A stretch of 64,000 nt of DNA from Acidobacteriota bacterium. GTDB taxonomy: Bacteria; Acidobacteriota; Terriglobia; Acidiferrales; UBA7541. The DNA is taken from NCBI GenBank assembly GCA_013289585.1, contig JABCZR010000015.1, positions 1 through 64,000 on the forward strand, in the 5' to 3' direction. A model generated the notes under the pieces. That model searched no databases and was not told the DNA's origin. It saw nothing but the letters and a program-made list of their open reading frames with translations. Position 1 is the stretch's first letter. Every line of letters starts with the position of its first letter. The translations under genes and the position numbers were made by a program. Positions 1 through 64,000 of this stretch are shown here, piece by piece.

Positions 1-178
1 AGAGAGCCGAAAGGACCCGCATCATGCGCTGGCGGGGAGGTGTGCTCAAACCCCCAGATCAGGAAAGAAAAAAACTCTTGCAAAGGCCGGCGTCGTTAGA
101 GATACGGCGTTAATAGGCTCTAGGTCAACGCGGTAGTGAAGCCACATACGGGGGCAACTTTCCGCCTGCCTGTCTTCG

Positions 179-1276
179 TCAGCTTATTGCCGCTACAACC
201 TCTCTCGACTTGATCTCATATTTGAAACCGTCCGGATCGAGGCAGTCGAGTCGACCGTCGGCCGTTTCCGCCTGGGGGTACATCAGAAACCCAATTGGTG
301 CGCCGTTCGATCCTGGTAGCGCCACATCGTGCGCGAAATTGTATGCCATCCAGTTCATCTCCCATGATCCGAATAACCGCAAACGGGCTTTTTTCACCAC
401 GTCGTCGTCCAAGGGAAGATTCCCCGGCGGTTCTTCCAACACTACTTTCCGTACATCCGCAGGATCAACGGGCACCCAGCCGAAGCCGCCCAGATATACC
501 TCCGCACGGCAATGCTGCGCCTTCGTCACGACCTCCGTCGAAGGGCCAAGGCTCTTATACCCCAGGTCTGACTTGGCGACCCTTATGCCGTACACGTCGC
601 GTGCCGGAAGACCCGCCGCACGCGCGAGCCCGGCAAACAGCGCATTCAGGTCGGCGCACTTGCCGCCCAAATCCTGGGTCTCCAGCATGAAGCGGATGTC
701 GCCGAGGCCGCAACCACGCGTCTTGGGGTTCCGAAATGTTTTCTCCACAATCCACTCGTAGATCAGGCGCGCCTTCTCGACATCTGTCTTCGCGCCACTC
801 GTGATCTCCGTCGCCGTTGTTTTCACGATGCCGTCGGTCGGCATCAGCTTCGTCGGCCGCAGAAAGTGCTCCAACTCGGCGCGATCTTCTTTCGTTGCCT
901 TACCAGGCACAGACAGGTCGACCATGATGTTCTTCGTCGTGATCCGGCTCGTGACCGTTAGGATTGGCTTGACGCCGGCCGGAAATTCCGCCGCGACGAT
1001 CCCAAGCGAGTCGGCCTTGCTCTCGATCATCTTCACGGAACCGCCCTCAGCGGTGAAGTTGTTCGCCAGTGTCTTCTGGAAAGGCGTTGGATTGAGGAGA
1101 GCGGCAGGCAGCCAAACGCGTGTCGCCCCGGAAGGCTTCAATACTTGGACGCGAGTCGTCACTTCGAATGTGCGCCACGCGTCTGGAGCTGCCCCCGCGA
1201 ACAGACGAACTGGCTTGGGAAACGCAATAGCTGCTGACACAAAACTTGCGGAGCGCAGAAAATCGCGACGTTTCAT
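179..1276 (-). CDS. Secreted transglutaminase-like domain protein (Tat-like MKRRDFLRSA signal)
   Basis: 365-aa ORF; RR signal; GGKCADLNALFAGLARAAGLPARDVYGIR resembles the transglutaminase core (Cys, later H and D). Confidence 0.75.
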   Translation of the reverse strand: MKRRDFLRSASFVSAAIAFPKPVRLFAGAAPDAWRTFEVTTRVQVLKPSGATRVWLPAALLNPTPFQKTLANNFTAEGGSVKMIESKADSLGIVAAEFPAGVKPILTVTSRITTKNIMVDLSVPGKATKEDRAELEHFLRPTKLMPTDGIVKTTATEITSGAKTDVEKARLIYEWIVEKTFRNPKTRGCGLGDIRFMLETQDLGGKCADLNALFAGLARAAGLPARDVYGIRVAKSDLGYKSLGPSTEVVTKAQHCRAEVYLGGFGWVPVDPADVRKVVLEEPPGNLPLDDDVVKKARLRLFGSWEMNWMAYNFAHDVALPGSNGAPIGFLMYPQAETADGRLDCLDPDGFKYEIKSREVVAAIS

Positions 1277-1406
1277 GAACTCACCTATTCAGCCAAAGTT
1301 TTCTCTTTTTTTGGCTTTCTGGCCAATCACAAAATACACTTGATTCCGCACCTACGCAACATGGCCCCTTTCAAACCTGACCGCTTTCAATGGCCTGGTA
1401 AGTCGT

Positions 1407-1919
1407 TTACCAGGCATTAGGTAGTCTGGATGCAGGAATTTCAGAGGGTGACGTAGGCTTAGGAGCTTCCCGCGCAACACAGCAATCCCGTCGAAGCTCA
1501 GGCGAGGGCGAATCTTGATGCTGAGGTAAGAGTGGCCGTGAGGGTTGTGATAACGGCGCTAGTGGGTTGCTAATGCCAACCACAGTAACTGTGACCTGAG
1601 GGTTGGGAATTTTACGTTCGAGTTTGTGGCGGACGAGGCTAGCCAAATCCATTGCTGACAAACAGGAAACTTTTACAACATGAACCGCTTGCAGAGTAAT
1701 GTTTCCTTTGCGATTGACAACGACTGTCTTGGTTAGCTCTGGGTGCTGCCAGACATCAACCTTAATCTGATCTCCGACGCCGATCCAATAGGTGTCCGCT
1801 GCTGCAATTGAGTGCTGTGATTCCTGTGCGCTCAGGGCTTCGCCGCAAGGGATGGCGCACATCAGGAGCGTTGCGGCGAACCAAACCCGAAAGGTCTTCG
1901 ATTCGAGAAATGCAGTCAT
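1407..1919 (-). CDS. Short polysaccharide export (Poly_export/Wza N-terminal-like) protein
   Basis: YWIGVGDQIKVDVWQHPELTKTVVVNRKGNITLQ...LERKIPNPQVTVTVV matches the Poly_export pattern; SLBB region replaced by a Pro/Ser-rich tail. Confidence 0.6.
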   Translation of the reverse strand: MTAFLESKTFRVWFAATLLMCAIPCGEALSAQESQHSIAAADTYWIGVGDQIKVDVWQHPELTKTVVVNRKGNITLQAVHVVKVSCLSAMDLASLVRHKLERKIPNPQVTVTVVGISNPLAPLSQPSRPLLPQHQDSPSPELRRDCCVAREAPKPTSPSEIPASRLPNAW

Positions 1920-2260
1920 ATGGCGATGATACGCCTACACAAACAAAAAAATCGGTGGTCTCAATGGGTCGACGCAACACTCAAGTCGAACCCGACTTGC
2001 GTTGAAAAAAAAGACTAAATCGCACACCAGCGTTAGATCACCCGGGACGCTACCCCGGCTAGGTTTTGCCCCAGGGCGGCCAAACAGGTCACTTCGCCCG
2101 GCGAAGTATTGTCGAATAAACGCATTGGATGGTGTTGCATCGACCGGTTGAACTGGCACGCCTAACCGGAGAAGTGGATTTTGGCGGATCTGCACTTGGC
2201 CGGCAACCGCGTTAGTCAGGGACAGGAACCAGCATCCTATCAGGCGAACAGCTTCTAATC

Positions 2261-2641
2261 TCAGATGAAGTAGAAGAGCAGTCCCAGCGCCAGAAGCGTC
2301 ATCGGCCAGTAATACACGGGAATGTAGAAAAGCGTTCCGGCGACCGATACATCCCGCTCGGTGTCTTTGTCAAATAGACCGTGCATTCGTCCCGTCGCTA
2401 ACCACGGGCGCAATGCGTAGACCAGCGCCGCAGCGATCCAGAAACCGGCGAGCTTCGGCCATCCATGAAGTTCGTAGTATTTTGGGTCGTGAAACGTAAT
2501 TCGGGTTATCAAGTCCATAGCGAGCAGGCAGCAAAAAGTGATGAGAAAAATTAGAATGCCGCGCCCACGCCAAACGAGCAACATCGGGCCTCCGCGTGCC
2601 TGCTGCCATGGAGAAGGTATCATCCCTGAAGGCTGATCCAA
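2261..2641 (-). CDS. Hypothetical membrane protein
   Basis: 126-aa ORF with about three hydrophobic segments. Confidence 0.5.
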   Translation of the reverse strand: MDQPSGMIPSPWQQARGGPMLLVWRGRGILIFLITFCCLLAMDLITRITFHDPKYYELHGWPKLAGFWIAAALVYALRPWLATGRMHGLFDKDTERDVSVAGTLFYIPVYYWPMTLLALGLLFYFI

Positions 2642-3129
2642 CTCGACGGTGAGCCGCAGAGAATCTCAACTCCTGGTAAGTCGCGTTACCGGACAATGAG
2701 ATTCAAGTTTCCGATACGGCGTTAATCGTCGAAGTGACTTTTACGCCAGACTGAGTCCGGTCCAACTGGACTGCTCAATGTCCCCCGTTTATGCTTTCGC
2801 AATGGAGTCAACCCGTACTGTGGTCACTGCAAAGAATCTGGTGATCGGCGGCGGGGCATATTACCTGTCCTACAGGTTGACTGCGCCACTTGGCTTTGGA
2901 AAACTTACCGAAGGACTCACGTACCACGGTGACTTCAAGGAGCGGTCGTGATGCCACTAGTGATTCGCACCGGCGCTGACTTTGCCTTAACGGTGTAAAG
3001 CCGCAGATTAGCGCCTTTTCTCATTTTCCCAAGTAAATCGATCCTTTCTTGGTGAGTCTAAAGTACTTATGTGGTAGTACTGCTCGCCCATTCAGCTCCC
3101 AAGCCTAGGACTGCTAACCTGCCGCCCTC

Positions 3130-5418
3130 ATGAGATTGACATTGCTGAGGGGCATGGCCTTCTTGAGCGGCTTCTTTCCGCAGGCACTGCCTACAAGTGT
3201 CACCAATCTGAGACTGCGCACCAAGCTCTTAGTGTCATTTGTGATGCTCTCCGCGGGACTTACCTGCGCGACGCTGCTGGTGGTGCGGCGAAGCGCGGAA
3301 GTGCAGATGCAACACCAGGTGGAACAGGATGCGCGCAACGCCACGCTGATGTTTCAAGTGATGGAACACCAGCACCAGATGGCCCTGAGCAAGACGGCGG
3401 ATTTACTGGCCTCGGTGGCGTATATGAGAAACGGGGACACCACGGCGATCGAGGATGCGAGTGCGGACCCGTGGAAATCAGATGACTGCAACATGCTGGC
3501 CCTGGCGGACAAGAAGGGCCATATCGTTTCCTTGCACTCGACTGGAAGCACATTCCCGACGGCGACCGCAGAGGTGATGCTTCGCCGCTCGCTGAGCAGC
3601 GGAAATAACACGGCATGGTGGATCAACGACAAGAATGCCTATCAGGTAGTGCTGCAGCGGTTTTACGATGGGTCGCCGATAAAAGGGAACCTGCTGGGTA
3701 CGGTGGTGGTGGGCAGATCCATGGACTCGCGGGCCGCCAGCGATCTGGGCCGAATTTCATCGAGCCAGATTCTCATCCGGTTTGGCAAAGAGGCGGTGGT
3801 GAGCACGCTTTCTCCGCTGCGGGAGCGAGAGGTACTGAACCAGCTCCAGGACGACCCCGGCGGGCAAGAGTTGTACATCGAGAAAGAGAAATTCTTCGTG
3901 AGTTCGGTGGACCTCAGTCCCGGTTCGCTCCCCACGACAAACCTGGTCATCCTCAAGTCGTACAAGGAGGCGGAAGCCTACCTGGCGGGGCTGAACCACC
4001 TGCTTCTCGGGCTTGGGCTGGTGGCGGTGCTGGCCGGAGGGACGCTGGTGTATTTGATCTCGGATACGTTTACGCGTCCACTGGCGGTGCTCCTGGAAGG
4101 AGTGCATGCGCTGCAAGAGGGCGACTTCGCGTACCCCATCGAAGCGCGTGGAGGAGATGAACTAGCGGAGGTGACGCGCGCGTTTGATGGCATGCGAGGG
4201 ACGCTGCAGCGAAACGAGGCACAGCGCGAGCAGCTGGAAGAACAGCTGCGGCAGGCGCAGAAGATGGAAGCGCTGGGACGGCTGGCAGGCGGAGTGGCAC
4301 ACGACTTCAACAATCTTCTGACGGTGATCAAGGGGCATGGCGAATTGCTAGTCGACCGGATGAAGCCAACGGACGTTTTTTACGGCAGCACGCGGCAGAT
4401 CATGAAAACGGCGGACCGGGCGGCTTCGCTAACGCGGCAACTGCTGGCGTTCAGCCGCATGCAGGTGCTGCAGCCGAAAATCCTCGACCTGAGCGCCCTG
4501 GTCGCGGACATGAGCAAAATGCTGCGGCGGCTGGTGCGCGAGGACATCGAATTCAGCTTCCGGCTGGGCGATTCGCTGGGGCGGGTGAAGGCGGACCCAG
4601 GACAGCTCGAGCAGGTACTGTTGAATCTAACGGTGAATGCGAGCGACGCCATGCCACACGGCGGGAAACTGACGATTGAGACGCAAAGAATGAAGGTGGA
4701 TGAAAAACACGCGCATGCGCGGCCGCCGCTGCGACCGGGCAAGTATGTGCAGCTGGTAGTTACGGACACCGGGCATGGAATGGACGCTGTAACCATGTCA
4801 CGGATCTTCGAGCCATTTTTTACGACCAAAGAACAGGGCAAAGGTACCGGGCTGGGTCTGGCCACGGTGTATGGCGTTGTAAGGCAGAGCGGCGGATTTA
4901 TCTGGGTGGAATCTTCGCCGGGGAAGGGCGCGCGGTTTGAGGTTTACCTGCCGCAAGCCGTCGGAAAAGAGGAAGAGGATTTGCGCGAGCGCGCGACGGG
5001 AAGCTCGAGGCGCGGAACGGAAACCATACTGGTCGTAGAAGACGAGGATGAGGTGCGATCGCTGGCGTGCGAGTTCCTGCAGATGTCCGGCTACAGCGTG
5101 CTGACAGCCAAGGACGGCGTGGAGGCACTGGAAGTTTCGAACCGGCTGGGTGGCTCGATTCAGCTGCTGCTGACGGACGTGGTGATGCCCAAGATGCATG
5201 GGACGGAGCTGGCAAAGAAGCTGAAAGCCGATTTCCCGAGCTTGAAGATTGTGTATATGTCCGGGTACCTGGAGCAGGACACCTGTAGCAGGGAGATTCT
5301 GGAGAAGGCATTCGTGCTGCAGAAACCATTTTCGCGCGACACGCTGATCCGGCAGATCGCCGAGGCGTTCGAAAGCAAGGTCCGAGACCGGGCGATGGCG
5401 GAAAAGGCGCTCGGCTAG
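3130..5418 (+). CDS. Hybrid sensor histidine kinase with HAMP, HisKA, HATPase_c and C-terminal receiver domain
   Basis: GGVAHDFNNLLTVIKGH H-box; GTGLGLATVYGVV G-box; ETILVVEDEDEVRSLA...LLLTDVVMP receiver; two TM segments. Confidence 0.93.
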   Translation: MRLTLLRGMAFLSGFFPQALPTSVTNLRLRTKLLVSFVMLSAGLTCATLLVVRRSAEVQMQHQVEQDARNATLMFQVMEHQHQMALSKTADLLASVAYMRNGDTTAIEDASADPWKSDDCNMLALADKKGHIVSLHSTGSTFPTATAEVMLRRSLSSGNNTAWWINDKNAYQVVLQRFYDGSPIKGNLLGTVVVGRSMDSRAASDLGRISSSQILIRFGKEAVVSTLSPLREREVLNQLQDDPGGQELYIEKEKFFVSSVDLSPGSLPTTNLVILKSYKEAEAYLAGLNHLLLGLGLVAVLAGGTLVYLISDTFTRPLAVLLEGVHALQEGDFAYPIEARGGDELAEVTRAFDGMRGTLQRNEAQREQLEEQLRQAQKMEALGRLAGGVAHDFNNLLTVIKGHGELLVDRMKPTDVFYGSTRQIMKTADRAASLTRQLLAFSRMQVLQPKILDLSALVADMSKMLRRLVREDIEFSFRLGDSLGRVKADPGQLEQVLLNLTVNASDAMPHGGKLTIETQRMKVDEKHAHARPPLRPGKYVQLVVTDTGHGMDAVTMSRIFEPFFTTKEQGKGTGLGLATVYGVVRQSGGFIWVESSPGKGARFEVYLPQAVGKEEEDLRERATGSSRRGTETILVVEDEDEVRSLACEFLQMSGYSVLTAKDGVEALEVSNRLGGSIQLLLTDVVMPKMHGTELAKKLKADFPSLKIVYMSGYLEQDTCSREILEKAFVLQKPFSRDTLIRQIAEAFESKVRDRAMAEKALG

Positions 5419-5548
5419 CGGACACCCTACCCCGCCCGCAAAAAAACGTGCTTCAGCAATCAACGAGAAAGTTTGCTACAATGCGCGACACCATTTTGGA
5501 TGGGTGCCGCCCGCAGATTGGGCGGCGCTGGTGCCGAGGAGAACGACC

Positions 5549-6223
5549 ATGGTTAACACGGAATTGCTGGCGCGGATCGATGAGGCAATTGCGGAGAAGA
5601 ATTTGCTGAAGCACCCGTTTTATCAGGATTGGCAGACGGGGAAGTTGAGACGGGAGGCGCTGCAGTTGTATGCGGCTCAGTACTACCGGCATGTGGAGGC
5701 GTTTCCCAAACACCTGAGGGTGCTGGCGGCGCGGACGGAAGGCCCGCTGCAGGGATTGATCCGGGAGAACCTGGCGGAGGAAGAGGACCCGGCAGGTTCG
5801 CATCCAAAGTTGTGGAGAGATTTTGCGGCGGCCGTGGGAGTGGGCGAGGATGATATTACCTGCTGCCCTTCCCTGCCGGGAACGCAGACGGTGGTGCAGA
5901 AATTCCGGGAGATTTGCGGGGACCGGCCGGTGGCGGAAGCAGTGGCGGCGCTCTATGCTTACGAGGCGCAGGTGCCGGAGATTGCCACGACAAAGATTGA
6001 TGGTTTGAAGAACTACTACGGGGTGACCAAGGCGGAAGGATTGGCGTACTTCACAGTGCATGAGGAAGCGGACAAGGTGCATCGCGCGGCGTGGCGCGGG
6101 TGGCTGGAAGAACATGCCAGCGGCGATGAGGAAGAGATTCTAAAGACCACGAATGAGGCGCTGGATGCGCTTTGGGGGGCGCTGGATGCGGTGCATTGTG
6201 AGAAGGCAGAGGTAATGAAGTAG
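5549..6223 (+). CDS. CADD-family / PqqC-like protein (putative pABA-forming enzyme of folate metabolism)
   Basis: Start moved to ATG 5549 after GAGGAGAACGACC. HPFYQDWQTGKLRREALQLYAAQYYRHVEAFPKHLR...ENLAEEE...YAYEAQVPEIATTKIDGL...YFTVHEEADKVH resembles chlamydial CADD. Confidence 0.8.
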   Translation: MVNTELLARIDEAIAEKNLLKHPFYQDWQTGKLRREALQLYAAQYYRHVEAFPKHLRVLAARTEGPLQGLIRENLAEEEDPAGSHPKLWRDFAAAVGVGEDDITCCPSLPGTQTVVQKFREICGDRPVAEAVAALYAYEAQVPEIATTKIDGLKNYYGVTKAEGLAYFTVHEEADKVHRAAWRGWLEEHASGDEEEILKTTNEALDALWGALDAVHCEKAEVMK

Positions 6224-6285
6224 GGATGTAAAGAGGTAAAGAAAAAGAAAGAATCAGCACAGAGAGCACAGAGAAGAGTTCGGAG

Positions 6286-6314
6286 AGAGGCCCCCGATTG
6301 GATAGGGGGCCTCT
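6286..6314. terminator. Hairpin terminator between convergent genes
   Basis: agaggccccc-N9-gggggcctct perfect 10-bp stem followed by ttcgttt; lies between the CADD gene (+) and PIN toxin (-). Confidence 0.7.
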
Positions 6315-6319
6315 TTCGT

Positions 6320-6745
6320 TTAGGAAAGCAAGTGGGGAGCAACGAGGTCGAGAAACTCACGAGAGGTGATGACCTTCGTTTGTTTCCAGAATCGCGGAAA
6401 GTGGCGCTGGTTCCCCGTTACCAGGTAATCTGCGCGGGCGGAGTCGGCGCATTCCAAGAAAATATTGTCATCCGGGTCTGAGGTGATCGAGAGACGCCGG
6501 ACGGGCCGAACCAGATGGGCGTGGCTATTGATGAGCTGAAGGAAGCGATGCCGCAAGCCTTTGCGAATTTGGAGTTCCGTCCGAGAAAGGACAGTCTTAT
6601 ATTCCGCGAGAACCGGAGCGGATACATACAGCCGTGCGGGCTTGGCCAGCGCCAAAAGGAGCACAGTGCGCTGCAAACCATCCGGCTTCAGGGCCGCGGA
6701 AACGAGGACGTTGGTGTCCAGAACCAGCCGGAGAGCGAGCATCAA
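6320..6745 (-). CDS. Putative type II toxin, PIN domain
   Basis: LRLVLDTNVLVSAAL...VLAEYKTVLSR...SDPDDNIFLECADSARADYLVTGNQRHF shows PIN acidic residues. Confidence 0.88.
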   Translation of the reverse strand: MMLALRLVLDTNVLVSAALKPDGLQRTVLLLALAKPARLYVSAPVLAEYKTVLSRTELQIRKGLRHRFLQLINSHAHLVRPVRRLSITSDPDDNIFLECADSARADYLVTGNQRHFPRFWKQTKVITSREFLDLVAPHLLS

Positions 6746-7038
6746 CGACGTAGTTTCTTGGAACGCGCGGCCTTGATGATTCGATCGATTTGAGCGGAAG
6801 TGAGCGCGTCGGTTCCCTTGCGACGGGATTCCACGCCAATCGCTTGCAAAACCTTAGGTTCAGGTGAAGCGAGGCGGATGTAATCCCGAATACTGAGCAA
6901 GACGGCCCGGGGAGTGCCGCGTTTTTCAATCACCATCGATTGACGCTCTTGCTCGACACGACGAAGGAGTTCCGCAAAGTTAGAGCGCGCCTGGAGAGCG
7001 GAGACCACTATGCCGCGGATTGAATTGGTTTTCGTCAT
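6742..7038 (-). CDS. Phd/YefM-like antitoxin
   Basis: GIVVSALQARSNFAELLRRVEQERQSMVIEKRGTPRAVLLSIRDY; 4-nt overlap with PIN gene; start placed at internal MTKTN. Confidence 0.82.
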   Translation of the reverse strand: MTKTNSIRGIVVSALQARSNFAELLRRVEQERQSMVIEKRGTPRAVLLSIRDYIRLASPEPKVLQAIGVESRRKGTDALTSAQIDRIIKAARSKKLRR

Positions 7039-7169
7039 ATTTTTTAATGTACAGTTCGAACCATCCAAACGTACACCTACTGGAGACTCATGTCAATAGT
7101 TGGCCTTGGCAGGCTAGATGCGCTAACACACGGAAGGGCGCAGCTATGCTGCGCCCCTACAAAGGAATC

Positions 7170-7204
7170 GGGAGAAAAAAGAAAGGGCGGACTGAAGTCC
7201 GCCC
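7170..7204 (-). terminator. Rho-independent terminator of pnp
   Basis: gggcggacttcagtccgccc stem then tttcttttttctccc on the minus strand. Confidence 0.75.
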
Positions 7205-7237
7205 CATAGCAATTCGTGTAATCACTGAATCGGATGG

Positions 7238-9451
7238 TTATTCGTGGGAGCCGGAGTCGCCGCCGTTGCCTTCGCTGCTACCGGAGGAGGTGCCGCCACC
7301 GCTGGCGGCGGCCTTCTGTTGCTTGTCGCGAGCTTCCTTGATGAGCGCTTTACGGGAGAGGCGGACCTTGTTGCCCTCGATGGAGAGAACCTTGACGAGG
7401 ACCTGGTCGCCGAGTTTGAGTTCGTCGCGAACGTCGCGGATACGATGCTCGGAGATTTCGCTGATGTGCAGGAGGCCGTCGGTGCCGGGGAAAAGTTCGA
7501 CGAAGGCGCCGAATTCCGCGAGGCGAACTACCTTGCCGAGATAGGTTTTGCCGATTTCGGCGCTGGCAGTGACGTCGCGGACCATCTGCAAGGCCGCGTC
7601 GCCGCCGGCTCCGCTGGTGGAGAAGATGTGCACGGTGCCGTCTTCGAGGACGTCGATTTTGACGCCGGTGGCTTCGATGATGGAGCGGATTTTCTTGCCG
7701 CCTGGACCGATGAGGTCGCGGATCTTGTCCTGCGGGATCTTCAACTTGAAGAGGCGCGGAGCGTAGGCAGAGATTTCCTTGCGGCCTTCGCTGAGCGTTT
7801 TTTCCATGGTGTCGAGAATTTCAAGACGGGCTTTCTTGGCCTGCGCGAGTGCTTCACGCATCATCTGGATGCTGATGCCAAGGACCTTGATGTCCATCTG
7901 CAACGCGGTGATGCCGTTGCGAGTGCCTGCGACCTTGAAGTCCATGTCGCCGTAGTGATCTTCCGCGCCGGCGATGTCCGTGAGGATGGAGTATTTGTGA
8001 TCCTCGCCAACGACGAGGCCCATGGCAATGCCCGCGCAAGGGGCCTTGAGAGGCACGCCGGCGTCCATGAGGGCGAGCGAACCGCCGCACACAGTGGCCA
8101 TCGAAGAGGAACCGTTGGACTCCAGGATGTCGGAGACGAGGCGCATGGCGTACGGAAACTCCTCTTCGGCGGGAAGCAGATTCGCCAGAGCGCGCTCGGC
8201 GAGTGCGCCGTGGCCGATTTCGCGGCGGCCGGGGCCGCGAAGGAATTTCACTTCGCCAACGCTAAAGGGCGGGAAGTTGTAGTGCAGCATAAAGCGCTTG
8301 AACTGGTCCTGCGCGAAGAGCAGATCGAGGCGCTGCATGTCTTCCTTGGTGCCGAGAGTGAGAGTGGCGAGCGCCTGCGTTTCGCCGCGGGTGAAGAGGG
8401 CGGAGCCGTGAACGCGAGGCAGCAAGCCGACTTCGCAGGTGATCAGACGGATCTTGTCGAAAGCGCGGCCATCGGGACGGCGGCGCTTGTTGAGAACGTC
8501 ATCGCGAAAAATGCTCTCGCGGAGGCGTTCAAAGGCGCGCTTGGTGAGCGTGCGCTTCTCGTCCATTTCTTTTTTGGGCTCTTCGGGAATGGCCTTGATG
8601 ATCTCGTCTTTCAGAGCGTCAATGAGATGGTAGCTTTCTTTTTTGGGATGCTTTTCGGTGTTGACCGCGTCATGGAGGCGGTCGCCATATTTTTTCTGCA
8701 GATCCTTGTAGATGGCTTCATCGAACGGCAGCGGAGGAACGACAACTTTCTTGGGTTTGATCTGGGCGTGGAGTTCCTTGATGGCGGCGACGATTTTCTT
8801 GATCTGCGCGTGGCCGAATTCGAGGGCGTCCGCGACAGCTTCTTCGGAGACTTCCAGCGCGCCGGATTCCACCATGACAATGGCTTCTTCGGTGCCAGCG
8901 ATGATGATGTTCATCAAGCTTTTCTTCTGGTCGGCAACGGTGGGGTTGATGACCAACTGGCCGTCAAGCAAGCCGACGCGAACGCAAGCGATGGGCTTCT
9001 CAAATGGAAGATCGGAACAGTAGGCCGCAGCGGAGGCGCTGGTAACGGCGATGACGTCGGGGTCATTTTCGCTGTCCGCGGAGAGCACCATGGAGACGAT
9101 TTGGGTTTCATTGCGCCAGGATTCGGGGAAAAGCGGGCGCATGGGGCGGTCAATCAAACGAGAGGTGAGGACTTCTTTTTCCGACGGTCGGCCTTCGCGC
9201 TTGAAGAAGCCACCGGGAATTTTTCCAGCGGAGTAGGTGTTTTCGCGGTAGTCCACGGTGAGAGGCAAGAAGTCGCGGTCGTTCATTTGCGAGGCCATGC
9301 AAGCGGTGGTCAAGACGATGGTGTCGCCGTAACGCGCAGTGATGGCGCCATTGGCCTGCTTGGCGATTTTTCCAGTTTCGAGGATGAGAGGGCGTCCTCC
9401 CACTTCGACGGTCACCTGATGAGGTGCGGGTGTAATTGTGTTTTCAGACAT
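7238..9451 (-). CDS. pnp: Polynucleotide phosphorylase
   Basis: Two RNase PH domains, KH (KIRDLIGPGGKKIRSIIEATG) and S1 domain; start at MSENTITP. Confidence 0.96.
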   Translation of the reverse strand: MSENTITPAPHQVTVEVGGRPLILETGKIAKQANGAITARYGDTIVLTTACMASQMNDRDFLPLTVDYRENTYSAGKIPGGFFKREGRPSEKEVLTSRLIDRPMRPLFPESWRNETQIVSMVLSADSENDPDVIAVTSASAAAYCSDLPFEKPIACVRVGLLDGQLVINPTVADQKKSLMNIIIAGTEEAIVMVESGALEVSEEAVADALEFGHAQIKKIVAAIKELHAQIKPKKVVVPPLPFDEAIYKDLQKKYGDRLHDAVNTEKHPKKESYHLIDALKDEIIKAIPEEPKKEMDEKRTLTKRAFERLRESIFRDDVLNKRRRPDGRAFDKIRLITCEVGLLPRVHGSALFTRGETQALATLTLGTKEDMQRLDLLFAQDQFKRFMLHYNFPPFSVGEVKFLRGPGRREIGHGALAERALANLLPAEEEFPYAMRLVSDILESNGSSSMATVCGGSLALMDAGVPLKAPCAGIAMGLVVGEDHKYSILTDIAGAEDHYGDMDFKVAGTRNGITALQMDIKVLGISIQMMREALAQAKKARLEILDTMEKTLSEGRKEISAYAPRLFKLKIPQDKIRDLIGPGGKKIRSIIEATGVKIDVLEDGTVHIFSTSGAGGDAALQMVRDVTASAEIGKTYLGKVVRLAEFGAFVELFPGTDGLLHISEISEHRIRDVRDELKLGDQVLVKVLSIEGNKVRLSRKALIKEARDKQQKAAASGGGTSSGSSEGNGGDSGSHE

Positions 9452-9696
9452 AAGCAATGATTTCCTTTGGCTCGGCACTGGGGCGGAGCATTTCTGGTAC
9501 ATAGGCCGCGATGCGGTCATCCATGAGGAAGAAAGGAGGCGAGAAAACTTAGTGACGGACTAGACGCGACGGACTACACCCCGAGAAACTCCGGCACTAA
9601 ATCAGCCGGATGCCTGACGACAGACTCCGTGTGGAATATGCCAGTTTTTGAGAACGCAGTGGATACCGCCCCGGTTGAAATGAAAATCGAGGGCGA

Positions 9697-9957
9697 TTAC
9701 TTGCGCAGGCTAAGACGTTCAACAATCTCGCGGTACCGATCCGGGTCGCGACGGTTGAGATAGTCCAGCAAACGGCGGCGCTTGTTGACCATCAAGATCA
9801 AACCGCGCCGGGAAGCATGGTCTTTCACGTGGGACTTGAGGTGCGTGTTCAGATAGCTGATCCGTTCGCTCAAAAGAGCGATTTGAACTTCCGGTGATCC
9901 AGTGTCTTTTACATCTCTGCGGAATTGTTCGATCAACACTGATTTCGGTGCGCTCAA
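9697..9957 (-). CDS. rpsO: 30S ribosomal protein S15
   Basis: [54 protein letters not shown]; upstream of pnp as usual. Confidence 0.97.
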
Positions 9958-10115
9958 GTGCCCCTCTCCGTCATCCCCTGAATTTTTCCTCTTCTCTTCG
10001 ACTCATTCAGGCTAACACAACCGAGACAAAAGTGTAAAGAGACGTAAATGCGGGGCGGCGCGCTGGTCGTGGCGCGCATTCGCATGGAACCCAGAGAGTT
10101 GCGGCAATTCCGCGA

Positions 10116-10493
10116 CTAGCTCTTCGCGAGCCCTTGGATTTGCCTGGCCAACTTCTGAATTTGCTGCGCCTTTTTCACCACGGAGAGGGATAGAGTGGCG
10201 TTCGAATCCATCTTGTCAACCTGTTCCTTGAGCTCCGAGACCATTTCAGAAAGCGAAGCCACCTGTTTTTTGAGTTCGAGCCGGTTCGCTTGCTGGAGGG
10301 CCTTGGGATCCAGGTGGGAGGGCTCGTCCAAGTCCGGGGGAGCATTGGGGTCGCGCCCGTTGGGGTAAACTCTCGCCCTCGGGGCGGTTGCATTCTGCGC
10401 AAGAAGGCTGGAGAGAGCAGGTGGCGCGACGAAGACGCCCACGATGGCGACAAAGGTCTTGAGCAAGCAACGTCTGGATTCGGTCATGGGCAC
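10116..10493 (-). CDS. Hypothetical secreted coiled-coil protein
   Basis: N-terminal signal-like segment and heptad-rich C-terminus. Confidence 0.5.
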   Translation of the reverse strand: MPMTESRRCLLKTFVAIVGVFVAPPALSSLLAQNATAPRARVYPNGRDPNAPPDLDEPSHLDPKALQQANRLELKKQVASLSEMVSELKEQVDKMDSNATLSLSVVKKAQQIQKLARQIQGLAKS

Positions 10494-10702
10494 CTCCGGA
10501 AATGCGCCTTGGACAGGGGGGATCCGCGCTTGTTACAGGCTAGGATTAGCCGTTTTCTCCGTGTTGCGCAAGTTCCGAGATGGCGGCGGAAGGAAACGAG
10601 TGGCCGTCCCAGACGTCTGATGAGAGGAAGGGTTTGGGTGTTGCACTCGGCGGGGAAATTAGATTGAATGTTTGGGCGTACCTTTAAAAGGAGGAAAGAA
10701 GA

Positions 10703-11245
10703 ATGAGGAGATTATTCGCGGTTCTGGCAATGGCATGTATAACGCTGGGGTTGATGGCGGTTTTGGGGTCGGCGCAGATGGACAAAGGAGCGAAGCCGAG
10801 TCCGGCGGAGAAAGCCTCGTGCGCGCTGGCCGATGGCAAGAGCATTTCGGTGGATTACTCGAGCCCGCGGGCGAAAGGGCGCAAGATTTACGGCGGGCTG
10901 GTACCTTACGGCGAGGTCTGGCGGGCCGGAGCCAATGAAGCGACCACGTTTGTGACCACCACGGATCTGATGGTTGGGGGCAAGCATGTGCCCGCTGGCA
11001 GTTATACGATTTTTGCGATTCCAAACAAGGATAAGTGGACCTTGGTCATCAGCAAGAAGACTGGCGAATGGGGTATTCCGTACCCGGGTGCGGACCAGGA
11101 CCTGGTGCGAGTCGATATGAAGGCTTCGACGCTGCCGTCGGCGGTGGAAAATTTCACCATCGCGTTCGATAAGTCGTCGGGAGGCTGCGCGCTTCGGATG
11201 GATTGGGAGACGACGCGGGCAACGGTGGATATCTCGAAGATGTAG
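10703..11245 (+). CDS. DUF2911-like secreted protein
   Basis: Signal peptide; SVDYSSPRAKGRKIYGGLVPYGEVWRAGANEATTFVTTTDLMVGGKHVPAGSYTIFAIP is characteristic. Confidence 0.85.
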   Translation: MRRLFAVLAMACITLGLMAVLGSAQMDKGAKPSPAEKASCALADGKSISVDYSSPRAKGRKIYGGLVPYGEVWRAGANEATTFVTTTDLMVGGKHVPAGSYTIFAIPNKDKWTLVISKKTGEWGIPYPGADQDLVRVDMKASTLPSAVENFTIAFDKSSGGCALRMDWETTRATVDISKM

Positions 11246-11276
11246 AACCGAGAAACCCAACGGAGAAACACGGAAG

Positions 11277-11308
11277 GGCGCCGGTTGAAAAATCGGCGCT
11301 CTTTTTTT
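11277..11308 (+). terminator. Rho-independent terminator
   Basis: gggcgccg-N10-cggcgctc followed by T8, downstream of the DUF2911 gene. Confidence 0.75.
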
Positions 11309-11338
11309 TACAAAGCGCCGTGGCCCATTCTTGTGCGA

Positions 11339-12307
11339 TCAGGCTTCCTTTTTTAGGAGAGAGGTTCCGCGATCGACGAGCATGACAGCTCCGATGACCA
11401 TGGCGGTGGAAAGAATGACGCTGAGAGTGACGGCTTCGCGGGCGAAGAGCCAGCCGAGAAATACGGCAACGATGGGATTTACGTACGTGTGAGTGGCGAC
11501 GAGTGTCGGCGAGTAATGCTCGAGGAGCCAGTTATAGGCGGTAAAGGCGACGACCGAGCCGAAGAGGATGAGGTAAGCGAGCGAGAGCCACGAGCGCCGC
11601 GAAACGGAGGTAAGAGAGAATCCACGATATTCGCCTGCAATGGTGCCCACCAGAAGCAATTGAATAGAGCCAGCCAGCAGGGAGAGCGTTGTTAAGAGCA
11701 AGGGATGGCCGGAGAGATGCGACCGGCGGGAATAGACGATCCCAACGGACCAAGAAAGCGCGCCAAAGAGAATCGCGAGCGAGCCGACGAACACTCCCGG
11801 TCCAGCAGTGAGAGCGCTTCTGCCCATGAGGAGGCCGACACCAGCGAAACCCAGAACGATTCCGGCGAGGAGCGTTGCGTTGGATCGCCACTTTTTTGCG
11901 GCGGCGGCAAAAAGCAGGAAGACCAGGATGGGTTCGCAAGCGATGAGAAGAGAAGCAAGACCGGAGGGTACTTTCAGTTCCGCCCAGTGCAAGGAACCGT
12001 GGCCACCGAGGAAAAAGAAAGCGCCGATGAGAATGCTGGCGCGGACTTGCGCCCAGGTGGGGCGAAGCCGTTTAGCAAGGCACCAGAATAAGAGGATGAT
12101 GCCCGCGGTCAGATGGCGGAGCCCGGCGGTATAAAGCGGAGGAATGGTTTCCACGGCATAACGGATTGCGAGATAGGTGGAACCCCAGATCAAGTAGATG
12201 GAGATGAAGGAGAGGACGACAGTAACGCGATGTGTGCGTGCGGTTGAGGCAGAGGGTATTTGAGGCGTGGCCTCTTCGAGGAAAACGGGTGCTTGGTTGA
12301 CGGTCAT
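11339..12307 (-). CDS. EamA-family (DMT superfamily) transporter
   Basis: About ten TM segments; YLIWGSTYLAIRYAVETIPPL and second EamA repeat. Confidence 0.9.
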   Translation of the reverse strand: MTVNQAPVFLEEATPQIPSASTARTHRVTVVLSFISIYLIWGSTYLAIRYAVETIPPLYTAGLRHLTAGIILLFWCLAKRLRPTWAQVRASILIGAFFFLGGHGSLHWAELKVPSGLASLLIACEPILVFLLFAAAAKKWRSNATLLAGIVLGFAGVGLLMGRSALTAGPGVFVGSLAILFGALSWSVGIVYSRRSHLSGHPLLLTTLSLLAGSIQLLLVGTIAGEYRGFSLTSVSRRSWLSLAYLILFGSVVAFTAYNWLLEHYSPTLVATHTYVNPIVAVFLGWLFAREAVTLSVILSTAMVIGAVMLVDRGTSLLKKEA

Positions 12308-12441
12308 GCTGGGTTCTTGGGAGAGGGTAACGCGCGCGCGAGAAGCAGGCTAGCGCCAAAATGGATTTTGGCGTGTGGGCATTTGGGAAGAAGAGGACAG
12401 ACAGGAATGGCTGTAAGAGGTTTGGCTCTTTATGGTGCAGC

Positions 12442-12463
12442 GGACAGACAGGAATGTCTGTCC
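12442..12463. repeat. Palindromic intergenic repeat GGACAGACAGGAATGTCTGTCC (partial second copy near 12393)
   Basis: Near-perfect palindrome; related copies at 59713-59784. Confidence 0.7.
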
Positions 12464-12468
12464 TACGG

Positions 12469-13080
12469 TTAGCTTTTTCGGGTGCGGATTAAGGCCAGGA
12501 ATTCGTCGCGGGTCTGCTTGTTGTGACGGAAACCGCCGAGCATGGCGCTGGTGACGGCCTGGCCGTGCTGTTTTTCTACGCCGCGCATCTGCATGCAGAG
12601 ATGGCGAGCTTCGATGATTACGCCGACGCCTTCGGGGCTGATTTTTTCCTGGATGGCTTCCGCAATCTGGCTGGTCATGCGCTCCTGAATTTGGAGGCGG
12701 CGCGCGAACATGTTCACCAGGCGGGCGATTTTGCTGAGGCCGAGCACGCGCTTGTTGGGGAGGTAAGCGACGTGGGCCTTGCCGAAAAAGGGGAGCAGGT
12801 GATGTTCGCAAAGGCTGAAGAACTCGATGTCCTTAACGATGACCATCTCGTCGTAGGCGACGCTGAAAGTTGCGCCGTTGAGCAGGACGTCCATGTTCTG
12901 GTGATAGCCGCTGGTCAGAAATTTGAAGGCTTTTTCGAAGCGCTCGGGAGTCTTGCGGAGACCTTCGCGATTGGGATCTTCGCCGATTAACTTGATGATT
13001 TCGCGGACGTGGCAAGCAATTCTGCGCGCATCGAGCTCTTTGTTCTCATTCAGCAGGAGTTCTTCCGTTGGTTTAGTCAA
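12469..13080 (-). CDS. folE: GTP cyclohydrolase I
   Basis: [35 protein letters not shown] and [14 protein letters not shown]. Confidence 0.95.
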
Positions 13081-13517
13081 GGCCGATTCCCTTCTGGATT
13101 TTCCCCGGCATATTCGAAACTGTTTTTCCCGGTTTCTTCAACACGGACGCGTTCGAGCGTGGCCAGGGGAAATTTTTTCAGGCGCTGGAAAATCTCAATG
13201 CAGACATTTTCCGTCGTGGGCACTTTATCGCGAAACGCCGGAACATCCTCGTTGAGCGACTTGTGATCGAAGTCTTCGAGGACATGATGCTGGACGAAGG
13301 CGTCGAGATCGGCAAGATTGGCGATCATGCCGGTGGCCGGGTCGACTTTGCCCGACACGCTGACTTCCACGACGTAATTATGGCCATGGCCGTAGGGATT
13401 GTTGCACTTGCCGAAGACGCGGTAATTCTCCTCTTCCGTTAGATGCGCGGTGTGCAAGCGATGTGACGCCGAAAAACGGTAGCGGCGGCCAAGCTCGAGT
13501 TTGAGTGGAGCGTTCAT
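13077..13517 (-). CDS. 6-pyruvoyl-tetrahydropterin synthase / 6-carboxytetrahydropterin synthase family protein (copy 1)
   Basis: FSASHRLH...[21 protein letters not shown]...DHKSLNED...TTEN...VRVEET. Confidence 0.9.
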
Positions 13518-13945
13518 GACTTCCCTGCTGCGACGGCGCCGTTGCGGTAGCAGTCGGCGAAGAGGTCCGGCGATTCGTAGAGACGCACGCGGTGCAATTT
13601 ACCGTGGGTGATTTTTGGATCGAGCAGCTGCCAGATGACCCTGGCGATATTTTCGCAGGTGGGGATCTGCCTGGAAAGTTCGGGGACTTCATAGTTCAAG
13701 TGGCGATGGTCCATGCGCTGCATCACTTCGCGCTCGAGAATCTCTTTCAGCTCTTTCAGGTCCAGCACCATACCGGTTACCGGGTCAGGTTCTCCCGCTA
13801 CGGAAACTTCCAGAGTGTAGTTATGACCATGGCCGTGGGGATTGTTGCACTTCCCAAAGATGCGACGGTTCTCCTCGGCCGAAAAACTCGGGTTGTGATA
13901 GAGATGCGAAGCGGAGAACTCGATTTTTCGTGTGATCAGGACCAT
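13514..13945 (-). CDS. 6-pyruvoyl-tetrahydropterin synthase / 6-carboxytetrahydropterin synthase family protein (copy 2)
   Basis: FSASHLYH...GKCNNPHGHGHNYTLEVSVAG...DHRHLNYEVP...PTCEN...VRLYES; overlaps copy 1 by 4 nt. Confidence 0.9.
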   Translation of the reverse strand: MVLITRKIEFSASHLYHNPSFSAEENRRIFGKCNNPHGHGHNYTLEVSVAGEPDPVTGMVLDLKELKEILEREVMQRMDHRHLNYEVPELSRQIPTCENIARVIWQLLDPKITHGKLHRVRLYESPDLFADCYRNGAVAAGKS

Positions 13946-15033
13946 GGCGTCTTGTCTGCGTTAAGTCTCCCGGAATCCAGCTTTTTCAGCGTGCCCGAGG
14001 CTTGCACCGTATATTCACGGCCCTTCCATTCTACCTTGCCTCTGACGTGATGCCGGTAAGAGGCCCAAAGCACACCCGCATAAAGCACTACAGCAGGCAC
14101 GTAATACTGGATGAAGGAAAACGGAAACAGGTTACGAGTCAGCTCAGAGCCATAATTGATCTGGCGGAAAATGAGAAGCATGACTCCCGCAAACATCAGA
14201 ATGGGATATCTGACTCCCAAGAGGATGACGAGAAGGGGAATCCACGGGAATGTGGATTCGAATTCGCGGAAGGTGGCGACCGGTGTGCCACCCATAAGCG
14301 GATATAGGTTTTTTGTCCAGCCTTCCCACATGGAAGCCAAAGAGCGGTACATGCGTACGCGGACGATGTCTTTTCCAGAGCTAAACGCCAGGCGGCAGCC
14401 GGCCGATTTGACGCGGCGCGCGAGGGCGACGTCTTCGAGGACTTCCGCGGCGACGCTCGCGTGCCCTCCGATAGCGTCATAGGTGTCGCGGCGAATCAAC
14501 AGGAATTGGCCGTTGGCCGCGGCATCGGGAGAGGCAGGGTCATTCACGGCCGCGTAGGTGAATTTTCTGGCCAGGCGGCAGTAAATGAAAGGGATTAGAG
14601 ATTTCTCGTACCACTTTTCGGTGATTTGTTCCGGCGAAAAGGAGACTAGAGCGGCGCTGGTTTCCTGGGCGATCTGCAAAGCTTTGGCGGCGGCGCCGGG
14701 CAGGTGCTCCGCGTCGGCATCGGTGAAGAGCAGCCAGGGTTGCGAAGCTTCGCGCGCGCCGAGTGCAACCGCATTGTTTTTGCCAACCCAGCCTGGCGGA
14801 ACGCCATTGGTCTCCAACAGACGGAGATTGGGAAGGACGCGCTTAAGTCCGCGAACGATTTCCGCGGTTTTATCGGTGGACTGGTCATTGACAACGAGGA
14901 TCTCGGCGATCTCCGGCTGGCGGGCTAGCGATTCGATACAAGCAGCGATAGACAGCTCTTCGTTTCGCGCGGGGACAATGGCGCTGATGCTGGCAGGAGA
15001 TGTGGCAGCGGCGATGGAGGATTCGGTGGACAT
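13936..15033 (-). CDS. Glycosyltransferase family 2 membrane protein
   Basis: ISAIVPARNEE...ILVVNDQSTDKTAEIV...LLFTDADAEH; C-terminal TM segments. Confidence 0.87.
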   Translation of the reverse strand: MSTESSIAAATSPASISAIVPARNEELSIAACIESLARQPEIAEILVVNDQSTDKTAEIVRGLKRVLPNLRLLETNGVPPGWVGKNNAVALGAREASQPWLLFTDADAEHLPGAAAKALQIAQETSAALVSFSPEQITEKWYEKSLIPFIYCRLARKFTYAAVNDPASPDAAANGQFLLIRRDTYDAIGGHASVAAEVLEDVALARRVKSAGCRLAFSSGKDIVRVRMYRSLASMWEGWTKNLYPLMGGTPVATFREFESTFPWIPLLVILLGVRYPILMFAGVMLLIFRQINYGSELTRNLFPFSFIQYYVPAVVLYAGVLWASYRHHVRGKVEWKGREYTVQASGTLKKLDSGRLNADKTPWS

Positions 15034-15095
15034 GTTTTGCGGAAAGTGAGGGGCTGGTTTCCGTATCCAGAGCGGATACGCTAGTATAGCATTTC

Positions 15096-15638
15096 ATGGG
15101 AATTGTCCGAAAAATTGGGGTGTGGGTCGTGGTTCTGGCCGCGCTGGGCGTGTTGCTGCTGTTCGCGATGCCAAGCTACCGCCAAGGTGAGGCTTCGATT
15201 GCCGGGAAGAACGCGTGGGACTTCCCGCTGGAAGTCTCCGGCAAGCCGGGACATCTTTCCGATTACAAAGGCAGAGTTGTGGTGCTGAATTTCTGGGCCA
15301 CGTGGTGCCCGCCATGCGTCGAGGAGACTCCCGCGCTCAACCATTTGCAGAAATACATTGCCTCGCGGAACGGAGTTGTTCTGGGCGTCGCCGCCGACGA
15401 AGATTCGGCGGCTTACGAAAAATTCCTGCGCGACCAAGGCGTAGTCTTCCCCACATACCGCGATCCAGGTACCAAAGATAATCATTCTCCTATTGCGCAA
15501 ACCTATGGCACGTCGATGTACCCGGAAACCTATGTCATTGATCGCCAGGGCAAGATCGCGCGAAAAGTGATCGGTTTCCAGCAGTGGGATTCTCCGGAAA
15601 TGCTTGCGTACTTTGACGCAGTCCTCGGACAACCCTGA
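15096..15638 (+). CDS. TlpA-like thioredoxin-fold (AhpC/TSA-Redoxin) protein
   Basis: N-terminal TM; VVLNFWATWCPPCVEETPALN redox motif WCPPC. Confidence 0.9.
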   Translation: MGIVRKIGVWVVVLAALGVLLLFAMPSYRQGEASIAGKNAWDFPLEVSGKPGHLSDYKGRVVVLNFWATWCPPCVEETPALNHLQKYIASRNGVVLGVAADEDSAAYEKFLRDQGVVFPTYRDPGTKDNHSPIAQTYGTSMYPETYVIDRQGKIARKVIGFQQWDSPEMLAYFDAVLGQP

Positions 15639-15795
15639 CAGGTTCAGGGCGTCCGAGAAGTACCACGATAAATCATTCCCGTCCTTCGCCACTCCCCGCA
15701 CGGTTCCCGATCCTATTGCGAACAGCACGCGCGCAACAGGTTTGACGGAATTCCGGGGAGCGGCCTATGATGCCGTTCACAGGTGCCTTCTCAAT

Positions 15796-18378
15796 ATGGT
15801 TGGCAAGACATTCGCGCACTATCTCATTTTGGAGAAGGCCGGGGCCGGCGGCATGGGGGTAGTTTTCCGGGCCCATGACGAGAAACTCAACCGCGACGTC
15901 GCCCTGAAATTGCCCACCGTAGGCTCCCTCACGAATGAAGAAGCACGTTCGCGGCTGGTTCGCGAGGCGCGCGCGGCCTCCGCTCTCAACCATCCGAACA
16001 TCTGCACGATTTATGAGGTTGGTGAAGTCGACGGCCAGCCGTATATCGCGATGGAATACGTTCCAGGCGAAACGCTGAGCCGGCGTATTCCTGAGGAAGG
16101 ACTGACGACGGAGTCGGTGCTGGATTTCGGGGCGCAGATTGCCGACGCGCTGGATCACGCCCACACACAGGGAATTCTCCACCGCGACTTGAAGTCGCCG
16201 AACATCCGCGTGACCCCTGCAGGCCAACTGAAAGTCCTGGACTTCGGACTGGCCATGAGCATTAAAGATTCCACGTTCGAAGGCGTTACGCGCACGACGA
16301 ATCTGGAGACGGGCCAAATCGCCGGCACGCTGGCGTATATGGCTCCAGAGCTCCTGAGCGGCAAACCTTCGGACGTGCGAACGGACATCTGGTCATTGGG
16401 AGTCGTGCTGTATGAATTGGCTGCCGGCACGCTTCCCTTTCATGGAGGTACAAGCTTTGAATTGAGCACAGCCATCATGCGGGAGCCGCCTGCGGCGTTA
16501 CCAATCCACGTGGCACCGGGATTGCGCGCGGTGATCATGCGATGCCTGGCGAAGGAGCCGGAGAAGCGCTACCAGCGGGCGAGTGAAGTGAGCGCGGCGA
16601 TGGAAGCGTTGCAGTCGGATACCGGGGTCACGCAACGCGTGGAACTTCCGGCCACGAGGAAACCAGTGACCTCGTATCTGCTGGCGGCAGTGAGTGTGCT
16701 CGCGGTGGCCGCGGTGGTCCTGCTCATTTATAGCCGCGCCAACAAATCGACAAGCGGGCCGATGATTGGCGGGAAACTGCGACTGTTCCTTTCCTCGGAA
16801 GGCGATCTGAGTGGCCCGGCACTTTCGCCGGACGGCAAAATGGTGGCCTACATTCAGGATAGCGGGGGCCGAGACGATCTCTACGTGAGCCGGGTAGCGG
16901 GCGGCGAGCACGTGCGGCTTACCAACGATAATTCCCAAAAAGAAGATCCGCAATTTTCTCCGGATGGGGAGAAGATTGTTTTCGTACGGCGAGCCGGCAA
17001 TGCGCCACAAGCGGAACTCTGCCTGGTGCCGGCACTGGGAGGCGACGTTGTGCCACTCGTTTCCGGGGCAACGTTTCCTGCGTGGTCGCTTGACGGCAGC
17101 CGGCTGGCATTCATTCTGCAAAAACAAGGTGAGGCGGAAGCGGTGGCAACGTCCGCGGCTGATGGCTCGGACTTGCATGTGGTATTGAAGAGCGATGACG
17201 TGTTCCCTTTCTTTGGGAGTTTATCGTGGTCGCCGGATGGCAGGCTCCTGGCCGTTTCGCGGAGCCGAGGGGGTATGAATCGTGAAATCTGGACGGTGCC
17301 GTCGACGGGAGGCACGGCAACGCGGCTGACGAAAGATGGGCAAGGGATTGTCAGCGATATGCCGGTCTTTACGCCTGATGGATTGGGAGTGGTGCATCGT
17401 TCGAACCGCGGGGGCGCTTCGAATCTGTGGTGGCAACCGTTAGAGGATAAAGCTCCCATGCAATTGACGACCGGTCCCGGCCCGGACACTTCCCCGAGCG
17501 TGGCGCGCAACGGAACAATCGCGTTTCTGAACTCTCGATCGCGGAACGCGCTTATCGTGTCGTCCTTGGCAGATGGCACCATGCGAACGCTCTTGACCGA
17601 TGCTTCGCGGCTGTGGGCGCCGGCGTTTTCACCGGACGGGAAGGAGATCGCCTATTCGCGCGATCAACCGGACGGCTCCTGGCATATCTGGATTCTGCCG
17701 ACGAGCGGAGGCGCGGCGCGGCAGGTGACGTCCGGTAAGCTGCCCGAAGTTTACCCGCGTTTCACACCGGACGGCGCCGCGATGTATTTCAACACCTGGG
17801 CAACGGAACCGCTGAGTATTTGGAGCGTGCCGAGCAAAGGCGGGCCGGCAAAACCAGCGACAGCGCCGAATGTTGGCAGCGATGCCTACGGCGATGTTTC
17901 TCCCGACGGCCGATGGGTTGTGTTTACTCGAACGGAGAATAAAATCACGCATCTCTACATCGCCGCGACGGATGGGAGCGGAGAGCCTCGGCAAGTGCTG
18001 GAAGCGCCTGGAACGGTGCCACGGTGGTCGCCCGATGGAAAGTGGATCAGCTTCAGCCCCAATCGCGGATTTTCCAGCGGGGTTTGGATTGTGCATCCCG
18101 ACGGAGGCGGTCTGCGGCGCTTGACGGAAAACGGCGGGTGGGCGGTGTGGTGGCCGGACGGAGGGCGGATTGGATTTCAGATTGTCGGCCCCGACGGAAA
18201 TGAGCAGATTCAGGTGTTGGAATTGAAAACCGGCGCGACACGGACGCTGCCGAATTTCCATTTTCTCGGGACGAATTATCCGTTCGACATTTCGCGCGAT
18301 GGGAAATGGCTGGTGACCACGAACGGGCAACATATTTCAGACGAGATCTGGCTGCTGGAGCCAGTGGAAAAGAAATAG
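15796..18378 (+). CDS. Serine/threonine protein kinase with C-terminal TolB/WD40-like beta-propeller
   Basis: YLILEKAGAGGMGVVFRAHD, ILHRDLKSPNIRVT, DFGLA, GTLAYMAPELL; TM; repeated SPDGK blades. Start chosen at MVGKTF. Confidence 0.93.
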   Translation: MVGKTFAHYLILEKAGAGGMGVVFRAHDEKLNRDVALKLPTVGSLTNEEARSRLVREARAASALNHPNICTIYEVGEVDGQPYIAMEYVPGETLSRRIPEEGLTTESVLDFGAQIADALDHAHTQGILHRDLKSPNIRVTPAGQLKVLDFGLAMSIKDSTFEGVTRTTNLETGQIAGTLAYMAPELLSGKPSDVRTDIWSLGVVLYELAAGTLPFHGGTSFELSTAIMREPPAALPIHVAPGLRAVIMRCLAKEPEKRYQRASEVSAAMEALQSDTGVTQRVELPATRKPVTSYLLAAVSVLAVAAVVLLIYSRANKSTSGPMIGGKLRLFLSSEGDLSGPALSPDGKMVAYIQDSGGRDDLYVSRVAGGEHVRLTNDNSQKEDPQFSPDGEKIVFVRRAGNAPQAELCLVPALGGDVVPLVSGATFPAWSLDGSRLAFILQKQGEAEAVATSAADGSDLHVVLKSDDVFPFFGSLSWSPDGRLLAVSRSRGGMNREIWTVPSTGGTATRLTKDGQGIVSDMPVFTPDGLGVVHRSNRGGASNLWWQPLEDKAPMQLTTGPGPDTSPSVARNGTIAFLNSRSRNALIVSSLADGTMRTLLTDASRLWAPAFSPDGKEIAYSRDQPDGSWHIWILPTSGGAARQVTSGKLPEVYPRFTPDGAAMYFNTWATEPLSIWSVPSKGGPAKPATAPNVGSDAYGDVSPDGRWVVFTRTENKITHLYIAATDGSGEPRQVLEAPGTVPRWSPDGKWISFSPNRGFSSGVWIVHPDGGGLRRLTENGGWAVWWPDGGRIGFQIVGPDGNEQIQVLELKTGATRTLPNFHFLGTNYPFDISRDGKWLVTTNGQHISDEIWLLEPVEKK

Positions 18379-18399
18379 CTCTCTGCAACCGGAGATCGT

Positions 18400-20829
<2,430 letters not shown>

Positions 20830-20902
20830 GACACCATATTAGATGAACTGAGGTTACATCCGGCTATGTCTCGGATTTTGCAGCGGCTGCTATAATATCG
20901 CC

Positions 20903-21133
20903 ATGACCTTAGTCGAAATGACCTACGAATTGCAGTCTCCCCTGACGGAAGACCAGTTGCGTTATCTGGGCGAATTCGCAAACACCTATGGCCTGCGGCG
21001 ATTTCGGGTCGATGAAGCGAAGAACCAGCTGACATTCGAATATGACGCGTCGCGTTTGCGCGAGACGCAAGTGGAGCATGTGCTGGCGCAGGCGCGTATC
21101 GCTGTGACGCGCAAAATCAATCAGGCAGTTTGA
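20903..21133 (+). CDS. Small protein resembling an HMA fold without CxxC
   Basis: 76 aa, divergent from copA; GLRRFRVDEAKNQLTFEYDASRLRETQVEHVLAQARI resembles HMA spacing. Confidence 0.55.
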   Translation: MTLVEMTYELQSPLTEDQLRYLGEFANTYGLRRFRVDEAKNQLTFEYDASRLRETQVEHVLAQARIAVTRKINQAV

Positions 21134-21162
21134 GTGATTAGGTCAGGCTTGAAGAGATAGGG

Positions 21163-21204
21163 ACGATAAAAAGAGCGGGGCTCCCGCTTGGGACCGGGAG
21201 CCCC
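21163..21204 (-). terminator. Strong intrinsic terminator (minus strand)
   Basis: ggggctcccg-N8-cgggagcccc perfect 10-bp stem, then gctcttttta on the minus strand. Confidence 0.8.
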
Positions 21205-21208
21205 TGAA

Positions 21209-21366
21209 GGCGCGTTCCGTTGCTGGCGTCGTTTTCACACCAGCGCGTGGGGTCATCCATCCTAGCTTCCCTCTCAGAGGCAGGTGGGAACGATCTACAG
21301 AAAGTAGCAAGCAAGCCCCTTCCCGCTCGCTTGCAGCTTTCCGCATCTCGTCATATGAAACGCGCC
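21209..21366 (-). ncRNA. Candidate structured small RNA (6S-like architecture possible)
   Basis: Closing stem GGCGCGTT/AACGCGCC at the two ends, internal hairpins (GCTGGTG...CGCCAGC; GCAAGC...GCTTGC; TTCCC...GGGAA), terminator immediately 3', no convincing ORF. Confidence 0.5.
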
Positions 21367-21681
21367 TACCGTACCCCTTATTGCACGGGTTGCGCCAATG
21401 CGCTCTTGGTGGGAAGCGCGCGTAAGTGACGTTTTATGTTGAATATCGCTTCCTTGGCGGAGTTGTCGCTTGCACCAAATCCGTCCACTCGGTCCGAATT
21501 GGAACGAATCGCGAGTGACGAGGATGAGTGACCAGGCGCCAGCTTGCTGGGAAACTCATCCGAATTAGTTCCAGGACCCGGGTAACAGGAGTCACGGCTC
21601 TGGGGCGCTATCGGTTTTTTTTGGGATTCTCCTCAGAATGGCGTCATGAGACGGGTCCTGTTCACTGCCGCTGCTCGCCGA

Positions 21682-21972
21682 ATGTCCCGGGTCAAGTTGT
21701 ACTGTCTGGGAATAACACTCCTGGCTGGCTCCATTCCCGTGCTGGCGGATACGCCTGCTCTGATCCATCGCATTAGAACAGCAGGGTGTTATTGCCACTG
21801 CGAGGAATCCCACCGGCGAGCGGGATGCGTCAAAATGTGCGATACGAAGCGGCTTTCGCCGCGGTGGTGGTCAAAGACGTGTGCCAAGCCGCATATGCAG
21901 ACGCCTGCTCAGGATTCCCACGCCGGGCCTCGATTCTCACGTCCCGGACGCGCCGAGCATGCTCAGCTCTAA
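21682..21972 (+). CDS. Short secreted Cys-rich protein
   Basis: Signal MSRVKLYCLGITLLAGSIPVLA then GCYCHCEESHRRAGCVKMCDTKR...TCAKPHMQTP. Confidence 0.5.
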   Translation: MSRVKLYCLGITLLAGSIPVLADTPALIHRIRTAGCYCHCEESHRRAGCVKMCDTKRLSPRWWSKTCAKPHMQTPAQDSHAGPRFSRPGRAEHAQL

Positions 21973-22016
21973 GAACAGTTTCCAATTGTAAGTTGTAAGC
22001 TCGGGGGTTGAGCAGA

Positions 22017-23204
22017 CTAGTGTGCGTCGGCTGAGACAGTTGCTTGCGCCGCTGGCTGTGATTCATTCTGGGTCTCACCCAAGAGTCTTGCGAGAATTTC
22101 AGGGATTTCAAAAATCGCGCGATTGTCTTGCGCGGCGAGATTCTTTCGAAACTCGGCAAGAGTCGCGGGATCAAGAATCCGGCGGACACCTGCGGCAACA
22201 TCGCGGAAACTGTCCAGGACGATGCCGACGCCCTTCTCGATCACCCATTCGGCGTTATAGCGCTCCTGCGGAAGCGTCCAGGCATTACATTCGATCAAAA
22301 CGGGAAGTTTCCGCACCATCGCTTCCGCGACGCTTCCGGGGCCGGGCTTGCCGATCAGGAAGTCGGCAGCGCGCATAAATCTGTGCACTTCCTTCGTGAA
22401 TCCCATAACATGCACGGGCATTTTCCACCGGCGAGCGCGCAGCTTGGCGGCAAGCTCTTCATTGCGGCCACAGATCAGGATGAGTTGTACCGGTGAATCC
22501 GCAGCGTCCAAACGTTCCGTAATGTCGTACATCACCTTTGAGCCATGGCCGCCGAAAAGCACGATGGCCGTCGGCAAATCCGTCCGCAAGCCCATTTCCT
22601 TTCGCAGAGCCATGGGGTCGGAATTATCGGAAACATAGAAATCGGGCCGCAGAATCATGCCCGAGGTGCGTAAGATGTGGGCATCATCGTGGCCCAAAGA
22701 GCGAGCTTGCTCGGCGGCTTTCTCTGTTCCGGCGATGACGAACTGTTCGCGGATGGGCTCGATCCAGAACCTTGGAGGAAAATCGGCGAGGTCGGTTATA
22801 AGAGTGACAAAAGGCCGGCCGAGATAGACCTTGTTCCAGCTTTCACAGATCTGCCGGTTGAAATGAGGAATGACGCAAACAAGGAGGTCTGCCGGTTTCT
22901 CGTGCCAGAATTTCTCTAGAAGGCGGACCAGCGGCCTGTGCAAGAGGCGAATGGTCATCTGCAGCATCCTGAGGAGATAGGTGCTGCCCAGGGTCCAGCC
23001 ATTCTGCAACATGATGTTGTATTGCTGCTGGATGCGGATGCCGGTCAGTTTGCGAAGGACGTCCAGGCGATCGGTAAGGTCCTGGAATTGAACGAGTTCG
23101 ACCTGCCAGCCGCGGTTTTGTTGGGAAATGATGGTCTGGAGAGCTAGGGCAGCATTGCGGTGTCCCCCACCGCCGTCGTGGAACACGACATGAATCTTCT
23201 TCAT
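22017..23204 (-). CDS. MGDG-synthase-like / GT28-family glycosyltransferase
   Basis: MKKIHVVFHDGGGGHRNAALAL...; FLIGKPGPGSVAEAMVRKLPVLIE acceptor/donor loops; start moved to MKKIHVV. Confidence 0.82.
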   Translation of the reverse strand: MKKIHVVFHDGGGGHRNAALALQTIISQQNRGWQVELVQFQDLTDRLDVLRKLTGIRIQQQYNIMLQNGWTLGSTYLLRMLQMTIRLLHRPLVRLLEKFWHEKPADLLVCVIPHFNRQICESWNKVYLGRPFVTLITDLADFPPRFWIEPIREQFVIAGTEKAAEQARSLGHDDAHILRTSGMILRPDFYVSDNSDPMALRKEMGLRTDLPTAIVLFGGHGSKVMYDITERLDAADSPVQLILICGRNEELAAKLRARRWKMPVHVMGFTKEVHRFMRAADFLIGKPGPGSVAEAMVRKLPVLIECNAWTLPQERYNAEWVIEKGVGIVLDSFRDVAAGVRRILDPATLAEFRKNLAAQDNRAIFEIPEILARLLGETQNESQPAAQATVSADAH

Positions 23205-23298
23205 TGGGCTGAGTTTGGCACAGATTTTGGAATTCTGAGAGGAGCACGCTCCATGCCATGTGGATAACATTGTAACCCCCTTGTGTTCAATAAGTTCC

Positions 23299-24252
23299 AT
23301 GGACACATTTACGGAGATTTCGTCACCTCTTCACAGGCTGTTCATATCGGCGGTCCAAAATTGCACCATGCGCTGCGACCTACATGTTCACTCCGTCGCC
23401 TCTGGCATGTTTAACGTTCCCGGACTGGACCGTATTTGCCGGGAATCCTACAACGATCCCAGTGAAGTCTATGACCGGTTGAAACGGTTGGGGATGTCCA
23501 TGGTTACCCTGACCGACCACGACTCCATCGATGCCGCAGAAGCTCTCCGGCAGCACCCGGATTTCTTCCTGAGCGAAGAGGTTACCGTTCGAATGCCGAG
23601 CGGGACAGAAGCACATATCGGCGTTTACGGCATGGCCGAACGCGACCACGTGGAGATCCAGCGCCGCAGGAATGATTTCGTCTCCCTGCTGATGTACCTC
23701 ACCGAGCGCAAACTGTTCTTCAGTGCGAACCACGTTTTCTCGGGGCTGACGGGACGGCGCGAAGCAGAAGACTTCCGGTGGTTTGAGTCCTACGTCCCGG
23801 CGTTCGAAACACGCAATGGACAGATGTGGCCGAAGGCGAACGACAGTGCCGCAAAGTTCGCGGACCGATTGGGCAAAATCGCGATTGCCGGAAGCGACTC
23901 TCACACAATCGCCGGCGTCGGGCTCACGTACACGGAAGTACCCGATGCGCGGACGATGGATGAATTTTTCGCGGCGCTGCGCGCGGGACGCGGCCGTGTA
24001 CATGGCGCGCATGGGAGCTGCGGCAAGCTCACGCTGGACGTATTCAGCATCGTTTATTCCCTTTTCTGCGACAAGCCGTGGACGATGGCGCTTTCTCCGC
24101 TGGCGCTGCTGGTGCCGGCGTTCACCGCCAGCCATTGGCTGAACGAAATTCGCTTTTGCAAGAAATGGTCGGCGTTGATGGAAAACAGCGAAAAACGCAG
24201 GCGCATGCTCTGGGACATGGATTCGAATTTCGAAGCGCACCTGGCGGGATGA
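23299..24252 (+). CDS. PHP-domain phosphoesterase-like protein
   Basis: CDLHVHSVASG...VTLTDHDSID...IAGSDSHTIAGVG. Start uncertain (23260, 23299 or 23368). Confidence 0.85.
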   Translation: MDTFTEISSPLHRLFISAVQNCTMRCDLHVHSVASGMFNVPGLDRICRESYNDPSEVYDRLKRLGMSMVTLTDHDSIDAAEALRQHPDFFLSEEVTVRMPSGTEAHIGVYGMAERDHVEIQRRRNDFVSLLMYLTERKLFFSANHVFSGLTGRREAEDFRWFESYVPAFETRNGQMWPKANDSAAKFADRLGKIAIAGSDSHTIAGVGLTYTEVPDARTMDEFFAALRAGRGRVHGAHGSCGKLTLDVFSIVYSLFCDKPWTMALSPLALLVPAFTASHWLNEIRFCKKWSALMENSEKRRRMLWDMDSNFEAHLAG

Positions 24253-24407
24253 TGAAAATGTCGATGGCGGCGTCTTATCCGAGCTTTCGAACGAAGCAAA
24301 AGGCTATGCGCGCGCGGATGGCGAGTATTCGGGAGATTTTGTTTGCGTACTTGTGCATTTCCCTTATTGAGTTTGCTTGTTTGTTTCCGGCCGTGTTTAT
24401 GAGGTAA
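24249..24407 (+). CDS. Small (52 aa) single-TM protein, translationally coupled to the PHP gene
   Basis: ATGA overlap with PHP stop; REILFAYLCISLIEFACLFPAVFMR hydrophobic segment; next gene starts 4 nt after the stop codon. Confidence 0.5.
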   Translation: MMKMSMAASYPSFRTKQKAMRARMASIREILFAYLCISLIEFACLFPAVFMR

Positions 24408-24411
24408 GGCG

Positions 24412-24963
24412 ATGGCAGTCGCACGTGGCCTCTGGGGATACATCGAACGCCGCGATCAACGGTTGATGCGGCGGATGAACCGGTGGCGCGCCCCGCGCTG
24501 GATTCGTATCTGGATGATCGCGGCAACGCGCTTGGGGGACGGCTGGATCTGGTATGGGCTGGGGATCATGCTGTTTTTCTACGGGGGCCCGCACCGCTTT
24601 TCGGCGGTTGGCGCCGCGGGAAGTGCAGCAGTCGTGGGGATCTTCGTTTTCAAGGCGCTGAAGCGGCTTAGCCAGCGGCCGCGGCCTTGCCAGATCGAGC
24701 CGCACTGCTGGTCGAAAATCCTGCCGCCTGACAAATTTTCTTTCCCGTCGGGTCACACGATGACGGCGTTTTCCATCGCGCTGGTGATCAGCTACTTCTA
24801 TCCCTCGCTCGAAGCCGTGCTCTTTTTTCTCGCGCTGAGTATTGCAGTGTCGCGTATCGTGCTCGGGATGCATTATCTGAGCGATGTTCTTGCGGGCGTG
24901 GTTCTGGGCGTCGCGCTAGGTTGCGCGTCCGTCACCGCATTTGCCTCCTTCGGCCTCGCTTAA
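24412..24963 (+). CDS. PAP2-family phosphatase
   Basis: KRLSQRPRP, FPSGHTMTAFS, SRIVLGMHYLSDVLAG motifs. Confidence 0.93.
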   Translation: MAVARGLWGYIERRDQRLMRRMNRWRAPRWIRIWMIAATRLGDGWIWYGLGIMLFFYGGPHRFSAVGAAGSAAVVGIFVFKALKRLSQRPRPCQIEPHCWSKILPPDKFSFPSGHTMTAFSIALVISYFYPSLEAVLFFLALSIAVSRIVLGMHYLSDVLAGVVLGVALGCASVTAFASFGLA

Positions 24964-25086
24964 CAAATACGCATTTCTTCCCGCGTTTGCTGGTCCTCAA
25001 AACAATTTGAAAGCTCTGAAACGATTCGGCACACGGTGATGATTTGAAAATCGAGGAATGCCCCGGAGCCTTGTATAGTTGGGCCA

Positions 25087-26016
25087 ATGGCGGAGGCCAC
25101 TCTAGCGGTACCAAAAGAAGAAAAACCACGGGAGCGGGTTTCGGGTTTGGCCTTTCTGATTCAGGTCTCGCGGCCTGGATTATGGTCGACCACGGCGATG
25201 TTCTACCTGATGCCGCTCGCCCACGAGAACTTTTTTCATTCGGCCACGCTGTGGCTCGGACTATTCTTTGTGCTCTTCCCCCTCGGGCTCCTGCTCTACG
25301 GCGCGAACGACATCGTGGACGCCGAGACGGATTTGTTGAACCCGCGGAAAGGGACATTTTTGTTTGGCTCGCGGGGCGCTCGCGAACAGCTCGCTTCCCT
25401 GAAATGGCAGCTCGCGGCGGTGCAACTTCCCTTTGTGGTGGCGTTTTACGTCCTGTTCGGGCCGCGCATCTTGTGGTGGTACTCTGTCCTGCTGCTGGCC
25501 GTCGGTCTTTATAACGTGCCACGGTTCGGCTGGAAAGGGCGCCCTCCGTTTGACGTTTTGATTCAGGCGAGCTACCTGCTAGTTTTCGTGCTGAGCAGCT
25601 GGCTCAACAAAGTGCCGCAGCTGCCCTGGCAGACATTTTTATTTGGTGCGCTGTTTGCCATGCATTCGCATGTATTCGGCGAAGTGATGGACATCGAACC
25701 GGACCGCATGAGCGGCCGACAGACGACGGCCACGCTCATCGGCAGAGTTCCCGCCAAATTGTTGATCGCCGGTTTCTTGTGCATCGAAGCGGGGCTGGTC
25801 ACTTTTTATTTTCATGACCTGATGATTGCGGGATTTCTTGCCATCGGCATGATCTGGTTTGTGCTGGATGCGGCAGCGCTTTGGAAAAATCGCCCTTACA
25901 GCACGGCGGAAATGCGGCTGTTTCTGTGGGGCTGGAACATCGCGGCGCTACTGGGCATCTTCTGGAACTGGAAGCAGAGCACGCTCACGCATATCAGCAT
26001 CGGACACGGGTTCTGA
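25087..26016 (+). CDS. UbiA-family prenyltransferase
   Basis: YGANDIVDAETDLLNPRK and EVMDIEPDRMSGRQTTATLIG Asp-rich motifs; polytopic. Confidence 0.88.
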   Translation: MAEATLAVPKEEKPRERVSGLAFLIQVSRPGLWSTTAMFYLMPLAHENFFHSATLWLGLFFVLFPLGLLLYGANDIVDAETDLLNPRKGTFLFGSRGAREQLASLKWQLAAVQLPFVVAFYVLFGPRILWWYSVLLLAVGLYNVPRFGWKGRPPFDVLIQASYLLVFVLSSWLNKVPQLPWQTFLFGALFAMHSHVFGEVMDIEPDRMSGRQTTATLIGRVPAKLLIAGFLCIEAGLVTFYFHDLMIAGFLAIGMIWFVLDAAALWKNRPYSTAEMRLFLWGWNIAALLGIFWNWKQSTLTHISIGHGF

Positions 26017-26018
26017 AC

Positions 26019-26720
26019 GTGCGAGAGAAATTCCGGCTGGAAATCAGCGTGGAATCGGTGGAAGCGGCGCTGGCTGCGGAACGCGGCGGGGCGGATCGCA
26101 TTGAGCTTTGCGGCAACTTGTCTGCTGGTGGCGTCACTCCGAGTGCCGAACTTATGAGCGTGGCGCGCTCCCGGATCCGCATTCCCATTTTCACGATGAT
26201 TCGGCCGCGCGCCGGCGATTTCGTTTATTCCGCAGGCGAATTCGCCACAATGCAAGTGGAAATCGAGACCGCGAAAGAATTCGGGATGAACGGCGTAGCG
26301 CTTGGCATCCTCGATTCGAATCACCATATCAATGTTGACCGGACGCGAGAGCTAGTCGAATTGGCACGGCCACTGCCCACTACATTTCACCGCGCGTTCG
26401 ATGAATGCCCCGATTTGCCTCGAGCGCTCGAAAATGTGATTCGAACGGGAGCGGCGCGCATCCTGACGTCAGGTGGCGCCGCAGGAGCTCGCGAAGGAGC
26501 GGCAGTCCTCGAGAGACTCGTGGCCTCGGCTGGAAACCGCATCGTCATCGTTCCCGGGGCGGGAATCAACGCAGCGAACATCGTCGAGATAGTGGAGGAA
26601 ACCCGCGCGCGAGAATTTCACTCGGGCCTGGGCTCTACGCTTCCGTATGGAAGCCGGAATTATAAAAGATTCGAAACCGAAGTCCGAAAACTGGCCGAGG
26701 CAATGTCGCGCTTGCAGTAG
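26019..26720 (+). CDS. cutC: CutC-family protein
   Basis: EISVESVEAALAAERGGADRIELCGNLSAGGVTPS, IFTMIRPRAGDFVYS, TFHRAFDE; GTG start at 26019. Confidence 0.93.
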   Translation: MREKFRLEISVESVEAALAAERGGADRIELCGNLSAGGVTPSAELMSVARSRIRIPIFTMIRPRAGDFVYSAGEFATMQVEIETAKEFGMNGVALGILDSNHHINVDRTRELVELARPLPTTFHRAFDECPDLPRALENVIRTGAARILTSGGAAGAREGAAVLERLVASAGNRIVIVPGAGINAANIVEIVEETRAREFHSGLGSTLPYGSRNYKRFETEVRKLAEAMSRLQ

Positions 26721-26745
26721 CGGCACAGTGGGAAATTCAAAAAAA

Positions 26746-26765
26746 GGGCGCAGCATGCTGCGCCC
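26746..26765. terminator. Bidirectional palindromic terminator between cutC and ftsZ
   Basis: gggcgcagcatgctgcgccc perfect palindrome, T-run on the minus strand. Confidence 0.7.
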
Positions 26766-26794
26766 CTAAAAGATCGACTCATTACTGCTGTGAA

Positions 26795-27949
26795 CTAGGC
26801 CTTTTGCGCCTGGCGGCGGAGGAAGGTCGGGACGTCCAGATCGTCCGCGGGAACGTCGTGGTTTACTTCACGGACATTCTGCTGGACCTGGTGAACGATG
26901 TTCGGCGGAGCCTGCTGCACCGGCGCCTCCGGGATGTCTCGCCCGGCTTTCCACGTCTTGGGCAGAAATGACGGCTTCTGATGCATGTTCTTTTTGTTGG
27001 CGTCCTTGAATCCGGCGGCGATCACGGTGATCTTGATGGTGTCCTTCATGTTGTCGTCCTGGACGGCGCCGAAAATAATGTTGGCATTCTCGTGCGCGGC
27101 TTTCTGGATAACGCTCGACGCTTCGTGAACTTCATGGAGCGTCAGGCTGGAGCTGCCGGAAATGTTGATGAGAATTCCCTGCGCGCCCTGAATGGAATTG
27201 TCTTCGAGGAGCGGGCTGGCGATGGCGCGATTGGCGGCATCGACGGCACGGTTCGTGCCTGTCGCTACAGCGGTGCCCATGACCGCATAACCCTGTCCGT
27301 GCATGATGGCTTTCACGTCGGCAAAATCACGGTTGATAATGCCGGGCACGGTGATGATGTCCGAAATGCCCTGCACGGCTTGGCGAAGGATGTCATCGGC
27401 AATGCGGAACGCGTCAAAGAAGCTGGTGCCGCGTTCGACAGTTTCCATCAGGCGCTCGTTGGGGATGACGATGACGGTATCCACGGCGCCGATGAGCTCC
27501 TGAAGCGCCTGCTCGGCTTGCATCATGCGACGCTTGCCTTCGAACGCAAACGGCTTGGTCACGACGGCGACGCTGAGCGCGCCCAGTTCGCTGGCGAGCG
27601 AAGCCACTACCGGCGCCGCTCCGCTTCCCGTGCCGCCGCCGAGGCCGGACGTGATGAAAATCATGTCCGAGCCTTCGAGCGCTTCAATAATTTTTTCCGT
27701 GTCCTCGAGCGCCGCCTTGCGGCCGACCTCGGGATTTGCGCCCGCACCGAGCCCCTTGGTCAGCTTTGCGCCGAGCTGCAATTTCACAGGCGCTTGCGAA
27801 AGCTTCAACGCCTGCAAGTCGGTGTTTGCCGTGATGAATTCCACGCCTTCGAGCTTGGCGCGAATCATGCGGTTGACCGCGTTGCACCCGCCCCCGCCCA
27901 CACCGATGACTTTAATCTTCGCTGGCTGCAGCTCCTCGCTGAAGCTCAT
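26795..27949 (-). CDS. ftsZ: Cell division protein FtsZ
   Basis: [23 protein letters not shown]-terminal [11 protein letters not shown]. Confidence 0.97.
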
Positions 27950-28022
27950 GCGAATTCCTGCTTCTCTTGCTGTCATATCTCCCCCAGACTTCTCCAGTTT
28001 CGCCAGCGGCTCTCGGGCAGGG

Positions 28023-29240
28023 TCACGAGGCGCCGGCGAACATGGCCTTCAATTTGGATACAAGATTTCCAGCACGCTGCGGCGAACTGCGCCGCGCCCG
28101 CGCGCCGTACAATACAAGACCGACTACCGTTGCATATTCCGGCTGCGCTACCTGTTCCGGCAGCTCAGCCAAGCCCTTTGGTTCCGCAATGCGCACCGGC
28201 AGATGGAACGCCTGCTCGGTGAGTTCGTCCAAGCCGCGCAATCGTGCGGCGCCGCCCGCCAAAATAAATCCTGCGGGAATTTGACCGTCCAGGCCGGCAC
28301 GCTGCAAATCGTCACGGATCAGTGAAAGCAATTCCATGGCGCGGGGCTCGATAATGTCCGTGAGCATGTGCGCGAAAATGTTGCGCGGCGGACGGTCGCC
28401 CACGCTGGCAATTTCGATGGCGCCCTCTTCCTTCTTGATGAAAGCGGAGGCGGCACAACCGTGTCGACGTTTTGTCCTCTCGGCTTCGGGAATCGGTGTG
28501 CGCAGACCGACGGCCAGATCATTTGTGAAGTGGTCGCCGCCAATTCCCACGGCGCTCGAATGACGGACCACACCGCTGCCGTAAACAATCAATTCCGTTG
28601 TGCCGCCGCCGATGTCCAGGAGGCAGCAGCCGAGATCGCGCTCGTCCTGGGTGAGGCAAGATTCCGCAGAAGCGAGGGGCTCAAGAACAGTATCGCTGAT
28701 GAGGATACCGGCCTTGTTCGCCGCCGTGACAAGATTCTGCGTGGCGGCGACGGAGGAAGTTACGAGATGAACGTTGACTTCCAGCCGATGTCCGACCATG
28801 CCGATGGCGTCGCGAATGCCGGTCTGCGCGTCCACCATAAATTCGTGAGGGAGAACGTGCAGCACTTCGCGGTCTTCGGGAAGGGTGATATTGCGCGCGG
28901 CATCCACGGCGCGGCGCACATCATCGCGTTCGATGTCCCGCGGACGATGGCCCAGCGTGATGCCGCCACGGCTGTTGACGCCGCGAACGTGGCTTCCGGC
29001 CACACCAATCAAGGCCTCTTCGACGGGAACGTTGGCAACGCTCTCCGCTTCCTCCACGGCGCGGCGAATCGAGCTGACAGTAGCATCGAGATTGACGATC
29101 AGGCCCTTGCGCAGTCCCTTGGATTCAGCCGCGCCAAGCGCGAGAAACTTCACCAGCTCGCCTTCGACTTCCGCGATGAGCACGCAGGTTTTTGTGCTGC
29201 CGATATCCAGCCCAACCAGGTATTTGTCTTTCTTCGCCAA
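28023..29240 (-). CDS. ftsA: Cell division protein FtsA
   Basis: [31 protein letters not shown], position next to ftsZ. Confidence 0.96.
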
Positions 29241-29261
29241 GCCGCCGCTCCTGCGATGAAT

Positions 29262-30194
29262 CTATTTTGATTTTCTGGCGATCGTGCCCGAGCCAGGTTC
29301 GGGATTCACGATCACTTGCCGCAAATATTGCAAATCGATGGATTGCACGCGACCAGTGTTGGCCTGCCATTGCGAGAAATTGTCCACCAGCATCTTGTAC
29401 TTCCCGGCGAATTCTCCGGAGCCGAAGTGAACGGTGACGGCCTGCGAATCGGTGGGACCCGCAAGGCCAGTCATTACGGCACGCAGATCCTTGGGATTCG
29501 AAAGATCGATCTCGCTGACGCAATTTGCAGAGCCCGCGCGCACCAGTTCGACAGCTTTCATGAATTCCTGATAAATCTGCATGCGCTTTTCGCGCTGGTC
29601 GCGAGCCAATTCATCCGAAACGCCGCTGACGACCGGAAACCGCAACTCCTCGCCTTGTGGGCGGTCGAGAATTACACCGTGGACATCAATGACCGCCAGT
29701 TCATTTCCATTTCGCACAAATGCGATGGGCGTGCGCTCGGTCAATTCCACGCGAATACGGTTCGGCAGGATCCGCAGCACGCTGGCGGATTCCACCCAGG
29801 GAATCTGTTCGATCTCGCTACGGCGAGTGTCCAGCGGAACTTGCAGCACGCTCCCGGAGCGGTCATGCACGAACTGCTGCAACACTGCTTCGCGAGCGAC
29901 GATGTGATTTCCGTTCAGCTCAATCTGTTCCGGCTTCGTCAACAGCATGGTTGGCGAATAGAGCAGGAACCGCGTTCCATAGACGGCCACAGTCAATCCC
30001 GCGATCCCCATCGCACTCAGCACCAGCACCCGGCGATAGAACGGCCATCCGCGCCCGGTGAATTTTTTTCGGCGGATTTCGACCGGTTTTTGCCGGCGCA
30101 AGTAACGCGGCTCATCGTCGGCAATCAGCTCCGGCCGGTAGGCATCGGCCTCCGCTGCCGCCGCGTTCCTTTGCAAAGCCTTTACGCGTTCCAA
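29262..30194 (-). CDS. ftsQ: Cell division protein FtsQ/DivIB (POTRA)
   Basis: TM then IELNGNHIVAREAVLQQFV POTRA; WVESASVLRILPNRIRVELTERTP. Confidence 0.92.
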   Translation of the reverse strand: MERVKALQRNAAAAEADAYRPELIADDEPRYLRRQKPVEIRRKKFTGRGWPFYRRVLVLSAMGIAGLTVAVYGTRFLLYSPTMLLTKPEQIELNGNHIVAREAVLQQFVHDRSGSVLQVPLDTRRSEIEQIPWVESASVLRILPNRIRVELTERTPIAFVRNGNELAVIDVHGVILDRPQGEELRFPVVSGVSDELARDQREKRMQIYQEFMKAVELVRAGSANCVSEIDLSNPKDLRAVMTGLAGPTDSQAVTVHFGSGEFAGKYKMLVDNFSQWQANTGRVQSIDLQYLRQVIVNPEPGSGTIARKSK

Positions 30195-31090
30195 ACGACC
30201 ACCTCGTTCTCCAGCTCGACGCCAAAGGCCTTCTGCACGCGCCCACGCACATCGGCAATCAGCGCCAACATGTCCTTGGCTGAAGCCTTTCCTGCATTTA
30301 CGAAGAAATTGGCATGGCGGTCGCTGACTTGCGCATCGCCAACGGCGTGGCCTTTGAGTCCGAGCTCATCAATCATTCGGCCGGCGGACGCACCGGCAGG
30401 ATTTTTGAAGATGCAGCCGGCGCTTTTCTGGCCAAGCGGCTGACTTGCGCGCCGTTTTTCGTTGCAGATACGAATCCCTTGGAGAATTTCCTTGAACGGC
30501 TTGGAGGGTAGTTCCAGCGTCACCGAAAGCATCATATCATCGGGCGCAAACGAAGTGTGTCGGTATTCGAAAGAAATTTGATGGCCGCGGAGGAATTCGA
30601 TCTTGCGTTCGGCTGCCCGGTAGAGTTTTACTTCGCGAACGTAGCTGCCGATCTGCATACCGTACGCGCCGGCGTTCATTCGAAGGGCGCCGCCGACGGT
30701 GCCGGGAACTCCGATCAGCCCTTCCATTCCCCCCAAATCGTTCTTCGCGCAAAAAGTGACCGTGCGGCCGAGGTCCGCGGCGGCGTCCACGTGCGCAAGA
30801 TTGCCTTCCAGGACGACGTCCGGTTCGGGACCAACCAGTTGCAGCATCACCCAAGGCAATTCGCCGTCGCCGACAAGCAAGTTGGAACCGCCGCCCAGGA
30901 ACTTGTGCGGGATGTGATTCGAATCGAGAAGCTTCATGAGATGGGGGATGCTCTCGTGCTTCTTGATGCGGAGCAGATCAGCGGTACCACCGATGCCAAG
31001 AGACGTCTGATCGGCCAGGGAAATGCCCGGTTGCAGCTCGACGGCGAGCTTCGTGAGCCTGGCGACGATTTGAGGATCGCTAATGCGCAT
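30182..31090 (-). CDS. murB: UDP-N-acetylenolpyruvoylglucosamine reductase
   Basis: [41 protein letters not shown]. Confidence 0.96.
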
Positions 31091-32486
31091 GAGTCGTCGG
31101 ATGCTCCGTTCCGAGCAAAACCATCAGCTCGTTGCTGGCACGGCTGATGCTCCCCGCACCAATGGTCAAAATGGCGTCGCCGGGGTGCGCCTGCTTCAAC
31201 AGAAATCCGATGCCGTCCTGCATGGAACGAAAATAGTGAACGTTTTTGTGGCCGGCTTCGCGAATAGCCTGGGCTAGCGCTTCGCTGGTCACGCCCGGGA
31301 TAGGCGCTTCGCTTGCGGCGTAGATGTCGGTCAATACGAGAATATCCGCCTGGTTGAACGCGCGGCAGAATTCATCCCACAAATGCTGCGTGCGGCTATA
31401 ACGGTGCGGCTGAAAGAGCACCAGAAGGCGATTGAACTTGCATACCCGCGCCGCTTCGAGAGTGGCGCGGATCTCAACCGGGTGATGCCCGTAATCGTCA
31501 ACGACAGTAATCTCGTTGACCACGCCTTTAACGTCGAAGCGTCGGCCCACTCCGGCAAACTTGACCAGTCCTTCCCGAATCAGGTCCGACGCAACGTTCA
31601 GATACAGCGCCACCGCCGCCGCGGCCGCTGCGTTCCGGACATTGTGCATGCCAGGAGGATGCGCCAAGCGAAAAAGGCCGAGGTCATCGCCCTTGTAGGT
31701 AAGACGGAATTCGCTGCCAAGGCCTTCGAGTTTTACATCGCTAATCACCAGGTCGGCCTGGCTCGAAGTGCCGTATGTGATGATGGGCCGCTTCACGTCA
31801 GGAATAATCGCCTGCACATTGGGCTCATCGATGCACAGAATCGCCGCGCCGTAAAACGGAACACGATTCACGAACTGGATGAACGCATCCTGAATGTCCT
31901 GGAGCGAAGAATATTGATCCAGGTGCTCGCGATCGATGGTCGTCACGACCGCAACAACCGGCGCGAGCATCAAAAAGCTGCGGTCACTCTCGTCGGCTTC
32001 CACTACAAAATATTCGCCTTTGCCAAGCCGCGCCGTCGTTCCTGCCTGGTTGACGCGTCCGCCGATGACAAAAGTTGGATCGAGATGCGCGGCCGCAAGC
32101 ACCGAAGCAACCATGGAAGTCGTGGTGGTCTTGCCATGCGCGCCCGCGACAGCGATGCCGTATTTCAAACGCATCAGCTCGGCAAGCATCTCCGCGCGCG
32201 GGATCACCGGAATTTTACACTTGTGCGCTTCGACGACTTCTGGGTTGTCTGCCTTCACCGCAGAGGAAGTGACCACCACGTGCGCTCCGTCTGCGTTCGC
32301 GGCTTTGTGGCCCTCGAAGATGGTCGCGCCGAGATTCTGCAGCCGTTCTGTAATGGTGGAGAGCTTGACGTCCGAGCCAGAGACCGAATAGCCGAGCGTC
32401 AGCAACACTTCGGCGATACCGCTCATGCCGATACCGCCGATGCCCACCAGGTGAATGCGCTGAAAATTGCGGAAGGAGACCATCAT
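31080..32486 (-). CDS. murC: UDP-N-acetylmuramate-L-alanine ligase
   Basis: [48 protein letters not shown]. Confidence 0.97.
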
Positions 32487-33580
32487 GAACTTGTCCTCTG
32501 CCGATTTCCCTGCACGTTCGCGGCCTCCTCAATCAAATTGACAATATCCCGCGCAGCGTGCGGCCGGGCGAGCCCGCGCGCAGCGGTTGCCAGCTTTTCG
32601 ATCTCCTGGGGTTGGTCGAGGAGAGAGAAAATTTCATTGGTCAGTTTATCAGGGGTGAGTTCCGACTCGGAAATCAGCCGGCCGGCGCCCGCGCGCGACA
32701 TTTCCTGCGCGTTGCGCAGCTGATGGCTGTCGGTGGCTCTTCCAAAAGGAATAAAGATGGCCGCGCGGCCCGCGGCGGCGATTTCCGCCGCGGTGATGGC
32801 TCCTGCGCGGCAAACAATCACGTCGGCCCAAGCAAAACGCTCCGGCATGTTGGTCAGGAAGGGCACGACCTCCGCATGGATTTCGCGCCGCGCGTATGCG
32901 GTGCGCACAGCATTGTAATCGCGTTCGCCCGTCTGATGCACGATGGCCAGTTCATTTTTTCGCGTGGCGAGGCGGTCCATGGCGTCAACGAATGCGCGGT
33001 TGACCGGCAGCGCGCCTTGGCTGCCGCCGGTGATCAACAGCCGGAAAGGCATCCCCATCTTTCGCGGAGCGATGGAGAAAAACTCCGGGCGCACCGGGCA
33101 GCCGGTAACAATGGCTTTTTTTCCCCACACCTGTGCAGAAACTGCATACCCGGTCGCGATCCGCGCGGAAATTCGCGCCAGCACTTTGTTGGTGAAGCCG
33201 GGCTCGGCGTTCGGTTCAAAAATGACGTTTGGCACGCGGCCCAGCCAAGCCGCGAGCAGCATCGGGCCTGCGGCGTAGCCGCCGACTCCGAATGCTGCAA
33301 TGGGCTTGTGCTTCCCAAGAACGCGCTGCGCATCCAGCATCGCCGGAGCGAGCATTGCCAAATTCCTGAGCAGCGTTGCTCCGCCTTTACCTTTCAAGCC
33401 GGCCACGCGCAGCGTTTCCAGCGGCAGTCCCGCTTGCGGCACCAGCTTCATTTCGATTCCGCGCTCCGTTCCCACCAGCACCACTTCCCTCTCGTTCCCT
33501 CTCGAAAGCCATTCCTGAGCGATCGCCAGCGCCGGAAAAACGTGACCGCCCGTTCCACCGCCTGCAATCAGCAATTTCAC
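32483..33580 (-). CDS. murG: UDP-N-acetylglucosamine transferase MurG
   Basis: [53 protein letters not shown]. Confidence 0.97.
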
Positions 33581-33596
33581 GTGGGGCGCCCGCTCC

Positions 33597-34715
33597 TCAC
33601 GCTTCCGCCGCTTGCTGCGAAATATTCAGGAGCACGCCGGTTGCCAGCAGCATCGCCAGCAAACTCGATCCGCCGTAGCTGATGAACGGTAGCGGGATTC
33701 CTTTTGTGGGAACCATGCCGAGCACCACTGCGAAATTAATGAGCGCCTGGCTCATCACCATCGCGGTAATCCCCAGCGCCAGCAGCCTTCCGAAACCATC
33801 CGGCGCGGAAAACGCGGCGCGCATTCCCCTCCAGCCGTAGACCACAAACAGCGCGATGATGACCATCGCGCCGATGAACCCCAGTTCTTCGCAAATCACG
33901 GCATATATAAAATCCGTGTGCGCCTCAGGAAGGTAGAAAAGTTTTTGTTTGCTCTCCATCAGGCCAACGCCGGTGAATCCTCCCGAGCCCACGGCGATGA
34001 GCGACTGCAACAATTGAAATCCCGCTCCTTGCGGATCGGAATCCGGATGGAGAAACGCCATCAGCCGTGCTTGGCGATAGGCGACGTGAGTAATCAAGAG
34101 ATAAAGAACGGGCATCGCGGCCACAGCGCCGGCAGCGATCCACTTCCAGGAAAGGCCGGCGACGTAAAGAACTGCTGTCGCAACGAGGACGATTTCGATG
34201 GCGGTACCCAAGTCTGGCTGCAGGAGCACCAAAGCCACACAGATCAGGATTGGTCCCGCCGCGGGAAGAATGGTTTGCATGAAATCCTCTTTGCAAAATT
34301 CCATTCCGGCTTTGCCGCGGCGCTTGAGGTCGAGGAACCACGCCAGATAGAGAATCACGGCGAGCTTTGCGAGTTCCGAAGGCTGGATGTTGACGGGACC
34401 AATCTTGATCCAGCGGTGCGTGGCGTGAGATTTATCCAGGAAAAAAGTCCCGACGAGCATGAGCAGAACCACGCAGACGACTGGGTAGATGACCCCAGGT
34501 TCGCGCAGCTTGCGATAGTCGGTGCGCATCAGCACGAACATTCCCGTAAGGCCGAGCAACAGCCACGCCGCCTGCCGCGCCAGAAAAATGTAGGAATGGC
34601 CGTATTGTTGTTCCGCGGTGACCGCGGAAGCGCTGAGAATCATCACCGCGCCGAACAAACATAGCGCCAGGGTCACTCCAAACAGCCATCGGTCGTTTTC
34701 GAGTCGTCTCGGCAC
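33597..34715 (-). CDS. ftsW: Lipid II polymerase FtsW (SEDS)
   Basis: Polytopic; HTDFIYAVICEELGFIGA; PTKGIPLPFISYGGSSLL. Confidence 0.96.
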   Translation of the reverse strand: MPRRLENDRWLFGVTLALCLFGAVMILSASAVTAEQQYGHSYIFLARQAAWLLLGLTGMFVLMRTDYRKLREPGVIYPVVCVVLLMLVGTFFLDKSHATHRWIKIGPVNIQPSELAKLAVILYLAWFLDLKRRGKAGMEFCKEDFMQTILPAAGPILICVALVLLQPDLGTAIEIVLVATAVLYVAGLSWKWIAAGAVAAMPVLYLLITHVAYRQARLMAFLHPDSDPQGAGFQLLQSLIAVGSGGFTGVGLMESKQKLFYLPEAHTDFIYAVICEELGFIGAMVIIALFVVYGWRGMRAAFSAPDGFGRLLALGITAMVMSQALINFAVVLGMVPTKGIPLPFISYGGSSLLAMLLATGVLLNISQQAAEA

Positions 34716-34721
34716 GTCTGC

Positions 34722-36113
34722 TCACCTTCCCCCTGAACTTGTACTTGCGGCATGCCGCTCTAACTGATGCACCAAATCTTTGAAGACCCGTCCACGGTGC
34801 TCGTAGTTTTCAAACTGGTCGAAGCTGGCGCAGGCGGGCGCGAAGAGCACAACATCCCCAGGACGCGCCGCGTGTGAAGCGATCTCCACCGCGCGCTCGA
34901 TAGTTCCGGCGCGCTCGATGGCCACGCTCCCGGCGATTTGTTTTTCAATTTTCTCCGCCGCCGCGCCAATCAGCAGCGCGAGAATGGCTTTTTCGCGCAA
35001 CAGCTTTTGCAGCGCAGTGTAGTCGCTGCCTTTGTCTTTCCCGCCAAGGACCACGAGGATCCTCCCGGGAAAAGAATCCAGTGCCTTCAGCGTGGCATCC
35101 ACGTTGGTGGCTTTCGAATCGTTGTAGTAGCGCACGCCGCCAATCTCCGCGACAAACTCCAGCCGGTGCTCCACGCCTGAAAACGAGCGCACCCCTTTGG
35201 CGATGGCCGAGGCGTCCGCCCCGGCGAGCCGCGTAGCCGCTACTGCGGCCAGGACATTTTCCACGTTGTGGGCACCAGCCATCGAAATATCCTGAAGCTT
35301 CAGCAGGGTTTCTTCATTTCCGTCGCGCCGAAAAACAATCTCATTTTCGCGAACGAATGCGCCTTGCGCTACGCGCTGCTTCCTGCTGAACCAGAACACC
35401 TGTGGCTTTGCCGGCGCATATTTTGTGGTCGCCGGATCATCCGCATTCAGCACGGCGCTGTCCGCTTCCGTTTGATTCTCGAAAATCCGCGCCTTGGCCG
35501 CGCCATATTCTTCCAGCGTGTGATGGCGGTCGAGATGGTCCGGCGTGAGATTCAGAAACACACTGATGTTTGGCCGAAAGCTGTCGATCAGCTCGAGCTG
35601 GAAGCTGCTCAGCTCTACCACCGTGACGCTCGCGTCGTTTGTCTCTTCTACTCGCGAAATCAGAGGCGTGCCGATGTTTCCCGCAAGAATTGTGGAGATT
35701 CCGGCGCTCCTCAAAATGTGTTCGATCAGCGAAGTGGTGGTGGTCTTTCCATTCGAACCGGTGATACCGATCAGGCGACCATTCAAGAACCGATCCGCCA
35801 GTTCGATTTCACTCCAGATTGTGATGCCTTTCGCGCGCGCAGCTTTCAACAGCGGCGCGTCCGCGGGCACACCAGGACTCGGAATGATCAAATCCTGTTC
35901 CAGAACTGTTTCTTCCCGGTGGCCACCCAATTCAAGATGAACTCCCGCGGTCCGCAACTGGGAAAGCACTTCGCCAATTGCGTTTTCCGTCCGCGCATCC
36001 GTGGCGGTCACGCTTGCGCCGCACGCGGAGCAAAAAAGCGAAGTGGCTACACCCGTCCTGGCCAGTCCTACGACCAGCACGCGCTTGCCTCGCAATTCGA
36101 ATGCATTCGCCAT
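34722..36113 (-). CDS. murD: UDP-N-acetylmuramoylalanine-D-glutamate ligase
   Basis: VLVVGLARTGVA, GITGSNGKTTTTSLI, NDSKATNVDATLKAL, LFAPACASFDQFENYEHRG. Confidence 0.97.
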   Translation of the reverse strand: MANAFELRGKRVLVVGLARTGVATSLFCSACGASVTATDARTENAIGEVLSQLRTAGVHLELGGHREETVLEQDLIIPSPGVPADAPLLKAARAKGITIWSEIELADRFLNGRLIGITGSNGKTTTTSLIEHILRSAGISTILAGNIGTPLISRVEETNDASVTVVELSSFQLELIDSFRPNISVFLNLTPDHLDRHHTLEEYGAAKARIFENQTEADSAVLNADDPATTKYAPAKPQVFWFSRKQRVAQGAFVRENEIVFRRDGNEETLLKLQDISMAGAHNVENVLAAVAATRLAGADASAIAKGVRSFSGVEHRLEFVAEIGGVRYYNDSKATNVDATLKALDSFPGRILVVLGGKDKGSDYTALQKLLREKAILALLIGAAAEKIEKQIAGSVAIERAGTIERAVEIASHAARPGDVVLFAPACASFDQFENYEHRGRVFKDLVHQLERHAASTSSGGR

Positions 36114-36147
36114 CGGTCTCGCAAAACCCTCTCAACCAAATGCCTAG

Positions 36148-37293
36148 CTACCGCAATTTCAAAGTTGTCAGCGCAAACAGCGCGAACACCAGCGCGACAA
36201 TCCAGAACCGCACGATCACTTTCGATTCGCTCCAACCCATCAACTCAAAATGATGATGGATGGGCGCCATTCGAAAGATGCGCTTGCCGCGCAACTTGAA
36301 GGAACCAACTTGCAAAATCACGGAAAGCGCTTCAATCACGAAAATACCGCCCACGAAAAAGAGCAGAATCTCCTGCTTAATGATCACCGCAATGGTGCCC
36401 AGCGTTCCGCCGAGCGACAACGAACCCACGTCGCCCATGAAAATTTCCGCGGGATGCGCGTTGTACCAGAGAAACCCCAGCGAAGCTCCGACAAGTGCGC
36501 CGCAAAATACAGTGAGTTCGCCGACACGCGGGATGTACTGAATCTCCAGATAAGTTGCCCAGCGGTAGTTGCTGCTCACGTAAGTCAAAACAGTCAGCGC
36601 CCCGGCTGCAATCACCGTGCAACCGATGGCCAAGCCATCGAGGCCGTCCGTCAGATTTACCGCATTCGAAGAGCCCACAATGACGATTGCGGTCGCCACG
36701 AGAAACGGCACAAACGCCAGCGGCCAGAGATGCCCGGAAAAGTGGGATTGATCCAGGAGCGAGTGCACTACCAGATCCGGACGGAAACGTTTAAAAAAAG
36801 GAAAGACGAACTGCGTCGAGTAGGCGCTGTACGTGGCCAAAACCAAAAGCACCACGCCGACGATCAAGCTGACGAAAACCTGGAAGTAGATTTTTTTCTT
36901 AGCCGTAAGCCCCAGGTTGCGCTGCTGCGAAACTTTGGCGTAGTCATCAATGAATCCGATGACCGCAAAACCGAACAGTGCTAAGAGCGACAGCAAAATA
37001 AACGGATTGGTCAGATCCGCCCAGAGCAGCACCGGTACAGCTGTCGAAAGAACGATCAGCACGCCGCCCATGGTGGGCGTGCCCGCCTTCTTCTTGTGCT
37101 CTTGTGGCCCTTCTTCGCGGATGAACTGTCCAATCTGCAATTCGCGTAAGCGGCGAATGAGCCACGGCCCGAACACCAGCGCAAGAAACATCGCCGTTAG
37201 GCTGGCGTACACGGTCCTGACCGTGATGTAGCGGAATACGTTCAGCGGGCTGAAATACTTCTGCAAGACGTGGTAGAGGAGGTAGTACAGCAT
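36148..37293 (-). CDS. mraY: Phospho-N-acetylmuramoyl-pentapeptide transferase
   Basis: KKAGTPTMGGVLIV, FIDDYAKV, NLTDGLDGLAIG, PIHHHFELMGWSE. Confidence 0.97.
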   Translation of the reverse strand: MLYYLLYHVLQKYFSPLNVFRYITVRTVYASLTAMFLALVFGPWLIRRLRELQIGQFIREEGPQEHKKKAGTPTMGGVLIVLSTAVPVLLWADLTNPFILLSLLALFGFAVIGFIDDYAKVSQQRNLGLTAKKKIYFQVFVSLIVGVVLLVLATYSAYSTQFVFPFFKRFRPDLVVHSLLDQSHFSGHLWPLAFVPFLVATAIVIVGSSNAVNLTDGLDGLAIGCTVIAAGALTVLTYVSSNYRWATYLEIQYIPRVGELTVFCGALVGASLGFLWYNAHPAEIFMGDVGSLSLGGTLGTIAVIIKQEILLFFVGGIFVIEALSVILQVGSFKLRGKRIFRMAPIHHHFELMGWSESKVIVRFWIVALVFALFALTTLKLR

Positions 37294-37294
37294 C

Positions 37295-38734
37295 TCAGTG
37301 CTTTACCTCCTGGTCTGATTTTTCGCCCGGGACGGCGTGCCTCACGATGAGCACTTCGACGATGCGCTCCATCTTCACGCCGCGTGAGCCTTTCACCAGT
37401 AGCAAATCCCCTGAGACCAGAAGGTCTTTCAAATACTCAGCTGCCTCTTCGGGTGTCGCGAAGAATTTAGCCTGCGCCCGCGGAAAGCCGGAGGCCACCG
37501 CGCCTTCCACGATTTCCGCGGCATCGCCAGCCACCGCGATTATCGAATCGATTTTGCCCGTCTTCGCGGCAAATTTTCCCGCTTCCCGGTGCAATTCGCG
37601 GGATGCTGTGCCGAGCTCGCGCATTTCACCCGCAACGAGGATGCGACGCCGAAAACTTGGTGTGGCCGCCAGCAGCTCCGTCATCGCCTGCAGCGCCGCG
37701 GGACTCGAATTGTAGCTATCGTTGATCAGCGCCGCTCCATTCGAAAACCGCAAAAGTTCACCGCGCATCGCGGGCGCGCGCAGCGAGCGGAACACGCTTT
37801 GCGCTTCCGCTGCTCCAATATTCCAAACGCTCGCCGCCGCCAACGCCGCCAAAGCGTTGGCAATCGCGTGATACCCCGGCACCGTCAACTCCAGCCGCAC
37901 ACGACCTTCCGGACTGACGTAGTCAAACGACGAGCCAAACGCCCCGCGGTCTTCAATCTCCTGCGCCATGAAGAATGCCTGCTTTTCAATTCCATACGTC
38001 AGGACACGTCCAGGTGCGAACGAGCCAAACGCCGCCACGCGTGGATCATCCGCGTTCAGCACTGCCGTCGAATCATGCCCATTCAATCCTTCGATCAGCT
38101 CGCGTTTCGCAAGCGCAATCTCATCCACCGACGAAAAAAACTCCAAATGCGCCGGCGCAACGCGCGTCACCACTCCAACATCCGGCTTGGCAATCGCCGC
38201 CAGCCGCGCCAGCTCACCGCGCCGCGACATGCCCATCTCCAGCACCGCTGCTTGATGCGTTTCTTCCAGCCGGAACAGCGTCAGCGGCAGCCCGTACTCG
38301 TTATTCAGGTTCCCTTCCGACTTCAATACCCGCAGCTTCGAGCCCAGCAATGCCGCCAGGATCTCCTTCGTGGTGGTCTTACCGACAGAACCTGTGACCC
38401 CGGCAATTTTCCCGCCCCAGGCTTCGCGCACCGCACGCGCGAGTTGCTTGAGTGCCTCGAAGGTGTCTGCCACGGCGATGCAGCGGCTGCTGACTTCGCC
38501 CGGGTACTTCGAAAGACGCCCTTGCGCCACCACTGCCGCGATCGCTCCACGCTCCAGCGCAATGCCCACATGATCGTGTCCATCGTGACGCGGTCCGTGG
38601 ATGGCGATGAACAGTTCTCCGGCACGTACCGTGCGAGAATCAATCGAGACGCCGGCCACCCGGGCCAGGGGGTCGAGTTTCGTTCCCGGCCGAGTACCCA
38701 GAGCGCCAGCCACTTGTGCAATCGTCCACCGCAT
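37295..38734 (-). CDS. murF: UDP-MurNAc-tripeptide-D-Ala-D-Ala ligase
   Basis: GVTGSVGKTTTKEILAALL, LEMGMSRRGELARLA, LINDSYNSSPAAL, LVKGSRGVKMERIVE. Confidence 0.96.
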   Translation of the reverse strand: MRWTIAQVAGALGTRPGTKLDPLARVAGVSIDSRTVRAGELFIAIHGPRHDGHDHVGIALERGAIAAVVAQGRLSKYPGEVSSRCIAVADTFEALKQLARAVREAWGGKIAGVTGSVGKTTTKEILAALLGSKLRVLKSEGNLNNEYGLPLTLFRLEETHQAAVLEMGMSRRGELARLAAIAKPDVGVVTRVAPAHLEFFSSVDEIALAKRELIEGLNGHDSTAVLNADDPRVAAFGSFAPGRVLTYGIEKQAFFMAQEIEDRGAFGSSFDYVSPEGRVRLELTVPGYHAIANALAALAAASVWNIGAAEAQSVFRSLRAPAMRGELLRFSNGAALINDSYNSSPAALQAMTELLAATPSFRRRILVAGEMRELGTASRELHREAGKFAAKTGKIDSIIAVAGDAAEIVEGAVASGFPRAQAKFFATPEEAAEYLKDLLVSGDLLLVKGSRGVKMERIVEVLIVRHAVPGEKSDQEVKH

Positions 38735-38864
38735 AAGTTCCTCAAAGGGTTCTTCTTAACCGCACCAACCACGCCAGGTTGTGTTCTCACCGTTTTGAGG
38801 GTTCCTCCTTTCGAGAGGTGACCAATGGCACTAGCGCCCTCGTAACAGCTTCTATTCAAGCGCG

Positions 38865-40511
38865 CTAAGTGCCAAACCCGTTGTCCGAACCGCCCGGCGG
38901 CTCTCCTTTTGCCTGGCCGCCTGGCGGCTCGGAAAATCCACGCTGGCGAAGCGCGCGGCGCGCCTCGATGCGATCGTCAAATTCGAAAGTGCGGTCCGCC
39001 AAAATCTGATAATTCTCGTGACCCTTTCCGGCCAAAAGCACGATGTCTCCCGCGCGCGCTTCATCCATCGCCAGCCCGATGGCTTTTTCGCGGTCCGGTT
39101 CGATCAAATATTTCCCCGCGGTTTTCTGCAAGCCGACGATGACGTCGCTGATGATTTTCAGCGGATCCTCGCTGCGTGGATTGTCGCTGGAAAGAATCGT
39201 CAGGTCGCTCAGCCTTCCAGTTACTTCACCCATGACCGGCCGTTTCGTGCGATCTTTTTCGCCGCCGCACCCGAAGAGCGTGATGACTCGCCCTTTAGGA
39301 TTCAACTCGCGCGCCGTTCGAATCAGATTTTCCAGCGCATCGTCCGTGTGGGCGTAATCCACAATCACCAGAAACGGCTGCCCGAGATCAATCCGTTCGA
39401 AGCGCCCGGAAACGCTCTGTAGGTTTCGAATACCCTTTTCGATCACTTCGTTCGAAAGGCCAAGCGCTTGCGCCGCGCCAATCGCGGCCAGCAGGTTGTA
39501 GACGTTGATGCGCCCCACCAGCGCAGACTCCACCTGCACTTTCCCATTTGGCGTTTGCGCCGTGAACGTTAAACCGTCGAACGCCAGCTGGAATTTCTTC
39601 GTGGTGATGTCGGCAGGCGATTCCAACCCATAAGTTACGGTGTTCTTCGGGAGTCCCGCCAGCCGTTTCCCGAACTCATCGTCGGTATTCAGCACCGCCA
39701 CTTCCGGAACACCCGCTCCCGTGCCTTCAAAAAGTTTTCTCTTTGCTGCAAAATAATCTTCAAACGTCTTATGGTAATCCATGTGTTCGCGAGTCAAGTT
39801 TGTGAACACTGCGGCTTGAAAATGGCAGCCCCAAACGCGATCCATCGCCAAGGAGTGCGAGCTTGCTTCGAGAACGGCGTACTTCCCGCCTGCGTCGCGG
39901 ATCTCCGCGAAAAACCCCTGCAGGTCCACGGACTCGGGGGTGGTGTTCGACGCGGGATAATCACCAAGCGGCGTGTGATACGCGATAGTCCCGAACAAAC
40001 CTGTCTGCGCGCCGGAAGCCTTCACGATTGCATCGATCACAGACGTTGTCGTCGTTTTCCCGTTCGTTCCGGTCACCGCAACGAGCTGCAACGCATTTGC
40101 AGGCTTCCCAAAGAAATTCGCGGACGTAATCGCCAGCGCTTTGCGCGCGTCGCGCACCTGAATCCACGTCACACCTTTCGGCGCCGCGCTAGGTACAGGC
40201 TCAGCACTTGCAATGGCCACGGCTCCGCGCTTCACCGCATCCTGGATGAACGCGTTTCCGTCCGCCTTGGCGCCATGCAGCGCGAAAAAGAACGCCCCCG
40301 GCAGCACTTTGCGCGAATCGCAAGCCACCTGCAGGATTTCCAGATCACCCACGCCGGCGGCCACGGCGGTTTCTGTGCCTTCCAATAATTCGCTCAATTT
40401 TCTTCGAATGGCTGCCCTGTCTCGGTGAGCAGACGGATTCCCTGGGTTGGCGGCTTCGTTCGTGGTGGCGTCCCGTGCCTGGTCTTCTTCTTGGCTCAAT
40501 CCAATTTTCAT
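38865..40511 (-). CDS. murE: UDP-MurNAc-L-Ala-D-Glu-diaminopimelate ligase
   Basis: AVTGTNGKTTTTSVID, FTNLTREHMDYHKTFEDY, SDNPRSEDP (the DNPR pattern typical of mDAP-adding MurE). Confidence 0.96.
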   Translation of the reverse strand: MKIGLSQEEDQARDATTNEAANPGNPSAHRDRAAIRRKLSELLEGTETAVAAGVGDLEILQVACDSRKVLPGAFFFALHGAKADGNAFIQDAVKRGAVAIASAEPVPSAAPKGVTWIQVRDARKALAITSANFFGKPANALQLVAVTGTNGKTTTTSVIDAIVKASGAQTGLFGTIAYHTPLGDYPASNTTPESVDLQGFFAEIRDAGGKYAVLEASSHSLAMDRVWGCHFQAAVFTNLTREHMDYHKTFEDYFAAKRKLFEGTGAGVPEVAVLNTDDEFGKRLAGLPKNTVTYGLESPADITTKKFQLAFDGLTFTAQTPNGKVQVESALVGRINVYNLLAAIGAAQALGLSNEVIEKGIRNLQSVSGRFERIDLGQPFLVIVDYAHTDDALENLIRTARELNPKGRVITLFGCGGEKDRTKRPVMGEVTGRLSDLTILSSDNPRSEDPLKIISDVIVGLQKTAGKYLIEPDREKAIGLAMDEARAGDIVLLAGKGHENYQILADRTFEFDDRIEARRALRQRGFSEPPGGQAKGEPPGGSDNGFGT

Positions 40512-40512
40512 C

Positions 40513-42654
40513 CTAAGGCCTGACCCTCTGCTTCGGCTTCTCTATCTTTGATGCCGGTGCTCCGAACTGCACGGTGATCTTTGCGCCCCGCCGGAGTTTC
40601 GCCCCGACCGCAGGCGTCTGATTCGTTGCAAGACCACTGCCAACGAGAACAGGGTCCAATCCCAGGTGGATGCAAGCCTCAGTTACCTCGCGCATCGTCT
40701 TGCCGGAAAAATCCGGGACCTCAATATCCCCACCTTCGTCCACAGCCACTGTCACCGCAGGCGGCGCGCTCTTGCTCTCTTTCGAATTGGGCACCGAAGT
40801 CTCCGCGGGAGGCTGATCGGGCAACCCCGAAAAATCCGCCGGCGTAAAATCTTCCAGCGCCGCACTATCGGAAACGTCACGACTCTTGTACGAAGCCTGC
40901 ATCAGCTGCGAACCCACCGGCACGTCCCGCGGCACATCCAGATATGGCAGCACCTGCTCGGCGATGCGCTTGAAGACCGGCGCCGCTACCATCCCGCCTT
41001 CATGCAGTCCGACCGGGGAATCCAGAGACACCAGGATGGCCACCGCAGGATTGCTGATGGGCGCAAACCCCGTAAAAGACGCAATGAAATGCGTCGGCGA
41101 ATATCGCCCTGTCGCCGGATCTATTTTTTGTGCCGAACCGGTTTTGCCGGCCGCGGTCCAGCCATCGAGGTGTGCTAGTTTTCCCGTCCCATTCAGCACT
41201 ACACCTTCCATCAAACGCCGCAGTGTCGCCGCCGTCTCCGGCCGAATCACTCGTCTGGGCTCCGCCGGAGCGAGCGGACCCTCCGCTGGCAAGACCTGCT
41301 CGCCCCGCCGCAGCTCTGCAATCACATGCGGCTTATAAAGCATTCCGCCGTTGGCAATCGCTGAGACGGCGCTGATCAGCTGAATCGGCGTAACGCCAAC
41401 TTCCTGGCCCATCGAGATGGACCCGATCGACACTGGCGTCCAGTTTTCCAGCCGCCGCAGCAGTCCCTTGCTCTCGCCCGGCATGTCCACGCCTGTGGGT
41501 TGGCCAAAACCGAATGTGCGAATGTAATCGTAGAATTTCGGCGCGCCCAGCCGCAGGGCAATCTTGATGGCGCCCACGTCGCTGGATTGCGCCAGAATGT
41601 CCGCTACACTCAAGAGGCCGAACGGCTTGTGGTCGCGAATGCGGTGCCCGGCAATATAAACGGCGCCATTCTCGCAATCGAAGACTTCCGTAGGCCGCGT
41701 AATTCCCTGGTCAAACGCCGCTGCCAGCGTGATCAATTTGAAAGTCGATCCCGGTTCATACAGCGCGCTGATGCCGCGGTTCATCCGCGATTCCGCCGGC
41801 GCATCGTTCGCCGCGTTCGGATTGAACTTCGGCCAATTCGCCAGCCCAAGGATTTCCCCGGTGCTGGGATTCATCACGATCGCCGTTCCAGCGATGGCAT
41901 GCGTCCTGGCGATCGCCACGGCAAGCTCACGCTCGGCGATGTATTGGACTTTCTCATCCAGCGTGAGCACCACATTCGCGCCACGCTCCCGCTGCGCCTC
42001 CCCGCCGTCGAACCAGCGTTGCCGCGCGTCGGCCATCACGATGATCTTTTCGCTCTTACCGCGAATCTGGCTGTCCAGTTCGTACTCGATGCCGCCCAGG
42101 CCCTTTTCGTCCATGTCCACAAAGCCGAGTACGTGGGAAGCGAGATCGCGCTTCGGATAAAACCGCTGATTTTCCTTCTGGAAATACACGCCTTTCAGAT
42201 TCAGAGCTTCCACCGCTTCCCTTTTTTCCGGAGGGAGCTTGCGTGAAATCCACACAAACGTGCGCGACGATTCCAGCCGCTGTTCCAGCACGTCCCGCGG
42301 GATTCCCAGCACTCCGGAAAGCAGCCGCGCCGCGAGCTGTTCGTCGGCAAGTTCCGAAGGCACGGCGAACGCTGAATCCACAGGAATGCTCATTGCCAGG
42401 GGATGCATATTGCGATCGAAGATCGACCCGCGCTTTGGAGTGATCTCGATGACGCGCTTCTGCTGCCGCTGCGCGCGTGCCATGTAATCGCTATGTCGGA
42501 GAAGTTGCAGGTAGCCCAGACGGCCAAGAACCGCGGTCATCCAGATCGTCGCCAATAGTCCGACAATCAAGATGCGTTTCGCAGCCATGCGTCTACGCTC
42601 ACTGCTGGCAGGAGCGCGATCACCCGAAGCGGCGTGGAGACGGTTCTGTTGCAT
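40513..42654 (-). CDS. ftsI: Peptidoglycan D,D-transpeptidase FtsI/PBP with C-terminal PASTA domain
   Basis: YEPGSTFKLITLA (SxxK), AAGKTGSAQKID (KTG), terminal VPDFSGKTMREVTEACIHLGLDP PASTA. Confidence 0.95.
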   Translation of the reverse strand: MQQNRLHAASGDRAPASSERRRMAAKRILIVGLLATIWMTAVLGRLGYLQLLRHSDYMARAQRQQKRVIEITPKRGSIFDRNMHPLAMSIPVDSAFAVPSELADEQLAARLLSGVLGIPRDVLEQRLESSRTFVWISRKLPPEKREAVEALNLKGVYFQKENQRFYPKRDLASHVLGFVDMDEKGLGGIEYELDSQIRGKSEKIIVMADARQRWFDGGEAQRERGANVVLTLDEKVQYIAERELAVAIARTHAIAGTAIVMNPSTGEILGLANWPKFNPNAANDAPAESRMNRGISALYEPGSTFKLITLAAAFDQGITRPTEVFDCENGAVYIAGHRIRDHKPFGLLSVADILAQSSDVGAIKIALRLGAPKFYDYIRTFGFGQPTGVDMPGESKGLLRRLENWTPVSIGSISMGQEVGVTPIQLISAVSAIANGGMLYKPHVIAELRRGEQVLPAEGPLAPAEPRRVIRPETAATLRRLMEGVVLNGTGKLAHLDGWTAAGKTGSAQKIDPATGRYSPTHFIASFTGFAPISNPAVAILVSLDSPVGLHEGGMVAAPVFKRIAEQVLPYLDVPRDVPVGSQLMQASYKSRDVSDSAALEDFTPADFSGLPDQPPAETSVPNSKESKSAPPAVTVAVDEGGDIEVPDFSGKTMREVTEACIHLGLDPVLVGSGLATNQTPAVGAKLRRGAKITVQFGAPASKIEKPKQRVRP

Positions 42655-42739
42655 GGCGAATCAGATCGAGGATCGCTCCGGGTACTGAGTCATAAAATTG
42701 ACAGCAAATTCTCGGGCGATAAACCCGGGCGGAACGAAG

Positions 42740-43156
42740 CTACTGCGCGCGGTTAGGCCGGATGTAGCGCGCTGCGGCCACTTCCGCGCCAGACGGCGCG
42801 TCGTATTCCCGCATTTGTTCTGGCAACGGTTCCGTCAAGCCCAGCTGCTTCCGGGCGATCACGTCGATGCGCATCGGATTCCGCAGCCCGGCAATCTCCA
42901 GCTTCAGCGAAGAATTCAGCGAGGCTGCTTCGGCTTGCTTGCCCTTGACGTCTTCGAGCTGAAAGCTCAGGTCAATGCAGCGAAAATGCTGGTAGATGTA
43001 GAGCATGAAACACATCGCAACGATGCCGCTCAGCGCCACCGTGCGGTAGAGATTGCGCATCTTCACCGGCTCGACGTGGCGCATCAGGCGCGAGTTGTCG
43101 ATGCGCTTGACCGTCTGAAATTCCAACATCGCTGCTGCTTTTTTCTTCCGTGCCAT
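42740..43156 (-). CDS. ftsL: Cell division protein FtsL-like
   Basis: Single TM followed by coiled-coil; position between rsmH and ftsI; start set at MARKKKA. Confidence 0.8.
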   Translation of the reverse strand: MARKKKAAAMLEFQTVKRIDNSRLMRHVEPVKMRNLYRTVALSGIVAMCFMLYIYQHFRCIDLSFQLEDVKGKQAEAASLNSSLKLEIAGLRNPMRIDVIARKQLGLTEPLPEQMREYDAPSGAEVAAARYIRPNRAQ

Positions 43157-43175
43157 ATCGCTACCCTGCCCGCCG

Positions 43176-44063
43176 TTATTCGACCGGCATTCTTTCCGCA
43201 CACCGCAGCTTCGCGCTTCGCGAACGCGGGTTGCCCGACATCTCTTCCTCACTGGGCTGGATCACGTGTTTCGTCAGCACGCGGAGCGTTCCTGCTCGCT
43301 CTCCCTCTTGAAACGCATGCTTCACCAGGCGGTCTTCCCGCGAGTGGTAGCTCAACACCACCCAGCGGCTGCCCGAATTCATTGTGGCGGGGGTCCGAGA
43401 AAGAAACTGCCCGAGTTCCTCCATCTCTCGATTCACCGCTATCCGCAGCGCCAGAAACGTTTTTGTTGCGGGATGCAGTCTCTGCCTTCCCCATTGCTTT
43501 CGGGCCCCTGCCACAATCGTTGCCAAGTGCGCGGTATCCCGAATGGGCCGCGCTCTCACGATCGCCTTGGCGATTCTTCTGGAATCGTGCTCATCCGCTT
43601 CCCGGTAGAGCAGGTCGGCAATTTCATTCTCCGACCAGCGATTCACAATCTCGTCTGCCGTCAATTCGTCGTTGGCAGTGTCCATCCGCATATCTAAGGC
43701 AGCAGCCTCGCGAAACGAAAATCCCCGCGCGGCTTGATCAAGCTGCATGCTCGAAACTCCCAAGTCGGCCAAGACCCCGTCCACCGGCGGAATCCCCAAC
43801 TCTTGCGCGACCTCCGCAATCCTCGAGAACGGCGACTGCACCAGCGTCACCTTCTCCCCGAAATCCTTCAACCGCTCCCGCGCCAGTTCTAACGCCTGTG
43901 CGTCCCGGTCCAGGCTGATCAACCGTCCGGAAGTCAGCTTTTCCGCGATTGCCGCCGAGTGCCCGCCGGCTCCCAGCGTGGCGTCGATGTACGTTCCTTC
44001 CGGCTTTATTTGCAGCCATTCCAGCACCTCATCCAACAGCACCGGCGTGTGCGGCGCGCTCAA
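43176..44063 (-). CDS. rsmH: 16S rRNA (cytosine1402-N4)-methyltransferase
   Basis: HTPVLLDEVLEWL, DATLGAGGHS, DGVLADLGVSSMQLDQAARGFSF. Confidence 0.97.
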   Translation of the reverse strand: MSAPHTPVLLDEVLEWLQIKPEGTYIDATLGAGGHSAAIAEKLTSGRLISLDRDAQALELARERLKDFGEKVTLVQSPFSRIAEVAQELGIPPVDGVLADLGVSSMQLDQAARGFSFREAAALDMRMDTANDELTADEIVNRWSENEIADLLYREADEHDSRRIAKAIVRARPIRDTAHLATIVAGARKQWGRQRLHPATKTFLALRIAVNREMEELGQFLSRTPATMNSGSRWVVLSYHSREDRLVKHAFQEGERAGTLRVLTKHVIQPSEEEMSGNPRSRSAKLRCAERMPVE

Positions 44064-44075
44064 TCTTGCAAAACC

Positions 44076-44516
44076 TTAAATTCCCAGGTCTTCCAAAGCC
44101 TTGTCGTCTTCTTCGGTATAGGGCGAATTCTTCATGTCGTCCAGCACGCGCGTATGGTTCATGACCTCGAGGTAATCAAGGTTGCCGAACACGTCCACTT
44201 CTCCCCTCATCTGCGCCGATTCACGCAACACCGGGGGCACCAGCACTCTGCCCTGTCCATCCAACTCCACCGTCTGCCCGTAGTAGCTCGTTCTCATCAG
44301 AAATTTTCTCTTCGCCCGGTTCTGGCTCGATACCTTTGCCAGCTTGTCCTCAATCTCCATCCAAACCTTCATCGGATAAATGCGCGCCGATTCGCCTGTC
44401 GGGCTGGTAATGTAGAATTGGTTGCCATACTCTTTTAGTGCATCGAGAAACACGGCGGGTATCTTCAACCGGCCCTTCTCGTCTACCTTCGCTGGACAGT
44501 TGCCCCGCAGGTTCAT
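44076..44516 (-). CDS. mraZ: Transcriptional regulator MraZ
   Basis: Duplicated AbrB-like KVDEKGRLKIPA and ELDGQGRVLVPPVLRE. Confidence 0.95.
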   Translation of the reverse strand: MNLRGNCPAKVDEKGRLKIPAVFLDALKEYGNQFYITSPTGESARIYPMKVWMEIEDKLAKVSSQNRAKRKFLMRTSYYGQTVELDGQGRVLVPPVLRESAQMRGEVDVFGNLDYLEVMNHTRVLDDMKNSPYTEEDDKALEDLGI

Positions 44517-44580
44517 ACGATTTGCTCGACGCGACCCTTATTTGCCCCGGATCGCACACGAATATGTGGTCTAATATGGC

Positions 44581-44681
44581 CAAAATGCCCACTTTCACCA
44601 CAACTTATGCTGTCTGTCTACTTTGCCCCAGTGCCCGCTACAACTCTCTACTTCTGCCCACTTCCTACCACTTCTTGCCAC
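44581..44681 (-). promoter_or_regulatory. Array of ~9 GTGG-type direct repeats with ~10-bp period upstream of mraZ (predicted MraZ operator)
   Basis: Minus strand: gTGGcaagaaGTGGtaggaaGTGGgcagaaGTAGagagttGTAGcgggcaCTGGggcaaaGTAGacagacagcataagttGTGGtgaaaGTGGgc. Confidence 0.75.
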
Positions 44682-44980
44682 ATCATAGGCCCCTTTGCAT
44701 CCTTGTCAAGAGGAATCATGCATTTTTTAGAAAATAGTTGTGGATTCCTGCCAGCCGAGATTGGTGGGATTTCCCTACCACCGCTTGTGCTCACGATTTC
44801 CGAACAAGGCTAGGCTTTGTGGTGCACTTCTTAAAGAATTTCGGTGCCATCTCGCGCGTCTCGCTCCTGCTTTCCTGTACCTATTTGGAACTCCCTCATC
44901 CCGTTAAACTCTTCTCCCCCGGCGCAGGTCGTGTTATTCTATGCGGGTCATAGAGAGCTTTTTCCACAAGGAGCCAACTC

Positions 44981-45058
44981 ATGGAATGGACCACCCCTCA
45001 GCACGAAGAAATTGATTTGAACTGCGAAGTCAGTTCCTACGCTAACGCCGAACTCTAA
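44981..45058 (+). CDS. pqqA: PQQ precursor peptide PqqA
   Basis: MEWTTPQHEEIDLNCEVSSYANAEL; ExxxY (E16/Y20) motif; RBS AAGGAG; directly upstream of pqqB. Not in the ORF track. Confidence 0.9.
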   Translation: MEWTTPQHEEIDLNCEVSSYANAEL

Positions 45059-45096
45059 TCTGAGAGTCGACCGCTCTGCGGTCGCCAGAAAACCGA

Positions 45097-46029
45097 ATGC
45101 GCGTTAAAGTCCTCGGCTCCGCAGCCGGGGGCGGTTTCCCTCAATGGAATTGTAGTTGCGCGAACTGTAGCGCGTTGCGCCTCGGTACACTGAAGGCGCG
45201 TCCGCGCACCCAGGCACAGGTTGCGGTTTCGCCGGACCCTTCGAAATGGTTCCTTCTTAACGCCTCGCCCGATCTCCGCCAACAGATCAACGCAACACCC
45301 GAACTTACTCCACGTTCCGCGGCGCTTGGTTCCCCGGTCGCTTCCATCCTCCTCACCAGTGCCGATGTCGATTCCGTGATGGGCTTGCTTCACCTTCGCG
45401 AATTTCAGCCCCTGCGCATTTTCTCTACGGTATCCGTGCGCCGCATCCTCACGGAGGAAAACACGCTCTTCCGTGTCCTCGCGCGTTCGAATCCGCCGGC
45501 GATCTGGGACGTCATGCCCCTGGATCGGCTCATGCCGCTGGTCCCGCCTTCCTCGCTGGGAAAGAAAGACGGCCTTTTCTATAAAGCCATACCGCTGCTC
45601 GGTAACTTTCCGGACTATGTGAGCGAATCGCTCCGCCACAGCCTTCCTCCGGAGGAAGCAGTCATCGGGCTTCAATTGATTCACAAGGAAAAGCGGCTTT
45701 TCTATGCCCCGGCCTTGCCCGGAATTGGAGAGGAGTGGCGCCGCTCCGTCGATGAAAGCGACCTGGCACTCCTGGACGGCACCTTCTGGAAAGATGATGA
45801 ATTGATTTCTGCCAGGCGCAGCCGCAGGACCGCGCGGGAGATGGGACACGTTCCCCTCTGGGGTGACCGCGGCCTGCTTCGTCAACCTTTCCGCCCCGGA
45901 AAAACCCACCACGTGCTCATCCATCTCAACAATACCAATCCGGTGTTGAACGAAGACAGTCCGGAACACCGCACTGTGCGTGAAGCCGGATGGGAAATCG
46001 CCTATGATGGTATGGATTTCGAGCTATGA
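45097..46029 (+). CDS. pqqB: PQQ biosynthesis protein PqqB (metallo-beta-lactamase fold)
   Basis: MRVKVLGSAAGGGFPQWNCSCANC; FLLNASPDLRQQI; HVLIHLNNTNPVL. Confidence 0.96.
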   Translation: MRVKVLGSAAGGGFPQWNCSCANCSALRLGTLKARPRTQAQVAVSPDPSKWFLLNASPDLRQQINATPELTPRSAALGSPVASILLTSADVDSVMGLLHLREFQPLRIFSTVSVRRILTEENTLFRVLARSNPPAIWDVMPLDRLMPLVPPSSLGKKDGLFYKAIPLLGNFPDYVSESLRHSLPPEEAVIGLQLIHKEKRLFYAPALPGIGEEWRRSVDESDLALLDGTFWKDDELISARRSRRTAREMGHVPLWGDRGLLRQPFRPGKTHHVLIHLNNTNPVLNEDSPEHRTVREAGWEIAYDGMDFEL

Positions 46030-46787
46030 CTCCATCCGTGAATCACGTCGCCGAGAATCCCCCGCTATCCGAAGCCGCGTTTATCGCCGGCTTTCACGCC
46101 ATCGGCGAGGAGCGCTACCATCACAAGCATCCTTTTCACCTGCTGATGCACGAAGGAAAGCTCACCCGCGGGCAGCTGCAGGCTTGGGCTTTGAATCGTT
46201 ACTACTACCAGAGCCGCATCCCCATCAAAGACGCCGCCATTCTCGCGCGCAGCGATGATCCCGCTTTCCGCGTCGCGTGGCGCAAACGCATCCTCGACCA
46301 CGACGGCGATGGCGCAAAGCCAGGCGGCATTGAAAAATGGCTGCGGCTCGTCGAGGCCACCGACCTTTCGCGCGATATCGCGCTTCGCGGCGACAGTATT
46401 CTCCCGGCGACGCGTTTTGCCGTGCAGGCTTACGTCGATTTCGTTTCTACGCGCCCCCATCTCGAAGCCGTGGCTTCCTCACTCACCGAACTTTTTTCAA
46501 AGAAACTCATCACCCTTCGCATGGATCGCCTTCGCGAACACTATCCCTGGCTCTCCGGCGGCCTCGACTATTTCACCGGCCGCCTCACGCAAGCCACCGA
46601 AGACTCCGAGTTCGCCCTTGCCTGGGTGGTAAGCCATGCGCACACGCGCGAGCAGCAGGACCTCGCTCACGCCGCTTTGCGCGCCAAGTGCGACATTCTG
46701 TGGGCCCAGCTCGACGCCCTCTATTTCGCCTACGTCAATCCCGGCTGGCCCCCGCCCGGCGCATTTCAACCGGCAAAGGAATCCTAG
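46026..46787 (+). CDS. pqqC: Pyrroloquinoline-quinone synthase PqqC
   Basis: YHHKHPFHLLMHEGKLTRGQLQAWALNRYYYQSRIPIKDAAI; ATG overlaps pqqB stop. Confidence 0.96.
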   Translation: MTPSVNHVAENPPLSEAAFIAGFHAIGEERYHHKHPFHLLMHEGKLTRGQLQAWALNRYYYQSRIPIKDAAILARSDDPAFRVAWRKRILDHDGDGAKPGGIEKWLRLVEATDLSRDIALRGDSILPATRFAVQAYVDFVSTRPHLEAVASSLTELFSKKLITLRMDRLREHYPWLSGGLDYFTGRLTQATEDSEFALAWVVSHAHTREQQDLAHAALRAKCDILWAQLDALYFAYVNPGWPPPGAFQPAKES

Positions 46788-46796
46788 GGACCATCG

Positions 46797-47075
46797 ATGC
46801 CCCCCGACCTCACAAGTTTTCCGCGCCTCGCCCCCGGCTGCCGCCTCAACGACAAATCACAACAGCCGCGCACGCTCCTCATGCCCGAACGCGCCTTACG
46901 CCTCAATGGCCCCAGCCTCGAAATCGTGGAACGCTGCGACGGCAAGCACACCGTCCAGCAAATCATTACCGATTTGCAGAAAATCTATTCGAAGGCCGTG
47001 CCGCAAAAAGTGGAATCCGACATCCTGGGCTATCTTGCTCTTCTGCACGAGCAGCGCGCCCTCGATTTCACATAG
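46797..47075 (+). CDS. pqqD: PQQ chaperone PqqD
   Basis: 92 aa; LLMPERALRLNGPSLEIVERCDGKHTVQQIITDLQ. Confidence 0.92.
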   Translation: MPPDLTSFPRLAPGCRLNDKSQQPRTLLMPERALRLNGPSLEIVERCDGKHTVQQIITDLQKIYSKAVPQKVESDILGYLALLHEQRALDFT

Positions 47076-47077
47076 TC

Positions 47078-47110
47078 TTTGGAGTGCGGGAGCGCAGCTC
47101 CCGCTTTTCC
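47078..47110. repeat. Palindromic repeat TTTGGAGTGCGGGAGCGCAGCTCCCGCTTTTCC
   Basis: Same frame of sequence as 56507-56537 (TTGGAGTGCGG.AG...CT.CCGCTTTTC). Confidence 0.65.
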
Positions 47111-47134
47111 GGCGACCACACCGTCAAAACGAGA

Positions 47135-48241
47135 ATGACCACTGAACTCTCCAACCCGCTAGCCCTCATTGCAGAACTCACCCACCGCTGCCCATTGCAT
47201 TGCGTCTACTGCTCCAACCCTCTCGAAATGCAATCTCGCGCCAACGAACTCTCCACCGAAACTTGGTCGCGCGTTTTCAAGGAAGCCGCCCAAGCCGGAG
47301 TCCTCCAAGCCGACTTCACCGGTGGCGAACCTCTCGCCCGCACCGACATCCTCGAACTCGTCCGCGCCGCCCGCGCAGCTGGTCTCTACGTCAACCTGAT
47401 CACCTCCGGCTTGCCCATGGACGAAGCAAAACTCGCCGCTCTCGTCGAAGCCGGCCTCGATCATGTCCAACTCAGCTTCCAAGGCGCTCGCGAAGAAATC
47501 GCCAATGAAATCTCCGGCGCCCGCTCCCACGAACAAAAACTTCGCGTCCTCGAATGGCTGAAACAACATCGCATCGCTGTCACACTGAACTTCGTTATTC
47601 ATCGCCGCAATATCGATCAGCTCGAGGAAATGCTTGCCATTGCCGAATCTTCCAACGCCACGCGCGTCGAATTTGCAAATGTGCAATATTACGGCTGGGC
47701 CTTCGCCAATCGCGAAAACCTCTTGCCCACTCGCGAGCAGCTAAATCATTCCGTGGAAATTTTGAAGCGCGCACAGGAAAGACTGAAGGGGAAAATCCGC
47801 ATCCAATTCGTCGTCCCGGACTACTACGCCAAATACCCCAAACCGTGCATGGGCGGCTGGGGACGCAAGCTCCTGCTCATCACTCCTAGCGGTGACGCAC
47901 TTCCCTGCCACGCCGCTCAAGTTATCCCCGGCCTCGCGTTCGAAAATGTAAGAGATAAAAGTCTGCGCGAAATCTGGGAGCACTCTCCCGCATTTCAAAA
48001 ATTCCGGGGCGAAGCGTGGATGCAGGAGCCATGTAAAACCTGCGACCGCCGGGACCAGGATTTCGGCGGCTGCCGCTGCCAGGCGTTGTTGCTGGCAGGT
48101 GATGCCGCCGCTACCGATCCCGTATGTTCTCTCGCTCCTCTCCGTCCCAAAGTCGACGCCATCCTCGCAGGGATGAACAGCGCACCCCGTGCGGAGATTT
48201 TCGTGAAGCCCAATTGGCTGTACCGCCCGAACCCCTCCTAA
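47135..48241 (+). CDS. pqqE: PqqA peptide cyclase PqqE (radical SAM, SPASM)
   Basis: LTHRCPLHCVYCSNP (CxxxCxxC); C-terminal SPASM Cys; ATG 47135 chosen over the longer ORF. Confidence 0.95.
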   Translation: MTTELSNPLALIAELTHRCPLHCVYCSNPLEMQSRANELSTETWSRVFKEAAQAGVLQADFTGGEPLARTDILELVRAARAAGLYVNLITSGLPMDEAKLAALVEAGLDHVQLSFQGAREEIANEISGARSHEQKLRVLEWLKQHRIAVTLNFVIHRRNIDQLEEMLAIAESSNATRVEFANVQYYGWAFANRENLLPTREQLNHSVEILKRAQERLKGKIRIQFVVPDYYAKYPKPCMGGWGRKLLLITPSGDALPCHAAQVIPGLAFENVRDKSLREIWEHSPAFQKFRGEAWMQEPCKTCDRRDQDFGGCRCQALLLAGDAAATDPVCSLAPLRPKVDAILAGMNSAPRAEIFVKPNWLYRPNPS

Positions 48242-49518
48242 TCCGCCGCAGCTGTTTGCGTTTTATCCAGCCTCATCACCACCGTGCCGATGAAAATCAG
48301 GCTGCCCACTAGCACCAGCGACCCGAACACCGTCAGTGTAGTCTGCGGCCCGAGGTGCTTCACCACACCGCTCGCGATCAGCGAGCCGATAGGCTGCACA
48401 CCCATAAACATCGTCGCGTACACCGCGATTACCCGGCTGCGTAATTCATCCGGCACCCGATTTTGGATCAAAGTATTTGTCGCCGCCATTTGCGATGTCG
48501 CGGCAAACCCCACCACAAAAAGCGTCACACTGCACAGCCAGAAAACCTTCGCCTGCGAAAAAATAATCAGGCACACCGAACACGTCAATGACGTCGCGGC
48601 GATCCATCGTGCCAGCCCTCTGTAGTGTGTGCGTGCGGCGAACTGCAGCGCGCCGAGTACTGCGCCCACCCCCGCCGAGCTCATCAGGAACCCGAGCGTC
48701 CGCGCGTCCGACTTCAAGACGTCCTGCGCGTAAACCGGCATGAACACGGAATACTGCAAACCAAAGAGGCTCAGGGCGCTGAGCAATAACAGCGCCGACC
48801 GTATCGGCAGATCGCTCATGGCAAATCGAAAGCCCTGCACAAAACTCCGCAGCGGCGAATCCGTGCTTGGCTTGATCACTCTTGGTTCTATCCGCATCAT
48901 CAGCAGCGCCACGATGACCGCTACAAAACTCAATCCGTTGATAAAGAAGCACCAGCCTGCCCCCAGGTAGGCAATCGCTATTCCTGCAATTGCCGGGCCC
49001 ACCGCCCGCGCTCCATTGAAAATCGACGAATTCAGCGCAATCGCATTTGGCAGATCTTCCTTCCCCACCATCTGCACAAAAAACGCCTGCCGGATTGGCA
49101 CATCGAACGCGTTGACGATGCCCACCAGGAACGCGATGCCGATCAATTGCCATTTTCCAATCCAATGTGTCCACGTTAGCCCCGCCAGGACGAACGCCAG
49201 GATCATCGTAATGGTCTGCGTAACGATTACGCCACGATGGCGGTCAAATCGGTCCCCCACGTACCCGCCAAACGAAGAAAGAAACAACATCGGCACCTGG
49301 CTCGCAAATCCAAACACACCGAGCAGCGCCGCAGAGTGCGTCAGCTGGTAGACCAGCCACAGCTGCGCCATGTTCTGCATCCACGTTCCGATTAGCGAAA
49401 TGAGTTGTCCTGCGATGAACAGTTGGAAATTGCGGTGCTGCATCGCGCGGAAGCGCGTGGAAACGGCGGGAAGGCGCGTGGGCTCGGCGGGGCTGACCGC
49501 TGTGCGGTCACTCTTCAA
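48238..49518 (-). CDS. MFS transporter
   Basis: 12-TM-like; GGYVGDRFDRHRGVIVTQ; overlaps pqqE end convergently. Confidence 0.9.
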   Translation of the reverse strand: MKSDRTAVSPAEPTRLPAVSTRFRAMQHRNFQLFIAGQLISLIGTWMQNMAQLWLVYQLTHSAALLGVFGFASQVPMLFLSSFGGYVGDRFDRHRGVIVTQTITMILAFVLAGLTWTHWIGKWQLIGIAFLVGIVNAFDVPIRQAFFVQMVGKEDLPNAIALNSSIFNGARAVGPAIAGIAIAYLGAGWCFFINGLSFVAVIVALLMMRIEPRVIKPSTDSPLRSFVQGFRFAMSDLPIRSALLLLSALSLFGLQYSVFMPVYAQDVLKSDARTLGFLMSSAGVGAVLGALQFAARTHYRGLARWIAATSLTCSVCLIIFSQAKVFWLCSVTLFVVGFAATSQMAATNTLIQNRVPDELRSRVIAVYATMFMGVQPIGSLIASGVVKHLGPQTTLTVFGSLVLVGSLIFIGTVVMRLDKTQTAAAD

Positions 49519-49644
49519 AATGTTCTTCCTCCACCCGTTGGATGCGGAGAACCGGGACTAGTCACCATGCCGTGAGAGGAGAGGTGTTGTCAATGCGGTC
49601 GAAAGTGGGGAACGAACCAGATTGTCTCTTGAAAAAAAAAGTCG

Positions 49645-50358
49645 CTATTCGTTCGGCGGATCCGGCGCTCCCCCAACGTGGAGATGGCTCAAATCCCGCA
49701 ACGTCGCTTTGTCTTCATCGCTCATTCCGCGCGTAAAATTCGGATCGTTCAGCCGCTGATTCCGCGCCGACTCCGGCATGTTCTGCAGCACCTGTAACCG
49801 CTGCCGAATCGCCTGCCTGCGGTCCTGCGGCATCTGCTTCCACTTTGGCAGTACATCGTTTCGAATGTGACTCTGTTGCGCCGGCGTCAGCTTGTTCCAT
49901 GCCTGCGCGCGGTCCTTGAACTCCTGTTTTTGAGCAGGACTGAGGCTTTGATAGCGCCTGTTGTTTTCCAAAATCTTCTGCTGCTCTTGCGGATTCAAAT
50001 TATCAAATCGCTTCGGCGGCGGCGGAGTGAACGCTGACGGCGGACGGCTCGGATTGTTGTACGGCCGCGCCTCCGTCCCCCCGTGATTCGCATTTGATTG
50101 CGGCGGGCGGTTCGAATTCCCATTCGCGTGCGATTGCCCCTGCGGCTGATATTGCTGTGGCTGGTGTTGCGGCGGTTGATGCTGCTGCGGCTGATGCGGT
50201 TGTGGCTGATGTTGCTGATTCGACGGCTTTGGCGGCCGATTCTCCGGGTGACTCTGTCCCCAATGCGCGCGCTGCGCCTGCGCATAGCATGGCACAGCCA
50301 CTGCCGCGCTCATCCCCAGCGCTATAAGCCATCCCGCGAATTGGAGTTTCCGTTTCAT
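49645..50358 (-). CDS. DUF3106-like secreted protein with His/Gln/Pro-rich segment
   Basis: Signal peptide; HQPQPHQPQQHQPPQHQPQQYQPQG tract; LNPQEQQKILENNRRYQSLSPAQKQEFKDRAQAWNKLTPAQQ. Confidence 0.75.
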   Translation of the reverse strand: MKRKLQFAGWLIALGMSAAVAVPCYAQAQRAHWGQSHPENRPPKPSNQQHQPQPHQPQQHQPPQHQPQQYQPQGQSHANGNSNRPPQSNANHGGTEARPYNNPSRPPSAFTPPPPKRFDNLNPQEQQKILENNRRYQSLSPAQKQEFKDRAQAWNKLTPAQQSHIRNDVLPKWKQMPQDRRQAIRQRLQVLQNMPESARNQRLNDPNFTRGMSDEDKATLRDLSHLHVGGAPDPPNE

Positions 50359-50364
50359 TTCCCT

Positions 50365-50847
50365 TTACAGTTGTTGACTCTGATTCGGGTCACCCGGTTC
50401 GTCCGGCTGCACCGGCTGTGGCAGGTCGCTCAACGGCCCGAAATCCGATATCACGTCGAAGTTTTCCAGCACCGGCAAATTCTGGTTGATGTTGTCGATG
50501 TCCCCGGCACTCAGTGAATTGTCCAATTTTTGCGATCCGATCCACACCGTCGCCAGCAGCAGCATCGACGCTGCCAGCGCCGCTCGCGGCGACGGCGTCA
50601 TCCATGCCCACCAGCTCTGCTTCGCCGGCTCCGCCGCTACGCGCGCGCGCACACGGATATCAAACGCCCCCGATGGCTCGATCATCGGCAGCTCGTCCAG
50701 CAACACATTCAGCGAGCGAAATTCGTTCACGCGCAATTGGCACGCCCCGCACGCCAGGAGATGCTTCTCCATCTCCAGCCGTTCGCCTTCTTTCAGGCGC
50801 CCGTCCACGAATCCCAGAATCTTCCCTTCCATCCGGCTGCAACTCAT
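50365..50847 (-). CDS. Anti-sigma factor (zinc-finger HC2 type)
   Basis: LKEGERLEMEKHLLACGACQLRVNEF HxxxCxxC; single TM. Confidence 0.85.
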   Translation of the reverse strand: MSCSRMEGKILGFVDGRLKEGERLEMEKHLLACGACQLRVNEFRSLNVLLDELPMIEPSGAFDIRVRARVAAEPAKQSWWAWMTPSPRAALAASMLLLATVWIGSQKLDNSLSAGDIDNINQNLPVLENFDVISDFGPLSDLPQPVQPDEPGDPNQSQQL

Positions 50848-50929
50848 GACTTCCTTCCCTTCTGGCCTAACTCCACCACTTTCCTTGCCGCGCCAGCGAC
50901 TGTAGTGGCCGGTCTTTAGACCGGTAATC

Positions 50930-51535
50930 CTACCGCCCCTGCGCCGCCACGAGAGGGGCTAGTTCCACCCGCAGCGTTTCGTACGCTCGGAAGAGCAGCG
51001 ATTTCAGCGCGCTCTCCGAGCATTCCAAAATTTTCGAAATCTCTCCGTAATCCAACTCTTGATACTTGTGCAGCAGCACCGCCGCGCGTTGCTTCTCCGG
51101 CAGCTTATCAATGGCATGCCGGATCATCTTGCGCCTCGCATCCTCCACCAGGTGCTGCTCAATGTTCGGGCTCTTTTCGGCAATGTCCAGAGCCCGCTCA
51201 TCGCCATCCTCGGCATCCACGGTGACCGGCGCATCCAGTGAGATTTCCATGCGCTGATAACGGTTGTCCCGCACCGAATTCAACGCCAAGTTTGTCGCGA
51301 TCCGGAAGAGCCATGTTGTGAACTTCGCGCTTGGCACGTAATCTTCCCGCGCGCGGTACACGCGCAAGAAAACTTCCTGTGCCAGGTCTTCCGCCTGTTC
51401 CCGGTTCCGAACCATCCGGTACAGAAAATTGACCAGCGGACTCCGATAGCGATGCAGGAGAAGTGCGAACGACTGTTCGTCGCCCGCCTTCACGTCCAGC
51501 ATCAGTTGGACGTCCGACCTGGCCATAGTCGCCAC
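50930..51535 (-). CDS. ECF RNA polymerase sigma factor
   Basis: Sigma2 EQAEDLAQEVFLRVYRARE; sigma4 LPEKQRAAVLLHKYQELDYGEISKILECSESALKSLLFRA. Confidence 0.94.
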   Translation of the reverse strand: MATMARSDVQLMLDVKAGDEQSFALLLHRYRSPLVNFLYRMVRNREQAEDLAQEVFLRVYRAREDYVPSAKFTTWLFRIATNLALNSVRDNRYQRMEISLDAPVTVDAEDGDERALDIAEKSPNIEQHLVEDARRKMIRHAIDKLPEKQRAAVLLHKYQELDYGEISKILECSESALKSLLFRAYETLRVELAPLVAAQGR

Positions 51536-51607
51536 ACTGTATCAAACACTCGTGTTCTCAGAAAGTTGCAAGTGGTAGGAGTACTCGAGGGCGAAACTGC
51601 GGCGAAT

Positions 51608-52351
51608 CTAAACGCGGAATAAACGCTCCATTATCAACAAGCTAACAACGCCTACAAAAACCAGAAGCGCCATCCGCCAATTTGGCTCCCGGTTCACTTC
51701 GGGTAGTAAATCCGTCGCCGCCACATATAACGTGACTCCGCCTGAAAGGGGGAGCGCGTACTTCAATTGCCCCTGGAGCGAGCTCGTCAGCAACACGCCC
51801 GCAACCGTCGCCGCTCCTAATAACCCCGCCGCCAGAATCGCGTTGCGCTTTCCCTGCCCGCTCGCCAGCACCACCGAAGCCACCGTGAATCCTTCCGGCA
51901 GCTTGTGCAGAAACACCGCGAAAAACATCACCGCTCCCAGCCACGTCGAAACCAGGAACCCCGCCGCGATCGCCACGCCATCAAAAAACGTGTGAATCGT
52001 CATCCCCACCAGCACGCTGGTCCGCGCATGATGATGGCTCATCTCCTCAACGTGCGTCTCTTCTCCAAAATGAAAGTGCGGAGCAAGCGTGTGTTCGAAC
52101 AAGTGCACCAGAAAATATCCGATTAGGACATAGAGCAGCGCGCCCTCCCCCGAAAGTCGCACCGACTCTGGAATCACCTCAACAAACGCGACTGCCAGCA
52201 TGTACCCCGCGCCCAGCGCCAGAAAATATTGCAAAAATTTCCGTGGCCACTCCTTTCGAACGACAAAGTACCCGCCTACCAAATTTCCCGCCGCCGCGAT
52301 AAGCCCCAGCCCCGCCGCCAGCGCCGTCCGAAATGTTAAGTCATGCCCCAT
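51608..52351 (-). CDS. ZIP-family metal transporter
   Basis: GMTIHTFFDGVAIAAGF, FLHKLPEGFTVASV motifs. Confidence 0.92.
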   Translation of the reverse strand: MGHDLTFRTALAAGLGLIAAAGNLVGGYFVVRKEWPRKFLQYFLALGAGYMLAVAFVEVIPESVRLSGEGALLYVLIGYFLVHLFEHTLAPHFHFGEETHVEEMSHHHARTSVLVGMTIHTFFDGVAIAAGFLVSTWLGAVMFFAVFLHKLPEGFTVASVVLASGQGKRNAILAAGLLGAATVAGVLLTSSLQGQLKYALPLSGGVTLYVAATDLLPEVNREPNWRMALLVFVGVVSLLIMERLFRV

Positions 52352-52359
52352 GGAAGAAG

Positions 52360-52392
52360 TTCACAGCCGACAGTTCACAGCCAACAGTAAGA
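52360..52392. repeat. ACAGCCGACAG/ACAGCCAACAG repeat, left flank of four-helix-bundle gene
   Basis: ttcACAGCCGACAGttcACAGCCAACAGtaag; inverted relative to 52787-52818. Confidence 0.7.
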
Positions 52393-52403
52393 AGGACATC
52401 GCG

Positions 52404-52763
52404 CTACGAGGTGTGCGCAATCTTGATTCGAAGGCCTGACAACATTCGAAGAATCTCAGAGACTTCTTTCAAATACCGAGAAGCGGCAGAGAGTTCGATG
52501 TAGCCCAGGTCTCGGCTCACCATCAGAAGATATTCGGTCTCAGCAAGAGAGCCTTCGGCGATATTCAGAAACCGCGCAAAGTCGGACTGACTTTGCCGCT
52601 TTGATCCTTCGGCAATATTAGTGGGGACGGAAAGCGCAGCACGCCGTAGCTGCGACGTCAGCCCGAATTGCTCGGAGCGCGGAAATCCGACGCTTGCGCC
52701 GTAGATACCAAGGACAAGCTTGCGGCTTCTCTGCCATACGAGCAGTTTAGTGAAGTGCTGCAT
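52404..52763 (-). CDS. Four helix bundle protein (23S rRNA IVS-encoded protein family)
   Basis: LLVWQRSRKLVLGIYGASVGFPRSEQFGLTSQLRRAALSVPTNIAEGSKRQSQSDFARFLNIAEGSLAETEYLL. Confidence 0.93.
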   Translation of the reverse strand: MQHFTKLLVWQRSRKLVLGIYGASVGFPRSEQFGLTSQLRRAALSVPTNIAEGSKRQSQSDFARFLNIAEGSLAETEYLLMVSRDLGYIELSAASRYLKEVSEILRMLSGLRIKIAHTS

Positions 52764-52786
52764 GGTTATCTCGTGTCCTCCTCACG

Positions 52787-52818
52787 CAGTAAGCTGTCGG
52801 CTGTCAACTGTTGGCTTA
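52787..52818. repeat. Right flank inverted copy of ACAGCC(G/A)ACAG repeat
   Basis: agctgtcggctgtcaactgttggct = reverse complement agccaacagttgacagccgacagct. Confidence 0.7.
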
Positions 52819-52819
52819 T

Positions 52820-53890
52820 TTATCCGCTATGCCTAAACAAAATCACATCGCCTTCTTGCACAATATATTCTTTCCCCTCCAACCGCACCTGCGCCTTCTC
52901 TCTCGCCGCCGTCAAACTCCCCGCAGTCAGCAATTCATTCCACCGCAGCACTTCCGCCCGTATAAATCCACGCTCGATGTCGCTGTGAATCGCTCCTGCC
53001 GCCTTCACCGCCGTCGCTCCCTTTCGAATCGTCCACGCCCGCACTTCCGGCTCTCCCGCCGTAAAGAACTGGATCAACCCCAGCAAGTCATACGTCGCGC
53101 GAATCAACCGGTTCAGCCCCGGCTCTTTCAATCCATACGAAGCCAGCAACTCCGCTGCTTCCTTCTCATCCATTTCCGAAAGTTCCGCCTCCAGCCGCCC
53201 GCAAATCGCCACCACCGCCGCATTCGGCCGCCCTTGCAACGAGCTCAAGTTGTGCCGCTCCACCGCCGTGTCCAGCTTGTCCGCTTCGTCATCCCCCAGA
53301 TTCAGCACATACAAAACTGGACGCGCAGACAAAAACAAAAATCCCCCGATCGATTTTCTCTCCTCCGGGTTCAACTCGAGCTCGCGCAGCGCTTTTTCCG
53401 CCTCCACATGTGCTTTGCACTTCTCCAAAGTATTCTTTTCCAGAAGCAGCGCCGGCTCGCTCTTCTTTTTCAAATCTTTCTCGAGCCGCTCCAGCCGCCG
53501 CGTAATCTGATCGTGGTCGGAAAGCATCAGCTCCAGATCCAGATTCGTTGCGTCGCGCAACGGATCAATGCTCCCCTCCGAATGCGGCACCGAAGGATCG
53601 TCAAACACGCGAATCACGTGCGCAATCACGTCTACTTCGCGCAATTGCGCCAGCGCATCCCGCATGCGCTCCTTCTGCATCCCGCCCAAATCCACATAAT
53701 TCACCGTCGCATATGTGATCTTTTTCGGGTTATAGAGCTTCGCCAGCTCCACCAAACGTGGCTCCGGCACCTTCGCCACACCCACGTGCGTCGTCGACGC
53801 CCCCGCCTTCCCCTCCACATGCGCTTTCGTCAAGATCCGAAACAGCGTCGTCTTTCCAACCTGCGGCAATCCAATAATTCCTGTCTGCAT
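52820..53890 (-). CDS. ychF: Ribosome-associated GTPase/ATPase YchF (OLA1)
   Basis: IIGLPQVGKTTLFRILT; NYVDLGGMQKERMRDAL; TGS-like C-term KGATAVKAAGAIHSDIERGFIRAEV. Confidence 0.95.
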   Translation of the reverse strand: MQTGIIGLPQVGKTTLFRILTKAHVEGKAGASTTHVGVAKVPEPRLVELAKLYNPKKITYATVNYVDLGGMQKERMRDALAQLREVDVIAHVIRVFDDPSVPHSEGSIDPLRDATNLDLELMLSDHDQITRRLERLEKDLKKKSEPALLLEKNTLEKCKAHVEAEKALRELELNPEERKSIGGFLFLSARPVLYVLNLGDDEADKLDTAVERHNLSSLQGRPNAAVVAICGRLEAELSEMDEKEAAELLASYGLKEPGLNRLIRATYDLLGLIQFFTAGEPEVRAWTIRKGATAVKAAGAIHSDIERGFIRAEVLRWNELLTAGSLTAAREKAQVRLEGKEYIVQEGDVILFRHSG

Positions 53891-54104
53891 AAACCAGCTA
53901 TCCTACCACACGGTCATATCCGTGGTTGTCGGATGCACCGATTGTATGTTGGTCGATTATCCGCGTTATTCTCCCTGGGGATTCGATCGACGTCCGCACA
54001 CTTACTTTCACAAAGATATTCGTCTCTTTCTGCACGAACTGCATGTCGGGAATATTGGATCAAAAGCCCGTTTCACTGCTGCAGGCTCAACTTCCACTCC
54101 GGAG

Positions 54105-55316
54105 TCAATTAGGCAGGTGATCGCCTGGACGGACGATGCGAATTTGGTGGTCGACAAAAGCTCGGTGCATCTCCGGAACTTCAATCTTTGGCATGTGACA
54201 GCTCACGCAGTTCTTAGTGCTTATGGGACACGCCGCACCAGGATGATCGCTTACAGGCTTCGCGCCGGGGTTTGCGAGGTGACAGTTGAGGCACTTCTCG
54301 TCATAGGCAGAAATATCTTGCACCAGTAAAACGTGCGGGTCATGACAAGCAACGCATGTTATTCTCGGGTCTCCGCTGCCCCAACATTTGCTGTTTTGCA
54401 GGCGATACGGCTGCAGGCGAACACTGGGAACGCCACTGATGCCCGCGAGCATGGTGTCCCACCGCGAGCCATGGCATGCGCCGCAAAAATCCACCGAATC
54501 AACCGGGTCGAGTTTGCCGGGGTCGAAGATTAAATTCGCTGCTTGCTCGTCTCCGAAACCTTGTTGAAGAATGCTGGCTTGCATGGCGACAGTGTGCTCT
54601 GCGCCGGGGCCGTGGCAAGCTTCGCACTTGATGCCGGCGGCTAGTTTACCCGGCTCGAATTTGCCTGCGATCACCGAAGCGGTACTGTGGCAAGAGAAGC
54701 AGCGTCTGATTTCACCCGTATCGACGGGACGCGCCATGGCTTCTTCGAGATCGTACGGCAAAAGGAGAGAGCGCGCTGGAGTGAAGTGGAGATTGTCTAA
54801 AGCCCTGAAATAAGAAACGCGGCTTTCAAAGTAATTTCCATTTCTCTGAAGTAAGTATGATTGCCCGACTTCGCCGGTGCCGAAGGCCCAGAGCAGGGGA
54901 GCGGTGAGGGTGCGCGTACCGTCAGTAACGGACAGCTCGGGTTTGCCGGCGTTCATGGTGATCTTGTAAATATATTTGCCGTTATGGAAATTCAATTGGG
55001 CGTGAGAGTGGAGAACTCCGGCATCCTCGGCGTGGATGAGAGTCCGCGCCATGGGCGTGGTCTCTCCTTCGGCGGCTTGCGCCGTGTGGCATCTCTCGCA
55101 GGCGCTCGAGCCTGCGTAGTCTTCCAGGGAGTGGCTCGTTTGCCTGGGCCACCAACCAGGCTCGGCCAAACGATCATCAGTGGTAAGCTGCGCGCGAGCT
55201 GGAATTGGAACGAAGGCTGCGAGGGAGAGCAAGGTTGATAATGCTGCCGATTGCACAAAAAGCAGCCTGCGAAGTAGCACGGTACTTGCCAAAGGAAACG
55301 TGCCTGGGGATCTCAC
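54105..55316 (-). CDS. Multiheme c-type cytochrome (7 CxxCH)
   Basis: CERCH, CFSCH, CEACH, CGACH, CVACH, CLNCH, CVSCH; N-terminal signal. Confidence 0.9.
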   Translation of the reverse strand: MRSPGTFPLASTVLLRRLLFVQSAALSTLLSLAAFVPIPARAQLTTDDRLAEPGWWPRQTSHSLEDYAGSSACERCHTAQAAEGETTPMARTLIHAEDAGVLHSHAQLNFHNGKYIYKITMNAGKPELSVTDGTRTLTAPLLWAFGTGEVGQSYLLQRNGNYFESRVSYFRALDNLHFTPARSLLLPYDLEEAMARPVDTGEIRRCFSCHSTASVIAGKFEPGKLAAGIKCEACHGPGAEHTVAMQASILQQGFGDEQAANLIFDPGKLDPVDSVDFCGACHGSRWDTMLAGISGVPSVRLQPYRLQNSKCWGSGDPRITCVACHDPHVLLVQDISAYDEKCLNCHLANPGAKPVSDHPGAACPISTKNCVSCHMPKIEVPEMHRAFVDHQIRIVRPGDHLPN

Positions 55317-55569
55317 TTCTTAGCACCCAAGAATCCCGGATTGCTGAAATTGCCTTCGTTTGCTGATTCCCCAGGTGGGGCTGTAGAGTTCCCGGCTGTC
55401 GTATATTAGTGCTCGGGTGCTGACTCGGCGTTTCTATTTGTTGATTGGGACCGCGAAAAAAATACTACCTGGGAGTTGAGGCATTGCCTCCCACTGCTCA
55501 CTGCAAATTTGCGAACTTGCCCCGCCGGAAACTGCTAGTCTATTTCGCCGTTTCCGGAATGGAGTCCCT

Positions 55570-56334
55570 GTGACCGAAACATCCACCATCCTCTCCTTTG
55601 ACCTTGCAGAGGCCACCAAGTACCTCGCCGAACGAGACGAATGCCTGAAACGCCTGATCGCAGAAACTCTCCCGTTCCAAATCGACGTCGCCGACACCCA
55701 ATCTCCTTACGAAGTCCTTCTCGAATCCATCGCCTACCAATCCATCTCCGGTAAAGCCGCCGCCACCATCTTCGGCCGTGTCAAAGCCCTCTGCAACCAC
55801 GGCCGCGCACCTACACCCGAAGAAATGCTAAAGCTGCGCAAGCCCGCCCTGCGCAAAGCGGGGCTCTCCGGCGCAAAAGTCCTTGCCATGAAGGATCTCG
55901 CCAGGAAAACCATCGAAGGCATCGTCCCCACGTTCGAAGAAGCCGAAAAGCTCTCCGACGAAGAACTCGTTAAGCGCCTTGTCTCCGTCCGCGGCATCGG
56001 TGCCTGGACCGTCGAAATGTTCCTGATCTTCCGCCTCGGCCGCCCCGACGTCCTCCCCATACACGACCTCGGCGTGAAGAAAGGCTGGTCCGTCGCCTAC
56101 GGCAAGAAACATATGCCCAAGCCCAAGGAACTCCTCGCCTTCGGCGAACGCTGGCGCCCCTACCGCACCGTCGCCAGTTGGTATATGTGGCGCGCCTTCG
56201 AACGCGCCGGATACGCCACCACCAACAAAATCCGCCCCGCCAAATCCCGCAAACGCAAGTCCCTCAAAGCCATTTCCCGCAAACGCAAATCTAAACGCCC
56301 CCTCCACCCTCCCCACCGCCGCAAGGCCACGTAG
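55570..56334 (+). CDS. DNA-3-methyladenine glycosylase II-like (HhH-GPD)
   Basis: FESIAYQSISGKAAATIFGRV-type context; LVSVRGIGAWTVEMFLIFRLGRPDVLPIHDLGVKKG; basic C-terminal tail. Confidence 0.9.
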   Translation: MTETSTILSFDLAEATKYLAERDECLKRLIAETLPFQIDVADTQSPYEVLLESIAYQSISGKAAATIFGRVKALCNHGRAPTPEEMLKLRKPALRKAGLSGAKVLAMKDLARKTIEGIVPTFEEAEKLSDEELVKRLVSVRGIGAWTVEMFLIFRLGRPDVLPIHDLGVKKGWSVAYGKKHMPKPKELLAFGERWRPYRTVASWYMWRAFERAGYATTNKIRPAKSRKRKSLKAISRKRKSKRPLHPPHRRKAT

Positions 56335-56506
56335 GGGCGCGCCGCCCTACCCTGCCTCAGTCCTTTCCTCGTACTTTCCGTGTAAGGTCCGCCTTCTCGG
56401 GTGGACGGATCCTCCCCCTCGCCCGTCGCGTATTCCCACAGGCGCACTAGTTTCCCTTGACATCCCTATTCTATTTCACTAATCTGTCACTCAGGTAAAC
56501 ATCTCA

Positions 56507-56537
56507 TTGGAGTGCGGCAGTCTTGCTGCCGCTTTTC
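56507..56537. repeat. Palindromic repeat TTGGAGTGCGGCAGTCTTGCTGCCGCTTTTC
   Basis: Second copy of the family at 47078-47110. Confidence 0.65.
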
Positions 56538-56633
56538 TTTCCTCGCCACTCCATCCGCGCACGCCGAAGCCTTTTTCTCGCTAGAGAACAACACATAGCG
56601 TGCAAACAGCACTTGCACATTTTTGGTGCAATG

Positions 56634-56742
56634 TAAGTCCTTTAGAATGCACACTTCCAAGCCATCCCGGAGCTGCAGATAACAAAGGACTTACGGAAAC
56701 TATAAGTCCTTTAGAATGAACACTTACAAAAAGGGGGGGGGG
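56634..56742. repeat. TAAGTCCTTTAGAATG(C/A)ACACTT direct repeats with an inverted core copy and terminal G10 tract
   Basis: Copies at 56634-56656 and 56703-56725; inverted aaaggactta at 56684-56693; aaaaagggggggggg at 56728-56742. Confidence 0.75.
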
Positions 56743-56766
56743 TAGAGAAATCAACCCAACGCAATC

Positions 56767-57246
56767 TCACCTGCTTACACCTAATTCCTTCACCATCAAA
56801 TACATAGCCGCAATTCCCGCCAACAAAACGCCACTCTCGAGCGAAACCGAAATCCGGTGCAATCGGCTGAACTCCGCGAGCAGCGGACTATCCGCCGCTG
56901 TCGCCTGGATCGAGCCCATCTGCACCCGCAGCGCCGCCATCTTCGGACTCACCGCATGCTGGGACACCACCGTCAACCCAATCATCAGCAAGACGCATAG
57001 CGCCGCCGGTCCCGCAAGATTGGAAACCGAGCGAGTCCGCAACAATCGCGCCACCAAGATCGCAATCCCGCAGACCACCCCGATCATGTGCATCCACCAC
57101 AACCCGTACCCCACCATAGCCCCCGCCTGGTCCCGGCTCGCCAAAATCCGAAACGCCCCCGGCGCCACCACAAAGCTCAGGAACACATCGCTCCCCAGCC
57201 AAAGGCTCAAACCTAGAAACTCAATTGTACGAAGGAAGGTTGACAT
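56767..57246 (-). CDS. DUF4149-like membrane protein
   Basis: Four TM segments; LGLSLWLGSDVFLSFVVAPGAFRIL. Confidence 0.7.
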   Translation of the reverse strand: MSTFLRTIEFLGLSLWLGSDVFLSFVVAPGAFRILASRDQAGAMVGYGLWWMHMIGVVCGIAILVARLLRTRSVSNLAGPAALCVLLMIGLTVVSQHAVSPKMAALRVQMGSIQATAADSPLLAEFSRLHRISVSLESGVLLAGIAAMYLMVKELGVSR

Positions 57247-57290
57247 GCTTCGATTTTAGCTAGAATGTCTCTTGGCGCGGAATCAAAAGA

Positions 57291-57367
57291 TGGTGGGCGA
57301 CAAAGGACTTGAACCTTTGACCTCTCCCGTGTGAGGGGAGCGCTCTAACCAACTGAGCTAGTCGCCC
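57291..57367 (-). tRNA. tRNA-Val(CAC)
   Basis: Minus strand gggcgactagctcagttggttagagcgctcccctcacacgggagaggtcaaaggttcaagtcctttgtcgcccacca; acceptor 7 bp, anticodon loop ctCACac, T-arm, encoded CCA. Confidence 0.95.
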
Positions 57368-57409
57368 GTAATCATCATTTGTATCAGGAAGGACCCGGGT
57401 TTTCAACCA

Positions 57410-58357
57410 GTGCCGACGGCCACCTCTCAAATCGTCTCGCAGCTCCAGCGCTCCATTGCCCGCGCCATCTACGGCAAGGAAGACGCCATCCAGCTCGCGC
57501 TGATCACTCTCCTTGCGCGCGGCCACTTGCTTATCGAAGATGTCCCCGGTGTTGGCAAGACCACACTGGCGCAAGCGCTCGCGAAATCATTTCATTGCAG
57601 CTTTCAGCGCATCCAATTCACTTCCGATTTGCTCCCCAGCGACGTTCTCGGCGTCAGCGTCTATAATCCAGAATCCCGCGAATTTGAATTCCGCCCCGGC
57701 CCGATTTTTGCCAACGTTGTTCTCGCCGATGAAATCAATCGGACCACGCCGCGCACGCAATCCGCGCTGCTCGAAGCCATGAACGAAGCGCAAGTCACCG
57801 TAGACGGCAAAACACTGACGCTTCCACAACCCTTTCTCGTCATTGCCACGCAAAACCCCGTCGAACATCACGGAACCTATCCTCTACCCGAATCGCAACT
57901 CGATCGTTTCCTGATGCGCATCAAGATGGGCTACCCCTCGCACGAAACCGAAAAAGAAATCCTGCGCAAGCGCGTAGGCGACAACCCTCTCGACGCGCTC
58001 GAGCCGCTGGCCGACGTCAGCGAAGTCCTGGCCATGCAAGACACGGTCGCGCACGTAAAAGTGGACTCCAGCCTTCACGACTACGCTCTCGAAATCGTCA
58101 ATCGCACGCGCACCACCGAGCAGCTCACTCTCGGCGTCAGCCCTCGCGGCACCCTGATGCTCCAGCGCGCCGCCCAGGCCCGCGCCTTCCTCGATGGCCG
58201 CGATTATTGCCTGCCGGACGATTTCAAGCATCTGGCCGTCTCCGTTTTTTCGCATCGTGTCGTCGCCAGCTCGCGCCACGCCTCGCTGCAGAAGAAATCG
58301 GAAGCCACGGAATCCGTGCTGCGCGAAATCGTCGAATCCGTCCCAGTTCCTTTGTGA
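57410..58357 (+). CDS. MoxR-family AAA ATPase
   Basis: LLIEDVPGVGKTTLAQALA; VVLADEINRTTPRTQSALLEAMNEAQVTVDG; GTG start. Confidence 0.95.
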   Translation: MPTATSQIVSQLQRSIARAIYGKEDAIQLALITLLARGHLLIEDVPGVGKTTLAQALAKSFHCSFQRIQFTSDLLPSDVLGVSVYNPESREFEFRPGPIFANVVLADEINRTTPRTQSALLEAMNEAQVTVDGKTLTLPQPFLVIATQNPVEHHGTYPLPESQLDRFLMRIKMGYPSHETEKEILRKRVGDNPLDALEPLADVSEVLAMQDTVAHVKVDSSLHDYALEIVNRTRTTEQLTLGVSPRGTLMLQRAAQARAFLDGRDYCLPDDFKHLAVSVFSHRVVASSRHASLQKKSEATESVLREIVESVPVPL

Positions 58358-58373
58358 TTTTGTTGCTTTGAGC

Positions 58374-59714
58374 GTGCAATCCACTGTCGCGCAACTCTGG
58401 GCCAAGGCCGACCGCCCCGGTGTCCGCGCATTCCTTCTCTCCATCGTGGCACTCTCCGCCGCGCTTCTTCTCGCGCTCTATTCCGGCGCGGCTGCGGAGC
58501 TCGGCCAGGTCTGGCTCGCGAGTACTTCCGCGCTCATCGCGCTGGCCGTCGCCGGCTGGGTAGGCGTCACGCTCGTTCCGGTGCTGGCAAAGCGCACGCC
58601 GCTCCGCTGGATCGGCTACAAAATGGAATACCGCGTCACGCGCGATGGCTGGATCTACATGGCCGGAATTCTGCTCGTCGCGCTCCCGGCGCTCAACACC
58701 GGCAACAATCTCCTCTTCCTGATTCTTGCCAGCCTGATTGCCGTGATTCTAATGTCAGGAATTCTTTCTTCCATCACGCTCTCCGGCATCGAAATGCGCC
58801 TCGAACTGCCCGAGCACATCTTCGCCGCTCAACCTGTACGCGCCATGGTGGAACTGGACAATCAAAAATTAACGCTGCCTTCCTTCTCCTTGCGAGTGGA
58901 AGCCGCAAAAATCAAGGGCGCTCCTGCCGCGGCCATGCTCGATACGCCGGTTTATTTTCCTTATCTCCCCAAGCGCGACCACGTGCAGCAAAGCGTGCCC
59001 ATGATTTTTCCGCGCCGCGGCGTGTACCGCCAGGAAGCTTTCCGCATCGTCACCCGCTTTCCATTCGGATTCCTGCAGAAATCGCGTCACGTGAATTTGA
59101 AAACCGAAGCACTGGTCTATCCATCGGTAGGGCCGAGCGAGGAATATCTGGAAATCCTGCCGGGCATTCAAGGAGCGCTGGAAAGTCTGGCGAAAGGCCG
59201 CGGCCAGGATCTCTATGCGCTGCGCGATTACGTTCCCACGGACAGCGCGCGCCACGTGCACTGGAAAGCTTCCGCACGCTACGGTTCATTAATGGTCCGC
59301 GAATTCGCGCGCGAGGATGATTGCCGCATCCTGCTGGTTCTCGACCCGCATCTTTCGGCGAACAAAACCGCCGGCCCCCAGCCCGAAGCCGGCGCGACGA
59401 ATGACCGCTTCGAGCGCGCGGTGACCATCTGCGCCAGCCTGGCCTGGCATTTCTACGAAAGCAAATCGCTGCTGCAATTCCGGGGCGCCACCATGGAAAC
59501 TCCCCTCGCTCCAGCCGAGGAAATTATTTTCTCCGTCCTCCGCTACCTCGCGCTCGAACAGCCACTGCCACCCGACCCCCGTCAATCGCTCATGGCCGAT
59601 CTTGCAGCGTCTCCTGATCTTTTCAAAATTATCGTCACCAGCCAGCCCCGCGGCTCCATTCCTGCCGCCGTCTGGAGTTCTTCCTACGTCGTGTTCCTCG
59701 AGGATTCCAAGTAG
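58374..59714 (+). CDS. DUF58 domain protein
   Basis: YVPTDSARHVHWKASARYGSLMVREFAREDDCRILLVLDP; start set at GTG 58374 after moxR. Confidence 0.9.
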   Translation: MQSTVAQLWAKADRPGVRAFLLSIVALSAALLLALYSGAAAELGQVWLASTSALIALAVAGWVGVTLVPVLAKRTPLRWIGYKMEYRVTRDGWIYMAGILLVALPALNTGNNLLFLILASLIAVILMSGILSSITLSGIEMRLELPEHIFAAQPVRAMVELDNQKLTLPSFSLRVEAAKIKGAPAAAMLDTPVYFPYLPKRDHVQQSVPMIFPRRGVYRQEAFRIVTRFPFGFLQKSRHVNLKTEALVYPSVGPSEEYLEILPGIQGALESLAKGRGQDLYALRDYVPTDSARHVHWKASARYGSLMVREFAREDDCRILLVLDPHLSANKTAGPQPEAGATNDRFERAVTICASLAWHFYESKSLLQFRGATMETPLAPAEEIIFSVLRYLALEQPLPPDPRQSLMADLAASPDLFKIIVTSQPRGSIPAAVWSSSYVVFLEDSK

Positions 59715-59784
59715 GACAGGCATTCCTGCCTGTCCTCTTCGTCCGAAAAATTTTCACTACCCGGACAGACAAGAATGTCTGTCC
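59713..59784. repeat. Two tandem palindromes AGGACAGGCATTCCTGCCTGTCCT and GGACAGACAAGAATGTCTGTCC
   Basis: Related to palindrome at 12442-12463; first copy overlaps the DUF58 stop codon. Confidence 0.7.
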
Positions 59785-59814
59785 TGCTCAGCTGTGCGAG
59801 AATATCTCCGCAGC

Positions 59815-60942
59815 ATGCTGAACAAGCGCCAGCTCGGCAAGTTTAGAAAACAACTCCTTGGATGGTTCCGGCAATTCCGGCGCGATCTGCCGTGGCGCCG
59901 CACGCGAGATCCCTACCGTATCTGGCTATCGGAAATCATGCTGCAACAGACGCGCGTTGCCGCGGTGATTCCCTACTACGAACGATTTGTAAATCGCTTC
60001 CCCGATGTTCATGTGCTGGCAGCCGCACCGGAAGAAGAAGTGCTGCGCTTGTGGTCCGGGTTGGGCTACTACAGCCGCGCGCGCAATTTGCAGAAGGCTG
60101 CAAAACAGATTGTCACCAAACATGCAGGCCAGTTTCCCACACGCGTGGATGACGCACTCGCTTTGCCGGGAATCGGCAACTACACGGCAGCAGCAATTCT
60201 AAGCATCGCTTTCGGAGAAGAACTTGCGGTCCTGGACGGAAACGTTGCGCGGGTCCTCGCGCGCCTCGGAGCGATTCGCGGCGACCTGCGTGAATCGCGC
60301 CGGTGGCAAGAGCTGCAAAAATCTGCTGACAAATATCTCGATCCTCAATCACCCGGCGATTGGAACCAGGCCATGATGGAACTTGGTGCCACGCGGTGCA
60401 CACCGAAATCGCCGCAATGCTTGATCTGCCCCGTCGCGCAATTTTGCGAAGGCCGCAAGCTCGGCATAGTCGAAAGCTTGCCCGAGAAACGCAAGAAGCG
60501 AGCCACCGTAGAAGTCGCTCTCGCGGCCGCCGTGTTTGCAGATGCAGATGGCCAGACTTTTCTGCTTCCACCGCCGCATGGCAAGGACGAACAGGCTACG
60601 GTCGATCATATTCCCACACTCGTTTCCAGGATGTGGCACTTCCCCACCATTTCTGTCGACGGGGATCCCGTCGCGGAACTGCGACGATGTCTTCGGGGAA
60701 TCTTGCCCGACGCAAAAAACGGCAAATGGAAATTTGTGCCGGCCGATAATGTCCGTCATGCCGTAACCTACCGCGCGATCACCGTCGCCCCATTCCTCGT
60801 CCAAGTAAAAAAACTCCCTCGCATCACTGGCGCGAAGCGCGTTCCGCTGCGTGATATTTCCAGCTTGCCCGTCTCGAATCTCACGCGAAAAACCGCTCAC
60901 GCGGCCCTGAGGTCGTTTACTGCCGCCCCAAAAACGCGCTGA
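59815..60942 (+). CDS. mutY: A/G-specific adenine glycosylase
   Basis: WRRTRDPYRIWLSEIMLQQTRVAAVIPYYERF; LPGIGNYTAAAIL; C-X6-C-X2-C-X5-C FeS cluster; start at 59815. Confidence 0.95.
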   Translation: MLNKRQLGKFRKQLLGWFRQFRRDLPWRRTRDPYRIWLSEIMLQQTRVAAVIPYYERFVNRFPDVHVLAAAPEEEVLRLWSGLGYYSRARNLQKAAKQIVTKHAGQFPTRVDDALALPGIGNYTAAAILSIAFGEELAVLDGNVARVLARLGAIRGDLRESRRWQELQKSADKYLDPQSPGDWNQAMMELGATRCTPKSPQCLICPVAQFCEGRKLGIVESLPEKRKKRATVEVALAAAVFADADGQTFLLPPPHGKDEQATVDHIPTLVSRMWHFPTISVDGDPVAELRRCLRGILPDAKNGKWKFVPADNVRHAVTYRAITVAPFLVQVKKLPRITGAKRVPLRDISSLPVSNLTRKTAHAALRSFTAAPKTR

Positions 60943-61006
60943 GAGTTATCCTTTCGCCCAGCCGCCACCTGCCAAGCCTCGCAAGTGTTACGATTAAAAG
61001 TCCGCC

Positions 61007-63253
61007 ATGGCCGCCTCGCTTGCAACCCCGCGCATTTCCGCTTTGCCTGCCGAGCGATTCTTTCGCACCTCGCTTTCGCTGCTGATTCTGAGCTCCATCC
61101 TCACTCTGGTCAGCACCGGAAAGCTCGATATTGTCACCATCATTGTTGCGCCGCTGGCCGCGCTCCTTAAGGGCTACCGGTGGTGGCATGGCCGTCCCGC
61201 CGAACTCTCTTCCCGCGCCGCCACCTGGAGCGTTCTGGCCTATCTGGTTTTCTTCCCTGTGGACGTTGTGTTTCTTTCGCGCTCACTGGTAGGCAACTCC
61301 GCGAATCCGCCGCTCTATGCCGCGCTGGTGGCCGCGGTGCATTTTCTGATCTATGTCACGCTGATCCGCTTTTACAGCGCCGTCAGCGATCGCGACGCAA
61401 CGTTTCTCACCATGCTTTCTTTCGCGGGGATCCTGGCCGCTGCAGTGCTCACCGTGGACACCACGTTCCTCATTTTCTTTTTCACTTATCTGCTGTTTGG
61501 AGTGGCTACGTTTGCCGGCATGGAATTACGCCGCGGCGCGGTGGGCGCGGTCGTTCCCGCACTCACGGCGCAACCAGAGCGCGACCGCAAACTCACGCGC
61601 GCGTTGAGTCTCGCCGCACTTTCCGTGGCCCTGGGTGCGATCGCACTCGGAATCGTCCTATTTTTCTTTTTTCCGCGCTTCAACGCCGGCTACCTGGGAC
61701 GCACCAGCTTCAGCCCCTCGCTGATGACCGGCTTCAGCGAAAATGTCGAGCTCGGCCAAATCGGCGAGATCAAGAAAAATTCGGAAGTTGTCATGCGCGT
61801 GCAGACCGGCAGGCCCATCGGCTACGACCGCCTCCGCTGGCGCGGCATTGCGCTCACCACTTTCGATGGACGGCGCTGGACGACGCTCGATCACCGGCCT
61901 CGGGAGCTGCGCCCCAGAGAAGATGGCTGGATCGACACCGCGGATCAGCCGCAAAAAACGGAAGCACCTGCGCCGGGAATTCTTTTCACCATATTTCTGG
62001 AACCGCTGGCCACCGACGCGATCTTTGTTCCCGGCAAAGTCATAAAGCTCCAAGGAAACTTCACCGGCGAGGGCGGGAATTCTTTCGCCGCCATGCGCCG
62101 CTCTTACATCTTTCGTGATTTCACCGGCACTCTGCTAAATCCTTTCCACAACTACAGCGCCATCCGATATGCCGGCTTCTCTCGGCTGACCCCGCTCAAC
62201 GCCTCGAAGCTCCGCGCGGCTCCGACGGACTATTCACCGGACGTCGTTGAAACCTATCTGCAGCTTCCTGCGCAGCTCGATCCACGCATCCCGGAACTCG
62301 CCAAACAAATCACGCGCAACGCAAAAACCCCTTTCGATAAAGCCCTGATGATCGAAAGCTATCTTCGCGACCGGTTCACCTACACGCTGACGCTGACCGG
62401 CCAGCCCGGCGATGACCCGCTAGCGCATTTTCTGTTCGAAACGCACGCCGGCCACTGCGAATATTTCGCTTCGGCGATGACCATCATGTTGCGCACCATC
62501 GGCGTACCATCGCGCGAAGTCAACGGTTTCCTCCCCGGCGAATACAACGACCTCGGCGGCGATTACATCGTCCGCGCGAGTGACGCTCACAGCTGGGTGG
62601 AAGTCTATTTCCCCGGAAATGAATGGCAGGTTTTCGATCCCACACCGGCGGCTCCTGAAAATTCGGCCAGTATCATCACGCGCCTCGGGCAGTACGCGGA
62701 TTGGCTGGAAATCACCTGGAGCGAATGGGTGGTCGGCTACGACTTCGCCCACCAATTGGTCCTGGCGCAGAACGTGCAGCAAACCTCGCGAAATTGGAGC
62801 GAAACGGCGCGCCACTGGTTCGCCCAAAAGCAGCGTGCCGCCAAGCGATGGATGAAGTCGTGGCAATATGAGCACGGCGCGGCGGGCTTCCTCCTTCCAT
62901 TAACTCTTGTCGTGCTGCTGGTGGCGTTGCGCTTCAACCTGATCCCCGCGCTCCTCCGGCGCCTTCGCCTGTTTTTGCAATTGCGGTCCGCGCGCTCCGC
63001 GCGGAACAATCCTCAGCTTGCTTCGCGGCTGTACGCCGAACTGTTGCGGACGATGGCGCGCCGCGGGTTGATGCGTTTCGAATCACAAACGCCTTTCGAG
63101 TTCGCCGCGACGGTACATGCGCCAAATCTCGTTTCGCCTGTCCGCGAATTCACGCAAATTTATGCTCACGCTCGCTTCGGCGGCGCCCCCTGCGATACCA
63201 CCCGCCTCCGTCTATTGCTCGACCAGATTCGATTGGTCCTGCGGTCCCGCTGA
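61007..63253 (+). CDS. DUF3488/transglutaminase-like (TgpA-type) membrane protein
   Basis: N-terminal TMs; FLFETHAGHCEYFASAMTIMLRTIGVPSREVNGF...SDAHSWVEVYFPGNEWQVFDPTP. Confidence 0.93.
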   Translation: MAASLATPRISALPAERFFRTSLSLLILSSILTLVSTGKLDIVTIIVAPLAALLKGYRWWHGRPAELSSRAATWSVLAYLVFFPVDVVFLSRSLVGNSANPPLYAALVAAVHFLIYVTLIRFYSAVSDRDATFLTMLSFAGILAAAVLTVDTTFLIFFFTYLLFGVATFAGMELRRGAVGAVVPALTAQPERDRKLTRALSLAALSVALGAIALGIVLFFFFPRFNAGYLGRTSFSPSLMTGFSENVELGQIGEIKKNSEVVMRVQTGRPIGYDRLRWRGIALTTFDGRRWTTLDHRPRELRPREDGWIDTADQPQKTEAPAPGILFTIFLEPLATDAIFVPGKVIKLQGNFTGEGGNSFAAMRRSYIFRDFTGTLLNPFHNYSAIRYAGFSRLTPLNASKLRAAPTDYSPDVVETYLQLPAQLDPRIPELAKQITRNAKTPFDKALMIESYLRDRFTYTLTLTGQPGDDPLAHFLFETHAGHCEYFASAMTIMLRTIGVPSREVNGFLPGEYNDLGGDYIVRASDAHSWVEVYFPGNEWQVFDPTPAAPENSASIITRLGQYADWLEITWSEWVVGYDFAHQLVLAQNVQQTSRNWSETARHWFAQKQRAAKRWMKSWQYEHGAAGFLLPLTLVVLLVALRFNLIPALLRRLRLFLQLRSARSARNNPQLASRLYAELLRTMARRGLMRFESQTPFEFAATVHAPNLVSPVREFTQIYAHARFGGAPCDTTRLRLLLDQIRLVLRSR

Positions 63254-63327
63254 ATCCTCGATACCAGCTGGCTTCGTCCGCTCATGTTACAATTGAGAAT
63301 TGCGCAAAGGCTCAAATTCACTGCTTT

Positions 63328-64000
63328 ATGACTAAGGTCGGATTCGTCAGCCTGGGATGCCCGAAGAACCTCGTGGACAGCGAGGTGATGATGGGTATTC
63401 TTGCGCGCGAAGGCTATGAGCTCACGCCGCGTGCCGACGAAGCCGAGATTCTGGTCGTTAACACGTGCAGTTTTATCGAGGCGGCGCAGAAAGAATCGGT
63501 GGACGCCATCCTGGAGATGGCGGAGCACAAGAAATTCGGCTCGGCGAAAAAACTGATTGTCGCCGGCTGCCTGGTCGAGCGGTTTCGATCGCAGATCCTC
63601 GAACAGGTTCCCGAAGTGGACGCGGTCATCGGAACGGGCGAGGTCGAGCGCATTATGGAAGCGGTCGAAGGCGATTTGCGCGTTCTTCCCGCGCAGCCAC
63701 CGGCGTTTCTTTATCACGACCTGACGCCACGCATCATCACCACACCGAAGCACGCCGCCTACATCAAAATTGCGGAGGGCTGCGATCATCCCTGCACGTT
63801 TTGCATTATCCCGCAGCTTCGCGGAGTATTTCGCAGCCGGCGGTTCGAATCGGTGGTGCGAGAGGCAGAAAATCTTGCGAGATCCGGCGCGCGCGAAATA
63901 ACCCTGATCGGCCAGGACACGACTTCGTACGGCGAAGACCTGGGCTTGCGCGATGGACTGGCGCAACTTCTGGAAAAACTCGCGCAAGTGGATGATCTGC
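63328..64000 (+). CDS. rimO: Ribosomal protein S12 methylthiotransferase RimO (3' truncated by window end)
   Basis: VGFVSLGCPKNLVDSEVMMG; NTCSFIEAAQKES; IAEGCDHPCTFCIIPQLRG. Open at the window edge so absent from ORF track. Confidence 0.95.
   Translation, partial: MTKVGFVSLGCPKNLVDSEVMMGILAREGYELTPRADEAEILVVNTCSFIEAAQKESVDAILEMAEHKKFGSAKKLIVAGCLVERFRSQILEQVPEVDAVIGTGEVERIMEAVEGDLRVLPAQPPAFLYHDLTPRIITTPKHAAYIKIAEGCDHPCTFCIIPQLRGVFRSRRFESVVREAENLARSGAREITLIGQDTTSYGEDLGLRDGLAQLLEKLAQVDDL

Follow-up and report, generated by a model that had tools for sequence, protein, structure and literature searches.

The window analysed here, a stretch of 64,000 nucleotides from an Acidobacteriota bacterium, carries on its minus strand a dcw cluster headed by mraZ, whose start codon is at 44516 (Table 1). 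The genes downstream of mraZ are rsmH, an ftsL-like gene, ftsI, murE, murF, mraY, murD, ftsW, murG, murC, murB, ftsA and ftsZ; the individual mur names were taken from cluster order, with several of these genes belonging to multi-member Pfam families. The whole MraZ protein scores above the PF02381 cut-off and contains two repeats of the MraZ/AbrB type; the DxxxR motif of each repeat (D12-R16 and D86-R90) is kept in the alignment with E. coli MraZ. The protein matches the solved MraZ structures weakly. The gene is an intact, full-length member of the family. No clear Shine-Dalgarno sequence precedes mraZ. A small hairpin (CGATCC...GGGTCG, 44528-44552, minus strand) lies shortly 5' of its start, in which inspection by eye suggests a compensatory change from C-G to U-A at two related loci (L014 and L016); the automated alignment counted none. 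A pqq operon with pqqB/pqqC-type genes is located upstream of mraZ in the divergent orientation, and a PqqA-like short ORF (44981-45058, plus strand, MEWTTPQHEEIDLNCEVSSYANAEL) is found at its start.

Table 1. Features at the mraZ locus (window coordinates)
Feature	Position	Strand	Details
mraZ, 146 aa, presumed repressor binding the array	44076..44516	-	Pfam MraZ PF02381, 58 bits, two stretches
Rest of the dcw cluster	26795..44063	-	Pfam matches
Conserved leader element	44565..44603	-	GTGG at 44601 and 44592, 9 bp apart, then inverted CCAC
Predicted MraZ-like boxes 4-7	44618..44651	-	GTAG at 44651, GTAG at 44641, CTGG at 44631, GTAG at 44621; distal, mostly TAG
Predicted MraZ boxes 1-3	44658..44681	-	GTGG at 44681, 44671 and 44661; proximal TGG module over the predicted start site
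Predicted sigma-70-type mra promoter	44682..44709	-	TTGACA at 44709, 16-nt spacer, TATGAT ending at 44682; 11/12 consensus matches

Between the two operons, an array of boxes is read on the minus strand from 44681, at the place and on the strand where an earlier note on this DNA had put it. Seven decamers follow one another in exact 10-bp steps and open with GTGG three times, then with GTAG, GTAG, CTGG and GTAG, so that boxes 4-7 are in phase with boxes 1-3 and all seven have a TGG or TAG core over the span 44681 to 44618. Scoring these two cores over the 465-nt intergenic region, at most four of the seven in-phase positions were filled in 5000 dinucleotide shuffles, compared to seven in the real sequence, and when periods from 6 to 15 were scanned, period 10 gave 7/7 and every other period 4 or fewer. 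Both the 7-box pattern and its first part, GTGGN6GTGGN6GTGG (boxes 1-3), occur once in the 4.73-Mb genome, and no further MraZ site was detected genome-wide with the triple-GTGG pattern. Among 297 genomes sampled over the phylum, the 7-box pattern otherwise matched only a simple repeat of the TTAGA type and one more tandem repeat. The 10-bp-phased array is therefore real and far beyond chance.

Box 1 lies directly 3' of the -10 element of the mra promoter. This arrangement is shared by this genus of soil bacteria: a promoter with at least 9/12 consensus matches and a 16-nt spacer adjoins the array in 28 of the 29 distinct members, and the first box directly follows the -10 element in all 28 scored cases. 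From the promoter consensus, the mraZ start site is predicted inside box 1, at ~44675, which would place the boxes within the transcribed mraZ leader.

The earlier note had counted about nine boxes. Seven are in phase, but the next 10-bp step after box 7 (box 8, 44611) holds no box, and the last step measures 9 bp: a GTGG at 44601 (box 9) returns to the 10-bp phase and the following one (44592-44589) comes 9 bp on. These two final GTGGs are contained in a nearly invariant stretch of ~40 nt, TTGTGGYGAAAGTGGGCATTTTGGCCATTCTAGACCACA, present in about half of the genus genomes. Its core is nearly invariant across 15 aligned sequences, and the element, also found at loci L004-L007, L011, L013-L021 and L024, was detected upstream of mraZ and nowhere else. 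In genomes with a clear copy, its distance to box 1 is mostly 80 bp and otherwise 79, 92 or 96 bp. Since this distance is not fixed to multiples of 10, we regard it as an element separate from the array. Boxes 9 and 10 belong to this element, whose phase with the array is not kept in relatives, and the nine-box reading was rejected on these grounds together with the absence of box 8 and the 9-bp step. In the leader downstream of the array, the conserved element included, none of the 15 pairs predicted from the folded alignment covaries, and a search of Rfam with the leader returned no match above chance; a structured RNA leader was discarded on both counts.

Conservation was assessed on 110 mraZ upstream regions extracted at the genus, family, order and class levels; 29 distinct genus loci and 80 other loci were scored. 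The relatives known by name are Acidobacteria gp2 and Candidatus Acidiferrum genomes. Three GTGG boxes at period 10 (at least 10 of 12 letters) were present at 29/29 distinct genus loci and 74/80 other class loci, whereas only 2 of the 110 coding-region controls of mraZ reached this threshold. The 10-bp phase is kept among the relatives, and the layout of a -10 element followed by GTGG boxes every 10 bp is found upstream of nearly all of the ~110 related mraZ genes. Triple arrays of the AAGTGG type are confined to the region upstream of mraZ; the other matches in relatives have unrelated spacers and are at the control level. Within the genus, the mean number of in-phase boxes is 6.1 out of 7 in the true register and does not exceed 0.41 in any of the nine others. 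By a lenient count, class loci outside the genus mostly have 3-5 boxes and genus loci mostly 5-8. All seven TGG/TAG cores are intact at 14/29 genus loci and six of the seven at six more; roughly every second distinct member keeps 4-6 of the seven cores intact. Box 4 or boxes 6-7 were lost in several genus members. In a subclade formed by L027, L028 and L031, 4-5 boxes are followed by a different leader sequence.

The proximal and distal boxes differ in their core. Boxes 1-3 have a TGG core in 85/87 genus box positions, whereas boxes 4-7 have TAG in 80/116 and TGG in 12/116. The T and G of the distal cores reach a pairwise identity of 0.76 within the genus, compared to 0.39 for the spacers, which argues that the distal cores are constrained and not drifting. 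What these sequences add, in a modest way, is a predicted operator that was lengthened across the genus and has two kinds of box, TGG proximally and TAG distally, with the phase kept while the spacers diverged. TAG is not among the MraZ box types described in the literature cited here (PMC7761207, PMC5282649, PMC8475190), and boxes 4-7 could bind MraZ poorly or not at all.

The array was compared to documented MraZ sites. In Burkholderia cenocepacia, the fragment bound by MraZ contains four repeats of 7 nt separated by 3-nt spacers, located over the transcription start site and downstream of the -10 element (PMC7761207). As in this promoter, PmraBc, the acidobacterial repeats are direct, recur every 10 bp and lie 3' of the -10 element, overlapping the predicted start site, but seven boxes are in phase instead of four and their cores are TGG followed by TAG. 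The E. coli Pmra sequence has three GTGG decamers and one GGGG, and its repeats are MraZ sites according to Eraso et al. 2014, as reported in PMC7761207 and PMC8475190. In E. coli too the decamers, of the form GTGGG, directly follow the -10 element upstream of mraZ; an extended TAG module is absent. The mollicute site, (AAAGTGK N3)3 (Fisunov et al. 2016, as given in PMC5282649), resembles the array by its AAAGTG core, its 10-nt unit and its single chromosomal operator in M. genitalium, in which MraZ represses its cluster (PMC8475190). It is shorter, and the third core base remains G, as opposed to A in the distal boxes described here. Measured against the E. coli sequence and the published systems, which represent the comparison outside the Acidobacteriota, the seven boxes make an array about twice as long as the 3-4 boxes known, a difference of size and not of kind. 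With most class relatives having 3-5 boxes as well, the earlier description of the array as longer than usual holds for seven boxes.

Its position at the mra promoter, the GTGG motif at 10-bp steps, the class-wide conservation and an MraZ with both DxxxR motifs strongly support the array as the predicted MraZ operator upstream of the dcw cluster, in agreement with the earlier note. MraZ binding to such boxes and the resulting repression are taken from other species, and autorepression of the dcw cluster by MraZ appears to be the best explanation, since such repeats are MraZ sites in E. coli, B. cenocepacia and mollicutes. We consider it likely, with a probability of roughly 85%, that the array is the dcw MraZ operator, lengthened in this genus, with boxes 1-3 serving autorepression and boxes 4-7 adding a binding platform. 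MraZ made from the first gene of the cluster would bind the three strong TGG boxes, which cover the predicted start site just after the -10 element, and would thereby block transcription of its own operon. The four mostly-TAG boxes, on the same face of the DNA, would lengthen the platform into the transcribed leader and probably bring in, at lower affinity, more MraZ subunits or a second ring, which might tighten or grade the repression. Weaker binding to the TAG boxes and stepwise loading of MraZ are inferred, as is the graded or cooperative control put forward in the earlier note; stepwise or multi-ring loading is plausible. More speculatively, we propose a two-grade operator in which the TGG boxes nucleate MraZ and the weaker TAG boxes let a second ring or a continuous assembly spread into the leader, which would turn simple autorepression into concentration-graded repression or a roadblock, while the separate ~40-nt element of the leader would offer one more place for MraZ to dock; this proposal is doubtful.

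The alternative that survives best is that only boxes 1-3 (or 1-5) form the working MraZ operator and that the distal TAG boxes are idle relics of an older, longer array. The 3-4 boxes of published arrays, the 3-5 boxes of most class relatives and the loss of box 4 or boxes 6-7 in several genus members all fit such relics; however, the TAG cores of boxes 4-7 hold their phase and their identity of 0.76 against 0.39 in the spacers, and the change was specifically to TAG and not to random triplets, which makes this explanation rather unlikely. Considerably less probable is a role of the distal boxes at the RNA level, as GUAG/GUGG repeats for an RNA-binding protein or as part of a structured leader, and not as DNA sites. 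They are located downstream of the predicted start site and would thus be transcribed, and the leader can be drawn with hairpins further downstream. However, their strict spacing of 10 bp, which continues the register of boxes 1-3, is consistent with a single DNA face, no Rfam family was matched, and the folded alignment of the leader downstream of the array has no covarying pair. That a regulator other than MraZ binds the array is hardly credible: the mollicute HsdC also uses direct repeats with a GTG core (PMC5282649), but nearly all relatives have the array at mraZ, the genome contains no second copy, and the boxes agree with those bound by MraZ in distant bacteria.

A reach of the array toward the divergent pqq operon, which the earlier note had raised, finds no basis, since the array starts after the -10 element and runs the opposite way, into the mraZ leader and away from pqqA. 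No phased array was detected on the pqq side of the intergenic region, with a best in-phase count of 2/3; such a reach was rejected, and control of pqq is unsupported.

Few bacterial regulators are as conserved as MraZ. To our knowledge, the way in which MraZ rings engage repeated boxes and the signal sensed by MraZ are poorly understood. The identification as an MraZ operator is right and ordinary, and the finding is mainly an extension of known autoregulation by MraZ to the Acidobacteriota; the genus-wide extension with two box types is the unusual part and of moderate interest. Operators ranging from 3 to 7 boxes, with two core types, form a natural series in the class next to closely similar MraZ proteins and are ready material for asking how repression depends on the number of boxes and on their core sequence.

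Five loci of the same genus or family (L107, L116, L124, L132 and L137) have a second mraZ-like gene elsewhere, ~46-56% identical, with no GTGG array upstream of it. In the subclade with the different leader sequence, a perfect hairpin, ACGTTC...GAACGT, is present in L027 and L031 and was recognised by eye in L028.
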